Assembly (NCBI RefSeq): GCF_000194605.1
Contig: NC_015321.1
Location: 3,038,001 to 3,102,000, forward strand
DNA length: 64,000 nucleotides
Origin: Fluviicola taffensis DSM 16823
Lineage (GTDB): Bacteria > Bacteroidota > Bacteroidia > Flavobacteriales_D > Crocinitomicaceae
Direction of reading: 5' to 3'
Position 1 is the first letter of the stretch. Each line of letters begins with the position of its first letter. A model generated the notes under the pieces. That model was not told the DNA's origin, searched no databases, and saw nothing but the letters and a program-made list of their open reading frames with translations. The translations under genes were made by a program, and so were the position numbers. Positions 1-64,000 of this stretch are shown one piece after another.

Positions 1-188
1 GTCAGTAAGATTTTTAAGAGAGAAACGCAACGACCATCTTCGGTAAATGTGTGGCAAATTCCCGAATTTGAGGCATTCCCAAGTCCTTTATCCGTGTTCT
101 TTCGATCACTACCACTGGATGAACACGATACATCATATTTGGCTGAATCTGCCAAAATATTGAGTTTTTCTTGAATACGCTCTTGCAT
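1..188 (-). CDS. Radical SAM DNA modification/repair protein, N-terminal fragment (runs off window)
   Basis: Only the first 62 codons lie in the window, starting at the ATG at 188 on the minus strand. The protein begins MQERIQEKLNILADSAKYDV and then carries SCSSSGSDR, GNASNSGICHTFTEDGRC and VSLLKILL. This matches the N terminus I know for the putative DNA modification/repair radical SAM family (TIGR03916), in which the CxxxCxxC cluster follows shortly after. That cluster would lie outside the window. Proteins of this family are usually encoded next to a uracil-DNA-glycosylase-like protein, so the neighbouring gene beyond the edge may be that partner. The catalytic part is not visible. Confidence 0.75.
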   Translation of the reverse strand, partial: MQERIQEKLNILADSAKYDVSCSSSGSDRKNTDKGLGNASNSGICHTFTEDGRCVSLLKILL

Positions 189-536
189 ACCGTAAAGATA
201 GGATAAAAATCAAAATGATTAATAATTAATCAAATAACGATTAATAATAAGTTTATTTATGTGGTATTTGATTGAATTTTTTAGCTAAAAATTGATTTTA
301 TAGAGGTAAATCGGCCCTTATGCTGGAAATGTAGAAAATAAGTGGAATGAAACGAAGTCTAACCCTTGTTTGAACTCAGCCTTCTGGTTTTCAGCATGAA
401 AATTAGTTAAAGGCGTTTGTGAGTTGGGGTGCAAATAGTGAAATGAAACATGATTTTCAAATTTACGAATATAGGCCTAGACTTTTTGGCTCCACCTTTT
501 TTGGCAATGAAAAAAGGTGGATAGTAAACAATATAG
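189..536. other. Intergenic region between two minus-strand genes
   Basis: This stretch of about 350 bases is AT-rich and has no convincing reading frame. It holds the promoter region of the radical SAM gene at the left, with runs of TTAATAATTAATC-like sequence near 216-250, and a hairpin at 491-521 after the secreted-protein gene. Nothing else was recognised. Confidence 0.6.
491..521 (-). terminator. Hairpin after the T9SS protein gene
   Basis: TCCACCTTTTTT and AAAAAAGGTGGA form 12-bp arms around a 7-base loop, 16 bases beyond the stop codon of the minus-strand gene at 537. The A/T runs lie inside the stem, so it is not a textbook intrinsic terminator. Its position makes termination the likely role. 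Confidence 0.5.
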
Positions 537-2654
537 TTACCTCACCAGCGTCACATGTCCATAAATTTCCTTGGATACAACATCGGTGTTAGATGCCATT
601 GTAATCACCCAGTTATACACTCCTGTGGGAGCTTGAATTCCGTTAACTGTTCCATCCCATCCATCTCTGGCCGATTTCCCCGACCAGACTACTTCTCCCC
701 AACGGTTATAAATTGTGAATTCTCTGACTAATCCCAAGTAATCGACAGGTTTGAAAACTGGATTGAACTCGTTACCGTCAGGCGTAAATGCATTGGGAAC
801 ATAAATAAGATCATCGGGTTTAAAGGCAATTATCTTTTTCTCGTCACTGCAGCCGTCCGAATTTGTGACGGTTAGTGAAACCGTTAATGGCTGAAAAAAA
901 TCTACCATCGTATACGTGAATTGCGGCGCTGTAGAAACGAGTAAATCGTTTACTTTCCAGGACCAGTCAGTGATGTTTCCAGTAGATTGGTCTGTAAATA
1001 TGTTTGGAATGAATGGTTTAATTGGAGTTGGTTCAATGGAGAAATTAGCTATTGGAACAGGAAATGCCTCTGCAAGAATCGCTACTGAATCTTCGACCAA
1101 GCAATCGTTTGAACTGATTGCCTTCAATGAAATTGGATAAATTCCAGGCGTTGTATAGGTAAATTCGGCATTTTGTGTGTGAATACTGGTTCCATTTCCC
1201 AGATCCCAAATCCACTCCGTAATAGTTGAAGGGCTTATTCCTGTTAATTGAATGGTGAATGGTGCACACCCTGAAGTATCACCAACTAAGTGACTAATCT
1301 GTGTTGTATCGGTTGAAATCGTAATGGTATCTGTTGTTGTTAGGCAAGATTCCACTTGGTACTGAACCCAGTATGTTCCTGGTTGGGAAACTTGAAGTGT
1401 GGGATTTGTACTGCCATCCGACCACAGATAAGTGGCACCTGGAACATTGGATAAACTGTTCGAAAGTGTGACATTAGTTTCAGGGCATAGTGAAATATCT
1501 GGTCCTAGTTCTAATGGAGAAGGCATCAAATACTCTGGATTGTAATACCAAGGCAGTCCGAATGTTGCCGAAGTACCAAGCGAAACCGCATTTTCCACAT
1601 AACCACAGTTTGTTCCCAGTAATTCAGGATTTGAGATAACTCCAAGAAAATCAACAGCGGGCCAAGCGTTGTAATTAATATAGATTTTATCGTTTGGTGC
1701 TATTTGAATTTGACCCATTTCTCCTTGAGATGTTAGGAACTGACCAACAGGGGTTCGTGTAGCAGGAATATTTGGAGCCGTCATATCGTACTGAAAAATA
1801 CGGTTGTTTGTCATACCTGTTTCACCAGAGTATAAACGATTACCACTTCTTGAAAATTCCAAACCGTAAGGTTGACCAGGAGTAGTAGTAGATGTATACA
1901 AATTACTCATTCCCGTTGCAGCTCCCGTTGCTTTATCAAAATCGATGAGCTCTATGCTTCCCATTCCGTTATAAGGTCTGCTCAACGCAATTTTTGTTCC
2001 TTGTGGATTTGGTCGCATAATTCCTATTGCTTTTACATCTGGTTGAAGTGAAATTCCAAGATTTGATGATACGGGAGTAGGATTAATTCCTGAAGCACTT
2101 ACATGATAGGCAAGAAAAAAGTTGTTTGGGTTTGTTCCATGTGTAATAATCCAGGTATCCACACAATTTGCATGCCGCACAGCAGTGATCCATTCGCCGT
2201 TGAATGCATTCAATTGAACATTTTTAACGCTTGTGACCTCTCCAAAACCTCCTTGTAAATTCATGTCTACTTCGGAATAAGTGATTCCGTTCACACAACC
2301 GCGCTCGATAGCATCTGTTACAACAATATAGTATTTCCCAGGATTTCCAGGTTTCGGAATAATCATGCATTGAGAGCTTTTATGCCCAAGAAGTCCTGTT
2401 CCGTTTGGCATGTCTGAGTTAAACATATTCCAAACAGTTGCCCCATCTGTGTAAAATAATTTATTGCCATTTGCATCGCTTATGGAGGCGCATGATTCGA
2501 TGGAAATCATCGCATTCCCTCCAACTGTAACTGGATTTCCTGAGCTGAAGTTCAAACCACTCCCAAATCCAAAGTACCAATTCATGTGTTGATTTTGGGC
2601 GACAAGAGGCAATGTGAAAATGAGAAAACAAATAAACAATAAGGTGTGTTTCAT
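537..2654 (-). CDS. Secreted protein with PKD-type domains and a gliding-motility/T9SS type B C-terminal domain
   Basis: The 705-residue protein starts with a signal peptide (MKHTLLFICFLIFTLPLVAQ). Residues of about 25-370 resemble the beta-propeller-like N-terminal region common in Bacteroidota surface proteins. Ig-like and PKD-type segments follow at about 375-600, including the WDLGNGTS and DWSWKVND turns. The last 85 residues contain YVPNAFTPDGNEFNPVFKPV, FTIYNRWGEVVW and GWDGTVNG, the hallmark of the gliding-motility-associated C-terminal domain that directs export by the type IX secretion system (type B). It is probably a cell-surface or secreted adhesin-like protein of unknown substrate. 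It is transcribed away from the MNIO operon, with about 175 bases between their start codons. Confidence 0.85.
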   Translation of the reverse strand: MKHTLLFICFLIFTLPLVAQNQHMNWYFGFGSGLNFSSGNPVTVGGNAMISIESCASISDANGNKLFYTDGATVWNMFNSDMPNGTGLLGHKSSQCMIIPKPGNPGKYYIVVTDAIERGCVNGITYSEVDMNLQGGFGEVTSVKNVQLNAFNGEWITAVRHANCVDTWIITHGTNPNNFFLAYHVSASGINPTPVSSNLGISLQPDVKAIGIMRPNPQGTKIALSRPYNGMGSIELIDFDKATGAATGMSNLYTSTTTPGQPYGLEFSRSGNRLYSGETGMTNNRIFQYDMTAPNIPATRTPVGQFLTSQGEMGQIQIAPNDKIYINYNAWPAVDFLGVISNPELLGTNCGYVENAVSLGTSATFGLPWYYNPEYLMPSPLELGPDISLCPETNVTLSNSLSNVPGATYLWSDGSTNPTLQVSQPGTYWVQYQVESCLTTTDTITISTDTTQISHLVGDTSGCAPFTIQLTGISPSTITEWIWDLGNGTSIHTQNAEFTYTTPGIYPISLKAISSNDCLVEDSVAILAEAFPVPIANFSIEPTPIKPFIPNIFTDQSTGNITDWSWKVNDLLVSTAPQFTYTMVDFFQPLTVSLTVTNSDGCSDEKKIIAFKPDDLIYVPNAFTPDGNEFNPVFKPVDYLGLVREFTIYNRWGEVVWSGKSARDGWDGTVNGIQAPTGVYNWVITMASNTDVVSKEIYGHVTLVR

Positions 2655-2778
2655 GCAATAATTATCTTTCTTCTTCCTTGAAACGCATTACCACTAACAA
2701 TAGTTGCCTTTTACAGGAAAATAAGAGGTTATTGAATGTTAGTGTGTTTTCAGTCAAAGAAACATACCTTTCAAATAA

Positions 2779-2786
2779 TAAATTTG
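2779..2786 (+). promoter_or_regulatory. Candidate -7 box of the MNIO operon
   Basis: TAAATTTG matches the Bacteroidota -7 consensus TAnnTTTG and lies 43 bases before the first precursor ATG. No clear TTG -33 box is seen at the expected distance, so the assignment rests on one box only. Confidence 0.4.
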
Positions 2787-2829
2787 TCACTTTGGAGTTT
2801 AAGATATACCTTGAATCAAAATTTGAACT

Positions 2830-3024
2830 ATGAAACTTTCATCCACTTTATTACAAGCCATTGCTTTAGGTATTTCAGTAACAGCGGTAACGGCTGCTAC
2901 AACTTCTTGTGAGAAGCAAAAATTTAAAGAAAATAAGGAACGCAGCACTGATGCTAAATCAGGTTCAAATCCAAACACAACCCCAACAAATCCTACAGAT
3001 TGTCCGGCTTGTGGAATGGGATAA
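2830..3024 (+). CDS. Putative RiPP precursor peptide 1 (MNIO-associated, C-terminal CPACGMG)
   Basis: A 64-residue peptide. It begins MKLSSTLLQAIALGISVTAV, a hydrophobic segment that looks like a signal peptide and ends near TTSCEK. A charged, low-complexity spacer (Lys, Glu, Ser, Asn, Thr) follows, and the peptide ends NPTDCPACGMG. The gene immediately downstream encodes a second peptide with the same leader pattern and the identical last seven residues, followed by a DUF692 family enzyme. In characterised MNIO systems (methanobactin, bufferins, TglA, ChrA) such short Cys-containing peptides are the enzyme substrates, with the modified residues near the C terminus. The role as precursor is inferred from this context. 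A plain small lipoprotein is the alternative. Confidence 0.75.
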   Translation: MKLSSTLLQAIALGISVTAVTAATTSCEKQKFKENKERSTDAKSGSNPNTTPTNPTDCPACGMG

Positions 3025-3046
3025 AATTGATTTCTAATCATTTTTT

Positions 3047-3232
3047 ATGAAACTTTCTCCTTCGTTACTTCAGGCGATTTCCTTTGGTATTGCAATGAGT
3101 GCAGTTTCTTCATCTTGTCAGAAAAACGATGTAAATTCAGGAATGACTAAGAAAGAAAAGAAAGAAAACGCACGAAAAGAAAAGGAAAATCCACACAGTT
3201 ATAAAAATTGTCCAGCCTGCGGAATGGGATGA
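3047..3232 (+). CDS. Putative RiPP precursor peptide 2 (MNIO-associated, C-terminal CPACGMG)
   Basis: A 61-residue paralogue of the preceding peptide. It shares MKLSxxLLQAIxxGIxxxAV, then SSSCQK, a Lys/Glu-rich spacer (KKEKKENARKEKE) and the ending NCPACGMG. It starts 22 bases after the stop of precursor 1. Its TGA stop overlaps the ATG of the MNIO gene as ATGA (3229-3232), which suggests translational coupling between substrate and enzyme. The spacers of the two peptides differ in sequence while the leader and the last seven residues are kept. That is the pattern expected if an enzyme reads the leader and modifies the tail. The N-terminal part could equally serve as a Sec or lipoprotein export signal. 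Confidence 0.75.
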   Translation: MKLSPSLLQAISFGIAMSAVSSSCQKNDVNSGMTKKEKKENARKEKENPHSYKNCPACGMG

Positions 3233-4374
3233 GCAAAGAGCCTTTAAAAATTCAATCCGGGGTTTCCTGTAATTTGGATAATTCCCTTTTACAAGCAACA
3301 TTGCCTTTGTTTGCTGCCGAAAAAGTAGAGGCAATCGAGTGGTCTTTTGATACTTTGTATAAAGTGCGCGAGATTCCAGAGTGGTTTGTAGAATTACTTC
3401 ACGCTTTTGGAAATGAAGGAAGACTCATTGGTCATGGTGTTTATTTCTCACTTTTCTCAGGAAAATGGACTGCCGAACAACAACGATGGCTTGATCATTT
3501 GCGGAAAGTTTCATCGAATTTCACCTTCAATCACATTACCGAGCATTTTGGCTTTTTAACTGGCGAAGACTTCCACAAAGGAGCACCAATTTCTGTTCCA
3601 TACACTACTGAAACGCTCAATATCGGTATCGATCGTTTAAAACGTATTCAGGAAGCATGTTCGTGTCCTGTAGGATTGGAAAATTTGGCGTTTTCTTATT
3701 CGCTGGAAGAAGTGCAGCGCCAAGGAGAATTTTTAGAGCGATTAATTGAGCCTGTCAATGGATTTATTATTCTTGACCTACACAATTTGTATTGCCAACT
3801 TCAAAATTTTTCACTCGATTTTGAAACACTGATCCAAGCTTATCCACTCGACCGCGTGCGTGAAATCCACATTTCAGGCGGAAGTTGGGAATCATCTGGA
3901 ATTCATCCGCAACGAACGATTCGCAGAGATACGCACGATGATGCTGTTCCAGAAGCTGTTTTTGAGTTGTTGAAGCAAACACTGCCTTTGTGTAGAAATC
4001 TCCAATTTGTAGTGTTGGAACAATTGGGAGTTGCGCTTCACACATTGGAAAGTCAGCAGCAATTCCAAACCGATTTCAATCTCATGCAGTCAATTGTGAA
4101 TGAATTTAACGCCCAAAATCAATCAATTTCAAACGCCGATTTTTTACCCAAAGAAATCTTTCAGTTGAATGAGCAGATTCCCGAATCAGTGACCTTGCAT
4201 CAGCAGCAATTGGAATTATCTTCAATCTTGGAACATGCTCCAAACTATGAGGAAGCAACTCGTTTACTCAGCAATTCTTCCTTGGCATATTCTGCTTGGA
4301 AAACAGAAGCTTGGTCGCCGTATATGTTGGAAACCGCACTGAGAATTGCTCAGAAGTGGAAGCAGGGCTGGTGA
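3229..4374 (+). CDS. DUF692 family multinuclear iron-dependent oxidase (MNIO, MbnB/BufB-like) with C-terminal extension
   Basis: A 381-residue protein; the ATG at 3229 overlaps the precursor stop and is preferred over the upstream in-frame TTG at 3208. DUF692 signatures appear in order: GHGVYFSLFSG, NHITEHFGFLTGEDF, PVGLENLAFS, IILDLHNLYC, REIHISGGSW, THDDAVPEAVF and VVLEQLG. These supply the His, Glu and Asp residues that bind the two or three irons in MbnB-type enzymes. Known MNIOs oxidise Cys or other residues of a peptide substrate. The TIM-barrel core ends near residue 275, and about 100 further residues follow (ending ETALRIAQKWKQGW). These are absent from typical proteins of about 280 residues. 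No separate MbnC/BufC partner gene is present, so the extension may replace it. That is inference. Confidence 0.85.
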   Translation: MSKEPLKIQSGVSCNLDNSLLQATLPLFAAEKVEAIEWSFDTLYKVREIPEWFVELLHAFGNEGRLIGHGVYFSLFSGKWTAEQQRWLDHLRKVSSNFTFNHITEHFGFLTGEDFHKGAPISVPYTTETLNIGIDRLKRIQEACSCPVGLENLAFSYSLEEVQRQGEFLERLIEPVNGFIILDLHNLYCQLQNFSLDFETLIQAYPLDRVREIHISGGSWESSGIHPQRTIRRDTHDDAVPEAVFELLKQTLPLCRNLQFVVLEQLGVALHTLESQQQFQTDFNLMQSIVNEFNAQNQSISNADFLPKEIFQLNEQIPESVTLHQQQLELSSILEHAPNYEEATRLLSNSSLAYSAWKTEAWSPYMLETALRIAQKWKQGW

Positions 4375-4441
4375 TTTCCAGTACACTCAAAAGTTTCACA
4401 TACCAAACTGCAAAAGAAAGAGTAGTTAAGTAGAGGAAGAA

Positions 4442-5704
4442 CTAATAATCATAAGTACATTCTCCATCACAATTCAGGTATACTTTTCCTTTCGTAATCC
4501 ATTTCAGCTCTTCTTTCATCCGAACGGTAAATCCCAGTGTGTAAACGTATCCCTTCTCGGGTATTTCTTTCATTCGAAGGATATTGGACTCAAATGGATG
4601 ATCTCCTAAAAGAACAAGATCGCCTTTTTCATCGAATACATATTTGCCAGTGTAGTTTAAACCAAGTCTCCTGATTGTTCCCTGTTCCAGTCGCGGTGCT
4701 TCCACCTCAATGTGGTAGCTTGAATCGGTCCCAAAGCGTATACTGATTGTATTGGTATTCCCCTTCAGGGAGTCGATGTAGTTGCGGATGACTTTTTCAC
4801 GTCTTTTAAACGTCCCTTCAAATGAAGAGAACGAATAGTCGTTATAGGGAGAAATTTGTTTTTTGAGTAGCTTACGTCGGAATGACCGCTTCTTTCCAGT
4901 ACCTGGAATGCAATTATTTTCCTGCAGTAGCAGGTATTCGCATTTATCTGGATTGATTCGGTAAAGGACCAGTTTAGGTTTCTTTCTATGTTTGATCACC
5001 GCAAAACTCCAGGAATGTGACCAGTCTTTTTCGGCTGCAAGAAATTCAGATTTACTTATTCGCTTCCCATTTGCAGATAAGAACCGGACATTTTTAGTGA
5101 GCACATCAGAAAGTTTTCGAATATGATATAGCAGGCTCAGAGTATCTCCGTTTGAAACGATTATTTGAGTGATGCCATGCATGTAATCATTCAAATACTG
5201 AATGTTGTAGATTAGCGTTCCTTCATTGTTGAGCACTTTCTTTTCGGAAATGACGTCTCTGCCAGGATCTATAAAATAACTTTCGAAACTCCATGGTTTG
5301 CCGTTTGCTTTGTAACTGATGAATCTTATTAAGGTGTCTGAGAAGAACGATTCAGCTGAAATGATTTTACTTTGCTTTGCTTTTTCGCAATCAGCAAAAT
5401 AATTCACTGCATGATTGAGTGTTGATACTCCTTCCTTTACAATGTACCAACTTTCTTGGATTAGCACTTCGGGTCTTTTAGATTTACAGCTTCTATTCAC
5501 ATACTCAACGTGTAAAATACCGTTAAATAAACTGGAGTCCGATCGGTAGTAAATGGTGTCTTCCACAGGAATAAACCAAGTTCGGCTGGAAAATACGGTT
5601 CCATGCACAAATCCTTCCACGTTATTGTGTTCAACAGTGTCCTTTTGAGCTGCAAGCAAAAAAGGAAAAAAGGCCATTAAAAAACAGGTCGTTATTTGTT
5701 TCAC
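4442..5704 (-). CDS. Hypothetical secreted protein
   Basis: A 420-residue protein with a signal peptide (MKQITTCFLMAFFPFLLAAQ). I do not recognise a family. The region of about residues 125-210 (LIRFISYKANGKPWSFESYF, then NEGTLIYNIQYLNDYMHGI) recalls MORN/YwqK-type repeat strands, in which short Y-x-NG-x motifs recur, but the match is weak. The C-terminal part is rich in charged residues and beta-strand patterns. It faces the MNIO operon tail to tail with about 65 bases between, and nothing ties it to that system. Confidence 0.6.
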   Translation of the reverse strand: MKQITTCFLMAFFPFLLAAQKDTVEHNNVEGFVHGTVFSSRTWFIPVEDTIYYRSDSSLFNGILHVEYVNRSCKSKRPEVLIQESWYIVKEGVSTLNHAVNYFADCEKAKQSKIISAESFFSDTLIRFISYKANGKPWSFESYFIDPGRDVISEKKVLNNEGTLIYNIQYLNDYMHGITQIIVSNGDTLSLLYHIRKLSDVLTKNVRFLSANGKRISKSEFLAAEKDWSHSWSFAVIKHRKKPKLVLYRINPDKCEYLLLQENNCIPGTGKKRSFRRKLLKKQISPYNDYSFSSFEGTFKRREKVIRNYIDSLKGNTNTISIRFGTDSSYHIEVEAPRLEQGTIRRLGLNYTGKYVFDEKGDLVLLGDHPFESNILRMKEIPEKGYVYTLGFTVRMKEELKWITKGKVYLNCDGECTYDY

Positions 5705-6054
5705 ATGCTATTTTCTGAATTCAGTCACTTGTGCGGATGTAAAATTAGAGAACGTAATAGATGCAATTGGTTACAAGTTCTTATTAACCTGATTTCGAAT
5801 ATTCTTTCGGTTTCAAATCGCATGAAAATAGTATAATTAGACTTAAAAAGGAACTCTCGCTAATGGTGTCTGATTGTTTGTGAGATTGAAAATATGTGCG
5901 AAAAATCAATTGTCTTTGAGGATCCCGCTCTGAAAAGAATCGGGGATAGAGTGAGTGTGAGAGCGAGAGAAGAGTGAAAAAAGAAATCGGAACCTTACTA
6001 CCGTAAAATCCCGATTCTTTTTGTGCGCAATTCGGTTCAAAGTTCGAACCAGCT
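5705..6054. other. Intergenic region dominated by a dispersed repeat
   Basis: About 350 bases without a supported gene. The right half (5880-6053) is copy 1 of a dispersed repeat found again at 7353-7551. The left part is AT-rich promoter-side DNA of the secreted-protein gene that ends at 5704. Confidence 0.6.
5880..6053 (-). repeat. Dispersed repeat, copy 1
   Basis: This region is closely similar to 7353-7551. Shared blocks include TGAGATTGAAAA, GAGGATCCCGCTCT, the purine-rich AGAGTGAGTGTGAGAGCGAG, ATCGGAACCTTACTAC and TGTGCGCAA followed by AAAGTTCGAACC. Inside it, AGAATCGGGGAT (5937-5948) and ATCCCGATTCT (6008-6018) form long inverted arms. It ends directly at the stop codon of the SUKH gene (6055), and copy 2 lies just after a short gene remnant. 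A mobile, non-coding repeat is likely. Confidence 0.7.
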
Positions 6055-6585
6055 TTATAGCTCAAATTCTTTTTCCCAATATTCTAAAAGTGAATTTCCA
6101 TAAACTATTACATCTGTTCCTTGATGTACAGAAACGACAGGACTTAGCGATGTATCTTGAAAAACTACAAGAGCACGATGACCATATAACGGCACAAAAC
6201 CAACTATCTGATTGGTGTCAAAGCCAGCTTTTGATAAAGGTTCTTTGGTGTAGTTAATAAATTCAAAGATTTCTTCTGTCAGCCACTTGGTTCTCTCATA
6301 ATCTTGTGGATATATATAGATTATTCTTTCAAATTCATCTTCAATCTCTCCATCTGGATCAATTGAAATTCCGTCACGATCAAAACCATTTATAGTTAAC
6401 AACATGGATTTATAGTCATCAGGAAATGTAAATCCGAACAACTCTTCCAGCGATTTGATTTCAAATTCATTTAATCCAGGATTCCATTTTGTTCCGGGCT
6501 GAATCTGAAACCCATAACAATTGAAATAAAGCGGAATCTTCCTGAATTTTTTCTCTGATCGTTGTTTAAATTTTTTCCAGTCCAT
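6055..6585 (-). CDS. SMI1/KNR4 (SUKH) family protein
   Basis: A 176-residue protein. It fits the SUKH fold: the segment LNEFEIKSLEELFGFTFPDD (about residues 38-57) gives the first helices, followed by YKSMLLTINGFDRDGI and later IVGFVPLYGHRALVVF. SUKH proteins are often immunity proteins against secreted or contact-dependent toxins and are also found as stand-alone proteins. No toxin gene is seen next to it, so its target is unknown. It sits in a cluster of small accessory genes and repeats, all on the minus strand. A third, shorter piece of the dispersed repeat (6632-6656, TTTCGCAATTCGG then TAGAACC) lies just upstream. Confidence 0.75.
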   Translation of the reverse strand: MDWKKFKQRSEKKFRKIPLYFNCYGFQIQPGTKWNPGLNEFEIKSLEELFGFTFPDDYKSMLLTINGFDRDGISIDPDGEIEDEFERIIYIYPQDYERTKWLTEEIFEFINYTKEPLSKAGFDTNQIVGFVPLYGHRALVVFQDTSLSPVVSVHQGTDVIVYGNSLLEYWEKEFEL

Positions 6586-6683
6586 GAGGATAATTAAATT
6601 TAGGTTAATGACTAAAAAAGCGAATTACTTTCGCAATTCGGTCTAAAAGTAGAACCAGAATGATAAATAAAAATAGGCTGCTA

Positions 6684-6941
6684 TTACTTCACTGTATTCG
6701 GAATAGGCCATTCTCCATACTGATCTTCCTTCAACTGTTTTTTTAGAGCGTTCATTTCTTCAGAACTGGATGTATCTAATGGTTCGGGTTTAATTGAATC
6801 TGTATTTTTGAGTTTTTGCAAAGCTCTTTTGTATTCCTTGGTGTTTTCTTTTGTAGTAGACTTGGATTCGTTACAACTCATCAATAGAGCTGTAATTAAT
6901 CCAATAATAATTCCATAGAAGTTGCTTTTCAAAGGATTCAT
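6684..6941 (-). CDS. Small putative lipoprotein
   Basis: An 85-residue protein with an N-terminal hydrophobic segment ending in a lipobox-like LLMSC (Cys at about residue 23). It is therefore probably lipid-anchored. The rest is hydrophilic and rich in Lys, Ser and Thr, ending GEWPIPNTVK. No family is recognised. It is followed on the same strand by the SUKH gene, and 20 bases separate it from the four-helix-bundle gene upstream. Confidence 0.6.
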   Translation of the reverse strand: MNPLKSNFYGIIIGLITALLMSCNESKSTTKENTKEYKRALQKLKNTDSIKPEPLDTSSSEEMNALKKQLKEDQYGEWPIPNTVK

Positions 6942-6961
6942 ATCATAAAATTAGTACAATT

Positions 6962-7315
6962 TCAATTACTTGTCAAATTCCCAATCATCCGAAACAACAT
7001 CCGTGAAAGTTCATCTGCTTTTCCATAAAATTGGGAGAACTCTTCTTCGCTTAGAATAGTTTCATCCCTCAAAAAGTCAAAAACAGCTGCACATTCGAAA
7101 GCAGAGCCTCTGGAAATGACAAAGAAGTTTCTCCTATCCGGTTTACTGAATCTGCTGGAACCTTCGGCAATGTTGAGCATTATACTTAACGAAGCTCTCC
7201 TCAATTGATTTTTAGAAACGGAATCGATCGTTTTTGAATTTCTTAGAAAAGAATAAACCTCTTTATTGAATTGTTTGGCTTTTTGATAAACATCGAGTTT
7301 TTCGAAATCGAACAT
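6962..7315 (-). CDS. Four helix bundle protein (23S rRNA IVS-encoded protein family)
   Basis: A 117-residue protein with the family pattern: FEKLDVYQKAKQFNKEVY at the start, QLRRASLSIMLNIAEGSSR in the middle (about residues 55-76) and RMLFRMIGNL at the end. Proteins of this family (TIGR02436, once named S23) are small four-helix bundles first noticed in 23S rRNA intervening sequences. They are now known to be widespread in Bacteroidota chromosomes, often beside repeats. Their molecular function is not established. Here it lies between two copies of the dispersed repeat. Confidence 0.85.
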   Translation of the reverse strand: MFDFEKLDVYQKAKQFNKEVYSFLRNSKTIDSVSKNQLRRASLSIMLNIAEGSSRFSKPDRRNFFVISRGSAFECAAVFDFLRDETILSEEEFSQFYGKADELSRMLFRMIGNLTSN

Positions 7316-7681
7316 GAATAGTAGTATTAAGATTACTATTTAAGATAAGAATTCTTTCTGAGATTGAAAAACAGAAACGACAAATTAGTTTTCTATGAGG
7401 ATCCCGCTCTCAATTCTCACTCCCGCTCTGAAAAGAATCGGGAATAGAGTGAGTGTGAGAGCGAGAGAAGAGTGAAAAAAGAAATCGGAACCTTACTACG
7501 TAAAATCCCGATTCTTTTTTGTGCGCAAGTCAGTTCAAAGTTCGAACCGGAATCTCTCTTAAAAGTAAATTAACTCTCAAAATTTGAGAGTATCTGTTTC
7601 TCATATTCTTTCCAGTTCATATACCAAATATGGGTTTAACTTCCGATTTACAGCTGTTTTTTTCTATTCGAAAAACAGACT
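7316..7681. other. Intergenic region with repeat copy 2 and a gene remnant
   Basis: About 365 bases without an intact gene. It holds repeat copy 2 (7353-7551), a palindrome ACTCTCAAA-A-TTTGAGAGT (7573-7591) and a 16-codon open frame (7570-7620, minus, MNWKEYEKQILSNFES) that looks like the first residues of a truncated gene. Confidence 0.55.
7353..7551 (-). repeat. Dispersed repeat, copy 2
   Basis: This is the second copy of the 5880-6053 repeat. It is longer because CCCGCTCT is duplicated (CCCGCTCTCAATTCTCACTCCCGCTCT, split here by the inserted CAATTCTCACT). The inverted arms AAGAATCGGGAAT and ATCCCGATTCTT are kept, as are TGTGCGCAA and AAAGTTCGAACCGG at the right end. Confidence 0.7.
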
Positions 7682-8525
7682 TCATTCTAATGTTTGAATC
7701 CCTGTATAAAAGGATTTAATAACCTTTAAAGCATACTCTATCTCCCAATCTTTCTTCGTTGCCCAATCCCGAGCGATTATAGATTGAAATTCACTTTTTA
7801 AATTTTGTTCAAGAACGTTAATGATTCTGCTTTCTAAGACTTCTGACTTAGCGAGTATTTTCCGTGCTTTTCTACCCAGTACTTCTGCTGAAATAAGAAT
7901 TTGATCAAACTCATCTTCACCAAAAATATCATGGTGATATTCAACAATTTCATCAAAGTTATGATCAAAATAATGGTCTATAATTCGAAGGATATCTGAC
8001 AAATCATTTTCTCGTTCTTCTGGACGGTCGCTCCATGCAACTAACTTGAGGATAATCATTCCAGCCAAAGGTGGAATATTGACTATTTTTTCTTCAATTT
8101 CAACCTGCTCCGATTCTTCTAACACCTCTTTGAAACCTAATTAATACATGTAAATCGGAATATCGCTCATTGAATTGTACCGTATCTTGTTCTTCAATTT
8201 CTCCAAATGGAAGGATATCTATAGCTACATTGTACTTCTGCGAGAAAAATGTCCAAGGAGCTTTTACTCTATTGAAACCTTTATTCACTAATGTTTCACT
8301 TAATTTTTCGTATTGCCCCATTGTAGAAATCATAATGGCAAAATCAATGTCTTTAGTACCTCGGTTTGGTTTAATTCCCTTTTTCAGCAATTCCAAGGCT
8401 ATTGCACTAGCTCCGATTAAATAATAAGGAATTTTATGATCAATCATGGTTTCATCAATGATCTCAAATACTTCCTTAAAGTAAGGAATTGCAAGCTCTT
8501 TATAAGATTGGTTCGATGAATTCAT
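7682..8525 (-). pseudogene. AbiEii-like nucleotidyltransferase toxin, frameshifted by a 4-bp duplication
   Basis: Two open frames together make one nucleotidyltransferase. Codons from 8525 give a 141-residue product with GASAIALELL (residues 38-47) and KDIDF (58-62), the core of the AbiEii/DNA polymerase beta-like fold. The second frame (7682-8125) continues with FKEVLEESEQVEIEEKIVNI, NIPPLAGMIILKLVAWSDR and ENDLSDILRII. The break falls after DLHVL at 8138-8145, where TAAT occurs twice in tandem; removing one copy restores DLHVLGFKEVLEES in a single frame. The gene overlaps the upstream AbiEi-type gene by 26 bases, the usual antitoxin-toxin arrangement. The toxin is most likely inactive in this clone unless the repeat slips back. 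Confidence 0.75.
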
Positions 8526-9465
8526 TGTATATTTTTTCTGCTGTTTCTTTATTTCTTTTGCCTCCTGTGAGCATCAACTCCGTATAAATCAAAATCGGTG
8601 GAGCTGTATTGTTTTCTGGTTTCCAGAAAATTTCCAGAACTTCCAGTTCTCCATCATTTTTTGGAATGCAATGATAATTTTTTATCAAATCGCTTTGTTT
8701 TTCATCCGTGTAAAGAATGAAATGCTCAGGACGTAGATAATTTGTCAATAAATCCGCTGCGGGTTCTCCCCCCCAGACAGTGTGCTGATTATCTAAGTGA
8801 ATGGTTTGCCAATCTTGTTTTAAAGTGTATTTTCCTTTTAGCAATTTAGGACGTAATTCTGTAGCGTATTCGTTTATCCAACGATCTAACAGCTCTTTTC
8901 TGTTCTCCCATACATATTGTTGTTTGTTCAATGGAATTAAATACCCAGTCTCTTTTAATCCATCGATAACTTGTGGAATATTTCCCAAACCAACACCTAC
9001 TATTTCTGCAATTTCTCGTTGCGTATGATTAATGAGATTTTTGTCGTTTAACAAATGAAAGAGTACTTTCAGTCCTGTTTTGGTAAATGCTCGATTTGCG
9101 GTTTCTTTTCTTATTACTTGTGCCTTATTTGTATCTATGAAGTAATAAACACCTTCCCGCTTTAAAAAGATATTGCCATTCGTCTCTAAATAGGCGATTC
9201 CTTTTAGTCGAAGCTCCTCCTTAATCCTGGGGAAAATGTGTTCGGCAATGACCATCAAATTTTCGTAACGCATGTGATATGCTTCCAATTGATGTAATTG
9301 ATGCTGACGGAGTTCTCTCTTTACTTCTAATACATAAGTAAATTGAATGTCATCTAGGTTCAATTGTAGAATTCCATCTAGTGTATCATTCTGCTGAAAA
9401 AAACCTTTTATACCTGTATTACGGTATAAATTTTCAAGAGCCTTATGTATGATTTCCTCTTCCAT
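8500..9465 (-). CDS. Type IV toxin-antitoxin system AbiEi family antitoxin
   Basis: A 321-residue protein beginning MEEEIIHKALENLYRNTGI. This start is preferred because the longer frame to 9570 would run into the tRNA gene. A first domain (about residues 1-125) carries VLEVKRELRQHQLHQLEAY and resembles the restriction-endonuclease-like helper region seen in Bacteroidota AbiEi proteins. A winged-helix segment follows (FTKTGLKVLFHLL, TQREIAEIVGVGLGNIPQVI). The C-terminal part has HTVWGGEPAADLLTNYLRP and PILIYTELMLTGGKRNKETA, typical of AbiEi. These proteins repress their own promoter and neutralise the nucleotidyltransferase toxin. A nested palindrome lies exactly at its start codon. Confidence 0.85.
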   Translation of the reverse strand: MEEEIIHKALENLYRNTGIKGFFQQNDTLDGILQLNLDDIQFTYVLEVKRELRQHQLHQLEAYHMRYENLMVIAEHIFPRIKEELRLKGIAYLETNGNIFLKREGVYYFIDTNKAQVIRKETANRAFTKTGLKVLFHLLNDKNLINHTQREIAEIVGVGLGNIPQVIDGLKETGYLIPLNKQQYVWENRKELLDRWINEYATELRPKLLKGKYTLKQDWQTIHLDNQHTVWGGEPAADLLTNYLRPEHFILYTDEKQSDLIKNYHCIPKNDGELEVLEIFWKPENNTAPPILIYTELMLTGGKRNKETAEKIYNEFIEPIL

Positions 9466-9516
9466 GTTCACAAATATACAACGTTCACGTAACGTGAACA
9501 AATAAAATTTGTGAAC
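9466..9516. promoter_or_regulatory. Nested palindromic operator of the abiE operon
   Basis: Two inverted repeats share the same centre at 9491. The inner arms are GTTCACGT (9483-9490) and ACGTGAAC (9492-9499). The outer arms are GTTCACAAAT (9466-9475) and ATTTGTGAAC (9507-9516). The left outer arm touches the start codon of the antitoxin gene. AbiEi proteins are known to bind inverted repeats in their own promoter, so this is a strong candidate autoregulatory site. Confidence 0.7.
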
Positions 9517-9532
9517 AAAATTGTAGTAATGA

Positions 9533-9562
9533 AAAAAAGGCTCACATTTCTGTAAGCCTTTT
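9533..9562 (-). terminator. Intrinsic terminator of tRNA-Leu
   Basis: On the minus strand AAGGCTTACA and TGTGAGCCTT pair around TTTC-type loop bases and are followed by a run of T. It starts directly after the tRNA 3' end. Confidence 0.7.
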
Positions 9563-9563
9563 G

Positions 9564-9645
9564 TGCGCACGACTGGATTCGAACCAGCACACCTAATGGC
9601 ACCACCCCCTCAAGATGGCATGTCTACCAATTTCACCACGTGCGC
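9564..9645 (-). tRNA. tRNA-Leu (anticodon GAG)
   Basis: Read on the minus strand, the acceptor arms GCGCACG and CGTGCGC pair perfectly, with discriminator A. The D arm contains GGTGAAATTGGTAGACATGC. The anticodon stem CCATC/GGTGG encloses the loop TTGAGGG with anticodon GAG. The variable arm is long, as expected for leucine, and the T arm is CTGGTTCGAATCCAG. CCA is not encoded. Two truncated copies of its 5' part follow at higher coordinates. Confidence 0.93.
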
Positions 9646-9772
9646 AGTGTTTTTTTATTCATTTTCGCATGTCTACCATCCCGATAGCTATCGGGATCAC
9701 CCCGTGCGCAGTGTTTTTATTCATTTTCGCATGTCTGCCATCCCGATAGCTATCGGGATCACCCCGTGCGCA
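9646..9772 (-). repeat. Two tandem truncated tRNA-Leu 5' copies, each with an inserted palindrome
   Basis: On the minus strand each unit contains GCGCACGGGGTGA, then the palindrome ATCCCGATAGCTATCGGGAT (9678-9697 and 9740-9759), then GGTAGACATGC or GGCAGACATGC, and then GAAAATGAATAAAAA up to the next GCGCAC. The unit repeats with spacings of 62 and 64 bases (GTGCGCA at 9640, 9704 and 9766). The tRNA sequence stops after the D arm, so no anticodon or T arm exists and these are not functional tRNAs. Confidence 0.8.
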
Positions 9773-9828
9773 GTATTTTTGCGTTAAATCGCTTGCGAAT
9801 ATAGCACTTTTTCAGCTTCGCAAAACGA

Positions 9829-10440
9829 CTACTTGATCCTCAAATCCAAAATCTTTTCTGCACCAATAAATGCTTCTAATTGATCTCCAATTGCAACAGG
9901 GCCAACCCCAGCTGGTGTTCCGGTGAAGATTAAATCGCCTGTTTTGAGTGTAATGTATTGAGAAACAAATGCAATGATTTGATCAATAGAGAAAATCATG
10001 TCTGCCGTATGACCTTTTTGAACCGTTTCACCATTTTTGGTTAAGCTGAAATGTAAATCGGATAAATTCAGCGTATTGACAGGTACGAAATGCGTTCCCA
10101 TGGGTGCACTATTGTCGAAGGCTTTTGCTTTTTCCCACGGAAGACTTTTCGCTTTGCATTGTTCCTGTAAATCGCGGGCTGTGAAGTCGATTCCCAATGA
10201 GATTTCGTCGTAGTAATCTTTGGCAAATTTCTCTTGGATGTTTTTTCCCACTTTTTTGATTTTCACGACAACTTCACATTCGTAGTGTAAATCTTTCGTG
10301 AAATCAGGAATGTAAAAGTCGCTTCCTGCGGGTAGGAGAGCAGTATCTGGTTTCATAAAGAAAACAGGCTCCGTTGGGAGCGGATTATTCAATTCCTTCG
10401 CATGGTCGGCGTAATTTCTACCGATACAAATGATTTTCAT
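9829..10440 (-). CDS. Fumarylacetoacetate hydrolase (FAH) family protein
   Basis: A 203-residue single-domain member of the FAH family. It begins KIICIGRNYADHAKELNNP, then PVFFMKPDTALL, HYECEVVVKI (the E-x-E metal ligands), GIDFTARDLQ and GDLIFTGTPAGVGPV, all family signatures. Small FAH proteins such as YcgM hydrolyse acylpyruvates or decarboxylate oxaloacetate; the substrate here cannot be told from sequence. A perfect 8-bp tandem repeat lies 17 bases before the start codon, which could make its expression variable. Confidence 0.88.
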   Translation of the reverse strand: MKIICIGRNYADHAKELNNPLPTEPVFFMKPDTALLPAGSDFYIPDFTKDLHYECEVVVKIKKVGKNIQEKFAKDYYDEISLGIDFTARDLQEQCKAKSLPWEKAKAFDNSAPMGTHFVPVNTLNLSDLHFSLTKNGETVQKGHTADMIFSIDQIIAFVSQYITLKTGDLIFTGTPAGVGPVAIGDQLEAFIGAEKILDLRIK

Positions 10441-10456
10441 TTTTTTAAATTTTATC

Positions 10457-10504
10457 GTTCAAATGTTCAAATGTTCAAATGTTCAAATGTTCAAATGTTC
10501 AAAT
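10457..10504. repeat. Octanucleotide tandem repeat (6 x GTTCAAAT) upstream of the FAH gene
   Basis: Six perfect head-to-tail copies of GTTCAAAT fill the promoter-side region of the FAH gene, between it and the exonuclease gene. The copy number of such simple repeats can change by slippage and alter promoter spacing. Whether a promoter uses it is not visible. Confidence 0.9.
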
Positions 10505-10617
10505 ACTACTCTTTTAGAGCTTTGAACAAACTTGATAATTAATCATTAATTCATTGATAATTCACCTTCCCAATTCTCCATTTTCAATTGAACTCTTTTG
10601 AACCTCTTGAACTTTTT

Positions 10618-11472
10618 CTACTTCTTGAACTTATTCTGCAACGCCGCCAATTTATCCTCGATACTCAAATTCGAGTTTTCATCTTCGCGCTTCTCTTTTC
10701 GTTTTTGCTTGATGCGTTCCATTTCTTCACGCAACAACTGTTTGGTATAAAGCGGGAAATCAGCATCCATCATCCAGCCAAAATAACCTGGTTCTGATTC
10801 TGCGACATCTGCAACTGTTTTCCCCTTGTGTTTTCCAAAGTTATAGGTCACCTGACCGTCTTTTGTTTTACCCAATCTTCCAGCAAAGTCATGCCATTCT
10901 TGGTTTCCTTGACGGGAAAAATCTGCTAGTTCAGGGATTGACTTCGCCAAATCGGGATAACGTTCCAATTGCGCTTTAAATACGTCTAGTGTTACTTTCG
11001 TATCGTACAACGCATTGTGCGCATTCTCCATCGGTTCTTTGCAGTAGAACTGATATGCTGCAGCCAAGGTGCGTTGTTCCATCTTGTGAAAGATGTTTTG
11101 TACGTCTATGAATTTTCGATCGTTGATTTTGAAAGAGTGACTGATTCGCAAGAATTCTTCTGCTAAAACGGGAATGTCAAACTTATTGGAATTGTATCCT
11201 CCCAAATCGGCATCGCCAATAAATGCTGCTATTTCGTCTGCTAATTGCTCAAAAGTGGGCTCAGTAGCAACCATCTCATCCGTAATTCCAGTTATTTCAG
11301 CAGATTCTTTTGAGATTGGAATAGTGGGGTTGACGCGTTTACAATACTCACTCTGTTCTCCTGTTGGAGTGGTCTTAATTAAAGCAATTTCTATAATTCG
11401 ATCCTTAGCTACGTCTAATCCAGTAGTTTCTAGATCTAACATGACAAAATTTCGGGTGAGTGATAAATTCAT
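10618..11472 (-). CDS. DEDDh 3'-5' exonuclease (DnaQ/epsilon-like)
   Basis: A 284-residue protein; the ATG at 11472 is chosen over one two codons upstream. The exonuclease domain fills residues 8-175: Exo I VMLDLETTGLD (Asp13, Glu15), Exo II GGYNSNKFDIPVL and Exo III HNALYDTKVT with the conserved His and Asp. The C-terminal part contains YNFGKHKGKTVADVAESEPGY, a motif found in a subset of exonucleases of Bacteroidota, then a Lys/Glu-rich tail. It probably acts in proofreading or DNA repair rather than as the main polymerase III epsilon subunit. It is transcribed away from a strong palindromic terminator. Confidence 0.85.
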   Translation of the reverse strand: MNLSLTRNFVMLDLETTGLDVAKDRIIEIALIKTTPTGEQSEYCKRVNPTIPISKESAEITGITDEMVATEPTFEQLADEIAAFIGDADLGGYNSNKFDIPVLAEEFLRISHSFKINDRKFIDVQNIFHKMEQRTLAAAYQFYCKEPMENAHNALYDTKVTLDVFKAQLERYPDLAKSIPELADFSRQGNQEWHDFAGRLGKTKDGQVTYNFGKHKGKTVADVAESEPGYFGWMMDADFPLYTKQLLREEMERIKQKRKEKREDENSNLSIEDKLAALQNKFKK

Positions 11473-11499
11473 ATACAAAGTTATCCTTCAAAGATGCGG

Positions 11500-11539
11500 A
11501 AAAAAGTCGGGGCGGAAAATTTTCCGCCCCGACTTTTTT
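11500..11539. terminator. Perfect 40-bp palindromic terminator
   Basis: AAAAAAGTCGGGGCGGAAAA and its exact reverse complement meet without a loop, giving a GC-rich stem flanked by A and T runs, so it could terminate on both strands. It follows the OmpA-family gene that ends at 11569. Confidence 0.85.
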
Positions 11540-11568
11540 AATTAATAATTTTCAGTTGATATTTCGAA

Positions 11569-13908
11569 TCATTTTACAATGATAAACTCTGTTCTACGAT
11601 TCAACTGATGTCCTTTTTCTTTTTCATCCCATTTAGGCATGTTATTGATTTGTTCATCAGATACTTTGAGTTTCGTTTCACCATATCCTTTTCCAGTAAT
11701 TCGTCCTGCAGCAATTCCTTTGGAAACAATGTAACGAGCAGAAGCTTTGGCACGTTGATCGGATAATTTGATGTTGTAATCATCTTTACCACGACTATCC
11801 GTATGCGATCCCAACTCAATTTTGATGTTTGGATTTTTCTTCATGATTTCAACAATCTTATCCAATTCTTTCGCAGCATCTGGGCGGATATCCCATTTGT
11901 TGTAATCGAAATAGATTGGATTTACGTTCAAACCTATGTCTGTTCCCGCTTCATTTTTAGCCAATGAGCGGTCAATTCGAATTTCAGAGTTGTCTCCCAA
12001 TGTCATCGGAACATCATATGTCATCGTGATATATCCAGTTTTTTCCAACGTCAATGCAAATTCAACATTGTCTCCTTTTTTCATTCCTCCAAGTGTATCC
12101 GTTTTGTATGATCCAGCTGTATTCGTAGGAAGTTGGTACAATTTCTCACCTGTTTTCTTGTTGATCAAATTGATAGAAACTCCCGCTAATTTTGCATTTG
12201 TTTTGCTATCAGTGATTGTTCCAACAATGTAGTAAGGCTTCACTATCATTTGCTTGTCGATGTCTAACCAAAATTCTCGGTAAACTTCTGAGTATTCTTT
12301 TGTACAGTCTGTTTTGAATTTCTCACTATAGAAATTTTTCTTTCCATTTTTCTCGTAAGAGAATGTGATTTCATATTCTTTACAAGGTTCTAATGAATTC
12401 ATCAACACACCATCACGAATACGCGGGAATAATTTACGGTCATAAGGATTTTGGCAATCCACACATTTTAGATTTACATATACATCGTCAGGTAACGGCT
12501 TTCCACCGATCACATTGATTTGACCTTTGAATACAGCGATGTTTTTAACTCCTAAGTAGTTGTTTTTGATTTCGTAGATGTCTTTTTCTCCTTTTCCATC
12601 TACACGGATAGAGGTTAAATAACCAGTTAAACCATCGGTGGTTGTGGTATAGAACAAATCATCACATGTGGAATTGATTGGTGAACCTAAATTCATTGCA
12701 GGTCCCCATTGTCCTTTGGAATCTAATTTAGACATGAAAATGTCAAAACCTCCCATACTTTTATTTCCATTACTCGAAAAGTAAAGCGTTCCATTATCGA
12801 TAGAAACGAAAGGAGATTCATCATCCATTGGTCCGTTGATATTTGGTCCAGCATTCACTGGATTTCCCCAAGTACTGTCTTTTTGTTTCAAGCAGTAATA
12901 AATATCACGGCCACCCATTCCTCCTTTTCGGTTGGAAACGAAGTAAAGCATTTGACCATCAGGACTCACCGTTACGTGTGTTTCCCAATCATTGGTATTG
13001 ATTTTTTTATCGTCTAAATGAGTTACTTTCTGAAACTTATTAGTAGAGAAATCGGAATAAAAAATATCTCCATTTCCTTTGGTATCTTGATACACGTAAA
13101 CACGGCGTTCATCTGGACTAACTGCTAGCGTTGCTTCATTTTGCAAAGGATCACAAAATTCCAATTTTACTGGTTGCATCCAAGTTGAATCGAAGTCGCG
13201 GTAAGAAACGTAGATGTCTTCAGGATACAAATTATATCTTGAATCTAATCCTTTATCAGAGGCTCCATTTGCCCATTTTCTGCGCGATGTGTAATACAAG
13301 GCCGAACCGTCCAAAGAGATTACTGGAGAGAATTCTGGATTTTCAGTATTCACAGCACTTCCGATGTTTTTCAGATACACATTTTTAGGAGATGCAAATT
13401 CTGTTCGTGCAACTTTACATTGTTCTAAATACAATTTTGCGAAAAACACGTTATTGGATTTAGCAATGGAGCTTTCCAGAAATTTGTTGTAAAACTCTTC
13501 AGCTTTATTGATGTTTCCGGCTGCATGATAACATTTTCCCAATTCAAAAAATGCATCCACAGGAGCTGCCAATTCTTTCGTGTTGAAAGGATCATACTTT
13601 TTGTCCGTTTTGAGAACAGCTTTCTCCAAATAAGGCATTGCTTTGACAAAATCGGTAGACATTTCAAAGTAGATAAATCCTCTACGATAATTGTAGTTTG
13701 AGCTAGCTGGATTCATTTGGAGGAGTTTATCTACAAGCTGTCCGGCCTGATAGAGATATCCTTCTTGAATCATGATAGAGCTTTCCATGACAAGTTCTGA
13801 TTCAGAACCTTTATTGATCAATTCACTCACACGATTTTCATCGTATTGAGAGAAAGATAAGAATGGAAATAGAAAAATAAGTACTGTAGTAGATTTACAA
13901 AGTTTCAT
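11569..13908 (-). CDS. OmpA family protein with TPR and WD40-like PD40 repeats
   Basis: A 779-residue envelope protein. The ATG at 13908 gives a clear signal peptide (MKLCKSTTVLIFLFPFLSFS), so the longer frame to 13965 is not used. TPR-like helices fill residues 20-150. PD40 beta-propeller repeats follow (LYYTSRRKWANG, LYFVSNRKGGMGGRDIYYC, LYFSSNGNKSMGGFDIFMS). A carboxypeptidase-like domain and then the OmpA domain close the protein (IYFDYNKWDIRPDAAKELDK, LGSHTDSRGKDDYN, LSDQRAKASARYIV). This architecture is common in Bacteroidota, including proteins linked to gliding and T9SS (SprE/PorE-like). The OmpA domain should bind peptidoglycan. Confidence 0.88.
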   Translation of the reverse strand: MKLCKSTTVLIFLFPFLSFSQYDENRVSELINKGSESELVMESSIMIQEGYLYQAGQLVDKLLQMNPASSNYNYRRGFIYFEMSTDFVKAMPYLEKAVLKTDKKYDPFNTKELAAPVDAFFELGKCYHAAGNINKAEEFYNKFLESSIAKSNNVFFAKLYLEQCKVARTEFASPKNVYLKNIGSAVNTENPEFSPVISLDGSALYYTSRRKWANGASDKGLDSRYNLYPEDIYVSYRDFDSTWMQPVKLEFCDPLQNEATLAVSPDERRVYVYQDTKGNGDIFYSDFSTNKFQKVTHLDDKKINTNDWETHVTVSPDGQMLYFVSNRKGGMGGRDIYYCLKQKDSTWGNPVNAGPNINGPMDDESPFVSIDNGTLYFSSNGNKSMGGFDIFMSKLDSKGQWGPAMNLGSPINSTCDDLFYTTTTDGLTGYLTSIRVDGKGEKDIYEIKNNYLGVKNIAVFKGQINVIGGKPLPDDVYVNLKCVDCQNPYDRKLFPRIRDGVLMNSLEPCKEYEITFSYEKNGKKNFYSEKFKTDCTKEYSEVYREFWLDIDKQMIVKPYYIVGTITDSKTNAKLAGVSINLINKKTGEKLYQLPTNTAGSYKTDTLGGMKKGDNVEFALTLEKTGYITMTYDVPMTLGDNSEIRIDRSLAKNEAGTDIGLNVNPIYFDYNKWDIRPDAAKELDKIVEIMKKNPNIKIELGSHTDSRGKDDYNIKLSDQRAKASARYIVSKGIAAGRITGKGYGETKLKVSDEQINNMPKWDEKEKGHQLNRRTEFIIVK

Positions 13909-13923
13909 TACGCAATAATTAAA

Positions 13924-13957
13924 AAGACCCACTTCTATTAGTTTAGTAGTGGGTCTT
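13924..13957 (-). terminator. Intrinsic terminator after the E2 gene
   Basis: AAGACCCACT (13924-13933) and AGTGGGTCTT (13948-13957) pair. On the minus strand the stem is followed by TTTTTAATT. It lies 37 bases past the E2 stop codon and just before the start of the OmpA-family gene. Confidence 0.8.
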
Positions 13958-13993
13958 ACGATCATTTTATTTTTTAGTTACAAATGTCAAATT

Positions 13994-15346
13994 TTAGAGT
14001 TCTCTATTGACATCAAACTGCTCTAAATAGTCAGCAACTCTTCTTACAAACATTCCTCCCAATGATCCATCAACCACTCGGTGGTCATAGGAGTGGGACA
14101 AGAACATTTTGTGACGAATACCGATAAAATCTCCTTCAGGTGTTTCAATAACTGCTGGTAATTTACGAATCGCACCTAATGCAAGAATCGCAACTTGTGG
14201 TTGGTTGATAATAGGAGTTCCCATTACGTTTCCAAATGTTCCAACGTTTGTTACTGTATATGTTCCACCTTGAATATCTTCTGGTTTCAATTTGTTATCG
14301 CGTGCAGCCCTTGCTAATTGGTTGACCGACTTTGCAATACCTGTTAAGTTCAAACGATCAGCGTTCTTAATAACTGGAACAATTAAGTTTCCAGAAGGAA
14401 GTGCAGTTGCCATTCCAATATTGATATCCTTGCGTTTGATGATTTGATTTCCGGATAAAGAAACGTTGATCATTGGGAAATCTTTGATTGCTTTCACAAT
14501 TGCTTCCATGAAAATAGGAGTGAACGTTAGGTTTTCACCTTCGCGTTTTTCAAAATCCTTTTTCATTTTATTTCTCCACATAACGATATTTGTAACGTCA
14601 GCCTCAACGAATGAAGTAACGTGAGGGGAAACATGCTTAGACATCACCATGTGCTCAGCAATTAGCTTACGCATACGATCCATCTCAATGATTTCATCTC
14701 CAGGCATAGGAACCACAACTGGTTCTTTGATGTTACTCAAGAATGAATTTCCTCCTGAAACAACAGCTGGAGCAGCACCATTTGACGCAGCTGGGGCAGC
14801 AACGCTTACTGGTGGTTGAGCTACAGCAGCAGGAGCTGTTCCTCTTGTATCAATGTATGAAAGAATGTCTTTTTTAGTCACTCTTCCACCCATGCCAGTT
14901 CCGCTAAGTGCATCAATTTCTGACATGGAAATATTTTCTTGTTGTGCGATACTTCGAACAAGCGGAGAAATGAATTTTCCATTTCCACTACTTTTTTCTA
15001 AAGTAACTCCACCATTTGAAACTACTGCTTGAGCAACAGCAACCGTTTCAGCAACAGCCGCTACAGCTGCATTGTCAGCTTTTGGAGCAACAGGTGCAGC
15101 ATCTCCATCAGTAGATATAATCGCAATTACATCACCAACTTGAGCAACTTGATCTTTTTCAAATAATTTTTGAACCAAAACTCCAGCAGCTTCTGATGGT
15201 AATTCGTTATCAACTTTATCCGTTGCAACTTCTACCAAAGGTTCATCCATTTCAACCGTGTCACCAACTTCTTTTAACCAATTGGTAATGGTAGCTTCTG
15301 TAACGCTTTCTCCCATTTTTGGAAGACGAATTTCAATTTGTGCCAT
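13994..15346 (-). CDS. 2-oxo acid dehydrogenase E2 component (dihydrolipoamide acyltransferase)
   Basis: A 450-residue E2 protein. The lipoyl domain covers residues 1-80, with the lipoylated Lys in VEVATDKVDNELPS. An Ala/Pro-rich linker follows, then a peripheral-subunit-binding domain (FISPLVRSIAQQENISMSEI, about residues 125-165), a second Ala/Val-rich linker and the catalytic domain with SYDHRVVDGSLGGMFV holding the active-site His and Asp. One lipoyl domain and this sequence style fit the branched-chain or general E2 type; pyruvate or 2-oxoglutarate specificity cannot be decided. No E1 or E3 gene is adjacent. Confidence 0.9.
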   Translation of the reverse strand: MAQIEIRLPKMGESVTEATITNWLKEVGDTVEMDEPLVEVATDKVDNELPSEAAGVLVQKLFEKDQVAQVGDVIAIISTDGDAAPVAPKADNAAVAAVAETVAVAQAVVSNGGVTLEKSSGNGKFISPLVRSIAQQENISMSEIDALSGTGMGGRVTKKDILSYIDTRGTAPAAVAQPPVSVAAPAASNGAAPAVVSGGNSFLSNIKEPVVVPMPGDEIIEMDRMRKLIAEHMVMSKHVSPHVTSFVEADVTNIVMWRNKMKKDFEKREGENLTFTPIFMEAIVKAIKDFPMINVSLSGNQIIKRKDINIGMATALPSGNLIVPVIKNADRLNLTGIAKSVNQLARAARDNKLKPEDIQGGTYTVTNVGTFGNVMGTPIINQPQVAILALGAIRKLPAVIETPEGDFIGIRHKMFLSHSYDHRVVDGSLGGMFVRRVADYLEQFDVNREL

Positions 15347-15417
15347 ATAACGACTAAGAATTCTCGATTAATTTTGTACAAAAATAACGGAAAAAATAGG
15401 ATTTTCATCACTGGTTT

Positions 15418-17370
15418 TTATTGATCCAGTTTTTTCCATGATTTCCATAAAATTTGAATATCGCGTAATACCGAATATTCGCGTGCATAGAGTAAATCTA
15501 ATTTTGATTTTAGATTCTCATCCAAACCGCTTAAATGTTCAGTTGGAGTGAGGATTCCCTTTTTGATTTTAGGGAGTTGTTTGTTGGAAAGATTGCTTTG
15601 CTCATTGTAAGAAACGACCGTTTTTCGACCGCTAATCAACTTCAAAATACTTGTGAAAAACTGCAATTTATTTGAATAGAACCAAATAAGAAGGGGTGAA
15701 GTCACTAAAAGAAGCACTCCGATGAGGAAGTCAAACAATCTTTTTTGTCGTCTTTTTGCAGGTTGACTAATGGCATTTATTTCCAGAATATATAAATCTC
15801 CTGCCGTTTCAATCGAATTAGAACCAATGAGGTATTGACTATCGGGTTGTGCAATTTTGTAATCGACTGTCAAATCAGGGATTGCTGTCATCCAATGAAT
15901 AATCTCTCTGGCGCTGGTATCTTTTGCACAAAAAATGATTTCATCGATGTTGTGAACGCGTACAATTTGTTCCAATTCGTTGATGGATCCCAAAGCTTCT
16001 TTTCCGTGATTTTCAGTTAATGAAACGGAAATGATTTGCGCAATTTTAGGCTGAGTTTGATACAACAGGTGGGACACACGCTCAAATTCTTCTTGCGAAC
16101 CAATAATTGCAAAATTGGCGTGTTTTCGTCCATTAATGATGAATCGTTTTCCAATCGCTAAATGAAGAATGATTCTCGAAAGGATGTAATATCCGATGAT
16201 CCAACTTGCTCCGAGTAGAATAAAAAGTCGAGAAAATTGCCATTCTTTTGGAAACAAGGCGTACAAAATCAAAATGAATGCTGTTCCGATTGTTCCGCCT
16301 AAAAAGAATTTTTTAAACGTAACGGGTTGATCATATCCACCTTGCAAGGTGATGGATAACATCCAAATGAAGGTGTAAAATAGAATGAGGATATTGGTGC
16401 TTTGCGCTGGAAAATCAATCTGTGCTTGGTGCCAGTAATTGGTTAACGCAAATAATCCCAATAAGAGGTAAAGTGTATCAACGAGCGGCAAGGTAATTTT
16501 TCGAATAAAACGCATTCCAATTGCCAAACCAGCTCTGAAATAGATTGCCGTGTTGATTAAGAAGGAAAACAGCCGAGCATTTTTTTGTGAAAAGTGTTTT
16601 CGCGCAAAAATCACCATTGCTCTGTAGAACACAAAAACGTAGTTCACCGAACTTTTCTTAGTGCTTTCTCCTTTGTAGTGAATGATACGTGTTTCTGGAA
16701 AATAGACGTTTTTGTAGCCACCTTTGATGATGCGGTAGGATAAATCAATGTCTTCGCCGTACATGAAAAATGCTTCGTCCAATAATCCCACTTTATCCAA
16801 GGCTTCTTTTCGCATCAACATAAATGCTCCAGAAAGAATTTCAATTTCGTTGGTTTCAAATTCCGACAAATAGCCCAAATGGTACTTTCCAAAGATTTTC
16901 GATTTCGGAAAAATGCGTGAAATGCCAAATATTTTGTAGAATGCAACGGCTGGAGTAGGCAACCCTCGTTTGGATTCCGGAAGAAAAATTCCTTTTCCAT
17001 CCACCATTCTAACTCCTAATCCACCAACTTTCGGATGTTCATCCATGTACTTCACAACCTTGAATAAAGTATCTTCTTCGATAACCGTATCTGGATTTAA
17101 AAGCAGTTGGTAAGCACATTGGGAGATTTCCATTGCCTGATTATTCGCTTTGGAGAATCCTTTATTGTCTTTGTTGGCGATGACTTTGACCCATGGAAAC
17201 TTCTCGCGAACCATTTCCACAGAACCATCTACTGAATTATTGTCTACTACCCAAACTTCTGCTGATTCTTGCTTCATCGCTTCGGCAACCGAATTCAAAC
17301 ATTGCTCCAAAAAGAAGACAACGTTGTAGTTGACGATAATTACAGCAATTTTTGGAGAAGAATGAGTCAC
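15418..17370 (-). CDS. Glycosyltransferase family 2 fused to a degenerate sugar-transferase (WbaP/PglC-like) region
   Basis: A 650-residue protein. Residues 1-250 are a GT-A glycosyltransferase: VIIVNYNVVFFLEQCLNS, VVDNNSVDGS, NKGFSKANNQAM, LLLNPDTVI, GAFMLMRKEAL and DEAFFMYGEDIDLSYR. Several membrane segments follow (about 300-400), then a Rossmann-like region (NFAIIGSQEEFERVSH) as in polyprenyl-phosphate sugar transferases. The end has KRLFDFLIGVLLLVTSPLLI, IKKGILTPTEHL and KLDLLYAREYSVLRDIQIL, which resemble the start and end of the bacterial sugar-transferase domain. The catalytic middle is missing or strongly changed. It may act in cell-surface polysaccharide synthesis. Confidence 0.75.
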   Translation of the reverse strand: MTHSSPKIAVIIVNYNVVFFLEQCLNSVAEAMKQESAEVWVVDNNSVDGSVEMVREKFPWVKVIANKDNKGFSKANNQAMEISQCAYQLLLNPDTVIEEDTLFKVVKYMDEHPKVGGLGVRMVDGKGIFLPESKRGLPTPAVAFYKIFGISRIFPKSKIFGKYHLGYLSEFETNEIEILSGAFMLMRKEALDKVGLLDEAFFMYGEDIDLSYRIIKGGYKNVYFPETRIIHYKGESTKKSSVNYVFVFYRAMVIFARKHFSQKNARLFSFLINTAIYFRAGLAIGMRFIRKITLPLVDTLYLLLGLFALTNYWHQAQIDFPAQSTNILILFYTFIWMLSITLQGGYDQPVTFKKFFLGGTIGTAFILILYALFPKEWQFSRLFILLGASWIIGYYILSRIILHLAIGKRFIINGRKHANFAIIGSQEEFERVSHLLYQTQPKIAQIISVSLTENHGKEALGSINELEQIVRVHNIDEIIFCAKDTSAREIIHWMTAIPDLTVDYKIAQPDSQYLIGSNSIETAGDLYILEINAISQPAKRRQKRLFDFLIGVLLLVTSPLLIWFYSNKLQFFTSILKLISGRKTVVSYNEQSNLSNKQLPKIKKGILTPTEHLSGLDENLKSKLDLLYAREYSVLRDIQILWKSWKKLDQ

Positions 17371-17391
17371 AAGTATAAATGTGTATGTATA

Positions 17392-17769
17392 TTATTTGAT
17401 GGCAATACAAGATATTTCAATCGGCACATTCATCGGCAATTTAGAAACTTGAACCGTTTCTCTCGCTGGAGGTACGTCTTGAAAGTATGATCCATAAACG
17501 GCATTCATCTCTGAAAATTGTCCAAGGTCGGTCATAAAAATGCTGCATTTCACAATGTGATTCAAATTCATGTCAGCCTCTTTCAACAGTGCTTCAATAT
17601 TCTTTAAAATCTGATGTGTCGCATCTTCAATAGAAGCAACTTCCAATTCGCCAGTAAAAGGGTTTAATGGAATTTGACCACTCACATAAACGGTGTTTCC
17701 ACTAACAATTGCCTGACTATATGGTCCGATTGGAGCAGGAGCTCCTGGAATTTGAATTGCTTTTTTCAT
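17392..17769 (-). CDS. ridA: RidA family reactive-intermediate deaminase
   Basis: A 125-residue RidA (YjgF/UK114) protein with GPYSQAIVSGNTVYVSGQIP near the start and PPARETVQVSKLPMNVPIEI at the end, including the conserved Arg that binds the carboxylate of the substrate. RidA hydrolyses reactive enamine/imine intermediates from pyridoxal-phosphate enzymes to 2-oxoacids and ammonia in the cytoplasm. Length and motifs are canonical. It sits 21 bases upstream of the glycosyltransferase gene on the same strand, and divergently from the PabA/TrpG gene. Confidence 0.92.
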   Translation of the reverse strand: MKKAIQIPGAPAPIGPYSQAIVSGNTVYVSGQIPLNPFTGELEVASIEDATHQILKNIEALLKEADMNLNHIVKCSIFMTDLGQFSEMNAVYGSYFQDVPPARETVQVSKLPMNVPIEISCIAIK

Positions 17770-17805
17770 CGATTCTTTTTTGCAAGTTTACTAAATTTGA
17801 TGCAC

Positions 17806-18384
17806 ATGCGGTTTTTATTAGTTGATAACTTCGATTCGTTCACGTACAACATTGTCCATTATTTGGAACAATGCGACGTTGACGTTCATGTTGTGACGAA
17901 TGTAGATGTGAGAATCGACAGCTTGGAATCCTTTGATGCACTTGTTTTATCTCCAGGTCCAGGTTTACCCAATGAAGCCGGAAAACTCATGCCTGTTGTT
18001 GCTGAGGCGATGCGTCAAAACAAGCCAATCTTGGGAGTTTGTTTGGGGATGCAAGCTTTGGCCATTCATTCAGGAGACTCCCTCTACAACCAGGAAATTG
18101 TAAAGCACGGATTGGCTGAAGAAATTCGATTGGTGAAGAAAGATTCCCTTTTTTACAACGACATTCCCGAAGTTATTGAAGTCGGTTTGTACCATTCTTG
18201 GGCTGTGGAATTAACCGAAAACTCGCCATTTATTCCCACAGCTACTTCTGAAAGTGGTGTTTTGATGTCCATGGAAATAGCAGCAAAAAAGGTGTATGCC
18301 GTTCAATTTCACCCAGAAAGCATTTTGACTCCAACAGGATTGAGAATGATTCAAAATTTTGTGGGGATTGTGAGGGAGGATTAG
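17806..18384 (+). CDS. Anthranilate/aminodeoxychorismate synthase component II (glutamine amidotransferase)
   Basis: A 192-residue class I glutamine amidotransferase. The start MRFLLVDNFDSFTYN is canonical; the 44 residues upstream in the open frame are discarded. The nucleophile Cys is in GVCLGMQALA (about residue 77), and the His and Glu of the triad are in QFHPESILTPTG (about residue 168). The family supplies ammonia for p-aminobenzoate (PabA) or anthranilate (TrpG) synthesis. No trp or pab partner is adjacent, so folate-type PabA or a shared subunit is possible. Confidence 0.87.
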   Translation: MRFLLVDNFDSFTYNIVHYLEQCDVDVHVVTNVDVRIDSLESFDALVLSPGPGLPNEAGKLMPVVAEAMRQNKPILGVCLGMQALAIHSGDSLYNQEIVKHGLAEEIRLVKKDSLFYNDIPEVIEVGLYHSWAVELTENSPFIPTATSESGVLMSMEIAAKKVYAVQFHPESILTPTGLRMIQNFVGIVRED

Positions 18385-18421
18385 CGGGTGTTTTGGATGA
18401 GTTTGTTGGAGGGAATAGATT

Positions 18422-19156
18422 TCACCGACTCCATAATAATTTTTTGGTGTCTATACTTTTCCAAAAATCAGGATTTAACAATTTATTACTTGGTAATAAT
18501 TCCAATTTTTCTTCGCTCATATCAGCACCTATGATCAAACCAAATTTATTGTCTTTTGCAACTTCAAGGAGTGTTAGAAATCCTTCCGCTCTTTCATTGT
18601 CGATAAAAAGTAAATTCTCCTTGTCAAGATATAGATACTCCATGTCTTCGTTATTGATCCAATTTGTAATTCCCGTTCCATCAGCACCTAAAAATTCATT
18701 CCAAATGTCTAATTCACCCAGAATTGAAGATGAAAGAGATTTTATACTCAAGTCAAAATTTCGAGACACTCCTCCTTTTCCAAGAGGTAAGTGTGGAAAG
18801 AAATCGGAACAAGTTTTAAATATGTAATACTCAAAAAATTTGCAAAAGTCATAGTATCCATCAATATTGTCTATAAAACGCCGCTGATTTTTAGAGTCAA
18901 TCATTTTATTAAATTCGTTATTAACCTTAAACGAGGTATCCAATGAATTAGAAATGGAAACTATTTTTGCAATAGCTTGTTCGACTAGGATTTTAATTTC
19001 TAATGGAGACAAATGTACAATGCCACCAATTTTATGCGACTTTAAAAACTCTAGATAATCGTACGTTAAATCACCTTTTAATCCTTTAAGTACAGGTACG
19101 GCTTCTTCATAGAATTTTTTGTCATCAAATAAATGGATTGTACTCCAATATCCCAT
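18422..19156 (-). CDS. Hypothetical protein
   Basis: A 244-residue, probably cytoplasmic protein starting MGYWSTIHLFDDKKFYEEAV. I do not recognise a family. It has no signal peptide or membrane segment. The C-terminal third (ADGTGITNWINNEDMEYLYL, then LTLLEVAKDNKFGLIIGADM) looks like a folded alpha/beta unit. In the middle, FPHLPLGKGGVSRN is unlike its surroundings in composition and resembles translations of a short repeat seen in many genomes. It lies convergent to the amidotransferase gene. Confidence 0.55.
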   Translation of the reverse strand: MGYWSTIHLFDDKKFYEEAVPVLKGLKGDLTYDYLEFLKSHKIGGIVHLSPLEIKILVEQAIAKIVSISNSLDTSFKVNNEFNKMIDSKNQRRFIDNIDGYYDFCKFFEYYIFKTCSDFFPHLPLGKGGVSRNFDLSIKSLSSSILGELDIWNEFLGADGTGITNWINNEDMEYLYLDKENLLFIDNERAEGFLTLLEVAKDNKFGLIIGADMSEEKLELLPSNKLLNPDFWKSIDTKKLLWSR

Positions 19157-19502
19157 CTTTGTTATTCGGTCTGTATATTTATAGTGCTCATAACGGCAGT
19201 CTGTCTAAAAACCAAAATTCACCTTCTGAGAATTGAATATATGAAAAATCTCGTTGACAAGCTATCCGAATATTTAATTCTCATAAAGGGGTTTTTAGAC
19301 AGTTTGACGGTTCGCTGCTAGGCGTACAGTCCAATTTTAAATTTAATCTTATTTCCGAAGTTAGAATTTTTTCTTTCAATTTTATCGTTATTTCGAAGTG
19401 AGATATTGGGCTGACGTTTGAGCAGCTGTTATATACCTTATCAAGTGTTGATGAAATATTATTCCCTCAAACACGTTCTACCTTCATTATTGTAATACCC
19501 TA
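19157..19502. other. Intergenic region with a MITE-like element
   Basis: About 345 bases. A 102-bp inverted-repeat element occupies 19201-19302. The rest is AT-rich with no supported gene; it includes the upstream region of the membrane-protein gene at 19503. Confidence 0.55.
19201..19302. mobile_element. MITE-like element with 13-bp terminal inverted repeats
   Basis: CTGTCTAAAAACC (19201-19213) and GGTTTTTAGACAG (19290-19302) are exact inverse copies. Inside, TGAGAATTGAATAT and ATATTTAATTCTCA form a second, nearly perfect pair. It is 102 bp long, with no coding capacity, in an intergenic region. No clear target duplication was found. Confidence 0.55.
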
Positions 19503-19955
19503 ATGAATAAGAAAGAAATCGTATTCAAGTTGACATTTTGGCTGAGCATTCTGCTTTACATTATTTCACTGTGTTTCTCTGGATATTCCACCCCGAATTC
19601 AAATGAGGATAATCTTGGTTATCTATTAGTCCTATTTGGTTGGTCAGAAGTATTTACCGAAGGAGCGGGTTATGTCTGGTTGGCAAATCCATTATTATGG
19701 TATTCTTGGATAACAATTAGGAATACTTATAGGTCTTTCCTGTTTGGCTCCTTGTCAATGGTTTTAGCTTCGACTTTTATGTTTTCAAACAAGATTATGC
19801 CAATAGAGACATGCGGTTCTTGGTTGGAGTCTATGGATTGTTCACCTGTATTTATCATTAGCAAAAATAGCGGTTACTATTTGTGGTTGTTCAGCTCAAT
19901 TATTATAACAGCTGGAAATCTTCATCGAATGAAATTTAATGGTGCAGGGAAATAG
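19503..19955 (+). CDS. Hypothetical membrane protein
   Basis: A 150-residue protein with about four membrane segments: LTFWLSILLYIISLCF near the start, a segment around LGYLLVLFGW, SFLFGSLSMVLASTFMF and YYLWLFSSIIITAGNL near the end. I do not recognise the family. Its last codons overlap a second small frame that also encodes a membrane segment (19939-20088), suggesting a two-gene unit. It lies in an accessory patch between a MITE-like element and a zeta-toxin module. Confidence 0.6.
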   Translation: MNKKEIVFKLTFWLSILLYIISLCFSGYSTPNSNEDNLGYLLVLFGWSEVFTEGAGYVWLANPLLWYSWITIRNTYRSFLFGSLSMVLASTFMFSNKIMPIETCGSWLESMDCSPVFIISKNSGYYLWLFSSIIITAGNLHRMKFNGAGK

Positions 19956-20088
19956 AAGTTGTCCTAATTATCTGATATTAATTTGGGTAATAGTTTTTAT
20001 CGTGGGAATGTTTGTTGCTCACATCTATAGATTTTTAATGCAACCACTTAAAATCGAATTCTCAACTGAATCTTTAGGAGTTTTGTGA
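19939..20088 (+). CDS. Small membrane protein overlapping the preceding gene
   Basis: A 49-residue open frame (MVQGNRSCPNYLILIWVIVF and onward) with one membrane segment, YLILIWVIVFIVGMFVAHIY. It begins 17 bases before the end of the upstream membrane-protein gene, in another frame, and ends FSTESLGVL. Overlap and membrane character support it as a coupled gene. Its small size keeps confidence modest. Confidence 0.45.
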   Translation: MVQGNRSCPNYLILIWVIVFIVGMFVAHIYRFLMQPLKIEFSTESLGVL

Positions 20089-20116
20089 TTAGTTCTCTTT
20101 ACGTTTACTCCTCAAT

Positions 20117-20236
20117 AATACACACTAATTATGAAAAAACAGCCCGTGAAGAGATGTTGTTAGAGAGCCAACCTGACTAAAACTGCTTTACTAATTGGAA
20201 AATTCCTACTTCACTTCGTATTCGGATTGAAGTCAT
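20117..20236 (+). repeat. Direct repeat, left copy, flanking the zeta-toxin module
   Basis: This is similar to 21024-21140 over about 115 bases. Shared stretches include TATGAAAAAAC, AGATGTTGTTAGAGAG against AAATGTTGTTGGAGAG, CTGACT, AATTGGAAA, TTCC and TTCAC. Stop codons interrupt both copies, so it is not a working gene. Confidence 0.6.
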
Positions 20237-20257
20237 TCAGCTTGTCTGCTTGTACTT

Positions 20258-20410
20258 TTATTCAGGCTTTATTTTTACTATTTTGTTGTCACGTAAAATG
20301 ACCAATTCACTGTTTTTTGCTTTCTTAAATTCTAAAAGTTTTTCATACACTTTTTCAAGCCCTTTTAGTATTTTGTTTTTTTCTTCTATATGTTTTTCAG
20401 TTGTTGTCAT
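20258..20410 (-). CDS. Small protein paired with the zeta toxin
   Basis: A 50-residue frame starting MTTTEKHIEEKNKILKGLEK, followed by a Lys-rich helix and the short strand SELVILRDNKIVKIKPE. Its ATG lies inside the end of the zeta-toxin gene (14-base overlap), so the two are translationally linked. I recall similarly sized proteins next to Bacteroidota zeta-type kinases but cannot name a family. Whether it is an antitoxin is inference; epsilon/PezA antitoxins normally lie upstream and are larger. Confidence 0.6.
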   Translation of the reverse strand: MTTTEKHIEEKNKILKGLEKVYEKLLEFKKAKNSELVILRDNKIVKIKPE

Positions 20411-20981
20411 AGTAATTTTTTAAAAGATTAAACTTGTCTATGCTTACAATATTAAGTGAAGTACCAATTTGTTTATCGGCTAAAAGTTCGTGTTTAGCTT
20501 CCGAATTATCAAAAATAAATGCTCCATCAACTATGGGAAGATAAATGTCAAATAGATTCTTAATTCCTCTTATATATCTTCTTGCGATAACTTCAGGTTC
20601 GATATTATGCCCACCTTCTGAAACTCTTGTTTTTACGCGTTCTTTAGCTAAATCAATGTTTTGAAGCCAAAAGAATAGTAAGATCACTCGATAACCTTTT
20701 TCTTTAGCCTCAATGATTTTATTTTTATAACTTTTAGTTGATAAAGTTGTTTCAAATGCAAAATTTTCATTTTCAGAAAGCAACTCATTGATTCTGTTTA
20801 GCATTATTCGTCCTGCCTCAAATGAAACTTTTTCAGGCTGAAAAGGAGATAGCCCTTTTGCTATTTCATCAGCATTGACAAATTCTTTACACTCCAAAAT
20901 ATCAGGTAAAATGGTAAACGATGCAGTAGTTTTTCCTGCTCCGTTGCAACCTGCGATTATGTAAAGCTTTTTGTCATTCAT
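20397..20981 (-). CDS. Zeta toxin family P-loop kinase
   Basis: A 194-residue protein; the ATG at 20981 is used, not the TTG at 20990. The Walker A motif is GCNGAGKTT (residues 11-19). Zeta-family features follow: FVNADEIAKGLSPFQPE with the conserved Asp-Glu, FAFETTLST (catalytic Glu-Thr-Thr), and RVKTRVSEGGHNIEPEVIARRY containing the substrate-binding Arg residues. Zeta toxins phosphorylate UDP-N-acetylglucosamine or related nucleotide sugars; chromosomal members of this subfamily are less studied. The only candidate partner is the 50-residue gene that overlaps its end. Confidence 0.82.
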   Translation of the reverse strand: MNDKKLYIIAGCNGAGKTTASFTILPDILECKEFVNADEIAKGLSPFQPEKVSFEAGRIMLNRINELLSENENFAFETTLSTKSYKNKIIEAKEKGYRVILLFFWLQNIDLAKERVKTRVSEGGHNIEPEVIARRYIRGIKNLFDIYLPIVDGAFIFDNSEAKHELLADKQIGTSLNIVSIDKFNLLKNYYDNN

Positions 20982-21023
20982 CCTTAACAAATTTACAAAT
21001 TGTTTTCGTCAGTTTTCAGTTTA

Positions 21024-21140
21024 ATACTAGACAATAACTATGAAAAAACTGCTTGTAAAGAAATGTTGTTGGAGAGTCGTCTGACTTAATCGACTGTATC
21101 AATTGGAAAGTTCCAATTTCACGTCGCATTTGCATAGAAA
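21024..21140 (+). repeat. Direct repeat, right copy, flanking the zeta-toxin module
   Basis: This is the right counterpart of 20117-20236. It begins AATACTAGACAATAACTATG and continues AAAAAACTGCTTGTAAAG, ending near TTTGCATAG. Recombination between the two copies would remove the toxin module. Confidence 0.6.
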
Positions 21141-21264
21141 AACGACTAAACTAATCTCTAAGTGATTAACCCTGACATTAAAATGAGATTAGAATTTCGC
21201 TGTTTCGGGTCAAATTCCTATGCAGTCATAGATTTTTTTGTATATTACATTAAAATTCGAAACT

Positions 21265-21696
21265 ATGAAATGGATTACCACATCGTTATTTCTGTTGTTT
21301 TTTGTAGCTGCAAAAGCGCAAACTTGTTTAGGAGTTTGGATTACAATTGATGACAAAACAGGGAAAAAGAAATCAAAAGTTGAGCTTTACAAGAAAGATG
21401 ATAAGCTTTACGGTAAAGTCATTTATCTCTATCCGCGAGAAGGAAGAGAGGACAATCCAAAATGTAAAAAATGTACCGATGATCGCAAAGATCAGCCTTT
21501 GGTTGGATTACAAATCGTACGTGGATTGAAGTGGGATGGAAGTGAATGGGAAGATGGAACAATTGTAGATCCAGAAAATGGAAAAGTATATACGTGTTCT
21601 ATTTGGATAGATCGCGATGATTTCAATAAAGTGCACGTTCGTGGTTATGTTGGACCTTTCTATCGTACTCAAACTTGGGTAAAAGCAACCGATTAA
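21265..21696 (+). CDS. DUF2147 domain-containing secreted protein
   Basis: A 143-residue protein. The ATG at 21265 gives a signal peptide (MKWITTSLFLLFFVAAKAQ). The mature part fits DUF2147: GVWITIDDKTGKKKSKVELY, LYGKVIYLYPRE, CKKCTDD (a CxxC pair), GLQIVRGLKWDGSEWEDGTI, DPENGKVYTCSIWI and LRGYVGPFYR-like VRGYVGPFYRTQTW. The domain is a small beta-barrel in the periplasm or outer membrane with no known activity. A bidirectional terminator follows. Confidence 0.88.
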   Translation: MKWITTSLFLLFFVAAKAQTCLGVWITIDDKTGKKKSKVELYKKDDKLYGKVIYLYPREGREDNPKCKKCTDDRKDQPLVGLQIVRGLKWDGSEWEDGTIVDPENGKVYTCSIWIDRDDFNKVHVRGYVGPFYRTQTWVKATD

Positions 21697-21717
21697 AAGA
21701 AGAAATTTAGTTAAACT

Positions 21718-21757
21718 AAAAAATCCCGCTTATCAAATGACGAGCGGGATTTTTTAT
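21718..21757. terminator. Bidirectional terminator
   Basis: AAATCCCGCT (21721-21730) and AGCGGGATTT (21743-21752) pair with A and T runs on both sides. It lies between the convergent DUF2147 gene and the small Lys/Cys-rich protein gene. Confidence 0.85.
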
Positions 21758-21770
21758 TTCTTGAAAAGTC

Positions 21771-21968
21771 TTAAGCAGCTTTCTTTTGGCAGCAAGATCC
21801 TCCAGCTTTCTCACCAGCGCAAGAACCTTTTTTATTTTTTTTCTTTTTACCTTTTTTATCGTCGTGTTTAACGATAGAAACTGTCGTGTTATTAGAAGCA
21901 GCGTAAGCTGTAGCAGATACAGAACCTACGAACATCAATAATGTTAATGCAACAAATGCTTTTTTCAT
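21771..21968 (-). CDS. Small secreted Lys/Cys-rich protein
   Basis: A 65-residue protein with a signal peptide (MKKAFVALTLLMFVGSVSAT, cleavage likely after AYA). A short mature part of about 40 residues contains HDDKKGKKKKNKKGSC and ends GSCCQKKAA. Three Cys lie in SCAGEKAGGSCC. Comparable tiny, basic, Cys-tailed secreted proteins occur in many Flavobacteriales, but I know of no function. Metal binding through the Cys cluster is possible. Upstream, the psd gene ends 38 bases before its start. Confidence 0.6.
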   Translation of the reverse strand: MKKAFVALTLLMFVGSVSATAYAASNNTTVSIVKHDDKKGKKKKNKKGSCAGEKAGGSCCQKKAA

Positions 21969-22006
21969 GGTACAATGTTTTAATTTGATTAAAAATACAA
22001 TTAATA

Positions 22007-22669
22007 TTAGAATGAGCCAAGCTTCGTTAACTTAGCCTTCACATCTTGGTTAATTTTAACATCTAATTTCGTGCCAAGAGGCAAAAAGACATCTACGCGC
22101 GATCCAAATTTGATAAATCCAAATTCCTGACCTGTTTCAGCAGTCTGCCCTTCTTTTGTATAATAACAGATTCTTCGAGCCACTGCTCCTGCAATTTGAC
22201 GGAACAATACTTCTTGTCCGGATGAATGCTGAACAACTACTGTAGAGCGTTCGTTATCTGTTGAGCTTTTCGGATGCCATGCAACTAAAAATAACCCTTT
22301 GTGGTATTTCACGTATTTCACCAATCCGCTAATCGGGAAATAGTTTGCGTGAACATTTAGAGGAGACATAAAAATTGAAACCTGAATTCTGCGGTCTTTG
22401 AAGTATTCTGTTTCTTCTACTTCCTCGATTACAACCACTTTTCCATCAGCTGGACATAAAATGTCTAAATCCGTAAATGTAAAAGTGCGTTTTGGGATGC
22501 GGAAAAATTGAACGATTAAATACAGCATTACTAATGCACCTGCAGAAAGCAATAGGAATAACCAAAGCCAATCTGTTTTGGTATAGAGCCAATAATTTCC
22601 CCATTCAATTAATCCTAAAATCAGGATTCCAATAAGAATTGTAGTAGTTCCTTCTCTGTGAAGTGTCAT
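22007..22669 (-). CDS. psd: Phosphatidylserine decarboxylase family protein
   Basis: A 220-residue short-type (archaeal-like) phosphatidylserine decarboxylase. Two N-terminal membrane segments (about residues 8-50) precede the enzyme core: LCPADGKVVVIEEVEE, IFMSPLNVHANYFPISG, HKGLFLVAWHPKSS and ARRICYYTKEGQ. The self-cleavage site is the Gly-Ser in FIKFGSRVDVFLPLG (about residue 188), which would yield the pyruvoyl group. It makes phosphatidylethanolamine at the inner membrane. The gene follows cdsA with a 9-base gap, so two steps of phospholipid synthesis are in one operon. Confidence 0.93.
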   Translation of the reverse strand: MTLHREGTTTILIGILILGLIEWGNYWLYTKTDWLWLFLLLSAGALVMLYLIVQFFRIPKRTFTFTDLDILCPADGKVVVIEEVEETEYFKDRRIQVSIFMSPLNVHANYFPISGLVKYVKYHKGLFLVAWHPKSSTDNERSTVVVQHSSGQEVLFRQIAGAVARRICYYTKEGQTAETGQEFGFIKFGSRVDVFLPLGTKLDVKINQDVKAKLTKLGSF

Positions 22670-22678
22670 GCTTTTTCT

Positions 22679-23563
22679 TTAACTAATGAGTAGCAAAAGT
22701 ACATATAAAACAGGAGCTACGAATAGCATCGCATCAATTCTGTCTAGAATTCCTCCATGACCTGGAAGAATATTCCCAGAATCTTTAATATCAATGGAGC
22801 GTTTTAATTTGCTTTCAAACAAGTCGCCAAGTGTTGCTAAAATACTTGCTAATACAGAAACTCCAACTATTGCCAGTGCATGTTTTAAATCGAATGGACC
22901 CGTAAAATAAAGAATCGTCAACATCACCAAAGCAGCACCGATCATTCCGCCGATAAATCCTTCACGTGTTTTTTTGGGAGAGACACTTGGAATGAGTGGC
23001 GTTTTTCCAAATAAACGTCCAAAAACATAGGCTAGCGTATCGTTTAGATAGATAGGTAGAAGCACAACAAGTAGGATAACCTTACTATCGCTATCCGTTA
23101 ATGTAAAGGTAAAAGCTAATATCCACATTGGTAGAACTGGGTAGAAGAAGTTGAAAAGGAAGGTGTTTTTAAAAACAAAATCAATTTTTTCTTTCTTGAA
23201 AATCCAATAACTCATCACTATGATTGCCAGAATTAAAATGGCCCAAAGGATATACAGTATAAACAACCTGTCGGAAAGAAACTGCAAAACCGGATTGAGA
23301 AGACCGGGATAGAATTTGGCCGCTGTTTGGATTAATAAAGGCATGAAGAGTGCGGTGACAAATAGAAGAGCAGGAAGTTTCAAGTTGTTTTTAAACGAAC
23401 TTTTTTTACTCATTTCGAACAATTCGTGGGTCCCGAGCATGGTAAATAGGTAAAATACCAGATTCATTAGATTACCATTGTTTTGTACATCGTAAACAAA
23501 TGGTGTGAAAACTACCATCAAAAATAAAGCCCCGAAAACGGAGCGTATCAATACATCTTTCAT
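22679..23563 (-). CDS. cdsA: Phosphatidate cytidylyltransferase
   Basis: A 294-residue integral membrane enzyme with about eight hydrophobic segments. The CdsA signatures are SVSPKKTREGFIGGMIGA and GDLFESKLKRSIDIKDSGN, followed by ILPGHGGILDRIDAMLF. It converts phosphatidate and CTP to CDP-diacylglycerol, the precursor for phosphatidylserine and thus for the psd product next door. It is transcribed in the same direction as ftsH upstream, but a hairpin separates the two genes. Confidence 0.95.
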   Translation of the reverse strand: MKDVLIRSVFGALFLMVVFTPFVYDVQNNGNLMNLVFYLFTMLGTHELFEMSKKSSFKNNLKLPALLFVTALFMPLLIQTAAKFYPGLLNPVLQFLSDRLFILYILWAILILAIIVMSYWIFKKEKIDFVFKNTFLFNFFYPVLPMWILAFTFTLTDSDSKVILLVVLLPIYLNDTLAYVFGRLFGKTPLIPSVSPKKTREGFIGGMIGAALVMLTILYFTGPFDLKHALAIVGVSVLASILATLGDLFESKLKRSIDIKDSGNILPGHGGILDRIDAMLFVAPVLYVLLLLIS

Positions 23564-23572
23564 CCAAAAAAA

Positions 23573-23611
23573 TATCCCCGTAGCGAATGCAAAATTCTGC
23601 TACGGGGGATT
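23573..23611 (-). terminator. Hairpin between ftsH and cdsA
   Basis: CCCCGTAGC (23577-23585) and GCTACGGGG (23600-23608) form a stem with T-rich sequence on its minus-strand 3' side. It follows the ftsH stop by 8 bases and may reduce read-through into cdsA. Confidence 0.75.
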
Positions 23612-23618
23612 TAAATTA

Positions 23619-25721
23619 TTACTCTTCTGATTTTACGTTATTATCCAAGGGTTCAATAGTTGGATTAATGACGTTCGATTCTGAATTTGAACTCTCGTTA
23701 TTAAAGGAATCTTCCGGATTAATATCAATGGTCGAATCTTCATTTGGCGGAGTATTTATTGCCATATTGACTTCTTCTTCTGAAGCCCACAATCGTTTTC
23801 CAAAAATCTCTTCCAAATCTTCTTTGAAAATCACTTCTTTATCTAAAAGCTTATCTGCCAAAGCACTCAATTTATCCTTGTTCTCAGATAGAATTTTCAA
23901 TGCTCTTTGGTATTGTGTTTCAATCAATTTACTTGCTTCTTCATCAATAATACGCGCCGTATCTTCTGAATAAGGTTTTGTAAATGAATCACGACCTTGA
24001 GAATCGTAGAAAGAAACATTTCCAACGCGATCATTCAATCCGTAGATAGAAACCATGGCATACGCTTGTTTGGTTACTTTCTCTAAATCGCTCAATGCAC
24101 CAGTAGAAATTTTCCCGAAAATCAATTGCTCTGCAGCACGACCACCCAATGCAGAACACATATCGTCTAAGATTTGTTCTGTAGTAGTAATTTGTCTTTC
24201 TTCAGGTAAATACCAAGCAGCTCCCAAAGAACGTCCACGTGGTACGATTGTAACCTTTACTAATGGATGAGCATGTTCTAATAACCAAGAAGTAGTTGCG
24301 TGACCAGCTTCGTGGAATGCAATGGAACGTTTTTCCTCTTTGGTGATGATTTTATTTTTCTTCTCAAGACCACCAATAATACGGTCTACAGCATCTAAGA
24401 AATCTTGTTTTTCAACAAATTTTTTGTTTTGACGCGCAGCAATCAATGCAGCTTCGTTACATAAGTTCGCGATATCTGCACCAGAGAATCCAGGAGTTTG
24501 TTTACTCAAGAAATCTACATCCATGTTTTTCTCCAACTTAATTGGTTTCAAATGGACTTGGAAAATTTCTTTACGCTCATTCAAATCCGGCATGTCAACA
24601 TAAATCTGACGGTCAAAACGACCTGCACGCATCAATGCTGCATCCAATACATCTGCACGGTTTGTTGCTGCTAATATAATTACGCCAGAATTTGTTCCAA
24701 AACCATCCATCTCAGTCAATAACTGATTCAGGGTGTTTTCACGCTCGTCATTTGAGTTGAAACCATTGTTTTTTCCTCTTGCACGACCAATTGCATCGAT
24801 TTCATCAATGAAGATAATTGCAGGAGCTTTTTCTTTTGCTTGTCGGAACAAGTCACGAACACGTGATGCACCAACTCCAACAAACATCTCCACGAAATCA
24901 GATCCAGAAAGAGAGAAGAAAGGTACTTTTGCTTCACCAGCAACAGCTTTCGCCAATAAGGTTTTACCAGTTCCCGGAGGGCCTACCAATAAAGCTCCTT
25001 TTGGAATTTTAGCTCCTAAATCAGTATAACGTTGAGGGCTTCTTAAGAATTCAACGATTTCTTGAATTTCTTCTTTTGCGCCTTCTAAACCAGCAACATC
25101 TTTAAAAGTAATATTTGTTGATTTTCCTTTTTCGTAAACTTGAGCACGAGATTTTCCAATGTTGAAGATTTGACCTCCAGCACCACCGCCACCTCCTGAC
25201 ATTCTTCGCATCACGAAAACCCAGATTAAAGCAATGATAACTAACGGAAGTAAAAAACTTAAAATCGAGCTGAAATAATCATGCTCTTCAATTGGAGGTG
25301 CAGAAATAGTTGCTTTTCCTTTTTTAGCCAAGCGCTCATTAATTTCATCCAATTTGGTTTCAAAATTACCAGCATCAAGAATGTCAATAGAGAATGTTGG
25401 GCTACCTTTTTGATTAAAAGCACTTCCTTTTTTCTCTAAGGTTGCTTTCAAATATTTCAGTTCTCCTTTTGGATTGTTTTTGACAAATTTTTCTCCTTTT
25501 TCATTCAATGTAAAATCTACTCTCGAACGATTTACAATTTGAGCCTTAGCAATCATGCTTGAATCTGCCAAGGTGTAGAATGTCCGTACATCACGTACAG
25601 GAGTGTCTGAAGCTCTGTTGTAGTATGAAACTACGATAATTCCAAGAACGATTACTGCATAAATCCAATAAATCGCGTAAGGATTTTTTTTCGGTTTGTT
25701 TGAATTGTTATTTTCAGCCAT
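23619..25721 (-). CDS. ftsH: ATP-dependent zinc metalloprotease FtsH
   Basis: A 700-residue membrane protease. One membrane segment lies near the N terminus ([15 protein letters not shown]) and a second at about residues 150-170, with a periplasmic domain between. A Gly-rich [11 protein letters not shown] linker follows. The AAA domain has Walker [19 protein letters not shown] (about residue 245), Walker [16 protein letters not shown] and the second region of homology. The zinc site is [11 protein letters not shown] (about residue 468). The tail after about residue 655 is Asn/Ser/Glu-rich. It degrades misfolded membrane proteins and regulators such as LpxC in other bacteria. Confidence 0.97.
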
Positions 25722-25733
25722 GAGTTGATAAAG

Positions 25734-26111
25734 TTAATTCAGGTTTGGAATGTCAGTTCGTAATGCATCAGACCAAAGATCTTCCAATTCATAAAAATGT
25801 CTTGCATCTTTGTAAAAAATATGAGCTACTACGCTTACATAATCTAAAAGCACCCATTCTGAAGTAGCTTTCCCTTCTTGATGCCAAGGCTTTTCTTTCA
25901 ATTCTTTGCGGGTATGTCTAGCAACTGTTGAAGCAATACCATCTACTTGTACGGAAGATTCTCCCGAACAAATAACAAAGAAATCAGTAACTGCACTTGA
26001 AATATTTCTTAAGTCTAAGACAACGATGTCTTTCGCTTTGTTCTCTTGCATACCTTCGATAATTGCGTCGCAAAGTACTTTTGAGTCTATGTCGTTTTTT
26101 AATTTATACAT
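25734..26111 (-). CDS. rsfS: Ribosome silencing factor RsfS
   Basis: A 125-residue RsfS/Iojap protein. The ATG at 26111 (MYKLKNDIDSKVLCDAIIEG) is preferred over the frame start at 26141. Conserved parts are KAKDIVVLDLRNISSAVTDF, FVICSGESSVQVDGIA, EWVLLDYVSVVAHIF and ARHFYELEDLWSDA. RsfS binds ribosomal protein L14 and blocks subunit joining in stationary phase. It lies 12 bases upstream of ftsH in the same direction and back to back with birA, an arrangement common in Bacteroidota. Confidence 0.94.
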   Translation of the reverse strand: MYKLKNDIDSKVLCDAIIEGMQENKAKDIVVLDLRNISSAVTDFFVICSGESSVQVDGIASTVARHTRKELKEKPWHQEGKATSEWVLLDYVSVVAHIFYKDARHFYELEDLWSDALRTDIPNLN

Positions 26112-26192
26112 TCGTAAATTTGTAAGTACAAATCTAAGCATTTATTAGCTTGATTTGTGTGATTGTTAAATGCAAATACTTGTTAATAAAAC

Positions 26193-26954
26193 ATGATTGG
26201 TCAGCAAATTATCCAAATCCATGAGGTAGACTCTACTAACAATTATGCTGCCAAGCTGTTATTGGAGGGTAAATTGAGTCATGGAACTGTAATTTTGGCA
26301 GAGTATCAGACTGCGGGAAGAGGGCAAAGAGGACGGAATTGGCAGTCTTCAGCGGCTAAACAGTTTACAGGAACCTATTTTTTGAAAACTGATTTTTTGT
26401 CAGTTGATCACTTGTGTTACCTCAATATGTGTGTTGCTTTGTCCGTTCGTGAGCTCATTCAGTCCTACACAAAGAAAAAAGTGAGTATTAAATGGCCAAA
26501 CGATATTTTCATTGAGAATCAGAAGATCGCTGGAATTTTGATTGAAACAAATTGGAAAAACGGTCGAGTAGAAGGAGCAATTGTTGGAATTGGAATCAAT
26601 ATTTCTCCTGTTCAGAGTGTCTTGCACGCTACTTCTTTGGAAGAAATTTCTGGAAAATCGCCCGAAACACTAAATGTGTTGGATTTTTTGTCGCGATACT
26701 TGAATGAATTCTACGAGCATTTGCAGCATGCAGAGTTCGATTACTTGAAAAAACGATATGAATCTTTTCTGTGGAATAAAGATTTAGAAATTACGATGGA
26801 AGAGCGTCAAGATACAGTTCCGTTTCAAGGAATTATTCGTGGTGTTGATCAAATTGGAAATTTATTGGTTGAAAAGAATGGTATAGTAACCGTTTATCAT
26901 AACCAAGAATTGAATTTTGAAGCGAACTATGGAAGAATAATTCCGAATGCCTAA
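26193..26954 (+). CDS. birA: Biotin--[acetyl-CoA-carboxylase] ligase
   Basis: A 253-residue biotin protein ligase without an N-terminal DNA-binding domain. Motifs are EVDSTNNYAAKLL, the biotinyl-AMP loop AGRGQRGRNWQSS (about residues 43-55), VSIKWPNDIFIENQKIAGIL and VGIGINIS. It activates biotin with ATP and attaches it to carboxylase carrier domains. The short C-terminal domain (about 195-253) has the SH3-like pattern. It stands alone on the plus strand between rsfS and a convergent SRPBCC gene. Confidence 0.94.
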   Translation: MIGQQIIQIHEVDSTNNYAAKLLLEGKLSHGTVILAEYQTAGRGQRGRNWQSSAAKQFTGTYFLKTDFLSVDHLCYLNMCVALSVRELIQSYTKKKVSIKWPNDIFIENQKIAGILIETNWKNGRVEGAIVGIGINISPVQSVLHATSLEEISGKSPETLNVLDFLSRYLNEFYEHLQHAEFDYLKKRYESFLWNKDLEITMEERQDTVPFQGIIRGVDQIGNLLVEKNGIVTVYHNQELNFEANYGRIIPNA

Positions 26955-26983
26955 TTCCGAGTTATTTTAAATTCGTAATTTTT

Positions 26984-27385
26984 TTAGTCGAATTGTTTCT
27001 GCAAATTTTTCGTCATCACCACAAATAAACTAGTCAATGGTTTTTCAACCATCATTTTCATAAACATGTTGATGTTTGCTTCAAACTCCATGTGACCTTC
27101 GCAACTTGATTCGCCAGTTTCCTTTAAAATAATGGATAGTGTATAGCTAAATGGAGCTTTATCACCAGATTTCATGTGAATTTTTGTATTTGCATCTTTT
27201 GAGACATAAATCAAAGGAATCACAATTCCTCCTTGCGCTTTGAAAGAGCATCCTTCTTCATCCGCTTTGAAATCAGAAATTTTATCTGCGGGAAGCAAAT
27301 GCTCAATGTTTTTTGAATCTGATAAAAATTCAAATACTGTTTTTGCAGACGCATTGACAGTTGCGGGATCTGTTTTTAGTAACAT
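26984..27385 (-). CDS. SRPBCC (START-like) family protein
   Basis: A 133-residue protein with the START-like pattern: a first strand (LLKTDPATVNASAKTVFEFL), the helix FLSDSKNIEHLLPADKI, several beta strands and the long C-terminal helix MFMKMMVEKPLTSLFVVMTK. It probably binds a hydrophobic ligand or takes part in lipid handling, but the function is unknown. It follows pyrE by 3 bases on the same strand, a neighbour pair found in many Flavobacteriales. Confidence 0.75.
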   Translation of the reverse strand: MLLKTDPATVNASAKTVFEFLSDSKNIEHLLPADKISDFKADEEGCSFKAQGGIVIPLIYVSKDANTKIHMKSGDKAPFSYTLSIILKETGESSCEGHMEFEANINMFMKMMVEKPLTSLFVVMTKNLQKQFD

Positions 27386-27388
27386 GTC

Positions 27389-28030
27389 TTAGCTTTTCCA
27401 GTTTTCAGGACTTATTTTCCACTCGCGTAATGAATTCACATCAGATTCGGGTATGAATTCTGATTTCAAAGCTTGATCAATCAAGTGATCATAATCTGTT
27501 AGCGTAATGTATGGACATTCAGCATTGTTGAAATTCTTGGTCGCTAAATCAAATCCATATGTGAATATTGCTACCAATCCTTTTACTTCCAATCCAGCTT
27601 CTCTTAGAGCAGCAACAGCCTGTAAGCTGCTTCCTCCTGTTGAGATTAAATCTTCAATAACGATTACTTTTTGACCAGATTCGAAATGTCCTTCGATTTG
27701 ATTTCCAAGACCATGTCCTTTTGCTGTACTTCTTACATAAACAAATGGAATTCCTAACTCTTGAGCTACCAATGCTCCTTGAGCAATTCCACCCGTTGCA
27801 ACACCAGCAATAATATCTGGTTTTCCAAAATGTTCTAAGATAGCATCCGCATATCCCTGACGAATATATGTTCTAATCGCTGGGAAAGAAAGCGTGATTC
27901 TATTATCACAATAAATAGGAGATTTCCAACCTGAAGCCCATGTGAATGGAGAATTTGGTTGTAACTTTACTGCTTTAATCTGTAGCAAAAATTCTGCTAC
28001 TTTTAGTGCTCGATCTTTATTTAAAATCAT
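27389..28030 (-). CDS. pyrE: Orotate phosphoribosyltransferase
   Basis: A 213-residue enzyme starting MILNKDRALKVAEFLLQIKA; five extra codons to 28045 are discarded. Signatures are FTWASGWKSPIYCDNR, PDIIAGVATGGIAQGALVAQ and the PRPP-binding loop VIVIEDLISTGGSSLQAVAA. It converts orotate and PRPP to orotidine monophosphate in pyrimidine synthesis. Its start codon lies 7 bases from the start codon of the divergent NUDIX gene, so each promoter must sit inside the other gene's coding region. Confidence 0.95.
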   Translation of the reverse strand: MILNKDRALKVAEFLLQIKAVKLQPNSPFTWASGWKSPIYCDNRITLSFPAIRTYIRQGYADAILEHFGKPDIIAGVATGGIAQGALVAQELGIPFVYVRSTAKGHGLGNQIEGHFESGQKVIVIEDLISTGGSSLQAVAALREAGLEVKGLVAIFTYGFDLATKNFNNAECPYITLTDYDHLIDQALKSEFIPESDVNSLREWKISPENWKS

Positions 28031-28037
28031 GGTACAA

Positions 28038-28646
28038 ATGTACAAAGTTTTTATTGATAATTCGGTTATCCAATTTTTGGATTCCTCAGAAGAAGTACCT
28101 TTAAAAGGGTATGATTTGGTTGTTAATTCATTTCAATTTGAACTGTCGAAGCTTCTTGATCAGTTCGATTTTATCGCTTCAAAAGTTTGTTTATTAGTGG
28201 TTTATGATGATTTTGAGTTGGTATTTAACCAAGTGTTTCATGCATATGAATTTATGGATGCTGCAGGAGGAATAGTAAAGTGTAATCAGCGGTATTTATT
28301 TATTGAACGACATGGAATGTGGGATATTCCAAAAGGGAAATTGGATGCAAATGAACAACCTTGGGAAGCTGCCGTTCGTGAAATTGAAGAAGAATGTGGT
28401 ATTCAAGGGCCAACGATTGATCGTCTTTTGGGAGTTACTTTTCATACCTACTCTTATATGGGAAGATTAACGATTAAAAAAAATTGGTGGTATGCACTCA
28501 ATTATTCTGGATCAATGGAGGTTTTCCCTCAGGAAGAAGAATCGATTACACAGGCAATCTGGATTGAAAAGTCGGAATGGAATCTGATTCAAAGTAATAC
28601 GTATGATTCTATTCAGGAAGTGCTTAGAATGGCAGAGGAATGGTGA
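28038..28646 (+). CDS. NUDIX hydrolase
   Basis: A 202-residue protein. The ATG at 28038 (MYKVFIDN) is preferred to one three codons upstream that overlaps the pyrE start codon. An N-terminal domain of about 75 residues of unknown type precedes the NUDIX fold: GGIVKCNQRYLFIERHG, then the NUDIX box from GKLDANEQPWEAAVREIEEE to CGI, which fits G-x5-E-x7-REU-x-EE-x-GU. Substrate is unknown; a housecleaning or nucleotide-sugar hydrolase is possible. Members with this N-terminal part are frequent beside pyrE in Bacteroidota. Confidence 0.87.
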   Translation: MYKVFIDNSVIQFLDSSEEVPLKGYDLVVNSFQFELSKLLDQFDFIASKVCLLVVYDDFELVFNQVFHAYEFMDAAGGIVKCNQRYLFIERHGMWDIPKGKLDANEQPWEAAVREIEEECGIQGPTIDRLLGVTFHTYSYMGRLTIKKNWWYALNYSGSMEVFPQEEESITQAIWIEKSEWNLIQSNTYDSIQEVLRMAEEW

Positions 28647-28756
28647 TGATTACGAATTGAAAGAATCTGTTCAAAAAATTTGGCTAATTTTTTGTTAATT
28701 AAACAACCATTCAGAAAAGAGTTCGTATTCTTGTCATAGTTAAAACTTAAAAACAC

Positions 28757-29194
28757 ATGAAAACATTAGCAATACTAGCAGTTTCATTTATTTCATTTGG
28801 AACATTTGCACAAACGGCGGAGAAAAAAGAAAAAGCGAAAAAAGAAACAAAAACGGAAGTGAAATCTCCAGTTGCTTTTAAAACGCTTAAAATTGAAAGA
28901 GCTGAGATTAAGTATGATTCAAAAGAGCCTTTCGTTTTTGAATTTAAAAACAATGGTAAAACTCCATTGATTATTACAAATGTTCAGACTTCTTGTGGTT
29001 GTACAGCTGCAGAGAAACCAACTGAACCAATTGCAAAAGGGAAGTCTTCTAAAATTGTTGTGAATTACGATACAAAACGTGTTGGTCAGTTTACAAAAAC
29101 AATTACTGTAACAACAAATGCTTCTGCAGAGCCAATCATTCTTACAATTACTGGTAAAGTATTGCCAGAAGAAGTTGCTCCTACAACAAATTAA
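28757..29194 (+). CDS. DUF1573 domain-containing secreted protein
   Basis: A 145-residue protein with a signal peptide (MKTLAILAVSFISFGTFAQT) and a Lys/Glu/Thr-rich linker. The DUF1573 (ASPM-SPD-2-Hydin-like) Ig domain contains FKNNGKTPLIITNVQTSCGC, AKGKSSKIVVNYDTK and GQFTKTITVTTNASAEPIIL. The SCGCT motif is typical. The domain is thought to mediate envelope protein interactions. A strong terminator follows, shared with the convergent cyclophilin gene. Confidence 0.88.
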   Translation: MKTLAILAVSFISFGTFAQTAEKKEKAKKETKTEVKSPVAFKTLKIERAEIKYDSKEPFVFEFKNNGKTPLIITNVQTSCGCTAAEKPTEPIAKGKSSKIVVNYDTKRVGQFTKTITVTTNASAEPIILTITGKVLPEEVAPTTN

Positions 29195-29216
29195 GAATTA
29201 GAAATAGATTCGTATA

Positions 29217-29253
29217 AAAAATCCCGCTAACGTTTATCGCTAGCGGGATTTTT
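29217..29253. terminator. Bidirectional terminator
   Basis: AAAATCCCGCTA and TAGCGGGATTTTT form a stem (arms 29221-29229 and 29241-29249) flanked by A and T runs. It lies between the convergent DUF1573 and cyclophilin genes and is very like the one at 21718-21757. Confidence 0.85.
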
Positions 29254-29270
29254 ATTTGGGATTAAATTTT

Positions 29271-29723
29271 TTAGTCTTGTACTTCAATTGCAAGAATGCG
29301 ATCACCTTGTCTGATATCATCAATAACATCTAAACCATCAATCACTTTTCCAAAACACGTGTGCTGACGATCTAAATGAGCAGTGTTGTTTCTACTGTGG
29401 CAAACAAAGAATTGAGAACCGCCAGTATTTTTTCCAGCATGAGCCATTGAAAGAACTCCACGGTCATGATGTTGGTTTCCACCTGTCAATTCACAATCAA
29501 TTTTATACCCTGGCCCACCAGTTCCTGGCATTCCACTTGCTCCTTCACGAGAATTCGGGCATCCACCTTGGATTACGAAATCGGGTAAAACACGGTGAAA
29601 TGTTAATCCATCGTAATAGCCTTCTTTAGCCAATTTTACGAAATTTGCTACTGTATTTGGTGCATCTTCTTGAAAGAAGGTTACACGCATATCTCCCTTT
29701 TCGGTGCGAATGATTGCTTCCAT
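29271..29723 (-). CDS. Peptidylprolyl isomerase (cyclophilin type)
   Basis: A 150-residue cytoplasmic cyclophilin. It has [39 protein letters not shown] (with the catalytic Phe-His-Arg), GGSQFFVCH and [20 protein letters not shown]. There is no signal peptide. Length and motifs match the short bacterial PpiB class. It speeds proline isomerisation in folding proteins. Confidence 0.93.
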
Positions 29724-29954
29724 TTTAATTTTTTTTTTACAAAAATACTTTAAAAATTACGAATGCCGAATTGAAGTTCGGATTGGGGGTAGACAAGCTC
29801 CCGATTAAGAAATTGATTTAACAGGAAAAAGGACAGTTAAATCAATGATTCTTGGATTCACAATTCGTAATTCGTAATTCGAAACTCGGAATTCTTTTGC
29901 CTATTTTTAACAAAATGGCTTACCATGGTAACTTCTACAAGCGAAAATGATGTG

Positions 29955-29962
29955 TAAATTTG
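29955..29962 (+). promoter_or_regulatory. Candidate -7 box directly before bshC, with an upstream palindrome
   Basis: TAAATTTG matches TAnnTTTG but ends only 4 bases before the bshC ATG, implying a leaderless or nearly leaderless transcript. TTACCATGGTAA (29920-29931) is a 12-bp palindrome about 24 bases further upstream. Confidence 0.35.
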
Positions 29963-29966
29963 CACC

Positions 29967-31553
29967 ATGAGTCATTCAACTATCGCTCGAGATAAAATCA
30001 ACCGATTTTCATCTTTCTCCCAAGCTTTTGGGAATCAATCAACATTCGAGCAATTTCTTACAGCGCCTTTAATTTCCATTTTGGATTTACATACTCAAGC
30101 GAAAAAAAAGAAGGAGGTTTATTCTTCTGCAACTCGTGAAAATTTGGTAAGTACTTGGAATCAGCAAATTGGATCCTATGCTTCAAAAAGCCAATTGGAG
30201 AATTTGAAAATCTTGGAAAATGAAAATACGTTTACCATTACGACTGGACACCAATTAACGCTTTTTGCTGGACCACTTTACTTGATTTACAAAGTATTGC
30301 ATGTCATTCGCTTATCTGAAGAATTCAATAAAAGTCAAACTGATTTTAAAGCTGTTCCAGTATTTTGGATGGCTTCGGAAGATCATGATTTTGATGAAGT
30401 GAAATCAGCACATTTGTTCAATCAGAAGTTGACTTGGGAATCTGCTCAAGCAGGTCCAGTTGGTCGATTTAATATGGCCGATTTTGGAGATGTTTATGCT
30501 CAATTTAAAGCTTTTTTCGACGGAAAGGAAACTGAAATCAATGAGTTGATTGCTATTTCAGAGAAGACAGATTACGCTTCTTATTTGCAAGAGTTTATCA
30601 GTCGATTATTTGCTGATTTTGGAGTATTGGTTCTTCAGCCTGATGCTAAAGACTTAAAACGTGAATTTGTTCCTGTTATTCTGAGAGAAATTTCAAGTAA
30701 TTTAGCAAATCACGCAGTTTTGAACACAAATAAATTGATCGAATCATTAGGATACAAACCACAAGCTCAAGCCCGAGATTGTAATTTATTTTATTTGAAA
30801 TCAGGCGAGCGTTTGCGGATTGAACCCGTTGAAACTGGTTTAGCAATTGACGGGAAGGTTTATAGTCAAGAAGAAATGATTGAATTGGTGAACCGAGAAC
30901 CTGAAAATTTCTCACCCAATGTTATTTTGCGTCCCGTGTATCAAGAAACTATTTTGCCAAACTTGGTTTATGTTGGCGGCGGCGGTGAAATGGCTTACTG
31001 GATTCAATTGAAAGGAGTTTTTCATGTACATCATACTTTGTTTCCACTAATTCAACAGCGCGTTTCTATTCAATTATTGGATGGTGCATTGAAAAAACGG
31101 ATGGATAAATTGGCTTGGTCTGTGGAACGTTATTTTGAGCCAAAAGAAGCGTTGAAAAAGTTGTTTTTGAAAGAAAACGAAGGAGACGATTTAGATTTGT
31201 CAGCATTGTATACCACTTTTACTGCCTTGCGAAACAGCATGATTGAAAAAGCAAAATCTATTGAGGCTACCTTGGAATCTTATGCAGAAGCAGAAGTGGT
31301 TCGCATGAAAAAACAATTGGAGGCATTTGAACAACGCTTGGTGAAACAATTGAAGCAAAGACACGAACAAACATTACAATCCATCGAGTTTATTTCTGAT
31401 CGGATTATTCCTGAAAATTCTTTACAAGAACGTCATTTTCACTGGTTGCAATTTGCTCCAAGTGGTGCTTACAAAGAACTTCTAAATCATATTCACGCAG
31501 AAATAGATCCATTTGAAGCAGAGTTGATTGTGATTGATTTAACGAAAGGGTGA
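29967..31553 (+). CDS. bshC: Bacillithiol biosynthesis cysteine-adding enzyme BshC
   Basis: A 528-residue protein. Family features are the N-terminal FLTAPLISILDLHTQA region, TITTGHQLTLFAGPLYLIYK, VFWMASEDHDFDEV, PNLVYVGGGGEMAYWIQLKG and a long C-terminal coiled coil (about residues 410-490, rich in Lys, Glu and Gln). BshC adds cysteine to glucosamine-malate in the last step of bacillithiol synthesis. Its presence implies a bacillithiol-based thiol pool in this organism, which may matter for the Cys-rich peptides and metal handling elsewhere in the window. Confidence 0.95.
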   Translation: MSHSTIARDKINRFSSFSQAFGNQSTFEQFLTAPLISILDLHTQAKKKKEVYSSATRENLVSTWNQQIGSYASKSQLENLKILENENTFTITTGHQLTLFAGPLYLIYKVLHVIRLSEEFNKSQTDFKAVPVFWMASEDHDFDEVKSAHLFNQKLTWESAQAGPVGRFNMADFGDVYAQFKAFFDGKETEINELIAISEKTDYASYLQEFISRLFADFGVLVLQPDAKDLKREFVPVILREISSNLANHAVLNTNKLIESLGYKPQAQARDCNLFYLKSGERLRIEPVETGLAIDGKVYSQEEMIELVNREPENFSPNVILRPVYQETILPNLVYVGGGGEMAYWIQLKGVFHVHHTLFPLIQQRVSIQLLDGALKKRMDKLAWSVERYFEPKEALKKLFLKENEGDDLDLSALYTTFTALRNSMIEKAKSIEATLESYAEAEVVRMKKQLEAFEQRLVKQLKQRHEQTLQSIEFISDRIIPENSLQERHFHWLQFAPSGAYKELLNHIHAEIDPFEAELIVIDLTKG

Positions 31554-31563
31554 TTTTGAATTA

Positions 31564-31695
31564 TTTCCCACGGAAGAGCATAGAAGAAATTTTTTGGATT
31601 TCAGATAGTTTTTTGGAGCACATGAATTAATAGTGGAAGGTTTTTGGAAATAATTATAAAAACATCCGTGTTCCTCTATGCTCGTCCGTGGGAAA
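31564..31695. mobile_element. MITE-like element with about 24-bp terminal inverted repeats
   Basis: TTTCCCACGGAAGAGCATAG (31564 on) and the reverse complement of the right end, TTTCCCACGGACGAGCATAG, agree except at one base; the match continues a few bases further with one more mismatch. The element is 132 bp, non-coding and lies between bshC and the TonB-dependent receptor gene. Confidence 0.6.
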
Positions 31696-31770
31696 CTTAA
31701 AAAAAGCGTGCTTCTCCGAGCGAAATAGAAACATTTACACTAATTTCGGGAATTCAACGTTTAAGCGAAC

Positions 31771-34401
31771 ATGCGAAACCAATTTCTAGTAGTATTTCTT
31801 CTTGTTTTTATGCCTTTGACCGTTCTTTGGTCTCAAGTTCAGGTAACTGGAAATGTACAAGATAAGGGTAAACTAGCACTTCCAAATATTCAAGTTTTAT
31901 TCCTATTGGGAAAAGATACGCTTAAAACGGTAACCGATAAAAATGGTCGTTTTCAGATACAGCTTTTACCGACTAAATATGGTGTTATTGCTCAATATGA
32001 CAATGAGAATGAATACCGCAAAAATGTGCTAATTCCCAATGTAGATTCTTTTTCGCTTGATCCAATTGTGTTTAATTTCGGTCTTATTGAGATTGATATC
32101 AATAAATCTAGGGCAGAAGTAAATGGTTTGGATAAAATTCCACAGATTGATTTACAGAAACAAGTGCTTGGAGGTGTTGAGCGTATGCTAGTTCTCACTC
32201 AAGCAGGAGTAAATTCGAACAACGAGTTGACTTCCAATTACAATGTTCGAGGCGGAAATTACGATGAAAATGAAGTTTATGTGGATGGATTTTTAATTAA
32301 TCGACCGTTTTTGACGCGTTCTGGTCAGCAGGAAGGTTTGAGTTTTATCAATACGGCTTTAGTCGAAGATATTTATTTCTCATCAGGTGGTTTTCAATCC
32401 ATGTATGGTGATAAATTGAGTTCAGTTTTAGATATTCTCTACAAGAAACCAGATTCTTTGCGTATTTCAGTAATGGCCTCTTTATTAGGAGTTGAAGCAC
32501 ATATTGAAGATCAGCTTGGGAAACATAATCGTTTTCAATATTTATTTGGTGCGCGTTATAGAGCGAATGGGTATTTGTTGAATTCACTGCCAACAAAGGG
32601 AAACTACAATCCAGTTTTTTGGGATGCTCAGGCACTTACAACTTACACTATTAATGAGCATTGGAGTTGGACGATGCTGGGACATGTTTCTTCTAATACG
32701 TACCAATTTGCCCCACAAACAAGTAAAACTGATTTTGGAACGGCCAATGAAGCATATTCTTTCAATATCTATTTCGAAGGGCAGGAAAAGACCAAATTCT
32801 TGACATCGACAGTCGGAACATCTTTAAATTACACATCTAAAAAATACCAAGGAAAGACATTTTTTACCTATTTCAGAAGTGATGAGCGTGAAAACTTTGA
32901 TATTTTAGGCGAATACTATATCAATGAGTTGGAGACAGATCCTTCCAAAGAGGAATTTGGTGATTCAATTGCTGTTCTTGGAGTTGGAGGTTTTTTAAAT
33001 CATGCGCGGAATAAATTGAATGCAGATATTTTTAGTTTTTACCACGATGGAACGGTTACTTTCAAGACTAAAAGAGAAACATCGAAGCATTGGTTGAAAG
33101 TAGGTGCAAAGCTTCAAATTGATCATTTTACAGATGTGTTGAGTGAGTGGAAATTGGTCGATTCTACGGGGTATTCTCAAGTTGATAATCCAACAGATGA
33201 AGTTGATTTATATGAGACAATTAAAAGTAAGTTACAGCTCGATAATCAACGGTATAGTGCTTATGTACAAGATCGTTGGGAATGGAGAAAGGTTCGGAAT
33301 ACTATTCCTGTTTCTAAAACAATTAAATACAAAGATTCATTAGGTAATATAAAAGAAAGAATCGTTCGAGACACCATCGATTCAGGTAAATCTTCATTGG
33401 TATTGGATTACGGAATTCGTGGAACTTACACAAGTTTTAATGATGAAGGATTTATCACTCCGCGATTGAGTTTGACTTTTACCCCTGTCAAATATGTTTA
33501 TCAAAAAGGACAATTTGTTCGCAGAGGTGTTCGTTACCGCTTAGCTACTGGTTTGTATTACCAACCGCCATTCTACCGAGAGTTTAGAACTTTCACTGGA
33601 GGAATTAATCAGAATGTGAAATCTCAAAAATCGGCTCATTTTGTTTTGGGAATGGATTATAGTTTTTTCATGATGAAGCGCGAAGCTCCATTTAAATTTA
33701 CCGCTGAGGCTTATTACAAATATTTGTGGGATGTGAATCCGTATGAGGTTGACAATGTTCGAACCCGTTATTTTGCGAATAACGATGCGGTAGCTTATGC
33801 AGCTGGATTGGATTTGAATTTGAATGGTGAATTTGTTCCTGGATTGATGTCGTTCTTTAAGTTAGGATTCTTGACAACGAAGGAAGATATTAAGGGTGAT
33901 TATTATTACAATTATTACAATGCCGCAGGAGAGAAAATTATCGCAGGATACAGCGATGATCAAGTGGTTGTAGATTCAGCTCGAGTTAATCCTGGATATA
34001 TTCGTAGACCAACAGACCAGCATGTAACAGTTGGGGTTATGTTTCAGGATCACATGCCTGGATTGCAACAATTGACTTGTCAGGTTGGAATTACTTATGG
34101 TTCTCGTTTACCTTATGGTCCGCCGGATCATTCGCGCTATAAAGATACTTTGACGATGAAGGCTTACTTCCGTGTGGATATGGGAATGTCTTATGATATT
34201 TTGTATCGCAAACCTGGAAAAACGCGTAAATTTTTACGGAAAATGGAAAGTGCTATTATTTCATTCGAAGTATTCAACTTGCTTGGTGTGAACAATGTGC
34301 TTTCAAAACAGTGGATTCAAGATGTTTCTGGAAAGTATTATTCCATTCCAAATTACTTGACCCAGCGAAGATTCAATGTGAAGTTAATCGTTCGAATTTA
34401 G
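31771..34401 (+). CDS. TonB-dependent outer membrane receptor
   Basis: An 876-residue protein with a signal peptide (MRNQFLVVFLLVFMPLTVLW). An N-terminal carboxypeptidase-like (CarbopepD_reg) domain spans about residues 25-100. The plug domain contains LVLTQAGVNSNNELTSNYNV, RGGNYDENEVYVDGFLINRP and FISTALVEDIYF-like FINTALVEDIYFSSGGFQSM. The remaining residues show the alternating pattern of a 22-strand beta-barrel, ending RRFNVKLIVRI. It should import a large or rare nutrient or siderophore. No SusD-like partner follows, so a polysaccharide locus is unlikely and the ligand is unknown. Confidence 0.9.
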   Translation: MRNQFLVVFLLVFMPLTVLWSQVQVTGNVQDKGKLALPNIQVLFLLGKDTLKTVTDKNGRFQIQLLPTKYGVIAQYDNENEYRKNVLIPNVDSFSLDPIVFNFGLIEIDINKSRAEVNGLDKIPQIDLQKQVLGGVERMLVLTQAGVNSNNELTSNYNVRGGNYDENEVYVDGFLINRPFLTRSGQQEGLSFINTALVEDIYFSSGGFQSMYGDKLSSVLDILYKKPDSLRISVMASLLGVEAHIEDQLGKHNRFQYLFGARYRANGYLLNSLPTKGNYNPVFWDAQALTTYTINEHWSWTMLGHVSSNTYQFAPQTSKTDFGTANEAYSFNIYFEGQEKTKFLTSTVGTSLNYTSKKYQGKTFFTYFRSDERENFDILGEYYINELETDPSKEEFGDSIAVLGVGGFLNHARNKLNADIFSFYHDGTVTFKTKRETSKHWLKVGAKLQIDHFTDVLSEWKLVDSTGYSQVDNPTDEVDLYETIKSKLQLDNQRYSAYVQDRWEWRKVRNTIPVSKTIKYKDSLGNIKERIVRDTIDSGKSSLVLDYGIRGTYTSFNDEGFITPRLSLTFTPVKYVYQKGQFVRRGVRYRLATGLYYQPPFYREFRTFTGGINQNVKSQKSAHFVLGMDYSFFMMKREAPFKFTAEAYYKYLWDVNPYEVDNVRTRYFANNDAVAYAAGLDLNLNGEFVPGLMSFFKLGFLTTKEDIKGDYYYNYYNAAGEKIIAGYSDDQVVVDSARVNPGYIRRPTDQHVTVGVMFQDHMPGLQQLTCQVGITYGSRLPYGPPDHSRYKDTLTMKAYFRVDMGMSYDILYRKPGKTRKFLRKMESAIISFEVFNLLGVNNVLSKQWIQDVSGKYYSIPNYLTQRRFNVKLIVRI

Positions 34402-34436
34402 ATTACTTTTACGCAGAATTCATATTTCAACTAGTA

Positions 34437-34841
34437 ATGGCATTATCTGCTGATCAAATTCTTTCAGAAATTTCTTTCAAGACCAGTAGAAGCGGAGGGA
34501 AGGGTGGTCAGAATGTCAATAAGGTTTCTTCCAAAGTTGAATTGAATTGGAATATTCAAACTTCAACATTAATTTCTGAGGAAGATCGAGAGTTATTGCT
34601 GAATAAGCTTTCTCACAAAATTACCAAAGAAGGTGTTCTTCAAATCATTTCGCAAGCAGATCGCTCTCAATTGGGCAATAAACAATTGGTTTTGGAGAAG
34701 CTAGACGAATTGCTCGCTTTTGCTTTTAAGATTGTCAAGAGTCGAAAGGCAACGAAAGTTCCACGAGGAGTAAAAGAGCGCCGTCTTTTGGTGAAGAAGA
34801 AAAAGGCAGAGATTAAGAAGCTGAGGGGTAGGGTGGATTAG
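34437..34841 (+). CDS. arfB: Alternative ribosome-rescue factor ArfB (peptidyl-tRNA hydrolase)
   Basis: A 134-residue protein starting MALSADQILSEISFKTSRSG; the 42 residues upstream in the frame overlap the receptor gene and are discarded. The GGQ motif is in GGKGGQNVNKVSSKVEL (about residue 26). The tail is strongly basic (VKERRLLVKKKKAEIKKLRG), as needed to enter the empty mRNA channel of stalled ribosomes. ArfB hydrolyses peptidyl-tRNA there without a stop codon. Confidence 0.93.
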   Translation: MALSADQILSEISFKTSRSGGKGGQNVNKVSSKVELNWNIQTSTLISEEDRELLLNKLSHKITKEGVLQIISQADRSQLGNKQLVLEKLDELLAFAFKIVKSRKATKVPRGVKERRLLVKKKKAEIKKLRGRVD

Positions 34842-35156
34842 AGAGAATGGGTTTTATGCTAAAACGATCATTGTTTTAAAGATAGATCTTATCAAACCTC
34901 AAGAAATTTCTCTCAAAAATACGCATAGACATGTGTCTATTAGCCCAGTGCTGTAGCTAGAAATATTAGAATTAGTTGTCCTTACTAAGAATCCACTTTC
35001 AAGATTTTCATTCTTTCTAAAACGCGAATAATTTCTACGATAAAGTGAACTGATTTTACAAAAACGAAAGATTTCCTCTTTCAAACAAAAATCCTCCTCA
35101 AAATGACGCATAGACATGTGTCAATTAGCTCTGTGCTGTAGCGAGAAACGTGAGAA
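34842..35156. other. Intergenic region with a diverged direct repeat
   Basis: About 315 bases between convergent genes with no supported gene. It is mainly made of two copies of a 62-bp repeat (34912-34975 and 35097-35160) with AT-rich DNA between them. Confidence 0.55.
34912..34975. repeat. Direct repeat copy 1 with ATAGACATGTGTCTAT palindrome
   Basis: This copy shares with 35097-35160 the blocks CTCAAAA, ACGCATAGACATGTGTC, ATTAGC, GTGCTGTAGC and AGAATTAGT. Its core ATAGACATGTGTCTAT (34925-34940) is a perfect 16-bp palindrome. Confidence 0.65.
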
Positions 35157-35160
35157 TTAG
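35097..35160. repeat. Direct repeat copy 2
   Basis: The core is ATAGACATGTGTCAAT (35110-35125), one base off the palindrome of copy 1. The right end runs into the stop codon of the winged-helix gene. A third related core, ATAGAAATGTGTCTAT, lies upstream of that gene (35537-35552). Confidence 0.6.
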
Positions 35161-35459
35161 TCTTCCAAAAACCACGATATTGCATTCAATTCATTTTCAC
35201 ATTCTGAATTCAAATACCAGAAATAACTTTCTTCGAAATAATCGCCTTTTATCAATCCACTTGATTTAAGAACCATTAAGTGATGGTGTATTGTTGGTTG
35301 ACTAAGTCTTAATACTTCAGTTAAGTACAATCCATTAGTTCTGCCTTCAGCGATTATTTCTTTTAAAATTGTTATTCTAGCTGGCACTGATACTGCTCGA
35401 GCAACATCAGATTTTCGAATTTGAGTTTGTGGATAATTAGCAAATTTTATGGCTCCCAT
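35157..35459 (-). CDS. ArsR-like winged-helix transcriptional regulator 1
   Basis: A 100-residue protein. The winged helix covers residues 20-85: VSVPARITILKEII, YLTEVLRLSQPTIHHHLMVL (recognition helix) and LKSSGLIKGDYFEESYFWYL (wing). No metal-binding Cys pair is visible. It is a paralogue of the regulator at 38295-38597: both have 100 residues and begin M-x-AIK-xx-NY. The two share a 28-bp upstream motif that may be an operator. It is separated from the membrane-protein operon by about 210 bases. Confidence 0.8.
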   Translation of the reverse strand: MGAIKFANYPQTQIRKSDVARAVSVPARITILKEIIAEGRTNGLYLTEVLRLSQPTIHHHLMVLKSSGLIKGDYFEESYFWYLNSECENELNAISWFLED

Positions 35460-35482
35460 GGTATAATAATTTTATGATTCCT

Positions 35483-35510
35483 ATTTAAGTTAGTTTAAAA
35501 GTTCATTTGA
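35483..35510 (-). promoter_or_regulatory. Shared regulator motif, copy 1
   Basis: ATTTAAGTTAGT, two variable bases, AAAAGTT, one variable base, then ATTTGA. It matches 25 of 28 bases of 38613-38640 and lies 24 bases before the start codon of regulator 1. A promoter/operator common to the two paralogous regulators is likely. Confidence 0.6.
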
Positions 35511-35671
35511 AACAAGGGAATTATAAAAAAATATGGATAGAAATGTGTCTATTTGAGTAGTGGAATATTGAGGTAGAGAGCCTTTATCTGAACATCGTAA
35601 GTCGTTCTGAAAAATCCTTTCGATGAAGAAAAATGCCTGAGATTAAGAAGTTGATAGGACGATTAGGGAAA

Positions 35672-36127
35672 CTATTCCTGATCTAATAATTCATTTGTTG
35701 GTGTTGCAACTATTTTCTTTTTCCGATGCATAGAGATAATCGTTGCTACTAGGACTAAAAGACTTCCGAGTAGTGTTAAATAATATCCATGCTCAGGATA
35801 ATATCCACATGGATTACCCCAACCTGCTTGTGATATTAATGTCATAAAACCTATAAAAGGACTTAGAATTCCTGTGACACAATAAACCAAAATTTTATTA
35901 GCGAGATTTCCGAAGAAAAAGCCAATTAAGAAAATTGCAACAGATCCTAAGGAAAAGAAATACCAAAGGGTTGATTTTGAGCCAGGAATAGAAATTGGGA
36001 CAATGTCTTCAAAATCATCCACATAGCGGCAGGTAGATTGAAATTCAGTAAAAAATCCCAAAGAGAGGAGTGTAAACCCAATAAGAATGAATGCTGTTTT
36101 AAAATAGAAGATGGACGATTTATTCAT
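35672..36127 (-). CDS. Hypothetical membrane protein
   Basis: A 151-residue protein; the ATG at 36127 (MNKSSIFYFKTAFILIGFTL) overlaps the end of the upstream gene by 8 bases. It has about four membrane segments (FILIGFTLLSLGFF, YFFSLGSVAIFLIGFFFG, ILVYCVTGILSPFIGFMTLI and LTLLGSLLVLVATII). No family is recognised. Operon position after the M48 protease suggests a linked role at the membrane. Confidence 0.65.
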   Translation of the reverse strand: MNKSSIFYFKTAFILIGFTLLSLGFFTEFQSTCRYVDDFEDIVPISIPGSKSTLWYFFSLGSVAIFLIGFFFGNLANKILVYCVTGILSPFIGFMTLISQAGWGNPCGYYPEHGYYLTLLGSLLVLVATIISMHRKKKIVATPTNELLDQE

Positions 36128-36560
36128 GAGTCGATTCGAGTTCTTGATCCAATTTTTTATTGTAAGAAACCTGAAAAAGACAGCCGGTAATGATTGCAAG
36201 ATTTGCCAATATTAATGTAATCAAACCACTTCCAGCATTTCCGCTGATATGACCATTAAAAGAAAAACCTATGAGTAGACAAAAGAAACAGGAGCAGATA
36301 ATTGCAGCTGTTCCAAAGAGAATGATCAGTATTTTTGATCGAATTCCTTGTCCGTGATATCCGCAAACAAATGGAATGATAAGTGATATGAGATTCATGT
36401 AATAAATCCAACTAGTTATTCCAAGTATTGGTTTGACTAGGAAAGTTGAAAGTTCGCCTCTTTTTGGAGGAATATAGAAAATAAATCCCAAGGGTAAAAA
36501 TGCAGTAATAGCTAGAATTACTAAACCTAAAGCAATGAAAACCCGATGAGACTTTTGCAT
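36120..36560 (-). CDS. Hypothetical membrane protein
   Basis: A 146-residue protein; the ATG at 36560 overlaps the protease stop codon by one base (TGATG). It has about four membrane segments (VFIALGLVILAITAFLPLGF, YMNLISLIIPFVCGYH, ILIILFGTAAIICSCFFCLL and LITLILANLAIITGCLF). It is similar in size and layout to the next gene, but sequence similarity between them is not obvious. Confidence 0.65.
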   Translation of the reverse strand: MQKSHRVFIALGLVILAITAFLPLGFIFYIPPKRGELSTFLVKPILGITSWIYYMNLISLIIPFVCGYHGQGIRSKILIILFGTAAIICSCFFCLLIGFSFNGHISGNAGSGLITLILANLAIITGCLFQVSYNKKLDQELESTHE

Positions 36561-37480
36561 CACATCTGCTCCAAAACAGCAATTCGTTTTTCAATCGGTG
36601 GGTGAGTTGCAAATAAACCTGCAAATCCTGCTCCGTCTAATGCTTTGTGTTCGATGAACATTTGTTTCATATCATCGCTTTTCACAGAACTGACTTCTGA
36701 ATGCCCAGATATTTTACGTAAGGCTGATGCCATTGCACGTGAATTGCGGGTCATTTGAACTGCGCCAGCATCTGCTAAGTACTCGCGTTTGCGCGATAAA
36801 GCAAATTTGAAGAGTACAGATAATAATAAAGCTACAAGAGATATGACAAGCGCTACAATGACCAATTTATTATCGTCTTTGTCTCTCCTTCCTCCACCAA
36901 ACAATAAACTTCTGAAAAGAATTTGAACCAAGAAAGAGATAATTCCTACAAAAATGATGGAAACGATTAACAAACGAACATCCTTGTTTCGAATGTGAGT
37001 TAATTCATGAGCGATTACTGCTTCCAATTCCTCATCGTTCAGATGGTCAATGATTCCTGTTGTTAGAGTAACAGCATAACTCTTTTCGTTGATACCGCTA
37101 GCAAATGCATTTAAAGCAGGAGAATCAATCACAAATAGTTGTGGCATTTTCATACCAACAGTCATACATAAATTCTCTGTCAAATTGTAAACACGCATAT
37201 TTTCCTTGCGTTCCAATGATCTCGAATTAGATGCGAGTTGAATCAAAGAAGAATTTGCAAAATAAGCGATGAAGAACCAAATTAAGACTCCTCCAATTAC
37301 AAATGGAATGGTTGTAATGAAGCGCGCATTTACTTGATCAATATGTTCGTTTCCTCCTAGTACAAAGAAGAAAAAAGCATAGACTCCCGCTAAAATTAAT
37401 AACGGGAATCCAGCCAATATCAATGAAGATTTTAAGTTGTTGCTCCGAATTTGCTCTTGAAGACCAATATAAGCTGCCAT
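36560..37480 (-). CDS. M48 family metalloprotease (HtpX-like)
   Basis: A 306-residue integral membrane zinc protease. Two N-terminal membrane segments (residues 18-40 and 50-72) precede the catalytic motif VIAHELTHIRNKDVR (HExxH at about residue 156). Two more segments (LLIVSIIFVGIISFLVQI and IVALVISLVALLLSVLFKFA) follow, then REYLADAGAVQMTRN with the third zinc ligand Glu. HtpX-type enzymes degrade damaged membrane proteins. The gene lies 9 bases after lemA, a pairing seen widely in bacteria. Confidence 0.9.
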   Translation of the reverse strand: MAAYIGLQEQIRSNNLKSSLILAGFPLLILAGVYAFFFFVLGGNEHIDQVNARFITTIPFVIGGVLIWFFIAYFANSSLIQLASNSRSLERKENMRVYNLTENLCMTVGMKMPQLFVIDSPALNAFASGINEKSYAVTLTTGIIDHLNDEELEAVIAHELTHIRNKDVRLLIVSIIFVGIISFLVQILFRSLLFGGGRRDKDDNKLVIVALVISLVALLLSVLFKFALSRKREYLADAGAVQMTRNSRAMASALRKISGHSEVSSVKSDDMKQMFIEHKALDGAGFAGLFATHPPIEKRIAVLEQM

Positions 37481-37489
37481 TAAAACCTA

Positions 37490-38056
37490 TTAGAATTTAA
37501 CTTCTGGTGCTTTGTCAAGTGTTTGACGTTGTTCAACTCCTAGGTCAAACATTGGTTCTGTTTTGTACCCTTTTGAGTTAGCAATAATGTTGCTAGGGAA
37601 TTGTTCGATACCGTTGTTGTACTCTTTTGTAGAAGAATTAAAGAAACGACGAACTGCAGCCAATTTGTTTTCTATGTCGCTAATTTCATGTTGTAAATTC
37701 ATGAAGTTCGTGTTTGCTTTCAAATCTGGGTAAGCTTCAATTTGAATGTTTAATCCACTCATTGCAGCGCCCAAGTTATTTTCAGCATTAATTTTCTCAG
37801 AGATTGTTCCAGCTTGTAAACATCTTGAACGAGCTTCAGTAACGCGTGTTAAAACTTCACTCTCGTGAGTCATGTAGCCTTTAACAGCTCCAAGTAATTG
37901 TGGAATTAAATCGTAACGCTGTTTCAATTGCACATCAATATCTGCAAATGCGCTTTCGCGGTTGTTTTTCAATGACACAAGGCGGTTATTGATTGATATT
38001 AACCAAAAAATCAAGATTAAGATAACAACGCCTGCAATAATAAGTCCAACGACCAT
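37490..38056 (-). CDS. LemA family protein
   Basis: A 188-residue protein. The ATG at 38056 starts a single N-terminal membrane anchor (MVVGLIIAGVVILILIFWLI), and the 12 residues before it are discarded. The rest is the LemA four-helix region: NRLVSLKNNRESAFADIDVQ, QRYDLIPQLLGAVKGYMTHE, SGLNIQIEAYPDLKANTNFM and RRFFNSSTKEYNNGIEQFPS. The function of LemA is not settled; it is repeatedly coupled to HtpX-like proteases. Near-palindromic sites lie upstream at 38165 and 38236. Confidence 0.92.
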   Translation of the reverse strand: MVVGLIIAGVVILILIFWLISINNRLVSLKNNRESAFADIDVQLKQRYDLIPQLLGAVKGYMTHESEVLTRVTEARSRCLQAGTISEKINAENNLGAAMSGLNIQIEAYPDLKANTNFMNLQHEISDIENKLAAVRRFFNSSTKEYNNGIEQFPSNIIANSKGYKTEPMFDLGVEQRQTLDKAPEVKF

Positions 38057-38164
38057 GTTTTTAAGTTTAAATGTTAAGCGAATATACCACAAATTTTTGT
38101 TCGTGAGCGGGTTTAAGAATTGTTAACTAAAAAGTGTTGTTTCCAGAAATGAATAGTAGAAGTG

Positions 38165-38186
38165 AATTAGTAAAATTACTTACAAA
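38165..38186. promoter_or_regulatory. Candidate operator A upstream of lemA
   Basis: AATTAGTAAAATTACTTAC is followed by AAA. It fits the pattern TTAnTAAAATnnnTnAC shared by sites B, C and D, and lies about 110 bases upstream of lemA. Confidence 0.45.
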
Positions 38187-38235
38187 TTCAAGTTAATTTA
38201 CTGAATTATAACTATTTGTGTATAGACGGACGAGC

Positions 38236-38258
38236 AAATTAGTAAAATCATTAACAAA
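38236..38258. promoter_or_regulatory. Candidate operator B upstream of lemA
   Basis: AAATTAGTAAAATCATTAAC followed by AAA. It is nearly the same as site D over TTAnTAAAATCATTAACA and lies between the stop of regulator 2 and lemA. Confidence 0.5.
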
Positions 38259-38294
38259 AACATTTAAAATATTTATTTTCAGATGTTTAGTGTG

Positions 38295-38597
38295 TTAAGA
38301 TTTGATTTCATGAATAAATTGTTCCATTTTATTGAATCCATTAGTATTTAATTTGATTTTAAATTCATGAGTAGTGTATTTGTAGTCTACAATGTTAGCT
38401 TCACTAAGTTTTAGTAGATGTCCAGTTATTGCTGGTTTACTTAAGTTTAGAATTTTGGATAATTTTGTATTGGTTAAATTTTTGTTGGATTTCAGTAGTT
38501 GAACAATTCGTTTTCTTGCAGGATGACAAATAGCTTCTCCAATTATTGTAACTTGAAAATCTTCAATAGTGTAGTTATTTGGTTTTATTGCTCGCAT
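38295..38597 (-). CDS. ArsR-like winged-helix transcriptional regulator 2
   Basis: A 100-residue protein from the ATG at 38597 (MRAIKPNNYTIEDFQ). This start gives the same length as its paralogue at 35157 and leaves the shared 28-bp motif upstream; the longer frame to 38645 would include it. The winged helix is at residues 22-85: AICHPARKRIVQLL, NTKLSKILNLSKPAITGHLL and LSEANIVDYKYTTHEFKIKL. Sites C and D lie upstream, A and B downstream towards lemA, so autoregulation and control of the lemA-protease operon are proposed. Confidence 0.8.
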   Translation of the reverse strand: MRAIKPNNYTIEDFQVTIIGEAICHPARKRIVQLLKSNKNLTNTKLSKILNLSKPAITGHLLKLSEANIVDYKYTTHEFKIKLNTNGFNKMEQFIHEIKS

Positions 38598-38612
38598 AAT
38601 TTCATGTTTTCC

Positions 38613-38640
38613 ATTTAAGTTAGTAAAAAAGTTGATTTGA
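38613..38640 (-). promoter_or_regulatory. Shared regulator motif, copy 2
   Basis: This 28-bp stretch differs from 35483-35510 at three positions. It lies 16 bases before the start codon of regulator 2. Confidence 0.6.
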
Positions 38641-38675
38641 TACAATTGAAAACATGTCTTTTTTTTGCAGTTAGC

Positions 38676-38699
38676 AAATTAATAAAATTGCTAACGAAA
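38676..38699. promoter_or_regulatory. Candidate operator C upstream of regulator 2
   Basis: AAATTAATAAAATTGCTAAC followed by GAAA. It is preceded by GTTAGC, so GTTAGCAA and TTGCTAAC also form an inverted pair (38670-38695). Confidence 0.5.
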
Positions 38700-38745
38700 A
38701 CAGTGTAAAGACCTTTAAATCAATATTTTATTTCTTTTTTATTAG

Positions 38746-38769
38746 CTTGTTAATAAAATCATTAACAAG
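38746..38769. promoter_or_regulatory. Candidate operator D upstream of regulator 2
   Basis: CTTGTTAAT and ATTAACAAG are perfect 9-bp inverted arms around AAAATC. This is the most symmetrical member of the four sites. Confidence 0.55.
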
Positions 38770-38798
38770 TCCCCATTTATTTTTAAAAAAAGTAAAGT

Positions 38799-39410
38799 CT
38801 AACAGCAATTATAAAACATCACCACTTTTCCTTTTTTCTTTGAAAATGCAATATGTCTACCGTCTTCTTTTCCAAGTAAATAGTAAAACCCTATGGTTTG
38901 CTTATCCGACTTAATTTCCGTCCAGGTTTCCTTGTCGATATAATAACTTTGGTCTTCGAATAGAATTTCGTCTTCAATTGCCGGAATACTGAATTTATCC
39001 TTGGCGAAAAATGAGTTGATACGTTTTTGAATAAAAGCATCTGTCTCTTTTTGAGAATTGATATCTCCCATAAAATCATATCCTAGCAACATCTCGGCAT
39101 CAAATTCTTCTTTCAAAAGATTCTTGCCTTCAGAATTGGTGATCGTAAAAAGTACTTTTCCTTTCAAGAGGTTTTCGCCTGTGATTACAATTCTGAACTC
39201 ATCTTTTTTAGACGGATCTGAAAAGGAATGAAGTATTTTATTTTCAATCAAGTAATCTGATTTTTCTTCTGCTTTAACTGGATCTCCAGCTTTTGGGTCA
39301 GCTGTTTCCGCAGATTTCAGTGCTTTTTCTTTTGTCGATTCTCCACAAGAAGATAGTATGAACGAAGTTCCAAGCAGAATGGCTATTAAAGTTGCCTTTA
39401 TTTTTTTCAT
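38799..39410 (-). CDS. Putative lipoprotein
   Basis: A 203-residue protein with a lipoprotein signal (MKKIKATLIAILLGTSFILS then SCG; Cys at about residue 22). The mature part has an Ala/Lys/Glu-rich linker and a beta-rich domain (FRIVITGENLLKGKVLFTIT, EILFEDQSYYIDKETWTEIK). No family is recognised. It lies upstream of the regulator-2 region on the same strand but is separated by sites C and D. Confidence 0.65.
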   Translation of the reverse strand: MKKIKATLIAILLGTSFILSSCGESTKEKALKSAETADPKAGDPVKAEEKSDYLIENKILHSFSDPSKKDEFRIVITGENLLKGKVLFTITNSEGKNLLKEEFDAEMLLGYDFMGDINSQKETDAFIQKRINSFFAKDKFSIPAIEDEILFEDQSYYIDKETWTEIKSDKQTIGFYYLLGKEDGRHIAFSKKKGKVVMFYNCC

Positions 39411-39439
39411 TTCATGTTGTTTTTAATTTGTTCAAAAGT

Positions 39440-39826
39440 TCAGTTGATTTGACTAATCCAATCTAAAATTCCTGCGTTCAAATTAGACTCTATCTTTTTG
39501 AGCTCCTCTAGATTTTCAACCGTCACGATTTTTCGTCCATCGGGATAGTTTTTTCCTTTTAGAACCGTATCAGCAATTTTTGCGCCAGTAGGGAAGACCA
39601 TTAAAAATTTTCCACGGTGTAGATTCAAAACCAATAAATCACGTTTGTATTCCTTTGCATCAAAAGCTTCCATTTCACCAGCGTAAAAGAAACTGGGAGA
39701 ATTCCACTTAATGTGTTCGTGAATTTCTGAATCGATTTTCAAAACGAATTCTCTCAGATATTCTACCAATTCTTGTTCGTTCGATTCTAGTTTTGAACAA
39801 TATTCATCCACTTTTGAATCTCTCAT
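39440..39826 (-). CDS. DUF1801 domain-containing protein
   Basis: A 128-residue protein with the DUF1801 (YdhG-like) pattern: VDEYCSKLESNEQELVEYLR, IHEHIKWNSPSFFYAGEMEA and LVLNLHRGKFLMVFPTGAKI. These small cytoplasmic proteins have no known activity. It follows the acetyltransferase gene by 3 bases, so the two are probably co-transcribed. Confidence 0.85.
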   Translation of the reverse strand: MRDSKVDEYCSKLESNEQELVEYLREFVLKIDSEIHEHIKWNSPSFFYAGEMEAFDAKEYKRDLLVLNLHRGKFLMVFPTGAKIADTVLKGKNYPDGRKIVTVENLEELKKIESNLNAGILDWISQIN

Positions 39827-39829
39827 GAT

Positions 39830-40333
39830 TTACAATTTGTGTTTGATATAAATGACTTCTTCAATTCCATTTTCGATTCGATTTTCAAGGTAAGATAAAC
39901 CAATTTTTTCGAGTACGCGAATTGAAGCTCCGTTTTCTGGCATTGCTCTTCCAACAATGGATTCCATATTGAATTGATTGAATCCAACTTCCAAACAAGC
40001 TTTTGCTGCTTCGGTGGCATATCCTTTGCCCCAGAATTTTTTCATCAAGCGATAACCGATATCGAATTCATCCAGTTCAAGAGTGTATTTTAGACCACAC
40101 CAACCCAAATATTCATCCGTTTCTTTCAGAATGACTGCCCAACGACCAAAGCCATAAGTTTTGTAAGAAGAATAATTTTCCAAAAAAGCTTTTGCTTCTC
40201 CCACACTTTCAAAGGCATCATCGCCTGTATACCGAATTACATCGGGATCGAGATTCAGGATATAAGCCACTTCGGCATCTTGGGGAGTCATTTCGCGCAA
40301 ATAGAGGCGTGATGTTTCTAGGATTTTGTTCAT
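39830..40333 (-). CDS. GNAT family N-acetyltransferase (RimJ/RimL-like)
   Basis: A 167-residue protein from the ATG at 40333 (MNKILETSRLYLREMTPQDA). GNAT features are RLYLREMTPQDAEVAYILN, YLGWCGLKYTLELDEFDIGY, the acetyl-CoA loop MKKFWGKGYATEAAKACLEV and RAMPENGASIRVLEKIGLSY. This subgroup acetylates N-terminal or small-molecule amines; the substrate is unknown. It overlaps no gene and sits 2 bases after the upstream lipoprotein gene. Confidence 0.88.
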   Translation of the reverse strand: MNKILETSRLYLREMTPQDAEVAYILNLDPDVIRYTGDDAFESVGEAKAFLENYSSYKTYGFGRWAVILKETDEYLGWCGLKYTLELDEFDIGYRLMKKFWGKGYATEAAKACLEVGFNQFNMESIVGRAMPENGASIRVLEKIGLSYLENRIENGIEEVIYIKHKL

Positions 40334-40335
40334 TC

Positions 40336-40932
40336 TCAAGGTCTATAAGGAATTTCTATAGGTTCATTTTCATACCTCTCTGCTATGATTTGGAACTGCT
40401 TGTCTGTCAGTAAAAGTGCTTGCAAATCATTGTCACTGTACAATAGAAAGAATGATTCTTTGAAATGTTGTTTTTTCAGGAATTCATTCAGTTTTTTGAA
40501 GAATGTTCTGGATGCTTTGGCCAAGAAATCACCTTTTTCAAGTTCTTCATTTGTGAAGAGTTTTAATTTTTCACCATTAAGAAACACTTCATGTGAGGTT
40601 TCGTAATTGTTCGTTGCTTTTACATCTAGATGAAAGTTTCGTTTGCCTAAAATTTCATTCAACTGAGGCTGGAAAAAGTCAAAATTGAATTCCGCTAATT
40701 CTTCAGCATCTATGTGCAAAATTTTATAATTCCTTTCGTCGTAAATGTCAAAGGAATTTTTCACCTGTTCTGTCTGCTCGTTGATTGTAAGACTATCAGC
40801 ATAAATTAGGAAATCTGCAGCAATTAATTTACTCCCAAAAACAGAATCAGGAGTTTGGTTGTTACTAGTTGTTTTGTGGTCAGAACAGCCGAAACAAAGC
40901 AAAAGGATTATGGATGGGATTAAATGTTTCAT
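40336..40932 (-). CDS. Putative lipoprotein
   Basis: A 198-residue protein from the ATG at 40932 (MKHLIPSIILLLCFGCSDHK), with a clear lipobox LCFGC. The mature part is acidic and rich in Phe and Asn. No family is recognised. It ends 2 bases before the GNAT gene, in an apparent run of four closely spaced minus-strand genes. Confidence 0.65.
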   Translation of the reverse strand: MKHLIPSIILLLCFGCSDHKTTSNNQTPDSVFGSKLIAADFLIYADSLTINEQTEQVKNSFDIYDERNYKILHIDAEELAEFNFDFFQPQLNEILGKRNFHLDVKATNNYETSHEVFLNGEKLKLFTNEELEKGDFLAKASRTFFKKLNEFLKKQHFKESFFLLYSDNDLQALLLTDKQFQIIAERYENEPIEIPYRP

Positions 40933-40944
40933 GTCTCGTAACAT

Positions 40945-41322
40945 TTACAATTCAAGCAGACCATTAATTTCTGTAATTTCACACTTTGCGGTTTTTATCA
41001 CACCTTCATGAAAGAAACCTTTTTGACCAACCGAAATATGTGATTTATGGTAATCAAACATTTCTGGATTAAGAATCCACATTTTTGCAAATCCTTCTCT
41101 TAGGATAACACCTTGTTCAATTGGATTGCCATGATTATCTAAAAACTCAGGATAAATCATAAAGACATTATTTGGTTTGTTTTCTGGGTGATTATACCAA
41201 AAATCACTACGAATGTGTTGATATGGTAAATGTTGTCTTCCGCCTTCTTCCTTGCTGTAAAAGCAATATTTAATAATGAAGTCTTCTTTTCGTCCAAATA
41301 ATTCATTATATGATTTAAACAT
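40945..41322 (-). CDS. Stand-alone EF-Tu C-terminal-domain-like protein
   Basis: A 125-residue protein whose strands follow the order seen in the beta-barrel of elongation factor Tu: IIKYCFYSKEEGGRQHLPYQ, IRSDFWYN, MIYPEFLDNHGNPIEQGVIL, AKMWILNPEMFDYHKSHISV and GFFHEGVIKTAKCEITEI. The EEGGR turn is characteristic. It has no GTPase domain and no signal peptide. Similar free-standing barrels occur in Bacteroidota, with unknown role. It lies 12 bases upstream of the lipoprotein gene. Confidence 0.65.
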   Translation of the reverse strand: MFKSYNELFGRKEDFIIKYCFYSKEEGGRQHLPYQHIRSDFWYNHPENKPNNVFMIYPEFLDNHGNPIEQGVILREGFAKMWILNPEMFDYHKSHISVGQKGFFHEGVIKTAKCEITEINGLLEL

Positions 41323-41440
41323 AATGAGGTTTCAATTTAATTGTTTATTTAATCGAATATATTTCAAGGCTTTTTCTATCGTTCAAAATCAATTTTGAAA
41401 TTTAAAACGGCATAGATGAATTCTAATTCGTAATTCGAAG

Positions 41441-43405
41441 TTACTCAATCTCAATCCCCATTATACACACATCATCAATCTGTTCCAAATTGCCTCTCCA
41501 TTCAAAGAAAGTAGACTTCAGAATGTTTACTTGCTGATGGATCTTTTCGTTTGAAATTTGAATAATCAGGTTTTTCAGGTTTTTGGCTTTGAATTTTTTC
41601 GATTCCAGTCCACCAAACTGATCAGCATAACCATCAGTAATCAAATAAATACGATCTCCTTTTTCCAATTCTACCAAATGGCTGGTAAATGGCTTCATGT
41701 CAAAGTGCTTCCCAATTGGTTGTTTGTTTGGCTTGATTTCTACAATTTCCTTGCTTTGCTTCTTCCAAATCCACAAAGGATTGTTAGCACCAGCCCAACT
41801 GATTTGGTTAGTAGCTTTATTCCAAGCACACAAAGAAATGTCCATTCCATCGAAAACATCTTGCTGATTTTTGGATAATTCATCGACGATAATTTCACGG
41901 GTTTTATCCAAAATTTCTCCTGGGTTTCTCAATCCAAATTCTTTCACAGAACGATTTAATGCATTGTGGCAAACGACGCTCATCATTGCTCCTGGAACTC
42001 CATGGCCTGTACAATCGGCAACGGCAAAAATGATCGAATCTTTTGTTTCTTCTAACCAGTAAAAATCTCCTGCAACAATGTCTTTTGGTTCATACAAGAC
42101 AAAATGTTCGGGTAAAACACGTTCCAATAATTGTACAGAAGGGAGAATTGCCGTTTGAATTCGTTTGGCGTAATTGATTGAATCTAATATCTCGTGGTTT
42201 TTCTCCTCCACTTGCCTATTCTTCTCTTCGATAATCACTTTTTGCTTTTTTACCTCGTTCCACCGACGATAAAGGATGATGGAAAAAATAAGAATCATAA
42301 TCCCAACAATGGCGATTGCTAAATTGATGATTAAAGCTTGTTCTTGTTTCTTTTTATTTTCGAGATTGCTTTTAACCTTTTCAATTCGCTGTTGTTCCCG
42401 CTCTTTGTCGAATTGATAATTCATTTCTTGCTGTGTTTGCTCCCGAATGTTTTTTGCGTCAGCAAGCTCTTCTTTGATTTTGTTTAACTTTTTCAGATAC
42501 TCGAAAGCTAATTTATAATTGCCTTGCTTTTCACCAAGTTCCGAATAACTCTGATAAATGAATCTCAAGGCCTCCTTTTGACCTATTTTTTCAAAAAATT
42601 CCTTTGATTCATGCAGGTATTTTTTGCCCTCCTTCAGTTTTCCTTGTTTTATAGCAACAACTCCCAAGTTGAGTTTTGAATTGCAAATACTTGGAATACT
42701 ACCCATTTTTTCTCTAATTCGAAGCGATTTAAGATGATAGTATTCCGCTTTTTTATACTGTTTTTGTTCTTGAAAGCAAACTCCAATGTTGCTGTAGTCA
42801 TCACCTAGACCAATGCTGTCTCCCAATTCTTTGTCAATACTCAAAGCCTCCATGTAATAGTGAATGGCTTTCTCATATTGTTTGGTGTCCATTAAAACAA
42901 TCGCAATATTGGTAATTGAGGCAGATATTCCCTCTTTCACCTTTAATTTTCGTCTTAGTTGAAGTGATTTTTGGTGATATAGAAGTGCTTTGTCATTGAT
43001 TCCTTGTGTATTATAAATTAATCCAATATTACTTAGAATATAAGATTGATTTCTGGTGTCATTTATTTTTTCGGCTACATCTAAGGCCGTGAAAAAATGA
43101 CTCAATGCTTTATAGTATTCGCCTTTGTAGTCGTAAGCAATTCCAATGTTATTATCAATCAAAGCGGCAATCGAATCGTGTTTGTATTTATGAGCCAATT
43201 TTAAGGATTCTTTTCCAATGCGTATAGCCTTATCATATTCGCCATAGTACCAACCATAGTTAATGGTTTTATTGAAAAGAAGTAATTTCTTTTTGATGTT
43301 TTTCTCCGCCTTTCCAAGTTGATAAATGGAATCCATGCCATTGGTTTGCCCCCAACAAGGAACAAAAAACAGAAGTAAAGTAATAGTTAGCAAGGAATTT
43401 TTCAC
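41441..43405 (-). CDS. TPR-containing PP2C/SpoIIE-type serine phosphatase
   Basis: A 654-residue membrane protein. A GTG start at 43405 gives a clean signal peptide (MKNSLLTITLLLFFVPCWGQ, first Val read as Met). About seven TPRs fill residues 40-290 (ALSHFFTALDVAEKI, ALLYHQKSLQLRRKL, AIHYYMEALSIDKEL). A coiled coil, one membrane segment (LAIAIVGIMILIFSIILYRR) and a second coiled coil follow, then the SpoIIE domain: LYEPKDIVAGDFYWLEET, IFAVADCTGHGVPGAMMSV, WAGANNPLWIW and DRIYLITDGYADQFGG. It should sense a periplasmic state and dephosphorylate a cytoplasmic protein such as an anti-sigma antagonist. Confidence 0.9.
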   Translation of the reverse strand: MKNSLLTITLLLFFVPCWGQTNGMDSIYQLGKAEKNIKKKLLLFNKTINYGWYYGEYDKAIRIGKESLKLAHKYKHDSIAALIDNNIGIAYDYKGEYYKALSHFFTALDVAEKINDTRNQSYILSNIGLIYNTQGINDKALLYHQKSLQLRRKLKVKEGISASITNIAIVLMDTKQYEKAIHYYMEALSIDKELGDSIGLGDDYSNIGVCFQEQKQYKKAEYYHLKSLRIREKMGSIPSICNSKLNLGVVAIKQGKLKEGKKYLHESKEFFEKIGQKEALRFIYQSYSELGEKQGNYKLAFEYLKKLNKIKEELADAKNIREQTQQEMNYQFDKEREQQRIEKVKSNLENKKKQEQALIINLAIAIVGIMILIFSIILYRRWNEVKKQKVIIEEKNRQVEEKNHEILDSINYAKRIQTAILPSVQLLERVLPEHFVLYEPKDIVAGDFYWLEETKDSIIFAVADCTGHGVPGAMMSVVCHNALNRSVKEFGLRNPGEILDKTREIIVDELSKNQQDVFDGMDISLCAWNKATNQISWAGANNPLWIWKKQSKEIVEIKPNKQPIGKHFDMKPFTSHLVELEKGDRIYLITDGYADQFGGLESKKFKAKNLKNLIIQISNEKIHQQVNILKSTFFEWRGNLEQIDDVCIMGIEIE

Positions 43406-43494
43406 ATCACAATAATACAACTTATACTCTTAAGCTTTGTTAATGCGGATAAAACATTTCGTGAATTTTAGATATTAATAAGGGAAGTCTGGTT

Positions 43495-43502
43495 ACTTTT
43501 GT
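43495..43502 (+). promoter_or_regulatory. Candidate -7 box of the thioesterase gene
   Basis: TACTTTTG matches TAnnTTTG and lies about 50 bases before the ATG at 43553. No clear -33 TTG is seen. Confidence 0.4.
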
Positions 43503-43552
43503 GCCTTCGCTGAAGTAGCTTCTGCATAAGCGTTGCAACGGGTTTTATCACA

Positions 43553-44005
43553 ATGGAAATGGAATTAATTACAACATATATCTGCAAAGACTTTGATATA
43601 GGAATTCACAACAACATGTTTGGCGGAAAGTTGATGTCATTAATTGATGATGCAGCGGGTTCTTTTGCTTCTCAAATATGTGATTCCCCTAATATGGTTA
43701 CCATTAAAGTGGACGAATTAGTTTTCAAAAAAGCAGTGAAATCGGGTTCAATCCTGAAGGTGTATGGAAAAGTTCTTCGCTTTGGAAATTCTTCCATAGA
43801 AATGTACATGGAGATTCGAAAACACAATGTCTATACTGGAAATCAGGATTTGGTGACGCATACCAATATGACTTTTGTGCGCATTGATGAAGAAGGAAAA
43901 TCGTTGCCAATCGCAGAATACATCAAGAAACGCCATGCTGTGAGAATTGAGAAATATGGGAAAGCACTTTTGCTTCCTACTGAAGAAGGGTTTTCGGCAG
44001 AGTAA
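43553..44005 (+). CDS. Acyl-CoA thioesterase (hotdog fold)
   Basis: A 150-residue hotdog protein of the acyl-CoA hydrolase type: NMFGGKLMSLIDDAAGSFAS (helix over the active site), MVTIKVDELVFKKAVKSGSI, VYGKVLRFGNSSIEMYMEI and LVTHTNMTFVRIDEEGK. It hydrolyses acyl-CoA in the cytoplasm; chain-length preference is unknown. Its stop codon lies 8 bases from the displaced 3' end of the LytTR regulator gene, to which it is convergent. Confidence 0.88.
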   Translation: MEMELITTYICKDFDIGIHNNMFGGKLMSLIDDAAGSFASQICDSPNMVTIKVDELVFKKAVKSGSILKVYGKVLRFGNSSIEMYMEIRKHNVYTGNQDLVTHTNMTFVRIDEEGKSLPIAEYIKKRHAVRIEKYGKALLLPTEEGFSAE

Positions 44006-44012
44006 TGTCCTA

Positions 44013-44085
44013 TTAAGCTTTTGATTTTAAATACTGTTCTACTTGCAGTAAGACTTCTCTTTTTTTTCTCCGAGGAAGAAATACT
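44013..44085 (-). pseudogene. Displaced 3' end of the LytTR response-regulator gene
   Basis: Reading the minus strand from the insertion sequence outward gives VFLPRRKKREVLLQVEQYLK, then SKA and a TAA stop. This is the usual end of a LytTR DNA-binding domain. Joined to the main part at 45499-46186 after removal of the IS and one copy of GAAATACT, the frame is restored (DFEVF + LPRRKKREV) and gives a 250-residue regulator. Confidence 0.88.
44078..44085. repeat. Target-site duplication of the IS, left copy (GAAATACT)
   Basis: GAAATACT directly abuts the left IS end and recurs at 45499-45506. Both copies encode the same part of the regulator. Confidence 0.9.
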
Positions 44086-44148
44086 GGATCAATCACAAAA
44101 GTTGGGGAGGAATTTGAATAGAATTTAGAACTTTGGAAAAAAAAGCGA

Positions 44149-44502
44149 TTGGATCCACAAATTGAACTATTGAAACTGGTACTTCCAGAGTTATTGGTTG
44201 ATTTCTTTGACTTCATGAAAGTTGAAAAGCAAAATGAAACGTTGCATCTTTACTTTGAAGAATTAAATAAACCACCAACAGAGCATCTTCATAAAGAATT
44301 AATCTCTAAAGGATTCCATGATGAAATTACGATTCAGGATTTTCCACTCAGAGGTAAACATGTTTTTCTGCATGTAAAGCGCAGAAGATGGACTGATAAG
44401 AACACCAAGGAGATTGTTCAAAGAGATTGGAATATCGTTGCTAAAGGTACTCGCATGACCGATGAGTTTGCCTCTTTTTTAAAACAAATCAGTCGCTTCT
44501 AA
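44149..44502 (+). CDS. ISAon1 family transposase N-terminal region protein
   Basis: A 117-residue protein with a TTG start (44149); no in-frame ATG exists upstream. It begins MDPQIELLKLVLPELLVDFF and contains LRGKHVFLHVKRRRWTDK, matching the N-terminal region proteins of ISAon1-like elements, which carry the DNA-binding part. The stop TAA at 44500-44502 lies inside the region where the transposase frame is already open, so the two parts may be joined by a frameshift into one transposase. Confidence 0.8.
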   Translation: MDPQIELLKLVLPELLVDFFDFMKVEKQNETLHLYFEELNKPPTEHLHKELISKGFHDEITIQDFPLRGKHVFLHVKRRRWTDKNTKEIVQRDWNIVAKGTRMTDEFASFLKQISRF

Positions 44503-45475
44503 ACCGTTCAGCTGTCATACTATTGGTTCATTTTATGGTGTCAAGGGTAAGAAACTACAACGACAGCATAAGGATTGGTTAAGTGATTTTAGGAACTGGG
44601 AACAGCTTGCTCATGCCAAAGAGTATTTACTTTTTACCGATAATATTGGAACTCATTTATCCCTGGATGAAACCTCTCTATCTCAGGGTGAGCTTTACAC
44701 CATCATCACCAACAAAGCAGCCAAAGGAAAACAAGGATCCATTGTCGCAATTATAACAGGAACCAACTCCGAATACATTACAACAATACTTCAAAAAATT
44801 CCACTAAAGCTTCGTAAAAAGGTAGTAGAAATAACTCTGGATATGGCTGGAAGCATGAATTTGATTGCAAAAAGAAACTTTCCAGATGCTGTGCTTGTTA
44901 CAGATCGTTTCCATGTCGAAAAACTAGCTTTGGAAGCCGTTCAGGAGCTTCGCGTAAAGCATCGATGGGAAGCGCTCGATGCAGAAAATGAAGCCATTGA
45001 AAAAGCAAAGAATCAAAAGAAAGCATACCATCCTGTTATCCTTGAAAACGGAGATACCATCAGGCAATTATTAGCAAGAAGCAGATACGTACTTTATAAA
45101 AAACCTTCTAAATGGACCTTCAATCAAAAACAACGAGCGGAAATCCTATTTTATCTTTATCCGGATATCCAAATAGCTTATCAACTAGCACAACAACTGA
45201 AAGGGATTTTTGAACAAACCAAAGACAAAATTTACGCTTACACCAAATTGGCCAAATGGCATGAAAAAGTAACTAAAGCTGGTTTTAAATCTTTCAACTC
45301 CATATCTAGAACAATCCAAAATCATTACAAAACAATCCTCAATTACTTTGATAACCGAAGTACAAATGCTTCCGCTGAAGCCTTTAATGCCAAAATAAAA
45401 GCATTTAGATCTCAATTTAGAGGTGTTAGGGATATCCAATATTTTTTATTCCGATTAACGCAAATTTATGCTTAG
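44483..45475 (+). CDS. DDE transposase of the ISAon1-like element
   Basis: The frame is open from 44483 without an ATG until 44843. From the start of the open frame it reads KPFSCHTIGSFYGVKGKKLQ and shows the catalytic triad: Asp in LSLDETSLS, Asp in ITLDMAGSM and Glu in NASAEAFNAKIKAFR. VTDRFHVEKLALEAVQELR matches the ISL3 group. It lies in the +1 frame relative to the N-terminal gene, with an overlap of 20 bases. Start codon and mode of expression are therefore uncertain. A T6A4 run (44475-44484) sits at the overlap. Confidence 0.8.
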   Translation, partial: NKSVASKPFSCHTIGSFYGVKGKKLQRQHKDWLSDFRNWEQLAHAKEYLLFTDNIGTHLSLDETSLSQGELYTIITNKAAKGKQGSIVAIITGTNSEYITTILQKIPLKLRKKVVEITLDMAGSMNLIAKRNFPDAVLVTDRFHVEKLALEAVQELRVKHRWEALDAENEAIEKAKNQKKAYHPVILENGDTIRQLLARSRYVLYKKPSKWTFNQKQRAEILFYLYPDIQIAYQLAQQLKGIFEQTKDKIYAYTKLAKWHEKVTKAGFKSFNSISRTIQNHYKTILNYFDNRSTNASAEAFNAKIKAFRSQFRGVRDIQYFLFRLTQIYA

Positions 45476-46186
45476 TCCCCAGAATTTGGTCTTGATCCGA
45501 AATACTTCGAAATCGTTCGTTTTTAATCCGATATAACCAGATCCACCTTGTTCACAGGTTACTATATCATCCAGGTTAATAATAACAGATTGGCTGGCAC
45601 GGATGAGGTATGGAATTTCAAAACACTCATTTTGTACACTATTGAGTGATCTGGATAAGATATAAAAATCTCCATTTTTGCAAAAAATAGTTGTGTAACC
45701 TCCTGATTTTCCAATCATATAAGATACATCTGAAGATTCAATATAATGTGTTCTTTTATTCTTTATTACAGCAATTTTTGCATGTATTTCCAATTGACTT
45801 TTAGCGGATTCCAGAATTTGTTTTTCAAGTACCCGTTTTTTTGCTTTTTCTACAGCAGAACAAAATCGGTCTTTATCGATTGGTTTGAGTACGTAATCAA
45901 TCACAGAATATTCAAAAGCTTGAATTGCAAACTCATCGAATCCTGTAACAAGAATCACTTCGAAAGTTCGATTGGCCAATTGATTCAATAGATCGAATCC
46001 TGTACTGTCAGGCATCAGAATGTCTAAGAATAGCAAATCGGTTTGTTGCTGTAAGTTTGTGCTATTCAGAAAAACATCCAGTTTTTCCGATTCCCCGATG
46101 ATTCGAATTTCGGGATAATACCTTTGTATCAAAATTTGAAGTATTTCCCTATTTGCCTGCTCGTCGTCGATGATATATACGTTCAT
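45455..46186 (-). pseudogene. LytTR family response regulator, C terminus cut off by the IS
   Basis: The residual frame encodes 243 residues, of which the first 229 are native. The receiver domain (1-120) has VYIIDDEQANREIL, LLFLDILMPDSTGF with the phospho-acceptor Asp, and VLKPIDKDRF. The LytTR domain (140-229) contains THYIESSDVSYMIGKSGG and IRASQSVIINLDDI. After DFEVF the frame continues into IS sequence for 14 codons (RIKTKFWGLSINLR) and stops at 45455. The lost 21 residues (from LPRRKKREV) contain basic residues of the DNA-binding domain, so activity is doubtful. Its start overlaps the kinase stop as TAATG. Confidence 0.88.
45499..45506. repeat. Target-site duplication of the IS, right copy (GAAATACT)
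   Basis: This copy directly follows the right IS end. See the left copy at 44078-44085. Confidence 0.9.
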
Positions 46187-49047
46187 TATGTAGTGGATTG
46201 ATAAAGTTCGGGTGCAAATGTGAAAGTTACTGTAGTTCCAGAATCAGAGCTTAAAAGCTCAATAGAAGCGACTTGTTTTTGAAATTGCTTGTTCAAAGTA
46301 TCAATTCGTTCAGTAATTAGTTTATTTCCTTTTGACAAATGATGTTCACTTTTATTGGAATTGTTGAATCCTGGCCCATTATCACTTATTTGAATAACCA
46401 ATTTTTTCGTTTGATCAAATCTGAAAATGAATTTTAATTCCGGATTATTTTCTTGAAACTTCAAACCGTGCCAAATTGCATTTTCAAAAATTGGTTGGAG
46501 TAGCAGGGAAGGGATCACAATGTTGTTTAGCTGTTGGTCAGAAAGTTGAATTTCCTGATGAATTTTAAAGCGATTTCTGAAACGGAGCAATTCCAGTTCT
46601 AGATAAGTATTTACGAGTTCTAATTCTTGTTTAACGGTAATAAATCGAGTTTCGCTATAATATAAGATCTTACGCATTAAAAAACTAAATTTCGCTAGAT
46701 ACTGAGCTGCTTGATCATTTTCGCCTTTTAGTATCAATGCTTGAATTGCCGCTAAACCATTGCTCAAAAAATGTGGGTTTACCTGAGCTTTAACTGCAAG
46801 GAGTTTGTATTCATTTAGTCTGCTTTCCAATTCAGAGCGCTCAGCACTTCTTTTTTTGCGTCTGAGGTTCATCAAAAGGAGAATGGAAACAATGATTGAA
46901 AGTAGGATAATGGCAATTAAAATGTAAAATATGGTACTTTCCCAAAAAGTTTTCTCAACAGTAAAATGAAACTTTTTTGAATTGTTAAATCTAATTTCTC
47001 CATCAATAACGGGATAGATTTGCAATTGGTAATCACCACTTTTTAAAGCATCAAAATTGATTTTGGTTCCTTCAACAAATTGACTGATGGTATTTTCACC
47101 TTTTAGTATGTAGTATAGATTGATCTTGTCTGCATCAAATTGAAGGATATCTAAATCTACGGAAATAGAAGTGTTTGGTGGAATTATTTGAGAAAATGAA
47201 TCTATTTCGAGATTATTTAACAAGAATTTATTTAACCGAATAGTTGGTTTGAAAGCCAATTTATAATTGGCTAATCTTTTGATGATTAAATCCTTTTTGT
47301 AGGAAATAAATAGATTCTTTTCAAGAATAAATGTGTTTTCGGATTCACCGCTAAAAAATTTAATCCAGGGAACTTTTGATGAATCGTTGAGTTTTCTTAA
47401 ATAAATTCCATCATTTCCCTGAACAATGAGTTGGTGATGAAACATTAAGGCTTTAGAAATGGAAATACAGGGTGCTTGAATTTTTCGGATGATTTGTTCT
47501 CCATTTAATAGATAGATTCCCTGATATCTGGAATAAACAAGTAATTTATTTTTGCCGACAACCTGAATAGAGCTGATAGCAAGTTCTTTTTTGAAAGGGT
47601 TGAAGTGCAGAAAACGGTCTGTCTTCAAATTGTATTTTAAAAGGCCTTTATTCGTTCCTAAAACAATGATGGAATCATTTAGACGAATATGACATTTGTA
47701 TTTATCTATTGGGATATTAAAAAAATCATTGTAAGGAAAAGGCAATGAATTTAGGTTTTTCCAGCTTCTTTTTCGAATGGAGTGTCTACCTATGAAGTAA
47801 AAATTCTCTTTGTATGAAAGATTTCCAAAAGATGCATTACTGATTGTGTGAATACTTTTTACTTCTTTGAACTGCTTATTAAGAATAGAAATACCACTTG
47901 GTGTACTTACTAGTAATTGATTTTTAAATGAGCAAATCTGATACACCATATCATGAAAGGAAAGTCTTTCATTGGAATATAAGGTGTCGGATTGGACAAG
48001 CTTGGATAGTTGGTGATTTTTGTACTCGTGAATTCCACCTTTATGGGTTCCAACCAACTGACGCCTATTGATAGAGGCAGTGGCAGACACAGTGAGATTG
48101 TAATAAATTCGATTATTAATGTCAGGTGAAACAAAAACCCCTTTTTTATTGAATGATACTGCTATTCCTCCTGATTTTAAGGGAGCAACCCCTGCAACCA
48201 AAAGCCCTTTGAAATGATGATGAATGAAATTACCGTTTAAATCCAATTCGATTAAACCGTTTAGAGTACATAACCAAATACGTTTGTGAAAAGATTCGAT
48301 AAAAAGAATACGATTGAAATTTAAATGATCTATGCGATTTCCACTCTTTTTAAACAGGTGCATACAAATGAGCAAGTAACTTGTTTTTCCAATGGTAATT
48401 TGATCTTCTCTTGAATCGAATGCTAATTTATCTATGAGTTTGAATGTTTGTTTGCTTTCCGGAAACTCAATCTCGACATCTCTGTTCAAGTAAGGATGCT
48501 TTTTATCATGGTATTTGGCAAAAGGAAACAAATCGTTTGAGTGATAGGTATACCTGAATACCGAACTTCTAAAATTGTAATAGCGCTCTAATTTCTTAGT
48601 CTTAAAGGAATACTTAAGATAATAAAAGTAGGTCGAGATATACAACCCGCCGGGTCTAAAATACAATTTGGTATAATGAAAGTCTTCGTCTGCAATTTCA
48701 TCTAAATTTGTTGGACCTATCCAAATTGCCCGATCATTTTTTAGTTTAAAAATCTCGTTGTAGGAATTGAAAAGGTAGATATTTCCCTTTGGATCTTTTT
48801 CAAAATCATACATGATCCTTCTTTCCATGGGTATATTGGTACAAATGGGAATAAACTTTTCTCCGTCGTATTTCATCGGACCGTATTGTGTGCCAACGAT
48901 CAGATACCCTTTTTCATCGTAATTGATGTCATAACATTCATTGGATAATAATCCTTGTTCCTGGTCCAGAAATTTCCCATACAATTCTTGGGCTTTTGCA
49001 GGTTGAAAAAGCAAAAAAACAAGAAGGATGGAACAGATGAATTTCAC
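46186..49047 (-). CDS. Sensor histidine kinase (LytS-type) with periplasmic beta-propeller
   Basis: A 953-residue membrane kinase. A signal peptide (MKFICSILLVFLLFQPAKAQ) is followed by a two-component-regulator propeller of about 560 residues (short repeats such as KGYLIVGTQYGPMKYDGE and LLVSTPSGISILNK). A Y_Y_Y-like Ig domain, one membrane segment (FYILIAIILLSIIVSILLLM), and the His-kinase domain come next: VKAQVNPHFLSNGLAAIQAL with the phospho-acceptor His (about 757), and the ATP site in NAIWHGLKFQENNP and ISDNGPGFNN. Its cognate regulator is the LytTR gene directly downstream, now disrupted. It may therefore be an orphan kinase. Confidence 0.9.
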   Translation of the reverse strand: MKFICSILLVFLLFQPAKAQELYGKFLDQEQGLLSNECYDINYDEKGYLIVGTQYGPMKYDGEKFIPICTNIPMERRIMYDFEKDPKGNIYLFNSYNEIFKLKNDRAIWIGPTNLDEIADEDFHYTKLYFRPGGLYISTYFYYLKYSFKTKKLERYYNFRSSVFRYTYHSNDLFPFAKYHDKKHPYLNRDVEIEFPESKQTFKLIDKLAFDSREDQITIGKTSYLLICMHLFKKSGNRIDHLNFNRILFIESFHKRIWLCTLNGLIELDLNGNFIHHHFKGLLVAGVAPLKSGGIAVSFNKKGVFVSPDINNRIYYNLTVSATASINRRQLVGTHKGGIHEYKNHQLSKLVQSDTLYSNERLSFHDMVYQICSFKNQLLVSTPSGISILNKQFKEVKSIHTISNASFGNLSYKENFYFIGRHSIRKRSWKNLNSLPFPYNDFFNIPIDKYKCHIRLNDSIIVLGTNKGLLKYNLKTDRFLHFNPFKKELAISSIQVVGKNKLLVYSRYQGIYLLNGEQIIRKIQAPCISISKALMFHHQLIVQGNDGIYLRKLNDSSKVPWIKFFSGESENTFILEKNLFISYKKDLIIKRLANYKLAFKPTIRLNKFLLNNLEIDSFSQIIPPNTSISVDLDILQFDADKINLYYILKGENTISQFVEGTKINFDALKSGDYQLQIYPVIDGEIRFNNSKKFHFTVEKTFWESTIFYILIAIILLSIIVSILLLMNLRRKKRSAERSELESRLNEYKLLAVKAQVNPHFLSNGLAAIQALILKGENDQAAQYLAKFSFLMRKILYYSETRFITVKQELELVNTYLELELLRFRNRFKIHQEIQLSDQQLNNIVIPSLLLQPIFENAIWHGLKFQENNPELKFIFRFDQTKKLVIQISDNGPGFNNSNKSEHHLSKGNKLITERIDTLNKQFQKQVASIELLSSDSGTTVTFTFAPELYQSTT

Positions 49048-49285
49048 GACACAAGATTACAAAAAAGAGACGATACTCCGTATATCGTCTCATGCTAACT
49101 AATTTAGGTGTGGTTAGTTGAATGTGAATGAAAATTCTTTAGTAGCTCAAACAACTATCCTGATTGATAGTACAAATAGAGCGCTTTCTGATGACTCATA
49201 ACTACCAAAGAATGGAAGAAATGACCACTTAAGCAGTTTTTTGCCTTTAATTTCTCATTATCCATCACCGCGGATATTTTTTTTC

Positions 49286-49301
49286 GTCTGCCGCGGCAGA
49301 C
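49286..49301. promoter_or_regulatory. 16-bp palindrome before the icmF promoter
   Basis: GTCTGCCGCGGCAGAC is a perfect palindrome ending 13 bases before the candidate -7 box of icmF, so it would overlap the -33 region. Operator or repeat element; the role is unproven. Confidence 0.4.
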
Positions 49302-49314
49302 TCTTATTTTGGCT

Positions 49315-49322
49315 TATCTTTG
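49315..49322 (+). promoter_or_regulatory. Candidate -7 box of icmF
   Basis: TATCTTTG matches TAnnTTTG and lies 28 bases before the ATG at 49350, giving a short 5' untranslated region of about 20 bases. Confidence 0.5.
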
Positions 49323-49349
49323 AGGCGTTACAAAACAAAAAACGATTAC

Positions 49350-52300
49350 ATGGAGCAACAAGCACCCTACAAGTCAAAAAACAACATCCGAATTGTTACT
49401 GCAGCATCTTTATTTGATGGACATGATGCAGCAATCAATATCATGCGTCGTATCATTCAATCTACTGGTTGTGAAGTGATTCACTTAGGTCATGACCGTT
49501 CTGTGGAAGAAGTTGTGGATACTGCAATTCAAGAGGATGCGCAAGCAATTGCAATGACATCTTACCAAGGTGGGCATACAGAGTATTTTAAATACATGCA
49601 TGATTTATTGAAGGAAAAGGGAGCTCCACATATCAAAATTTTCGGAGGAGGAGGAGGAACTATTCTCCTTTCTGAGATTGAAGAATTACAAAATTACGGA
49701 ATCACACGCTTGTATCATCCGGATGATGGCCGTTCATTGGGTTTACAAGGAATGATCAATGATTTGGTGGAGCGTTCGGATTATCCAGTTGGAGATGTAT
49801 TGAACGGCGAAATCAATCATTTGGCTGAAAAGCACGTTCCTTCGATTGCTCGATTGATTTCTGCTGCAGAAAATTATCCAGAGATGGCTGCTCCAATTAT
49901 GGAACAAGTACATCAAATTGCTGCAAAGAATGATGTTCCTGTTTTAGGAATTACAGGAACAGGTGGGTCTGGAAAATCATCGTTGGTAGATGAGTTGGTT
50001 CGCAGATTTTTGATGGACTTCACGGACAAGCAAATTGCAGTCGTTTCAGTTGATCCATCGAAAAGAAAAACAGGTGGAGCATTATTGGGAGATAGAATCC
50101 GAATGAACGCGATAAAAAATAGCCGTGTTTATATGCGTTCATTGGCAACACGTCAATCGAATTTAGCCTTATCGAAACACGTTGCTGAAGCCATTCAAAT
50201 TTTAAAAGCAGCGAACTACGATTTGATTATTCTGGAAACTTCTGGAATTGGTCAATCCGATACGGAAATATTAGATCACTCAGATGTGTCATTGTATGTA
50301 ATGACTCCAGAATATGGAGCGGCAACACAATTGGAAAAAATCGATATGTTGGACTTTGCAGATGTTATTGCATTGAATAAGTTTGACAAAAGAGGAGCTT
50401 TGGATGCTTTGAGAGATGTGCGTAAGCAATACCAACGCAACCACAATCTTTGGGAGCAACAAGTAGATTCAATGCCTGTTTTTGGTACAATTGCTTCCCA
50501 GTTCAACGATCCAGGAATGAATACTTTGTATAAAGTAATCATGGATAAGGTGAAAGAAAAAACACAAGCGCCATTGGAGTCTAAGTTTGAAATCACCAAA
50601 GAAATGTCTGAAAAGATCTTTGTGATTCCACCAGATAGAACGCGCTACCTTTCTGAGATTTCTGAAAATAACCGCGGATTTGATAAGTGGGTTGACAAAC
50701 AAGTGGAAGTTGCTGAAAGGTTATATGGATTGACAAAATCGATTGAAACAATCGCAGCTAGTTCCATGGAAGATAAAGATCGCTTAGTAAAAGGCGTTCA
50801 AGAGGCTTTAGAAAACGAAAAACGAAATTTAGATCCACACAATTGGGATATCATACAAAAATGGGAAGCTAAAAAAGCGACCTATAAAGCTCCTGAATTT
50901 ATCTTCAAGGTGCGCGATAAGGAATTGAGAATGGCAACTCATACAGAGTCATTGTCTCATTCGCAAATTCCAAAAGTAGCTTTGCCGAAGTACAAGTCTT
51001 GGGGAGATATTTTACGTTGGTCATTGCAAGAAAATGTTCCCGGAGAATTTCCATACACATCTGGATTATTCCCTTTCAAAAGAGAAGGAGAAGATCCAAC
51101 ACGTATGTTTGCGGGTGAAGGTGGCCCAGAAAGAACTAATCGTCGTTTCCATTACGTGAGTTTGGGAATGCCTGCAAAACGACTTTCTACGGCATTTGAC
51201 TCCGTTACTTTATATGGAAATGATCCAGATTTACGTCCAGATATCTACGGAAAAGTAGGTAATTCTGGAGTCTCTATTTGCTGTTTGGATGATGCGAAAA
51301 AGTTGTATTCAGGATTTGATTTATCGCATCCTGCTACATCTGTTTCCATGACAATCAACGGACCAGCTCCCATGTTGCTCGGATTCTTTATGAATGCCGC
51401 AATTGATCAGAATTGTGAGAAATATATCAAAGCAAACGATTTAGAGAAAGATGTTGAAGCTAAAATTAAAGCGATTTATGCTTCGAAAGGAATTTCGAGA
51501 CCTAGTTATCAAGGACCACTTCCAGAAGGAAATGATGGTTTAGGTTTGTTCTTGTTAGGTGTAACAGGAGATCAGGTACTTCCTGCAGATGTTTATAACG
51601 AAATTAAGGTGGAAACCTTGAAACAAGTTAGAGGAACGGTTCAGGCGGATATTTTGAAAGAAGATCAGGCTCAGAACACGTGTATTTTCTCTACCGAATT
51701 TGCATTGCGTTTGATGGGGGATGTGCAGCAATACTTTATTGAAAAACAAGTACGCAATTTCTATTCTGTTTCTATTTCTGGTTATCATATTGCAGAAGCA
51801 GGAGCAAATCCGATTACACAGTTGGCATTTACTTTGGCAAACGGATTCACCTATGTGGAATACTATTTGAGCCGTGGAATGGATATCAATGATTTTGGAC
51901 CAAACTTATCGTTCTTCTTTTCCAATGGAATTGATCCAGAATATGCTGTGATCGGTCGTGTTGCAAGAAGGATTTGGGCGAAAGCATTGTCTAAAAAGTA
52001 TGCAGCGAATCCACGTGCACAAATGTTGAAGTACCATATTCAAACTTCTGGGCGTTCATTGCATGCTCAGGAAATCGATTTCAATGATATTCGTACCACT
52101 TTGCAAGCATTGTATGCGATTTATGATAACTGTAACTCATTGCACACAAATGCTTATGATGAAGCAATTACAACTCCTACAGAAGAATCTGTAAGAAGAG
52201 CAATGGCTATTCAGTTAATCATTAACCGTGAGTTGGGATTAGCAAAAAATGAGAATCCATTACAAGGTTCATTTATCATTGAAGAATTGACTGATTTGGT

Positions 52301-52730
52301 GGAAGAAGCGGTATTGACTGAATTCGATCGCATCACAGAGCGAGGGGGAGTTTTAGGAGCAATGGAAACGATGTACCAGCGTTCAAAAATTCAAGAGGAA
52401 TCCTTGTATTATGAAACCTTGAAACACAATGGCGAATTTCCAATTATTGGAGTGAATACATTCTTGAGTTCGAAAGGATCTCCAACAGTTGAGCCGAAAG
52501 AAGTCATTCGTGCTTCAGAAGAGGAAAAAGAGTATCAAATTACCATGTTGGGAATTCTTCATTCGAATCACAAAGATAAATTGGATGAAATGTTGAATGA
52601 ACTTCAAATCTCAGCAATCCAAAATAAGAATCTATTTGAGCAATTAATGGAGGTTTGTAAATATGCTTCTTTGGGACAAATTACAAAATCATTATTTGAA
52701 GTTGGAGGACAATATCGAAGAAATATGTGA
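49350..52730 (+). CDS. icmF: Fused isobutyryl-CoA mutase/GTPase IcmF (methylmalonyl-CoA mutase family)
   Basis: A 1126-residue protein; the ATG at 49350 ([20 protein letters not shown]) is preferred. The B12-binding domain has [11 protein letters not shown] with the cobalt-ligating His25. The MeaB-like GTPase chaperone domain has Walker [10 protein letters not shown] (about residue 205), [19 protein letters not shown] and NKFDKRG. A linker leads to the mutase TIM barrel (about 560 on: [58 protein letters not shown]). It interconverts isobutyryl-CoA and butyryl-CoA with adenosylcobalamin; some homologues also act on pivalyl-CoA. No B12 riboswitch was seen upstream. Confidence 0.93.
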
Positions 52731-53106
52731 TTTCTGATATTTTGTCTCTTTAAAATTAGAGAGATTATTGAATGAAAAACGGTTCTAAATTATATTCATT
52801 GGTAAAACAATGATTGATAGCATGATAATGTGAAAAGCTGAATTCGGACTCCGAATTCAGCTTTTTTTGTTTAAAATCGATTTTTTAGAAAATTATTTTC
52901 AATTATTTTCATTGTTATTTTTCGTGACATTTTTGTTGAATTTCTTTAAAAATGACTTTTTGATGATTATTTTGGAATATTGATCGATTATTTTTTTAGC
53001 TAAAAAAACATTCAAAATTTGCTCTTATTTTTAACATTTCAGTTATAGTTTATTACAGTTTATTTCATTTATATTTAACTGACTTTACAACAATAGAACT
53101 ATTATT
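52731..53106. other. Intergenic region between icmF and the T9SS pair
   Basis: About 375 bases, strongly AT-rich. It contains a strong terminator at 52833-52868; the rest, with many T runs (such as ATTATTTTCAATTATTTTCA), is presumably the promoter side of the next gene. No gene was recognised. Confidence 0.6.
52833..52868 (+). terminator. Intrinsic terminator after icmF
   Basis: AAGCTGAATTCGGA and its inverse CCGAATTCAGCTT form a stem with a two- to three-base loop, followed by a T run. It lies about 100 bases past the icmF stop. Confidence 0.85.
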
Positions 53107-53532
53107 ATGAATTTACTACTCAAGGGGATTCTCTCCCTCATTTTACTCCAGTTTTGTTTTCTTTCCTATGGACAGACTATTACACAAGAGTTAACTCCTG
53201 AGCAAATCGCAAGTCGTGTAGGATATGTGCACGGAAGTCAATTTGTTCAGAATTATCCTGATCTCGTAACTGTATACGGTAAAGTGATGACTGAGCGTAT
53301 TGAATACCAAATGATTGCTCAGGATCAGTATGAGAAATACCCCCTGTTATCTTCATTTCCCCTAATGGCAAAAGTTAACCCTTCGATTCAGGGAGCAAAT
53401 TTTGAAAACTTCAATGTAGCAAGCTTTAATCCTATGGCATACAATATTGATTTCTTTTCAGATAAAACGCAGGTTATTCGTATTGATAATACCAATTATA
53501 TCATGGTAATCCGTCCAAATAAATTTAACTAA
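53107..53532 (+). CDS. Hypothetical secreted protein paired with a T9SS protein
   Basis: A 141-residue protein with a signal peptide (MNLLLKGILSLILLQFCFLS, cleavage likely before QTITQELT). The mature part of about 118 residues has no recognised domain (LTPEQIASRVGYVHGSQFVQ, VIRIDNTNYIMVIRPNKFN). It lies 3 bases upstream of a large T9SS-secreted protein, so the two are surely co-transcribed and may act together at the surface. Confidence 0.6.
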   Translation: MNLLLKGILSLILLQFCFLSYGQTITQELTPEQIASRVGYVHGSQFVQNYPDLVTVYGKVMTERIEYQMIAQDQYEKYPLLSSFPLMAKVNPSIQGANFENFNVASFNPMAYNIDFFSDKTQVIRIDNTNYIMVIRPNKFN

Positions 53533-53535
53533 GCC

Positions 53536-55635
53536 ATGAGAAATAGTACATCAATTCTTCGCAAAGTAAGTGTTATAGGTTTACTAATGACTTTAAACAT
53601 TCATTTAAGCTGGTCACAAACCATTACAATGTCTAATGGAAGTACTGCTACATGCAGTGCTACCTTCTTAGATCCCGGGGGAAATAGCGATTACGCTATT
53701 AATCAGGATATCACAATGACTATTTGTCCGTCTACAGCTGGTGCTAAATTAAAAATTGTCTTTTCTACATTTGCTACTGAATCATGTTGTGATAATTTGA
53801 GGATATATGATGGTAATTCAATTGCAGCACCATTAGTAGGTACTTACGCGGGAACTACTTTGCCTCCAACGTTTACCGCTTCAGCTACCAATGCAACTGG
53901 ATGTTTGACATTTGTTTTTCATTCGGATGTTTCGATAGTTAATACGGGGTGGGTTGCAACCTTGTCTTGTATACCACCGCCTTGTCAAACAATCACTTCA
54001 AATTGGGTAAGCTCTAATGAAGCTCCTGAAGGTGATGGAGTTATTCGGATTTGTCAGGGACAAAGCATCAATTTAGTGGGAAGTGGAACATTCGGTACTT
54101 CAGGAACAGGTGCAACTTATTCCTGGAGTATGGGTAACGGAGTGACAGTTGCTGGTGCTAATATCAATTACACCTATCCTGCCGTAGGAAGTTATTTGGC
54201 TAATTTAATTGTAACAGATGCTAATGGTTGTACAAATACGAACTCCATTAACCGGAATATCCAGGTGTCAACGACACCGACGATCAGTACGTCTGCAACT
54301 CCTTCTACCTTGTGTACGAATCAAACTTCGGCTTTGGCCGCAACGGTAACAATGAATCCTTTTACGGTAAACTGTACGCCTCCTGTTTCAGGAACCACTT
54401 TCTTGCCCGATGGATCTGGAGTTTCGTATACCACTTCCATTACAACGAATTGCTACAGCCCAACAGCGACTGTTACCTCGACATCTGATATAATAAATGT
54501 TTGCTTAACAATGGAGCATTCTTATTTAGGAGATTTGGATTTTAGAATAATTTGTCCAAATGGACAAAGTGTAAGTTTGAAGGATTATACACAAGGTGGT
54601 TCAAATACTTTCCTTGGAAATCCCATTGATGATGATTTGATTCTCGGGCCTGGTACTGGAACACAATATTGTTTCACCCCAGGAGCAACTACCTTTTTAG
54701 TAAGTGGAACCACTACTCCTGTTACACTTCCATCAGCAGGTAACTCTTTGGTTGCTGGAAATTATATGCCTTTCCAACCATTTTCAAATTTGATTGGTTG
54801 TCCGTTGAATGGAAATTGGACTATTGAAGTTACTGACCATATTGGTTCTGATAATGGGTATATTTTTAATTGGGATGTCAATTTCAATGCAACTCTTTTA
54901 TCTGCATCGTCATATACACCAACCATTGCTTCCCAAGGCTGGGTTGCAGCTACAACGCTTTCAAATACAAGTGCAACAACTGCAAACGTAACTCCAACCA
55001 ATCAAGGAACGCCTTGTTTCACTTACAGCGTAACAGATAACTTCGGTTGTACTTACACCGCTCCGCAATGTATTACGGTGAATTGCGGTGCTTCTTTGCC
55101 AATCGGTTTGGTGAGTTTTGATGCAGATGCAGTTAATAATAATTCCGTAAATCTGAACTGGGAAACAAGCTCAGAGCAAAACAATGATTATTTCGTGATC
55201 GAAAGATCTGTGAGTGGTGCTGATGGCTGGGAAGAAATTGCGATCGTAGATGGAGCAGGAAATTCTGAATCAGTAAAAGATTATTCAGCGGTGGATCAGA
55301 TGCCATTGAACGGAGTTTCTTATTACCGGTTGAAGCAAATAGATTTTGACGGGCAGCAACGTGTTCATGAAATGGAATCAGTTTATATTGATGTTGCAGG
55401 AGTCAGTGATCTGGTTATTTTCCCAAATCCTGCTACGGATTTGGTAACTCTCAAAGGAGACATCGTTTCACTGAGTACTTTTCAATTGTTGAATGCGATG
55501 GGTCAAGATATTCGCGTGAATGTAACATCATTCAAACAAGGTGACGGAACATTGGTATTGGATATTTCTTCTTTGAGATCGGGTGTTTACATTGTTAAAA
55601 ATGGTTCTAAAGTTTATTCTTTAGTCAAACAATAA
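53536..55635 (+). CDS. T9SS type A sorting domain protein with CUB-like, PKD and P domains
   Basis: A 699-residue secreted protein with a signal peptide ending near WSQ. A CUB-like domain (about residues 30-150: CPSTAGAKLKIVFSTFATES, CCDNLRIYDGNS) is followed by a PKD domain (YSWSMGNGVTVAGANINYTY), a proprotein-convertase P-like domain (VCLTMEHSYLGDLDFRIICP, NGNWTIEVTDHIGSDNGYIF) and a C-terminal region IGLVSFDADAVNNNSVNLNW. The end (VIFPNPATDLVTLKGDI, LRSGVYIVKNGSKVYSLVKQ) is the type A T9SS sorting domain. It is exported to the cell surface; its binding target is unknown. Confidence 0.88.
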   Translation: MRNSTSILRKVSVIGLLMTLNIHLSWSQTITMSNGSTATCSATFLDPGGNSDYAINQDITMTICPSTAGAKLKIVFSTFATESCCDNLRIYDGNSIAAPLVGTYAGTTLPPTFTASATNATGCLTFVFHSDVSIVNTGWVATLSCIPPPCQTITSNWVSSNEAPEGDGVIRICQGQSINLVGSGTFGTSGTGATYSWSMGNGVTVAGANINYTYPAVGSYLANLIVTDANGCTNTNSINRNIQVSTTPTISTSATPSTLCTNQTSALAATVTMNPFTVNCTPPVSGTTFLPDGSGVSYTTSITTNCYSPTATVTSTSDIINVCLTMEHSYLGDLDFRIICPNGQSVSLKDYTQGGSNTFLGNPIDDDLILGPGTGTQYCFTPGATTFLVSGTTTPVTLPSAGNSLVAGNYMPFQPFSNLIGCPLNGNWTIEVTDHIGSDNGYIFNWDVNFNATLLSASSYTPTIASQGWVAATTLSNTSATTANVTPTNQGTPCFTYSVTDNFGCTYTAPQCITVNCGASLPIGLVSFDADAVNNNSVNLNWETSSEQNNDYFVIERSVSGADGWEEIAIVDGAGNSESVKDYSAVDQMPLNGVSYYRLKQIDFDGQQRVHEMESVYIDVAGVSDLVIFPNPATDLVTLKGDIVSLSTFQLLNAMGQDIRVNVTSFKQGDGTLVLDISSLRSGVYIVKNGSKVYSLVKQ

Positions 55636-55686
55636 GAGAAAGCACTGCTTTCGATATACGTCAGCCACAGCTGACAATAACTAAAT

Positions 55687-55720
55687 TGAAGCCTTCATCA
55701 ACCGATGGAGGCTTTTTTGT
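55687..55720 (+). terminator. Intrinsic terminator after the T9SS protein gene
   Basis: GAAGCCTTCATC and GATGGAGGCTT pair with a short loop and are followed by TTTTTT. It lies about 55 bases past the stop codon. Confidence 0.8.
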
Positions 55721-55815
55721 TGCGAAAAATATCGGATCGGTCTTTTTTGTTTTGATAACATTTGAATGTCTTTCAACTGAAATATATTCCCTATTTTGGG
55801 ATAAATATTGAGAAA

Positions 55816-56217
55816 ATGAAGAACGTATTCAGAATACTGGTTGGTTTATTAGCGATTGGAGCTGTATCCTCTTGTGGAGAAAAAGAAGCCGAAAAAGTCA
55901 AAGTGGATGTAGCCGAGAAGACACCAGATTACAAAGCGTATGATTTGGTGCAAAATCTAAAAATTGTCAAAGATTTACAAGAAGTTGCGCTCTCTAAAAA
56001 TCAGAAAATTTCATTACAATTGAGAAAAGATTTATTGAATGGGAGTAATGGTTATTACTGGTTTCAGGTTGTTCAGGAAATTGGACCAACCAAATTGGTC
56101 AAGCTTAACGTGAAGGTGCGTGAAACGACTTTTAAAGTAACTATTTTGGATGATAATAATGGAGCTGATTTAACCCCGGAAGAGTATGCGAAGAAATATC
56201 CAGTGAAGAAAAATTAA
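55816..56217 (+). CDS. Putative lipoprotein
   Basis: A 133-residue protein from the ATG at 55816, with a lipoprotein signal (MKNVFRILVGLLAIGAVSSC, Cys20). The mature part is Lys/Glu/Val-rich and ends DLTPEEYAKKYPVKKN. No family is recognised. Its stop codon TAA and that of the convergent nucleoside phosphorylase gene share the sequence TTAA (56214-56217). Confidence 0.65.
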   Translation: MKNVFRILVGLLAIGAVSSCGEKEAEKVKVDVAEKTPDYKAYDLVQNLKIVKDLQEVALSKNQKISLQLRKDLLNGSNGYYWFQVVQEIGPTKLVKLNVKVRETTFKVTILDDNNGADLTPEEYAKKYPVKKN

Positions 56218-57077
56218 ACGCGGTCTAAAACGTATTTAATTAAATCATTCATTTCTTGTTCATATCCTTTGCTAAATTCCATTAAAGGCCTGTTGGCTAT
56301 TCCTAGACAAATAGTCACGCATTGATGTCCCATTGCTTTTCCGAGTGAGAATAATGCCGAGCTTTCCATTTCAAAATTGATTACACGGTGTTGGTCTACT
56401 TCGAATTGTTCTAGTTTTTCATTAATGTCTTGGGTTCTTGTTCCTAAACGAAGTGATCGTCCTTGAGGTGCATAAAATCCTGAACTAGTAACGGTAATTC
56501 CTGAATAGGTTTGAGGTCCTTCAAGGATCTTTAATAGGCTAGGAGAGCTCTCTGAACAATAAGGCGTTATTTCTTCAGGAAATCCAACGAATGTGTCTAA
56601 AAGTTTGGCTATCGACTTCTCTTGTGTGTTGAATTCAATCGGGTAGAAGTGTGCAACATTGTCAATTCCAATAGCATGTGTCGATAACAAATAACTGTGA
56701 ACAGGAATATCCGCTTGAAGAATTCCGCAAGTTCCTATGCGAATCAAATTCAGAGATGTTGTCGTTTTTTTGTCTTGACGATTTGTTAAATCTATGTTTA
56801 CCAATGCGTCTAATTCATTGATAACGATATCGATATTGTCTGTGCCAATTCCTGTCGACAAAGCAGTGATTTGCTTTCCTTTGTAAGTTCCTGTGTGGCA
56901 AACAAACTCTCGGTGTTTGGATTGATGCGTAATTTTATCGAAAAAACTGGAAATAAGAGCAACACGATCTTGATCTCCTACAAGTAAAATTGTTGGGGCA
57001 ATGTTTTCAGGGGAAATGCCTAAATGATAAACATTCCCTTTCGAATCTAATACAAGTTCTGATGCAGGATACTTCAT
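56214..57077 (-). CDS. Nucleoside phosphorylase (uridine phosphorylase-like)
   Basis: A 287-residue member of the PNP/UDP family. It has ILLVGDQDRVALISSFFDK, KQITALSTGIGTDNIDIVIN, RIGTCGILQADIPVHSYLLS and FEMESSALFSLGKAMGHQCV, the last being the conserved Glu that contacts the ribose. It cleaves nucleosides with phosphate to the free base and ribose-1-phosphate. Uridine is the likely substrate in this subgroup, but this was not tested. Confidence 0.88.
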   Translation of the reverse strand: MKYPASELVLDSKGNVYHLGISPENIAPTILLVGDQDRVALISSFFDKITHQSKHREFVCHTGTYKGKQITALSTGIGTDNIDIVINELDALVNIDLTNRQDKKTTTSLNLIRIGTCGILQADIPVHSYLLSTHAIGIDNVAHFYPIEFNTQEKSIAKLLDTFVGFPEEITPYCSESSPSLLKILEGPQTYSGITVTSSGFYAPQGRSLRLGTRTQDINEKLEQFEVDQHRVINFEMESSALFSLGKAMGHQCVTICLGIANRPLMEFSKGYEQEMNDLIKYVLDRV

Positions 57078-57149
57078 AATAATTCAAAATTCAAAAGGTA
57101 ACTGAGTCAGCTACGACGGAAAGGTACCTTTTAAATTCTTCATTTTCAA

Positions 57150-57893
57150 TTATTTTTTGATGCTTCCAAAAACTTTAGAAAGCAAATCTGTAACGCGTGC
57201 TGCAGGATCTTTACGAATTTTATTTTCTTCTTTTTCGACCATTTGAAACAAGCCTGAAATTGCTCTCTCAGTGACGTATTGATTCAAATCTGGATTGATT
57301 TTTTGTCCACCTGTTAAGCTCATAGCACTGTTGTATTTCGTAATGAGTGGATTCCAGTATTCCGTTAATTTCACTTTAGAAATTGCTTCTTTTACTTTTG
57401 GAGAAAATACTTCAACCAATTTGGTTGTTGTGTTGTCTTTCAAAAATTTGGTTGCAGCGCCTTCTCCTCCATTTAAAATACTGAATCCATCGGAAATACT
57501 CATTCCAAGAATAGCGTCTTTAAAAATAGGTAATGCTTCTTTTGTTGCTTCCTCAGCTGCTCTGTTTAGAGTAGTCTCAAACTTTTCAACCTGAGTTCCT
57601 AAGCCCCAATCCATTGCTTTTTCTTTCACTTTGATTGCATCTTGAGGAAATGGCAAGCGAATGGCATCATTTTTTAAGAATCCGTCCGTTACTGACGTTA
57701 AATTCACAGAGTTTTGAATCCCAACAGTCAAAGCTTCTTTTAAACCAGAAATGACTTCTCCATTTGTTAGTGCAGGAGCAGTTGTACTTCCTGTTCCGGT
57801 ATTTAGGGTGCTAGCAGCTTCTTTTATCGTATCGCAACCTGCTAAACTGATAATAAGGCTACCACTTGCTAAGATTGTTGTGAATTTTCTCAT
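57150..57893 (-). CDS. DUF4197 domain-containing lipoprotein
   Basis: A 247-residue protein from the ATG at 57893 (MRKFTTILASGSLIISLAGC, lipobox LAGC). The DUF4197 region covers about residues 45-245: LKEALTVGIQNSVNLTSVTD, IRLPFPQDAIKVKEKAMDWG, MSISDGFSILNGGEGAATKF and the end YVTERAISGLFQMVEKEENK. The family is periplasmic, all-helical and of unknown function. It lies divergently from cinA with about 60 bases between the start codons. Confidence 0.88.
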   Translation of the reverse strand: MRKFTTILASGSLIISLAGCDTIKEAASTLNTGTGSTTAPALTNGEVISGLKEALTVGIQNSVNLTSVTDGFLKNDAIRLPFPQDAIKVKEKAMDWGLGTQVEKFETTLNRAAEEATKEALPIFKDAILGMSISDGFSILNGGEGAATKFLKDNTTTKLVEVFSPKVKEAISKVKLTEYWNPLITKYNSAMSLTGGQKINPDLNQYVTERAISGLFQMVEKEENKIRKDPAARVTDLLSKVFGSIKK

Positions 57894-57952
57894 GGAATAT
57901 TTTTTATGTTCAAACTTAAGAATAATTTTGTCCATAGCTCAAAAATAGTACC

Positions 57953-59209
57953 ATGATTAATGTTGAAATTATTTCCATTGGAGATGAACTCCTTATCGGA
58001 CAAACAATTAATACAAATGCTTCGTGGATGGGGGTGCAATTAGCTATTCAAGGGATCAAGGTTGCGAACGTTGTAACAATCTCCGATACTTGGGATGCAA
58101 TCTCGCATGCATTGAAGGTTTCTCAGGAAAGAAGTCAGGTTGTTTTAATCACTGGTGGGCTTGGTCCAACGAAAGATGATATTACCAAACAAGTACTTTG
58201 CGATTTTTTCAATACGAAATTGGTGTTGAATCAAGATGTGTTAGAGCATGTTGAGTCTTTTTTTATAAAAAGAAATAGACCCATGTTGGAAGTAAATAAA
58301 ATGCAAGCAATGATTCCGGAAGCTTGTGAAGTGTTGTTTAATGAGCAAGGAACAGCTCCTGGGATGTGGTTCGAAAATTCAGATACAATTTTTGTTTCAA
58401 TGCCTGGTGTGCCTTATGAAATGAAGTATTTGTTTGAAACACATGTGATTCCAAGATTGACTAACCGGTTTCCTGTAAAAAAGCTCATTCAAAAAACCTA
58501 TTTGACACAAGGTATTGGAGAGTCTTTTTTAGCTGAACGATTAATTGATTGGGAAAATGAATTGCGAGCAGAAGGACTTGATTTAGCTTATTTACCTTCT
58601 CCAGGAATGGTTAAATTGAGAGTTAGTTCGAGCTCTGGAAATTTGAATCGAGTTGCTTTTTATGGAAATCAATTGAATGAAATGATTCCAACACATCTGT
58701 ATGGTGAAGAAGAGGAAACATTGCCTGAGGTTGTTGGGAAGTTATTATTGAAAAATGGACAGACAATTGGTGCGGTAGAAAGTTGTACAGGAGGAAATAT
58801 TCTAGCTAGTTTAACAAGCGTTTCTGGATCTTCAGGATATGTTTTGGGAGGATTTGTAACTTACAGTAATGAGTTGAAGATAAAGCTTTCGAAGGTGAAG
58901 TCAGAAACTTTGACTAATTTTGGTGCGGTTTCAGAGGAAGTTGTCCTTGAAATGGCTACAGGAGGAAAGAGCGAATTAGGGGTCGATTGGTCCATTTCTG
59001 TTTCTGGAGTTGCTGGTCCATTAGGAGGAAGTGAAGACAAGCCAGTAGGTACAGTTTGGATTGCAATTGATGGTCCAATAAGAAAGATTTCTAGAAAATT
59101 TCTTTTCGGTACAGATAGACAAAGAACCGTTCAAATGACTGTGCTAACTGCTTTAAATATGTTGCGTTGCGAAATTTTAGGAATAAATATTGAAAAAAAG
59201 CACGATTAA
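57953..59209 (+). CDS. cinA: CinA family nicotinamide-nucleotide amidohydrolase
   Basis: A 418-residue two-domain protein. The N-terminal molybdopterin-binding-like domain has IISIGDELLIGQTINTNASW and LITGGLGPTKDDITKQVL. The C-terminal deamidase domain (about 260-418) has GAVESCTGGNILASLTSVSG, GGFVTYSNELKIKLSKVKSE, ISVSGVAGPLGGSEDKPVGT and VWIAIDGP. It recycles nicotinamide mononucleotide to nicotinate mononucleotide. The order cinA-rpmB-rpmG is typical of Bacteroidota. Confidence 0.93.
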   Translation: MINVEIISIGDELLIGQTINTNASWMGVQLAIQGIKVANVVTISDTWDAISHALKVSQERSQVVLITGGLGPTKDDITKQVLCDFFNTKLVLNQDVLEHVESFFIKRNRPMLEVNKMQAMIPEACEVLFNEQGTAPGMWFENSDTIFVSMPGVPYEMKYLFETHVIPRLTNRFPVKKLIQKTYLTQGIGESFLAERLIDWENELRAEGLDLAYLPSPGMVKLRVSSSSGNLNRVAFYGNQLNEMIPTHLYGEEEETLPEVVGKLLLKNGQTIGAVESCTGGNILASLTSVSGSSGYVLGGFVTYSNELKIKLSKVKSETLTNFGAVSEEVVLEMATGGKSELGVDWSISVSGVAGPLGGSEDKPVGTVWIAIDGPIRKISRKFLFGTDRQRTVQMTVLTALNMLRCEILGINIEKKHD

Positions 59210-59278
59210 TATTGCTTATTTGTTGGAAAATACTTTTCTTTGCACCCGCTTTTAGAATTAGGAAAAAAATAATATACA

Positions 59279-59515
59279 ATGTCACGAGTTTGTCAATTAA
59301 CAGGAAAGTCGGTAATGGTAGGGAATAATGTTTCTCACTCAAACCGCAAAACCAAACGCAAGTTTTACCCAAACTTGTTAACCAAAAAGTTCTACGTTCC
59401 AGAGGACGATATGTATGTTACATTAAAGATCTCTGCATCTGCGTTAAGAACAATTAATAAGAAAGGTATTTCTGCGTGTATGAAAGAAGCACGTGAAAAA
59501 GGGTATTTGAAATAA
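59279..59515 (+). CDS. rpmB: 50S ribosomal protein L28
   Basis: A 78-residue ribosomal protein: [40 protein letters not shown] and [20 protein letters not shown]. The size and sequence are canonical for Bacteroidota. It is followed by rpmG after 44 bases. Confidence 0.97.
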
Positions 59516-59559
59516 TCCTGATTCGGTCACGAAAGTGATTAATCATAAAGAATAAAAAA

Positions 59560-59748
59560 ATGGCTAAGAAAGCAAAAGGAAATAGAATCCAGGTTATTTT
59601 AGAGTGTACAGAGCACAAAGAAACTGGAATGGCGGGAACTTCTCGTTATATCACGATGAAGAATCGTAAAAACACGCCAGATCGTTTGGAGATTAAGAAA
59701 TTTAATCCAGTATTGAAGCGTTATACCCTTCATAAAGAAATTAAGTAA
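59560..59748 (+). CDS. rpmG: 50S ribosomal protein L33
   Basis: A 62-residue ribosomal protein: [40 protein letters not shown] and [15 protein letters not shown]. It lacks the zinc-binding Cys pairs found in some L33 proteins; only one Cys is present. DUF4295 and ftsY follow. Confidence 0.97.
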
Positions 59749-59831
59749 GAAGAAAAAGCATTGCTTTTGATTTGATTGTCGTCTCTGACGAAATAAATTT
59801 CAAATTAAAACAAGCATAAAACTAATAAGTC

Positions 59832-59984
59832 ATGGCAAAGAAAGTAGTAGCATCCCTACAAAAAGGTGGAGGAAAAGAGCATACGAAAGTAATCAAGATG
59901 GTTAAGTCTGATAAAGGTTCTTTCACATTTAAAGAAGAAATTGTTCACAACGATAAAGTAAAAGACTTTTTTACAAAAGCCTAA
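59832..59984 (+). CDS. DUF4295 family protein
   Basis: A 50-residue basic protein, MAKKVVASLQKGGGKEHTKV followed by IKMVKSDKGSFTFKEEIVHN and ending KDFFTKA. It is the short DUF4295 protein that follows rpmG in Bacteroidota. Its position and composition point to a ribosome-associated protein. Too small for ordinary gene-length cut-offs, but the family match is clear. Confidence 0.9.
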   Translation: MAKKVVASLQKGGGKEHTKVIKMVKSDKGSFTFKEEIVHNDKVKDFFTKA

Positions 59985-60016
59985 TTCTTTAAAAGTTGTA
60001 AACTCGATATTGTTTT

Positions 60017-60049
60017 AAAACCTCTCTGCCACAGCAGAGAGGTTTTTTT
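60017..60049 (+). terminator. Intrinsic terminator after the ribosomal operon
   Basis: AAAACCTCTCTGC (60017-60029) and GCAGAGAGGTTTTTTT (60034-60049) form a stem with a CACA loop. It lies between the DUF4295 gene and ftsY. Confidence 0.9.
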
Positions 60050-60065
60050 ATTGTATTTTTGAACT

Positions 60066-61019
60066 ATGGCATTATTTGGTTGGTTTTCGAAAGAAAATAA
60101 AGAAACACTTGATAAAGGACTCGAAAAAACTAAAGAAAGTTTTTTTGGTAAATTAACTCGTTCATTAGTTGGTAAATCCCGAGTTGATGATGAGGTACTG
60201 GATGAGTTGGAAGAAATTCTAATCAGTTCGGATGTGGGAGTAAATACCACTTTGAAAATTATTGATCGCATTAACGAACGTGTTTCGAAAGATAAATACG
60301 TAGGAACCGATGAACTAAATAAAGTTCTCAAAGAAGAAATTGCGAATCTCTTATCTGAAAATGATAGCGATGGACCAAGTGAATACACAATTCCTGCCCA
60401 TAATGGTAATCCCCATGTAATTATGGTTGTTGGAGTAAATGGGGTAGGTAAGACTACTTCAATCGGTAAATTAGCAAATCAATTTAAAAAATCAGGAAAG
60501 AAAGTAGTGCTAGGTGCTGCAGATACTTTTCGAGCTGCGGCCGTTGACCAATTAATTATTTGGTCCGAACGAGTTGGTGTTCCAATTGTACATCAAGGAA
60601 TGGGGGCTGATCCAGCTTCTGTAGCATTCGATGCATTAAGTTCTGCTAAAGCACAAGGAGCGGATGTTGTAATCATAGATACAGCAGGAAGGTTACATAA
60701 TAAGGTCAATTTAATGAACGAGCTTTCTAAAATAAAACGGGTGATGGAAAAGGTTATTCCTGATGCACCACACGAAATTTTATTGGTATTGGATGGTTCT
60801 ACTGGTCAAAATGCTTATGAACAAGCTAAACAGTTTGCCTTAGCCACCTCTTTAACGGGACTAATCATTACAAAGTTAGATGGAACTGCTAAAGGTGGTG
60901 TTGTCATCGGGATTTCTGATCAAATGAGCATTCCTGTGCGTTTTATTGGTGTTGGTGAGGGGATAGAAGATTTGCAAGTTTTTCATAAAGAGGAATTTGT
61001 TTCGTCTATTTTTGGCTAA
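60066..61019 (+). CDS. ftsY: Signal recognition particle receptor FtsY
   Basis: A 317-residue SRP GTPase. A short N-terminal region ([20 protein letters not shown]) is followed by the N domain and G domain: [18 protein letters not shown] (G1), [11 protein letters not shown] (SRP insert), [20 protein letters not shown] (G3), [15 protein letters not shown] (G4) and [14 protein letters not shown]. It receives ribosome-nascent chains at the membrane with SRP. The acidic N-terminal extension of other FtsY proteins is absent, which is usual in this phylum. Confidence 0.96.
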
Positions 61020-61110
61020 TAATTGAACGTCAAACATTTAAACTAGCTATTTACTAATTGTGAACTAATCATTTAATTGACTGAAGTATATTTGTTGTAC
61101 TTATAGCACA

Positions 61111-61461
61111 ATGAATCAAATTCCAATTAATAAAACGTATGCAATAATTTCCTACTGTACTCTTATTGGGTGGATTGTAGCTATTATTCAGGCTTCGTCT
61201 AAAGAAGAAAACGTTAAGCATTTCACCGCATTTCACTTAAGACAAATGCTTTTATTGATGTTGATTGGAGCTGCTATAAGCATTATTTCAACTATTTTAT
61301 TTTTTATCCCAGTTATTGGAATAATTGGGATTAATATTCTGTCCTTAATTTTGTTTTTGATTTGGTTGATGTTGATTGTATCAGCTGTCAGAGGCGAAAA
61401 GAGATATATTCCACTGGTAGGTGAGTCTGGTGAAAAGATGCTCGGAGATATGTTTGAATAG
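61111..61461 (+). CDS. Tic20/DUF4870-like small membrane protein
   Basis: A 116-residue protein with three or four membrane segments: YAIISYCTLIGWIVAIIQAS, AFHLRQMLLLMLIGAAISII and a long hydrophobic stretch FIPVIGIIGINILSLILFLI. The pattern YC-x-IGW-x-A-x(n)-KEE-x(n)-FHLRQ is typical of the Tic20/DUF4870-like family. The role is unknown. Confidence 0.75.
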   Translation: MNQIPINKTYAIISYCTLIGWIVAIIQASSKEENVKHFTAFHLRQMLLLMLIGAAISIISTILFFIPVIGIIGINILSLILFLIWLMLIVSAVRGEKRYIPLVGESGEKMLGDMFE

Positions 61462-61573
61462 ATTGATTTATAGGTTGTTTTTTTATTTTCCAAAATGATT
61501 TTAGCTTTTCTTTTTCAGGAGTTATTAGAGTTACCTTCTATTTCCTAAATTTGATGTAAAGATTCAAACAAGC

Positions 61574-62614
61574 ATGCAGAAACTAAAAATCAATGGCCAT
61601 GGGCATATTTTACCTGAACCTTCGGAAATTCCAAGATTCATGCGTGAGAAAAAATTATTTTGGATTGATGACGATAAAAAGTTCATGAGACAAGATGATT
61701 GGGCTAGACCAATTACTGATCCTAGTTTCTTTTTTGATGATAAGATTGAATGGATGGAAAGGCATGCAATTGATCATGGTGTGATGTTGAATCTTTCTCA
61801 AGTTTATTGCAATGGCTGGTCCAAACAAGATTCTTACGATGCAATTAGATGGCAAAATGATTTCAATGCAAGTGTACAAGAACGCCGACCAGATAAATTC
61901 ACCAGCGGGTTTGTTGTGCAACCACTTCATTTGGATGATGCTTTAAATGAAATGAGACGTTCTGTTGAAGATTTGAAAATGACGGTTTTGTGTTTGCCTA
62001 CTCATTTCTTAAATAAAAAAAATGAATGGTTGTCTGTTGTCGATGAATCAACTCTGCCCATTTTTGATTTAGCTAACGAGTATAATCTAGCGATTGAAAT
62101 TCATCCATATGATGGAGAGAAGATGGTTGCGTTGAAAGATATTTATTGGCGTTTTCATTTGGTGTGGATGATGGCACAAACTGCTGATACCCTACACATG
62201 TACTCGCTATTGGATTTTGTCAATAAATACCCAAATATTAGAACTTGTTTTGCGCATGGTTGTATGTTAGGTCAGGCAAATTATGGTAGAAGATTGCAAG
62301 GTTTTGATGGAAGACCTGATTTGTTTACAGAAACGCGTGATCCACGAGCAAGTTTAGGGCATCCCAATTTGTTTTTTGATACGTTGGTTCACGATTCTTA
62401 CACGTTGCAATTACTGAAAATACGCGTTGGTTCTTCTCAAATTGTTTCAGGATTGGATGATCCTTATCCTTTAGGTGAAATGGAAGGCGTTGCAAATTCT
62501 TATCCAGGAAGAGTAATTGACTTTGCAGTTCAAGTGGGGATTCTCGAGCAAAAAGAATCAGATGCTATATGGTATGATAATGTATTGCGCTGGTTAGGGA
62601 AAACGTCCATTTAA
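61574..62614 (+). CDS. Amidohydrolase family protein (ACMSD-like)
   Basis: A 346-residue metal-dependent hydrolase of the amidohydrolase-2 family. Metal ligands appear in order: HGH in KINGHGHILPEPS (about residues 8-12), His in LAIEIHPYDGEKM, His in RTCFAHGCMLGQANY and Asp in IVSGLDDPYPLGEMEG. The family includes 2-amino-3-carboxymuconate semialdehyde decarboxylase, which acts in kynurenine catabolism; this protein could be that enzyme, but no kynurenine-pathway gene is adjacent. Confidence 0.85.
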   Translation: MQKLKINGHGHILPEPSEIPRFMREKKLFWIDDDKKFMRQDDWARPITDPSFFFDDKIEWMERHAIDHGVMLNLSQVYCNGWSKQDSYDAIRWQNDFNASVQERRPDKFTSGFVVQPLHLDDALNEMRRSVEDLKMTVLCLPTHFLNKKNEWLSVVDESTLPIFDLANEYNLAIEIHPYDGEKMVALKDIYWRFHLVWMMAQTADTLHMYSLLDFVNKYPNIRTCFAHGCMLGQANYGRRLQGFDGRPDLFTETRDPRASLGHPNLFFDTLVHDSYTLQLLKIRVGSSQIVSGLDDPYPLGEMEGVANSYPGRVIDFAVQVGILEQKESDAIWYDNVLRWLGKTSI

Positions 62615-62623
62615 TCCTCAATA

Positions 62624-64000
62624 ATGCTAAGAATATTCTTTCTTTTATGTTTTGTTTTTACTCAAATAACAGATTGCTTCTCACAAGCTGAACCTGATTC
62701 TGTTGGCCGTAATCGATTTGTTGAAATTGGGAGGTTTATTAAAAATAGAAAGCAAGAATTTGGATTTCACGAACAAATAATCCCCGCTAAAAATGGTGAA
62801 GAGGAGGTTAAAGTATCTAAAACGGTTGGAATAGGAAAAACAGATGTTGTCAATTTTGTGATCAATCTAAATCGAATTCCTTCTATTGATTCCATTCAAT
62901 TTTCGGCCCATTCTAATCCGCTGGAAGTTATCCGAATTTCCGATTCAAAATGTTTGATTCAATTAAAAGCTTCGAATAAAGATTATCAAGTTCAGGCGAG
63001 ATACAGGAATCAATTAATTGGAGTTCTGGATGTATCTGTTCTACCTGTGCTGGAACAAGAAATTCGAATTGTTCCATTGGTGCCAATTGTAATCAATTCG
63101 GATAGTCTTGAAGAGGTATTGAATAATCAATTTCGAGGGGCAAATGTTCATTTCAACATAACCGTCGAGAAATTATTTAAGATAGATGAGTTCGATAAAA
63201 CCAAATTGTTCGAAAATCCAAGCGCAAGTAGACTGAAGTATACCGATCAAATGCGAAATATTCGGGATACCTATTTAATCGAAAATAAACCGTCGAATTC
63301 ATTACTTTTCTTCGTCGTGCCAGGATTTGTAAATCAGCAAATGAAAGGTTTTATGGTCAAGAATAAAGCATTGGGTTTTTTGGCTGATAATCAGAATGCA
63401 AATTTATTAGCTGAAGCTTTGACGAAAGAGTATTTGGAAGGATTTGTCAATATTCCTTTTGCAAAAGAAAAAAGAATCAATGATTGGAAACTTATTTTAT
63501 CACAACAAGACTGGATTCGAGTCAATAATAATCCAGGAGTTTATTCATTAGTAGATGATTATGAGGATGTTGTGACGAATAATGGTTTAATCGCGTACTA
63601 TTTATTTGAACAAACAGAAGACGGAACAATTCTGATTAAGAATGCCAATTTTTTAGCTTCGGTTATTCGTCCAATGAAAAAAAACACATATTCCTACCAT
63701 CTCCAAATTGATAATTTTTTATTCAAAACCATTTTTCGAATCAAATCGAGACCATTCAATAGCCTCCATCTCTTAAGTGTAATCATATCTTTTGTTGGGT
63801 TGATTTATGGGTTCAGAAAATTAAGGGCATTCTTAAAATCGAAATTGAAAAAACCGCGTTTAGTTTCATTCCTTTCACGTTTTATTCAATGGTCTGGAAT
63901 AATTGTTATTTCCTATGTTTTAATTAAAGTGGTTGACTTAGGATATTCTTGGTTCGAAGTTAATGACGGAATCATCAAATCCTATAATGGATTAAAGGAG
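62624..64000 (+). CDS. Membrane-anchored secreted protein, 3' end beyond the window
   Basis: At least 459 codons are open to the window end. The ATG at 62624 starts a signal peptide (MLRIFFLLCFVFTQITDCFS). The extracytoplasmic part of about 360 residues has no domain I recognise (VVNFVINLNRIPSIDSIQFS, SLLFFVVPGFVNQQMKGFMV, TKEYLEGFVNIPFAKEKRI). Two membrane segments follow (LLSVIISFVGLIYGF and WSGIIVISYVLIKVVDLGYS). It starts 9 bases after the amidohydrolase stop. The general layout resembles 7TMR-type sensors with intracellular signalling domains, so a signal-transduction domain could follow outside the window, but that is speculation. Confidence 0.6.
   Translation, partial: MLRIFFLLCFVFTQITDCFSQAEPDSVGRNRFVEIGRFIKNRKQEFGFHEQIIPAKNGEEEVKVSKTVGIGKTDVVNFVINLNRIPSIDSIQFSAHSNPLEVIRISDSKCLIQLKASNKDYQVQARYRNQLIGVLDVSVLPVLEQEIRIVPLVPIVINSDSLEEVLNNQFRGANVHFNITVEKLFKIDEFDKTKLFENPSASRLKYTDQMRNIRDTYLIENKPSNSLLFFVVPGFVNQQMKGFMVKNKALGFLADNQNANLLAEALTKEYLEGFVNIPFAKEKRINDWKLILSQQDWIRVNNNPGVYSLVDDYEDVVTNNGLIAYYLFEQTEDGTILIKNANFLASVIRPMKKNTYSYHLQIDNFLFKTIFRIKSRPFNSLHLLSVIISFVGLIYGFRKLRAFLKSKLKKPRLVSFLSRFIQWSGIIVISYVLIKVVDLGYSWFEVNDGIIKSYNGLKE

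Follow-up and report, generated by a model that had tools for sequence, protein, structure and literature searches.

The ChrA/ChrH pair was characterised in 2023 (Ayikpoe et al., PMC10214503), and chryseobasins are counted among the known MNIO products in a landscape paper (PMC12452194). DybA/DybH of Dyadobacter crusticola was described in a November 2025 preprint (Chen et al., PMC12636315), according to which Bacteroidota precursors carry an invariant third cysteine in a lipobox and a C-terminal CPxCGxG, and the adjacent MNIO, which has a C-terminal helical bundle, stands without an obvious partner protein. In the same account, the DybH product, for which a partner is not needed, differs by -4 Da and contains a thiohemiaminal macrocycle and a hydantoin; the CPACGMG tail suffices for modification by DybH, and the peptide is lipidated in E. 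coli. The three members tested there from Bacteroidota outside Chryseobacterium (DybA, ChsA and HymA) gave the -4 Da product, and ArlA, a further subfamily member, gave a mixture that included an S-methylated product (PMC12636315).

The locus analysed here, from Fluviicola taffensis DSM 16823, had been put forward from its sequence as a candidate new RiPP system whose core was shared by no described member. Neither part of that claim held: NF050125 covers both peptides, ChrA (PMC10214503) and DybA (PMC12636315) have exactly the same CPACGMG, and since such operons have already been described in related bacteria, the Fluviicola operon is not a new kind of system. The main text of PMC12636315 contains neither the name Fluviicola nor the terms 'two precursor' and 'multiple precursor'.

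The operon and its two precursors

The window, the whole stretch of 64,000 nucleotides that was analysed, contains the following features of the operon:

2830..3024, + strand: precursor 1 gene, 64 aa; NF050125 50.6 bits, cut-off 40
3001..3024 (genome 3041001-3041024), + strand: precursor 1 CPACGMG core codons and stop, found by DNA pattern search
3047..3232, + strand: precursor 2 gene, 61 aa; NF050125 70.6 bits, cut-off 40
3209..3232 (genome 3041209-3041232), + strand: precursor 2 CPACGMG core codons and stop, found by DNA pattern search
3229..4374, + strand: ChrH/DybH-type MNIO gene, 381 aa; TIM barrel with the three-iron ligand set, linker and C-terminal helical domain

The layout originally noted, two tandem small genes (64 and 61 aa) with CPACGMG tails upstream of a DUF692 gene, was confirmed in the sequence, as was the overlap of the precursor 2 stop (TGA, 3230-3232) with the enzyme start (ATG at 3229). 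The proposed span, 2779-4374, is right at its end and about 50 bases early at its start; the genes occupy 2830-4374.

Precursor 1 consists of the signal peptide MKLSSTLLQAIALGISVTAVTAATTS, a lipobox cysteine (Cys27), a charged and Asn/Thr-rich spacer and the CPACGMG core; precursor 2 is built from the signal peptide MKLSPSLLQAISFGIAMSAVSSS, a lipobox cysteine (Cys24), a Lys/Glu-rich spacer and the same core. What had been read as a shared leader does have a conserved start, but it is a lipoprotein signal peptide that runs up to a lipobox (TTSC and SSSC, respectively), whose third cysteine had been overlooked. A PROSITE-like lipobox rule was satisfied by 17/17 Fluviicola precursors, and the genome has one match each to the Lgt and LspA families. 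Both peptides exceeded the cut-off of NF050125 (chryseobasin-related MNIO class RiPP peptide), and together with the PF05114 match of the enzyme, the only one in the genome, this supports the assignment to RiPP precursors and an MNIO.

The 4.63 Mb one-contig genome was searched with a degenerate DNA pattern encoding C-P-[AG]-C-G-x-G-stop, and with the reversed pattern as control. Exactly two sites were found, both beside the enzyme, and none with the reversed control; because these are the only sites in the genome, the CPACGMG tails are more than chance. The same result led us to set aside further substrates elsewhere in the genome, within the limits of a pattern that demands proline in second and alanine or glycine in third position and that variant tails escape.

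A promoter scan of the operon remained at chance level, and a terminator-like site was not found there. In a Pfam scan, the four nearest other genes encode a PKD/CHU_C protein, one protein without a Pfam match, one of SUKH type, and a small one with sub-threshold matches only. The first of these (window 537-2654, - strand), beside the operon, carries PKD repeats and a type IX secretion tail of CHU_C type, and homologues of it adjoin the operon in two relatives (L004 and L007). No SusC/SusD-type genes, which often co-occur with DybA/DybH-type clusters (PMC12636315), were seen among the nearest window genes scanned.

The MNIO enzyme and the product of the tail

The enzyme matched PF05114 with an E value of 2.7e-31, and its best NCBIfam model was NF050165 (MNIO_ChrH), at 393 bits against an equivalog cut-off of 600; that cut-off was reached by no enzyme among 100 family genomes. 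TglH is reported to bind its iron through nine ligands (PMC10880893), which a phmmer alignment places at H69, H102, E151, D183, N186, H214, D234, H236 and E264; all nine are invariant in 25/25 aligned enzymes. TglH Asn73, which has been suggested to orient the substrate cysteine (PMC10880893), corresponds in the same alignment to Val71. In an AlphaFold model built from a 25-sequence alignment (mean pLDDT 88.7), the barrel is followed by helices at residues 321-336, 340-348 and 364-378, which place a C-terminal helical domain at residues about 321-378; the solved folds nearest to this model are TglH and MbnB.

The family scores bear on the suggestion that both core cysteines are converted to copper-binding heterocycles (oxazolone-thioamide or thiooxazole) in a copper metallophore. 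Such groups are made by other MNIO families, and the models for BufB, HvfB and MbnB do match the enzyme, but more weakly: BufB at 91 bits (cut-off 310) and HvfB at 76 (cut-off 360), both below their cut-offs, and MbnB at 20, against 393 for ChrH. The UV spectrum of modified DybA is reported to lack any feature of the aromatic groups found in methanobactins or bufferins (PMC12636315), and none of the four nearest other genes scanned looks metal-handling. Because DybA receives a thiohemiaminal macrocycle and a hydantoin in place of such a chromophore, we regard the copper-binding heterocycles of the original prediction as very unlikely. Its choice of CPACGMG as the modified core fared better, the same motif being modified in the characterised homologues (PMC10214503, PMC12636315).

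An alternative is that the enzyme makes an S-methylated chryseobasin product (+10 Da) with SAM, as ChrH does, with which it has core and subfamily in common; in the later report, the +10 Da product was obtained from ChrH in the absence of ChrI, and both products from a myxobacterial homologue (PMC12636315). The window enzyme shared 59-63% identity with ten Dyadobacter enzymes and 44% with L066, which is of ChrH type. In a 32-row tree, in which L053 and L054 were entered as 269-residue pieces beginning at their first Met and 11/29 inner branches stayed open, the two enzymes above the ChrH cut-off (L066 and L067) were separated from the remaining 30 with 100/100 support. By sequence, then, the window enzyme groups with the DybH type and not with the ChrH type, and this separation, along with the -4 Da products of DybA, ChsA and HymA alike (PMC12636315), makes the methylated product an improbable outcome here. 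No match to a ChrI-type PF08592 (DUF1772) protein was found in the window genome, in keeping with the partnerless DybH type. L066 and L067 themselves have a precursor without a cysteine ahead of the core and, by eye, a hydrophobic ORF after the enzyme, a layout in keeping with a ChrA-ChrH-ChrI order.

We consider it probable (roughly 0.85) that the operon is a DybA/DybH-type, chryseobasin-related RiPP-lipoprotein operon with two precursors, the tails of which would become hydantoin macrocycles (-4 Da) and the inner cysteines of which would be lipidated. The genes, their family membership, the iron ligands, the rule-based lipobox and the Lgt and LspA genes are observed in this genome; the chemistry of the tail and the lipidation are proposed by analogy with the characterised homologues. 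In the cytoplasm, the MNIO, with its iron cluster and O2, would carry out a four-electron oxidation of each CPACGMG tail, in which the first core cysteine would be linked to the beta-carbon of the second to close a macrocycle; a hydantoin would form in the backbone that follows, and a thiohemiaminal with a free thiol would remain, for a net change of -4 Da and no methylation. The signal peptide would then feed the modified precursor into the lipoprotein pathway, where Lgt would place diacylglycerol on the inner cysteine and LspA would cut before it. The mature peptide would stay anchored in the membrane, its modified tail lying outside the cytoplasm.

Relatives and conservation of the signal peptides

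A scan of contigs from named genomes yielded 26 loci. Of these, 25 were close relatives, at 56-84% identity; the remaining one, L028, was distant (24%) and was left out. A search of DUF692 neighbours for CPACGMG-like tails, the check that had been proposed, found a CxxCGxG-tailed ORF upstream of the enzyme in 24/25 close loci, the remaining one (L009, Chitinophagales) having none in the locus DNA examined. Two such ORFs were present in 8/25 (L005, L006, L007, L008, L013, L023, L026 and L029; L008 is the same locus as L119 of G725). Ten of the 14 genomes of the window's genus matched the enzyme, nine closely (at least 73%) and one distantly (28%), and two precursors occurred in 8/9 of the close-match Fluviicola genomes, with one precursor in the other (L004/G080). 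More widely, the enzyme was matched in 18/299 genomes of an order sample, 9 of them at E <1e-60, and NF050165 was matched in 26/395 genomes of a phylum sample, with scores over 300 bits in 6 and over the cut-off in 2.

The CPxCG motif is widespread as a zinc knuckle, and on this resemblance the tails could be unmodified metal-binding cysteine pairs (the half of a zinc ribbon) on small lipoproteins, with the enzyme acting elsewhere. Against this, the tail is C-terminal, its gene lies upstream of the enzyme in 24/25 loci and joins it here by a stop/start overlap, and the exact motif was modified in experiments on homologues (PMC12636315, PMC10214503); we give the unmodified pair hardly any credence beside a modified, DybA-type tail.

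To look for a conserved helper gene, ORFs of 70 aa or longer from 34 loci were compared all against all, with the window represented by its first 12,000 bases and 8 loci by a flank of about 1.5 kb or less. Such a gene was rejected: the enzyme alone was common to all 34 loci, and the next clusters spanned at most 6. Nine cluster representatives were scanned, comprising a T9SS-tail protein, a 3-keto-disaccharide hydrolase, a phosphorylase, a TonB-dependent receptor (SusC-like), SusD, an AAA protein, a sigma factor, and two without a match above cut-off. The SusC/SusD pair was present in some Dyadobacter loci and not generally, in agreement with PMC12636315.

Several loci depart from the common arrangement. 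In L024 (Dyadobacter sp. CY312) the enzyme frame is interrupted and the precursor has no in-frame ATG, and for these reasons the cluster is perhaps decayed; it was left out of the alignment and tree. The enzyme frames of L053 and L054, from the same genus, have no ATG before about residue 110, and a GTG or TTG start is therefore probable. An order-level relative (L055, G107:C41; 292 aa, 41% identity) lacks an in-frame C-terminal helical domain; the domain may have a separate gene, an arrangement reported from Cyanobacteria. The precursors of L013, L023, L029, L036 and L069 have extra cysteines before the core (in L023 and L029, for example, as CWDC), which are possibly further modification sites or disulfides. 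L029 also contains a precursor paralogue (L029:5494-5703) with the altered tail CLDCGRG, beside one with CPGCGMG. The enzyme of L026 (CP034120.1) is 84% identical to that of the window; the record is titled Glaciecola amylolytica THG-3.7 (Gammaproteobacteria), which is probably a mislabel.

The start of the precursor signals, MK(L/I)SxxLLQA(I/V), is kept across Bacteroidota families. A pattern for it matched 30/32 lipobox precursors and, in the same loci, 0/36 of the other ORFs that resemble lipoproteins; since the precursors themselves served to define the pattern, only the latter figure is a test. Among matched genomes, signal identity was 0.69 for precursor 1 (n=9) and 0.62 for precursor 2 (n=8), against 0.58 for an ordinary lipoprotein of the window (n=9); in a 7-genome set the two precursors reached 0.80 (n=7) and 0.69 (n=6), and a second ordinary lipoprotein 0.39 (n=7); and in Dyadobacter the precursor signal stood at 0.69 (n=5; 0.73 for n=10), as compared with 0.39 for a family of ordinary lipoproteins from those five loci. 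Shared ancestry contributes to these contrasts, and they have only three controls, one of them close in absolute identity. Over the first 11 residues, the precursor sets had identities of 0.79-0.90, compared with 0.68, 0.39 and 0.40 for the controls. Signal identity divided by mature identity gave 1.02-1.46 in the precursor sets and 0.67, 0.57 and 0.51 in the three control lipoproteins, the mature parts differing in kind (a short spacer plus core as opposed to longer control proteins). Values of pN/pS were 0.32 and 0.36 in the leader, 0.48 and 0.39 in the spacer, and 0.05 and 0.02 in the core; the contrast between leader and spacer is weak because synonymous sites in the spacer are saturated.

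At the level of sequence, conservation of the precursor signal peptides equals or exceeds that of the mature part, whereas in the three ordinary lipoproteins the signal drifts faster than the mature part. This sits uneasily with the statement in PMC12636315, where the 7-residue tail was sufficient for modification, that the N-terminus is under relaxed selection, and it places a testable doubt on the published view that constraint falls on that tail only. As a tentative and rather speculative extension, the signal peptide may be more than an export signal, perhaps a second recognition element for the enzyme, for its helical domain, or for a membrane factor delaying export until the tail has been modified, and the two precursors may serve two spacer functions. 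Signal conservation could in that way bear on how modification comes before export.

Comparison with described systems

TglH and MbnB have the TIM-barrel MNIO fold in common with the Fluviicola enzyme, in which the iron ligands of TglH are conserved, but they lack the C-terminal helical bundle (PMC12636315), need partner proteins and act on other substrates. Bufferins and oxazolins (BufA/BufB, HvfA/HvfB) are likewise MNIO-modified exported peptides, some with lipoprotein signals; they differ in their cores (such as EGKCG), in their partner proteins and in their link to copper, and their enzyme models score far lower. ChrA/ChrH of Chryseobacterium is nearer, with an identical CPACGMG core and an enzyme of the same MNIO subfamily (NF050165 match). 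ChrA, however, has an SPI signal and no third cysteine (PMC12636315), whereas the Fluviicola precursors carry the lipobox cysteine, and the chryseobasin cluster includes ChrI, ChrE and ChrP and gives an S-methylated product, whereas the Fluviicola genome has no ChrI-type protein.

With DybA/DybH the Fluviicola operon shares the SPII signal, the third cysteine in the lipobox, the C-terminal CPACGMG, and an adjacent MNIO with a C-terminal helical domain and no partner protein. It differs in having two diverged precursors and other flanking genes, and the enzyme identity of 59-63% refers to ten Dyadobacter relatives, D. crusticola being outside the loci. What is somewhat new, beside the conservation of the signal peptides, is that Fluviicola keeps two distinct precursors, in 8/9 genomes with the enzyme; the lipidated chryseobasin-type RiPPs are in this way extended to Fluviicola, with a precursor pair that has been kept.
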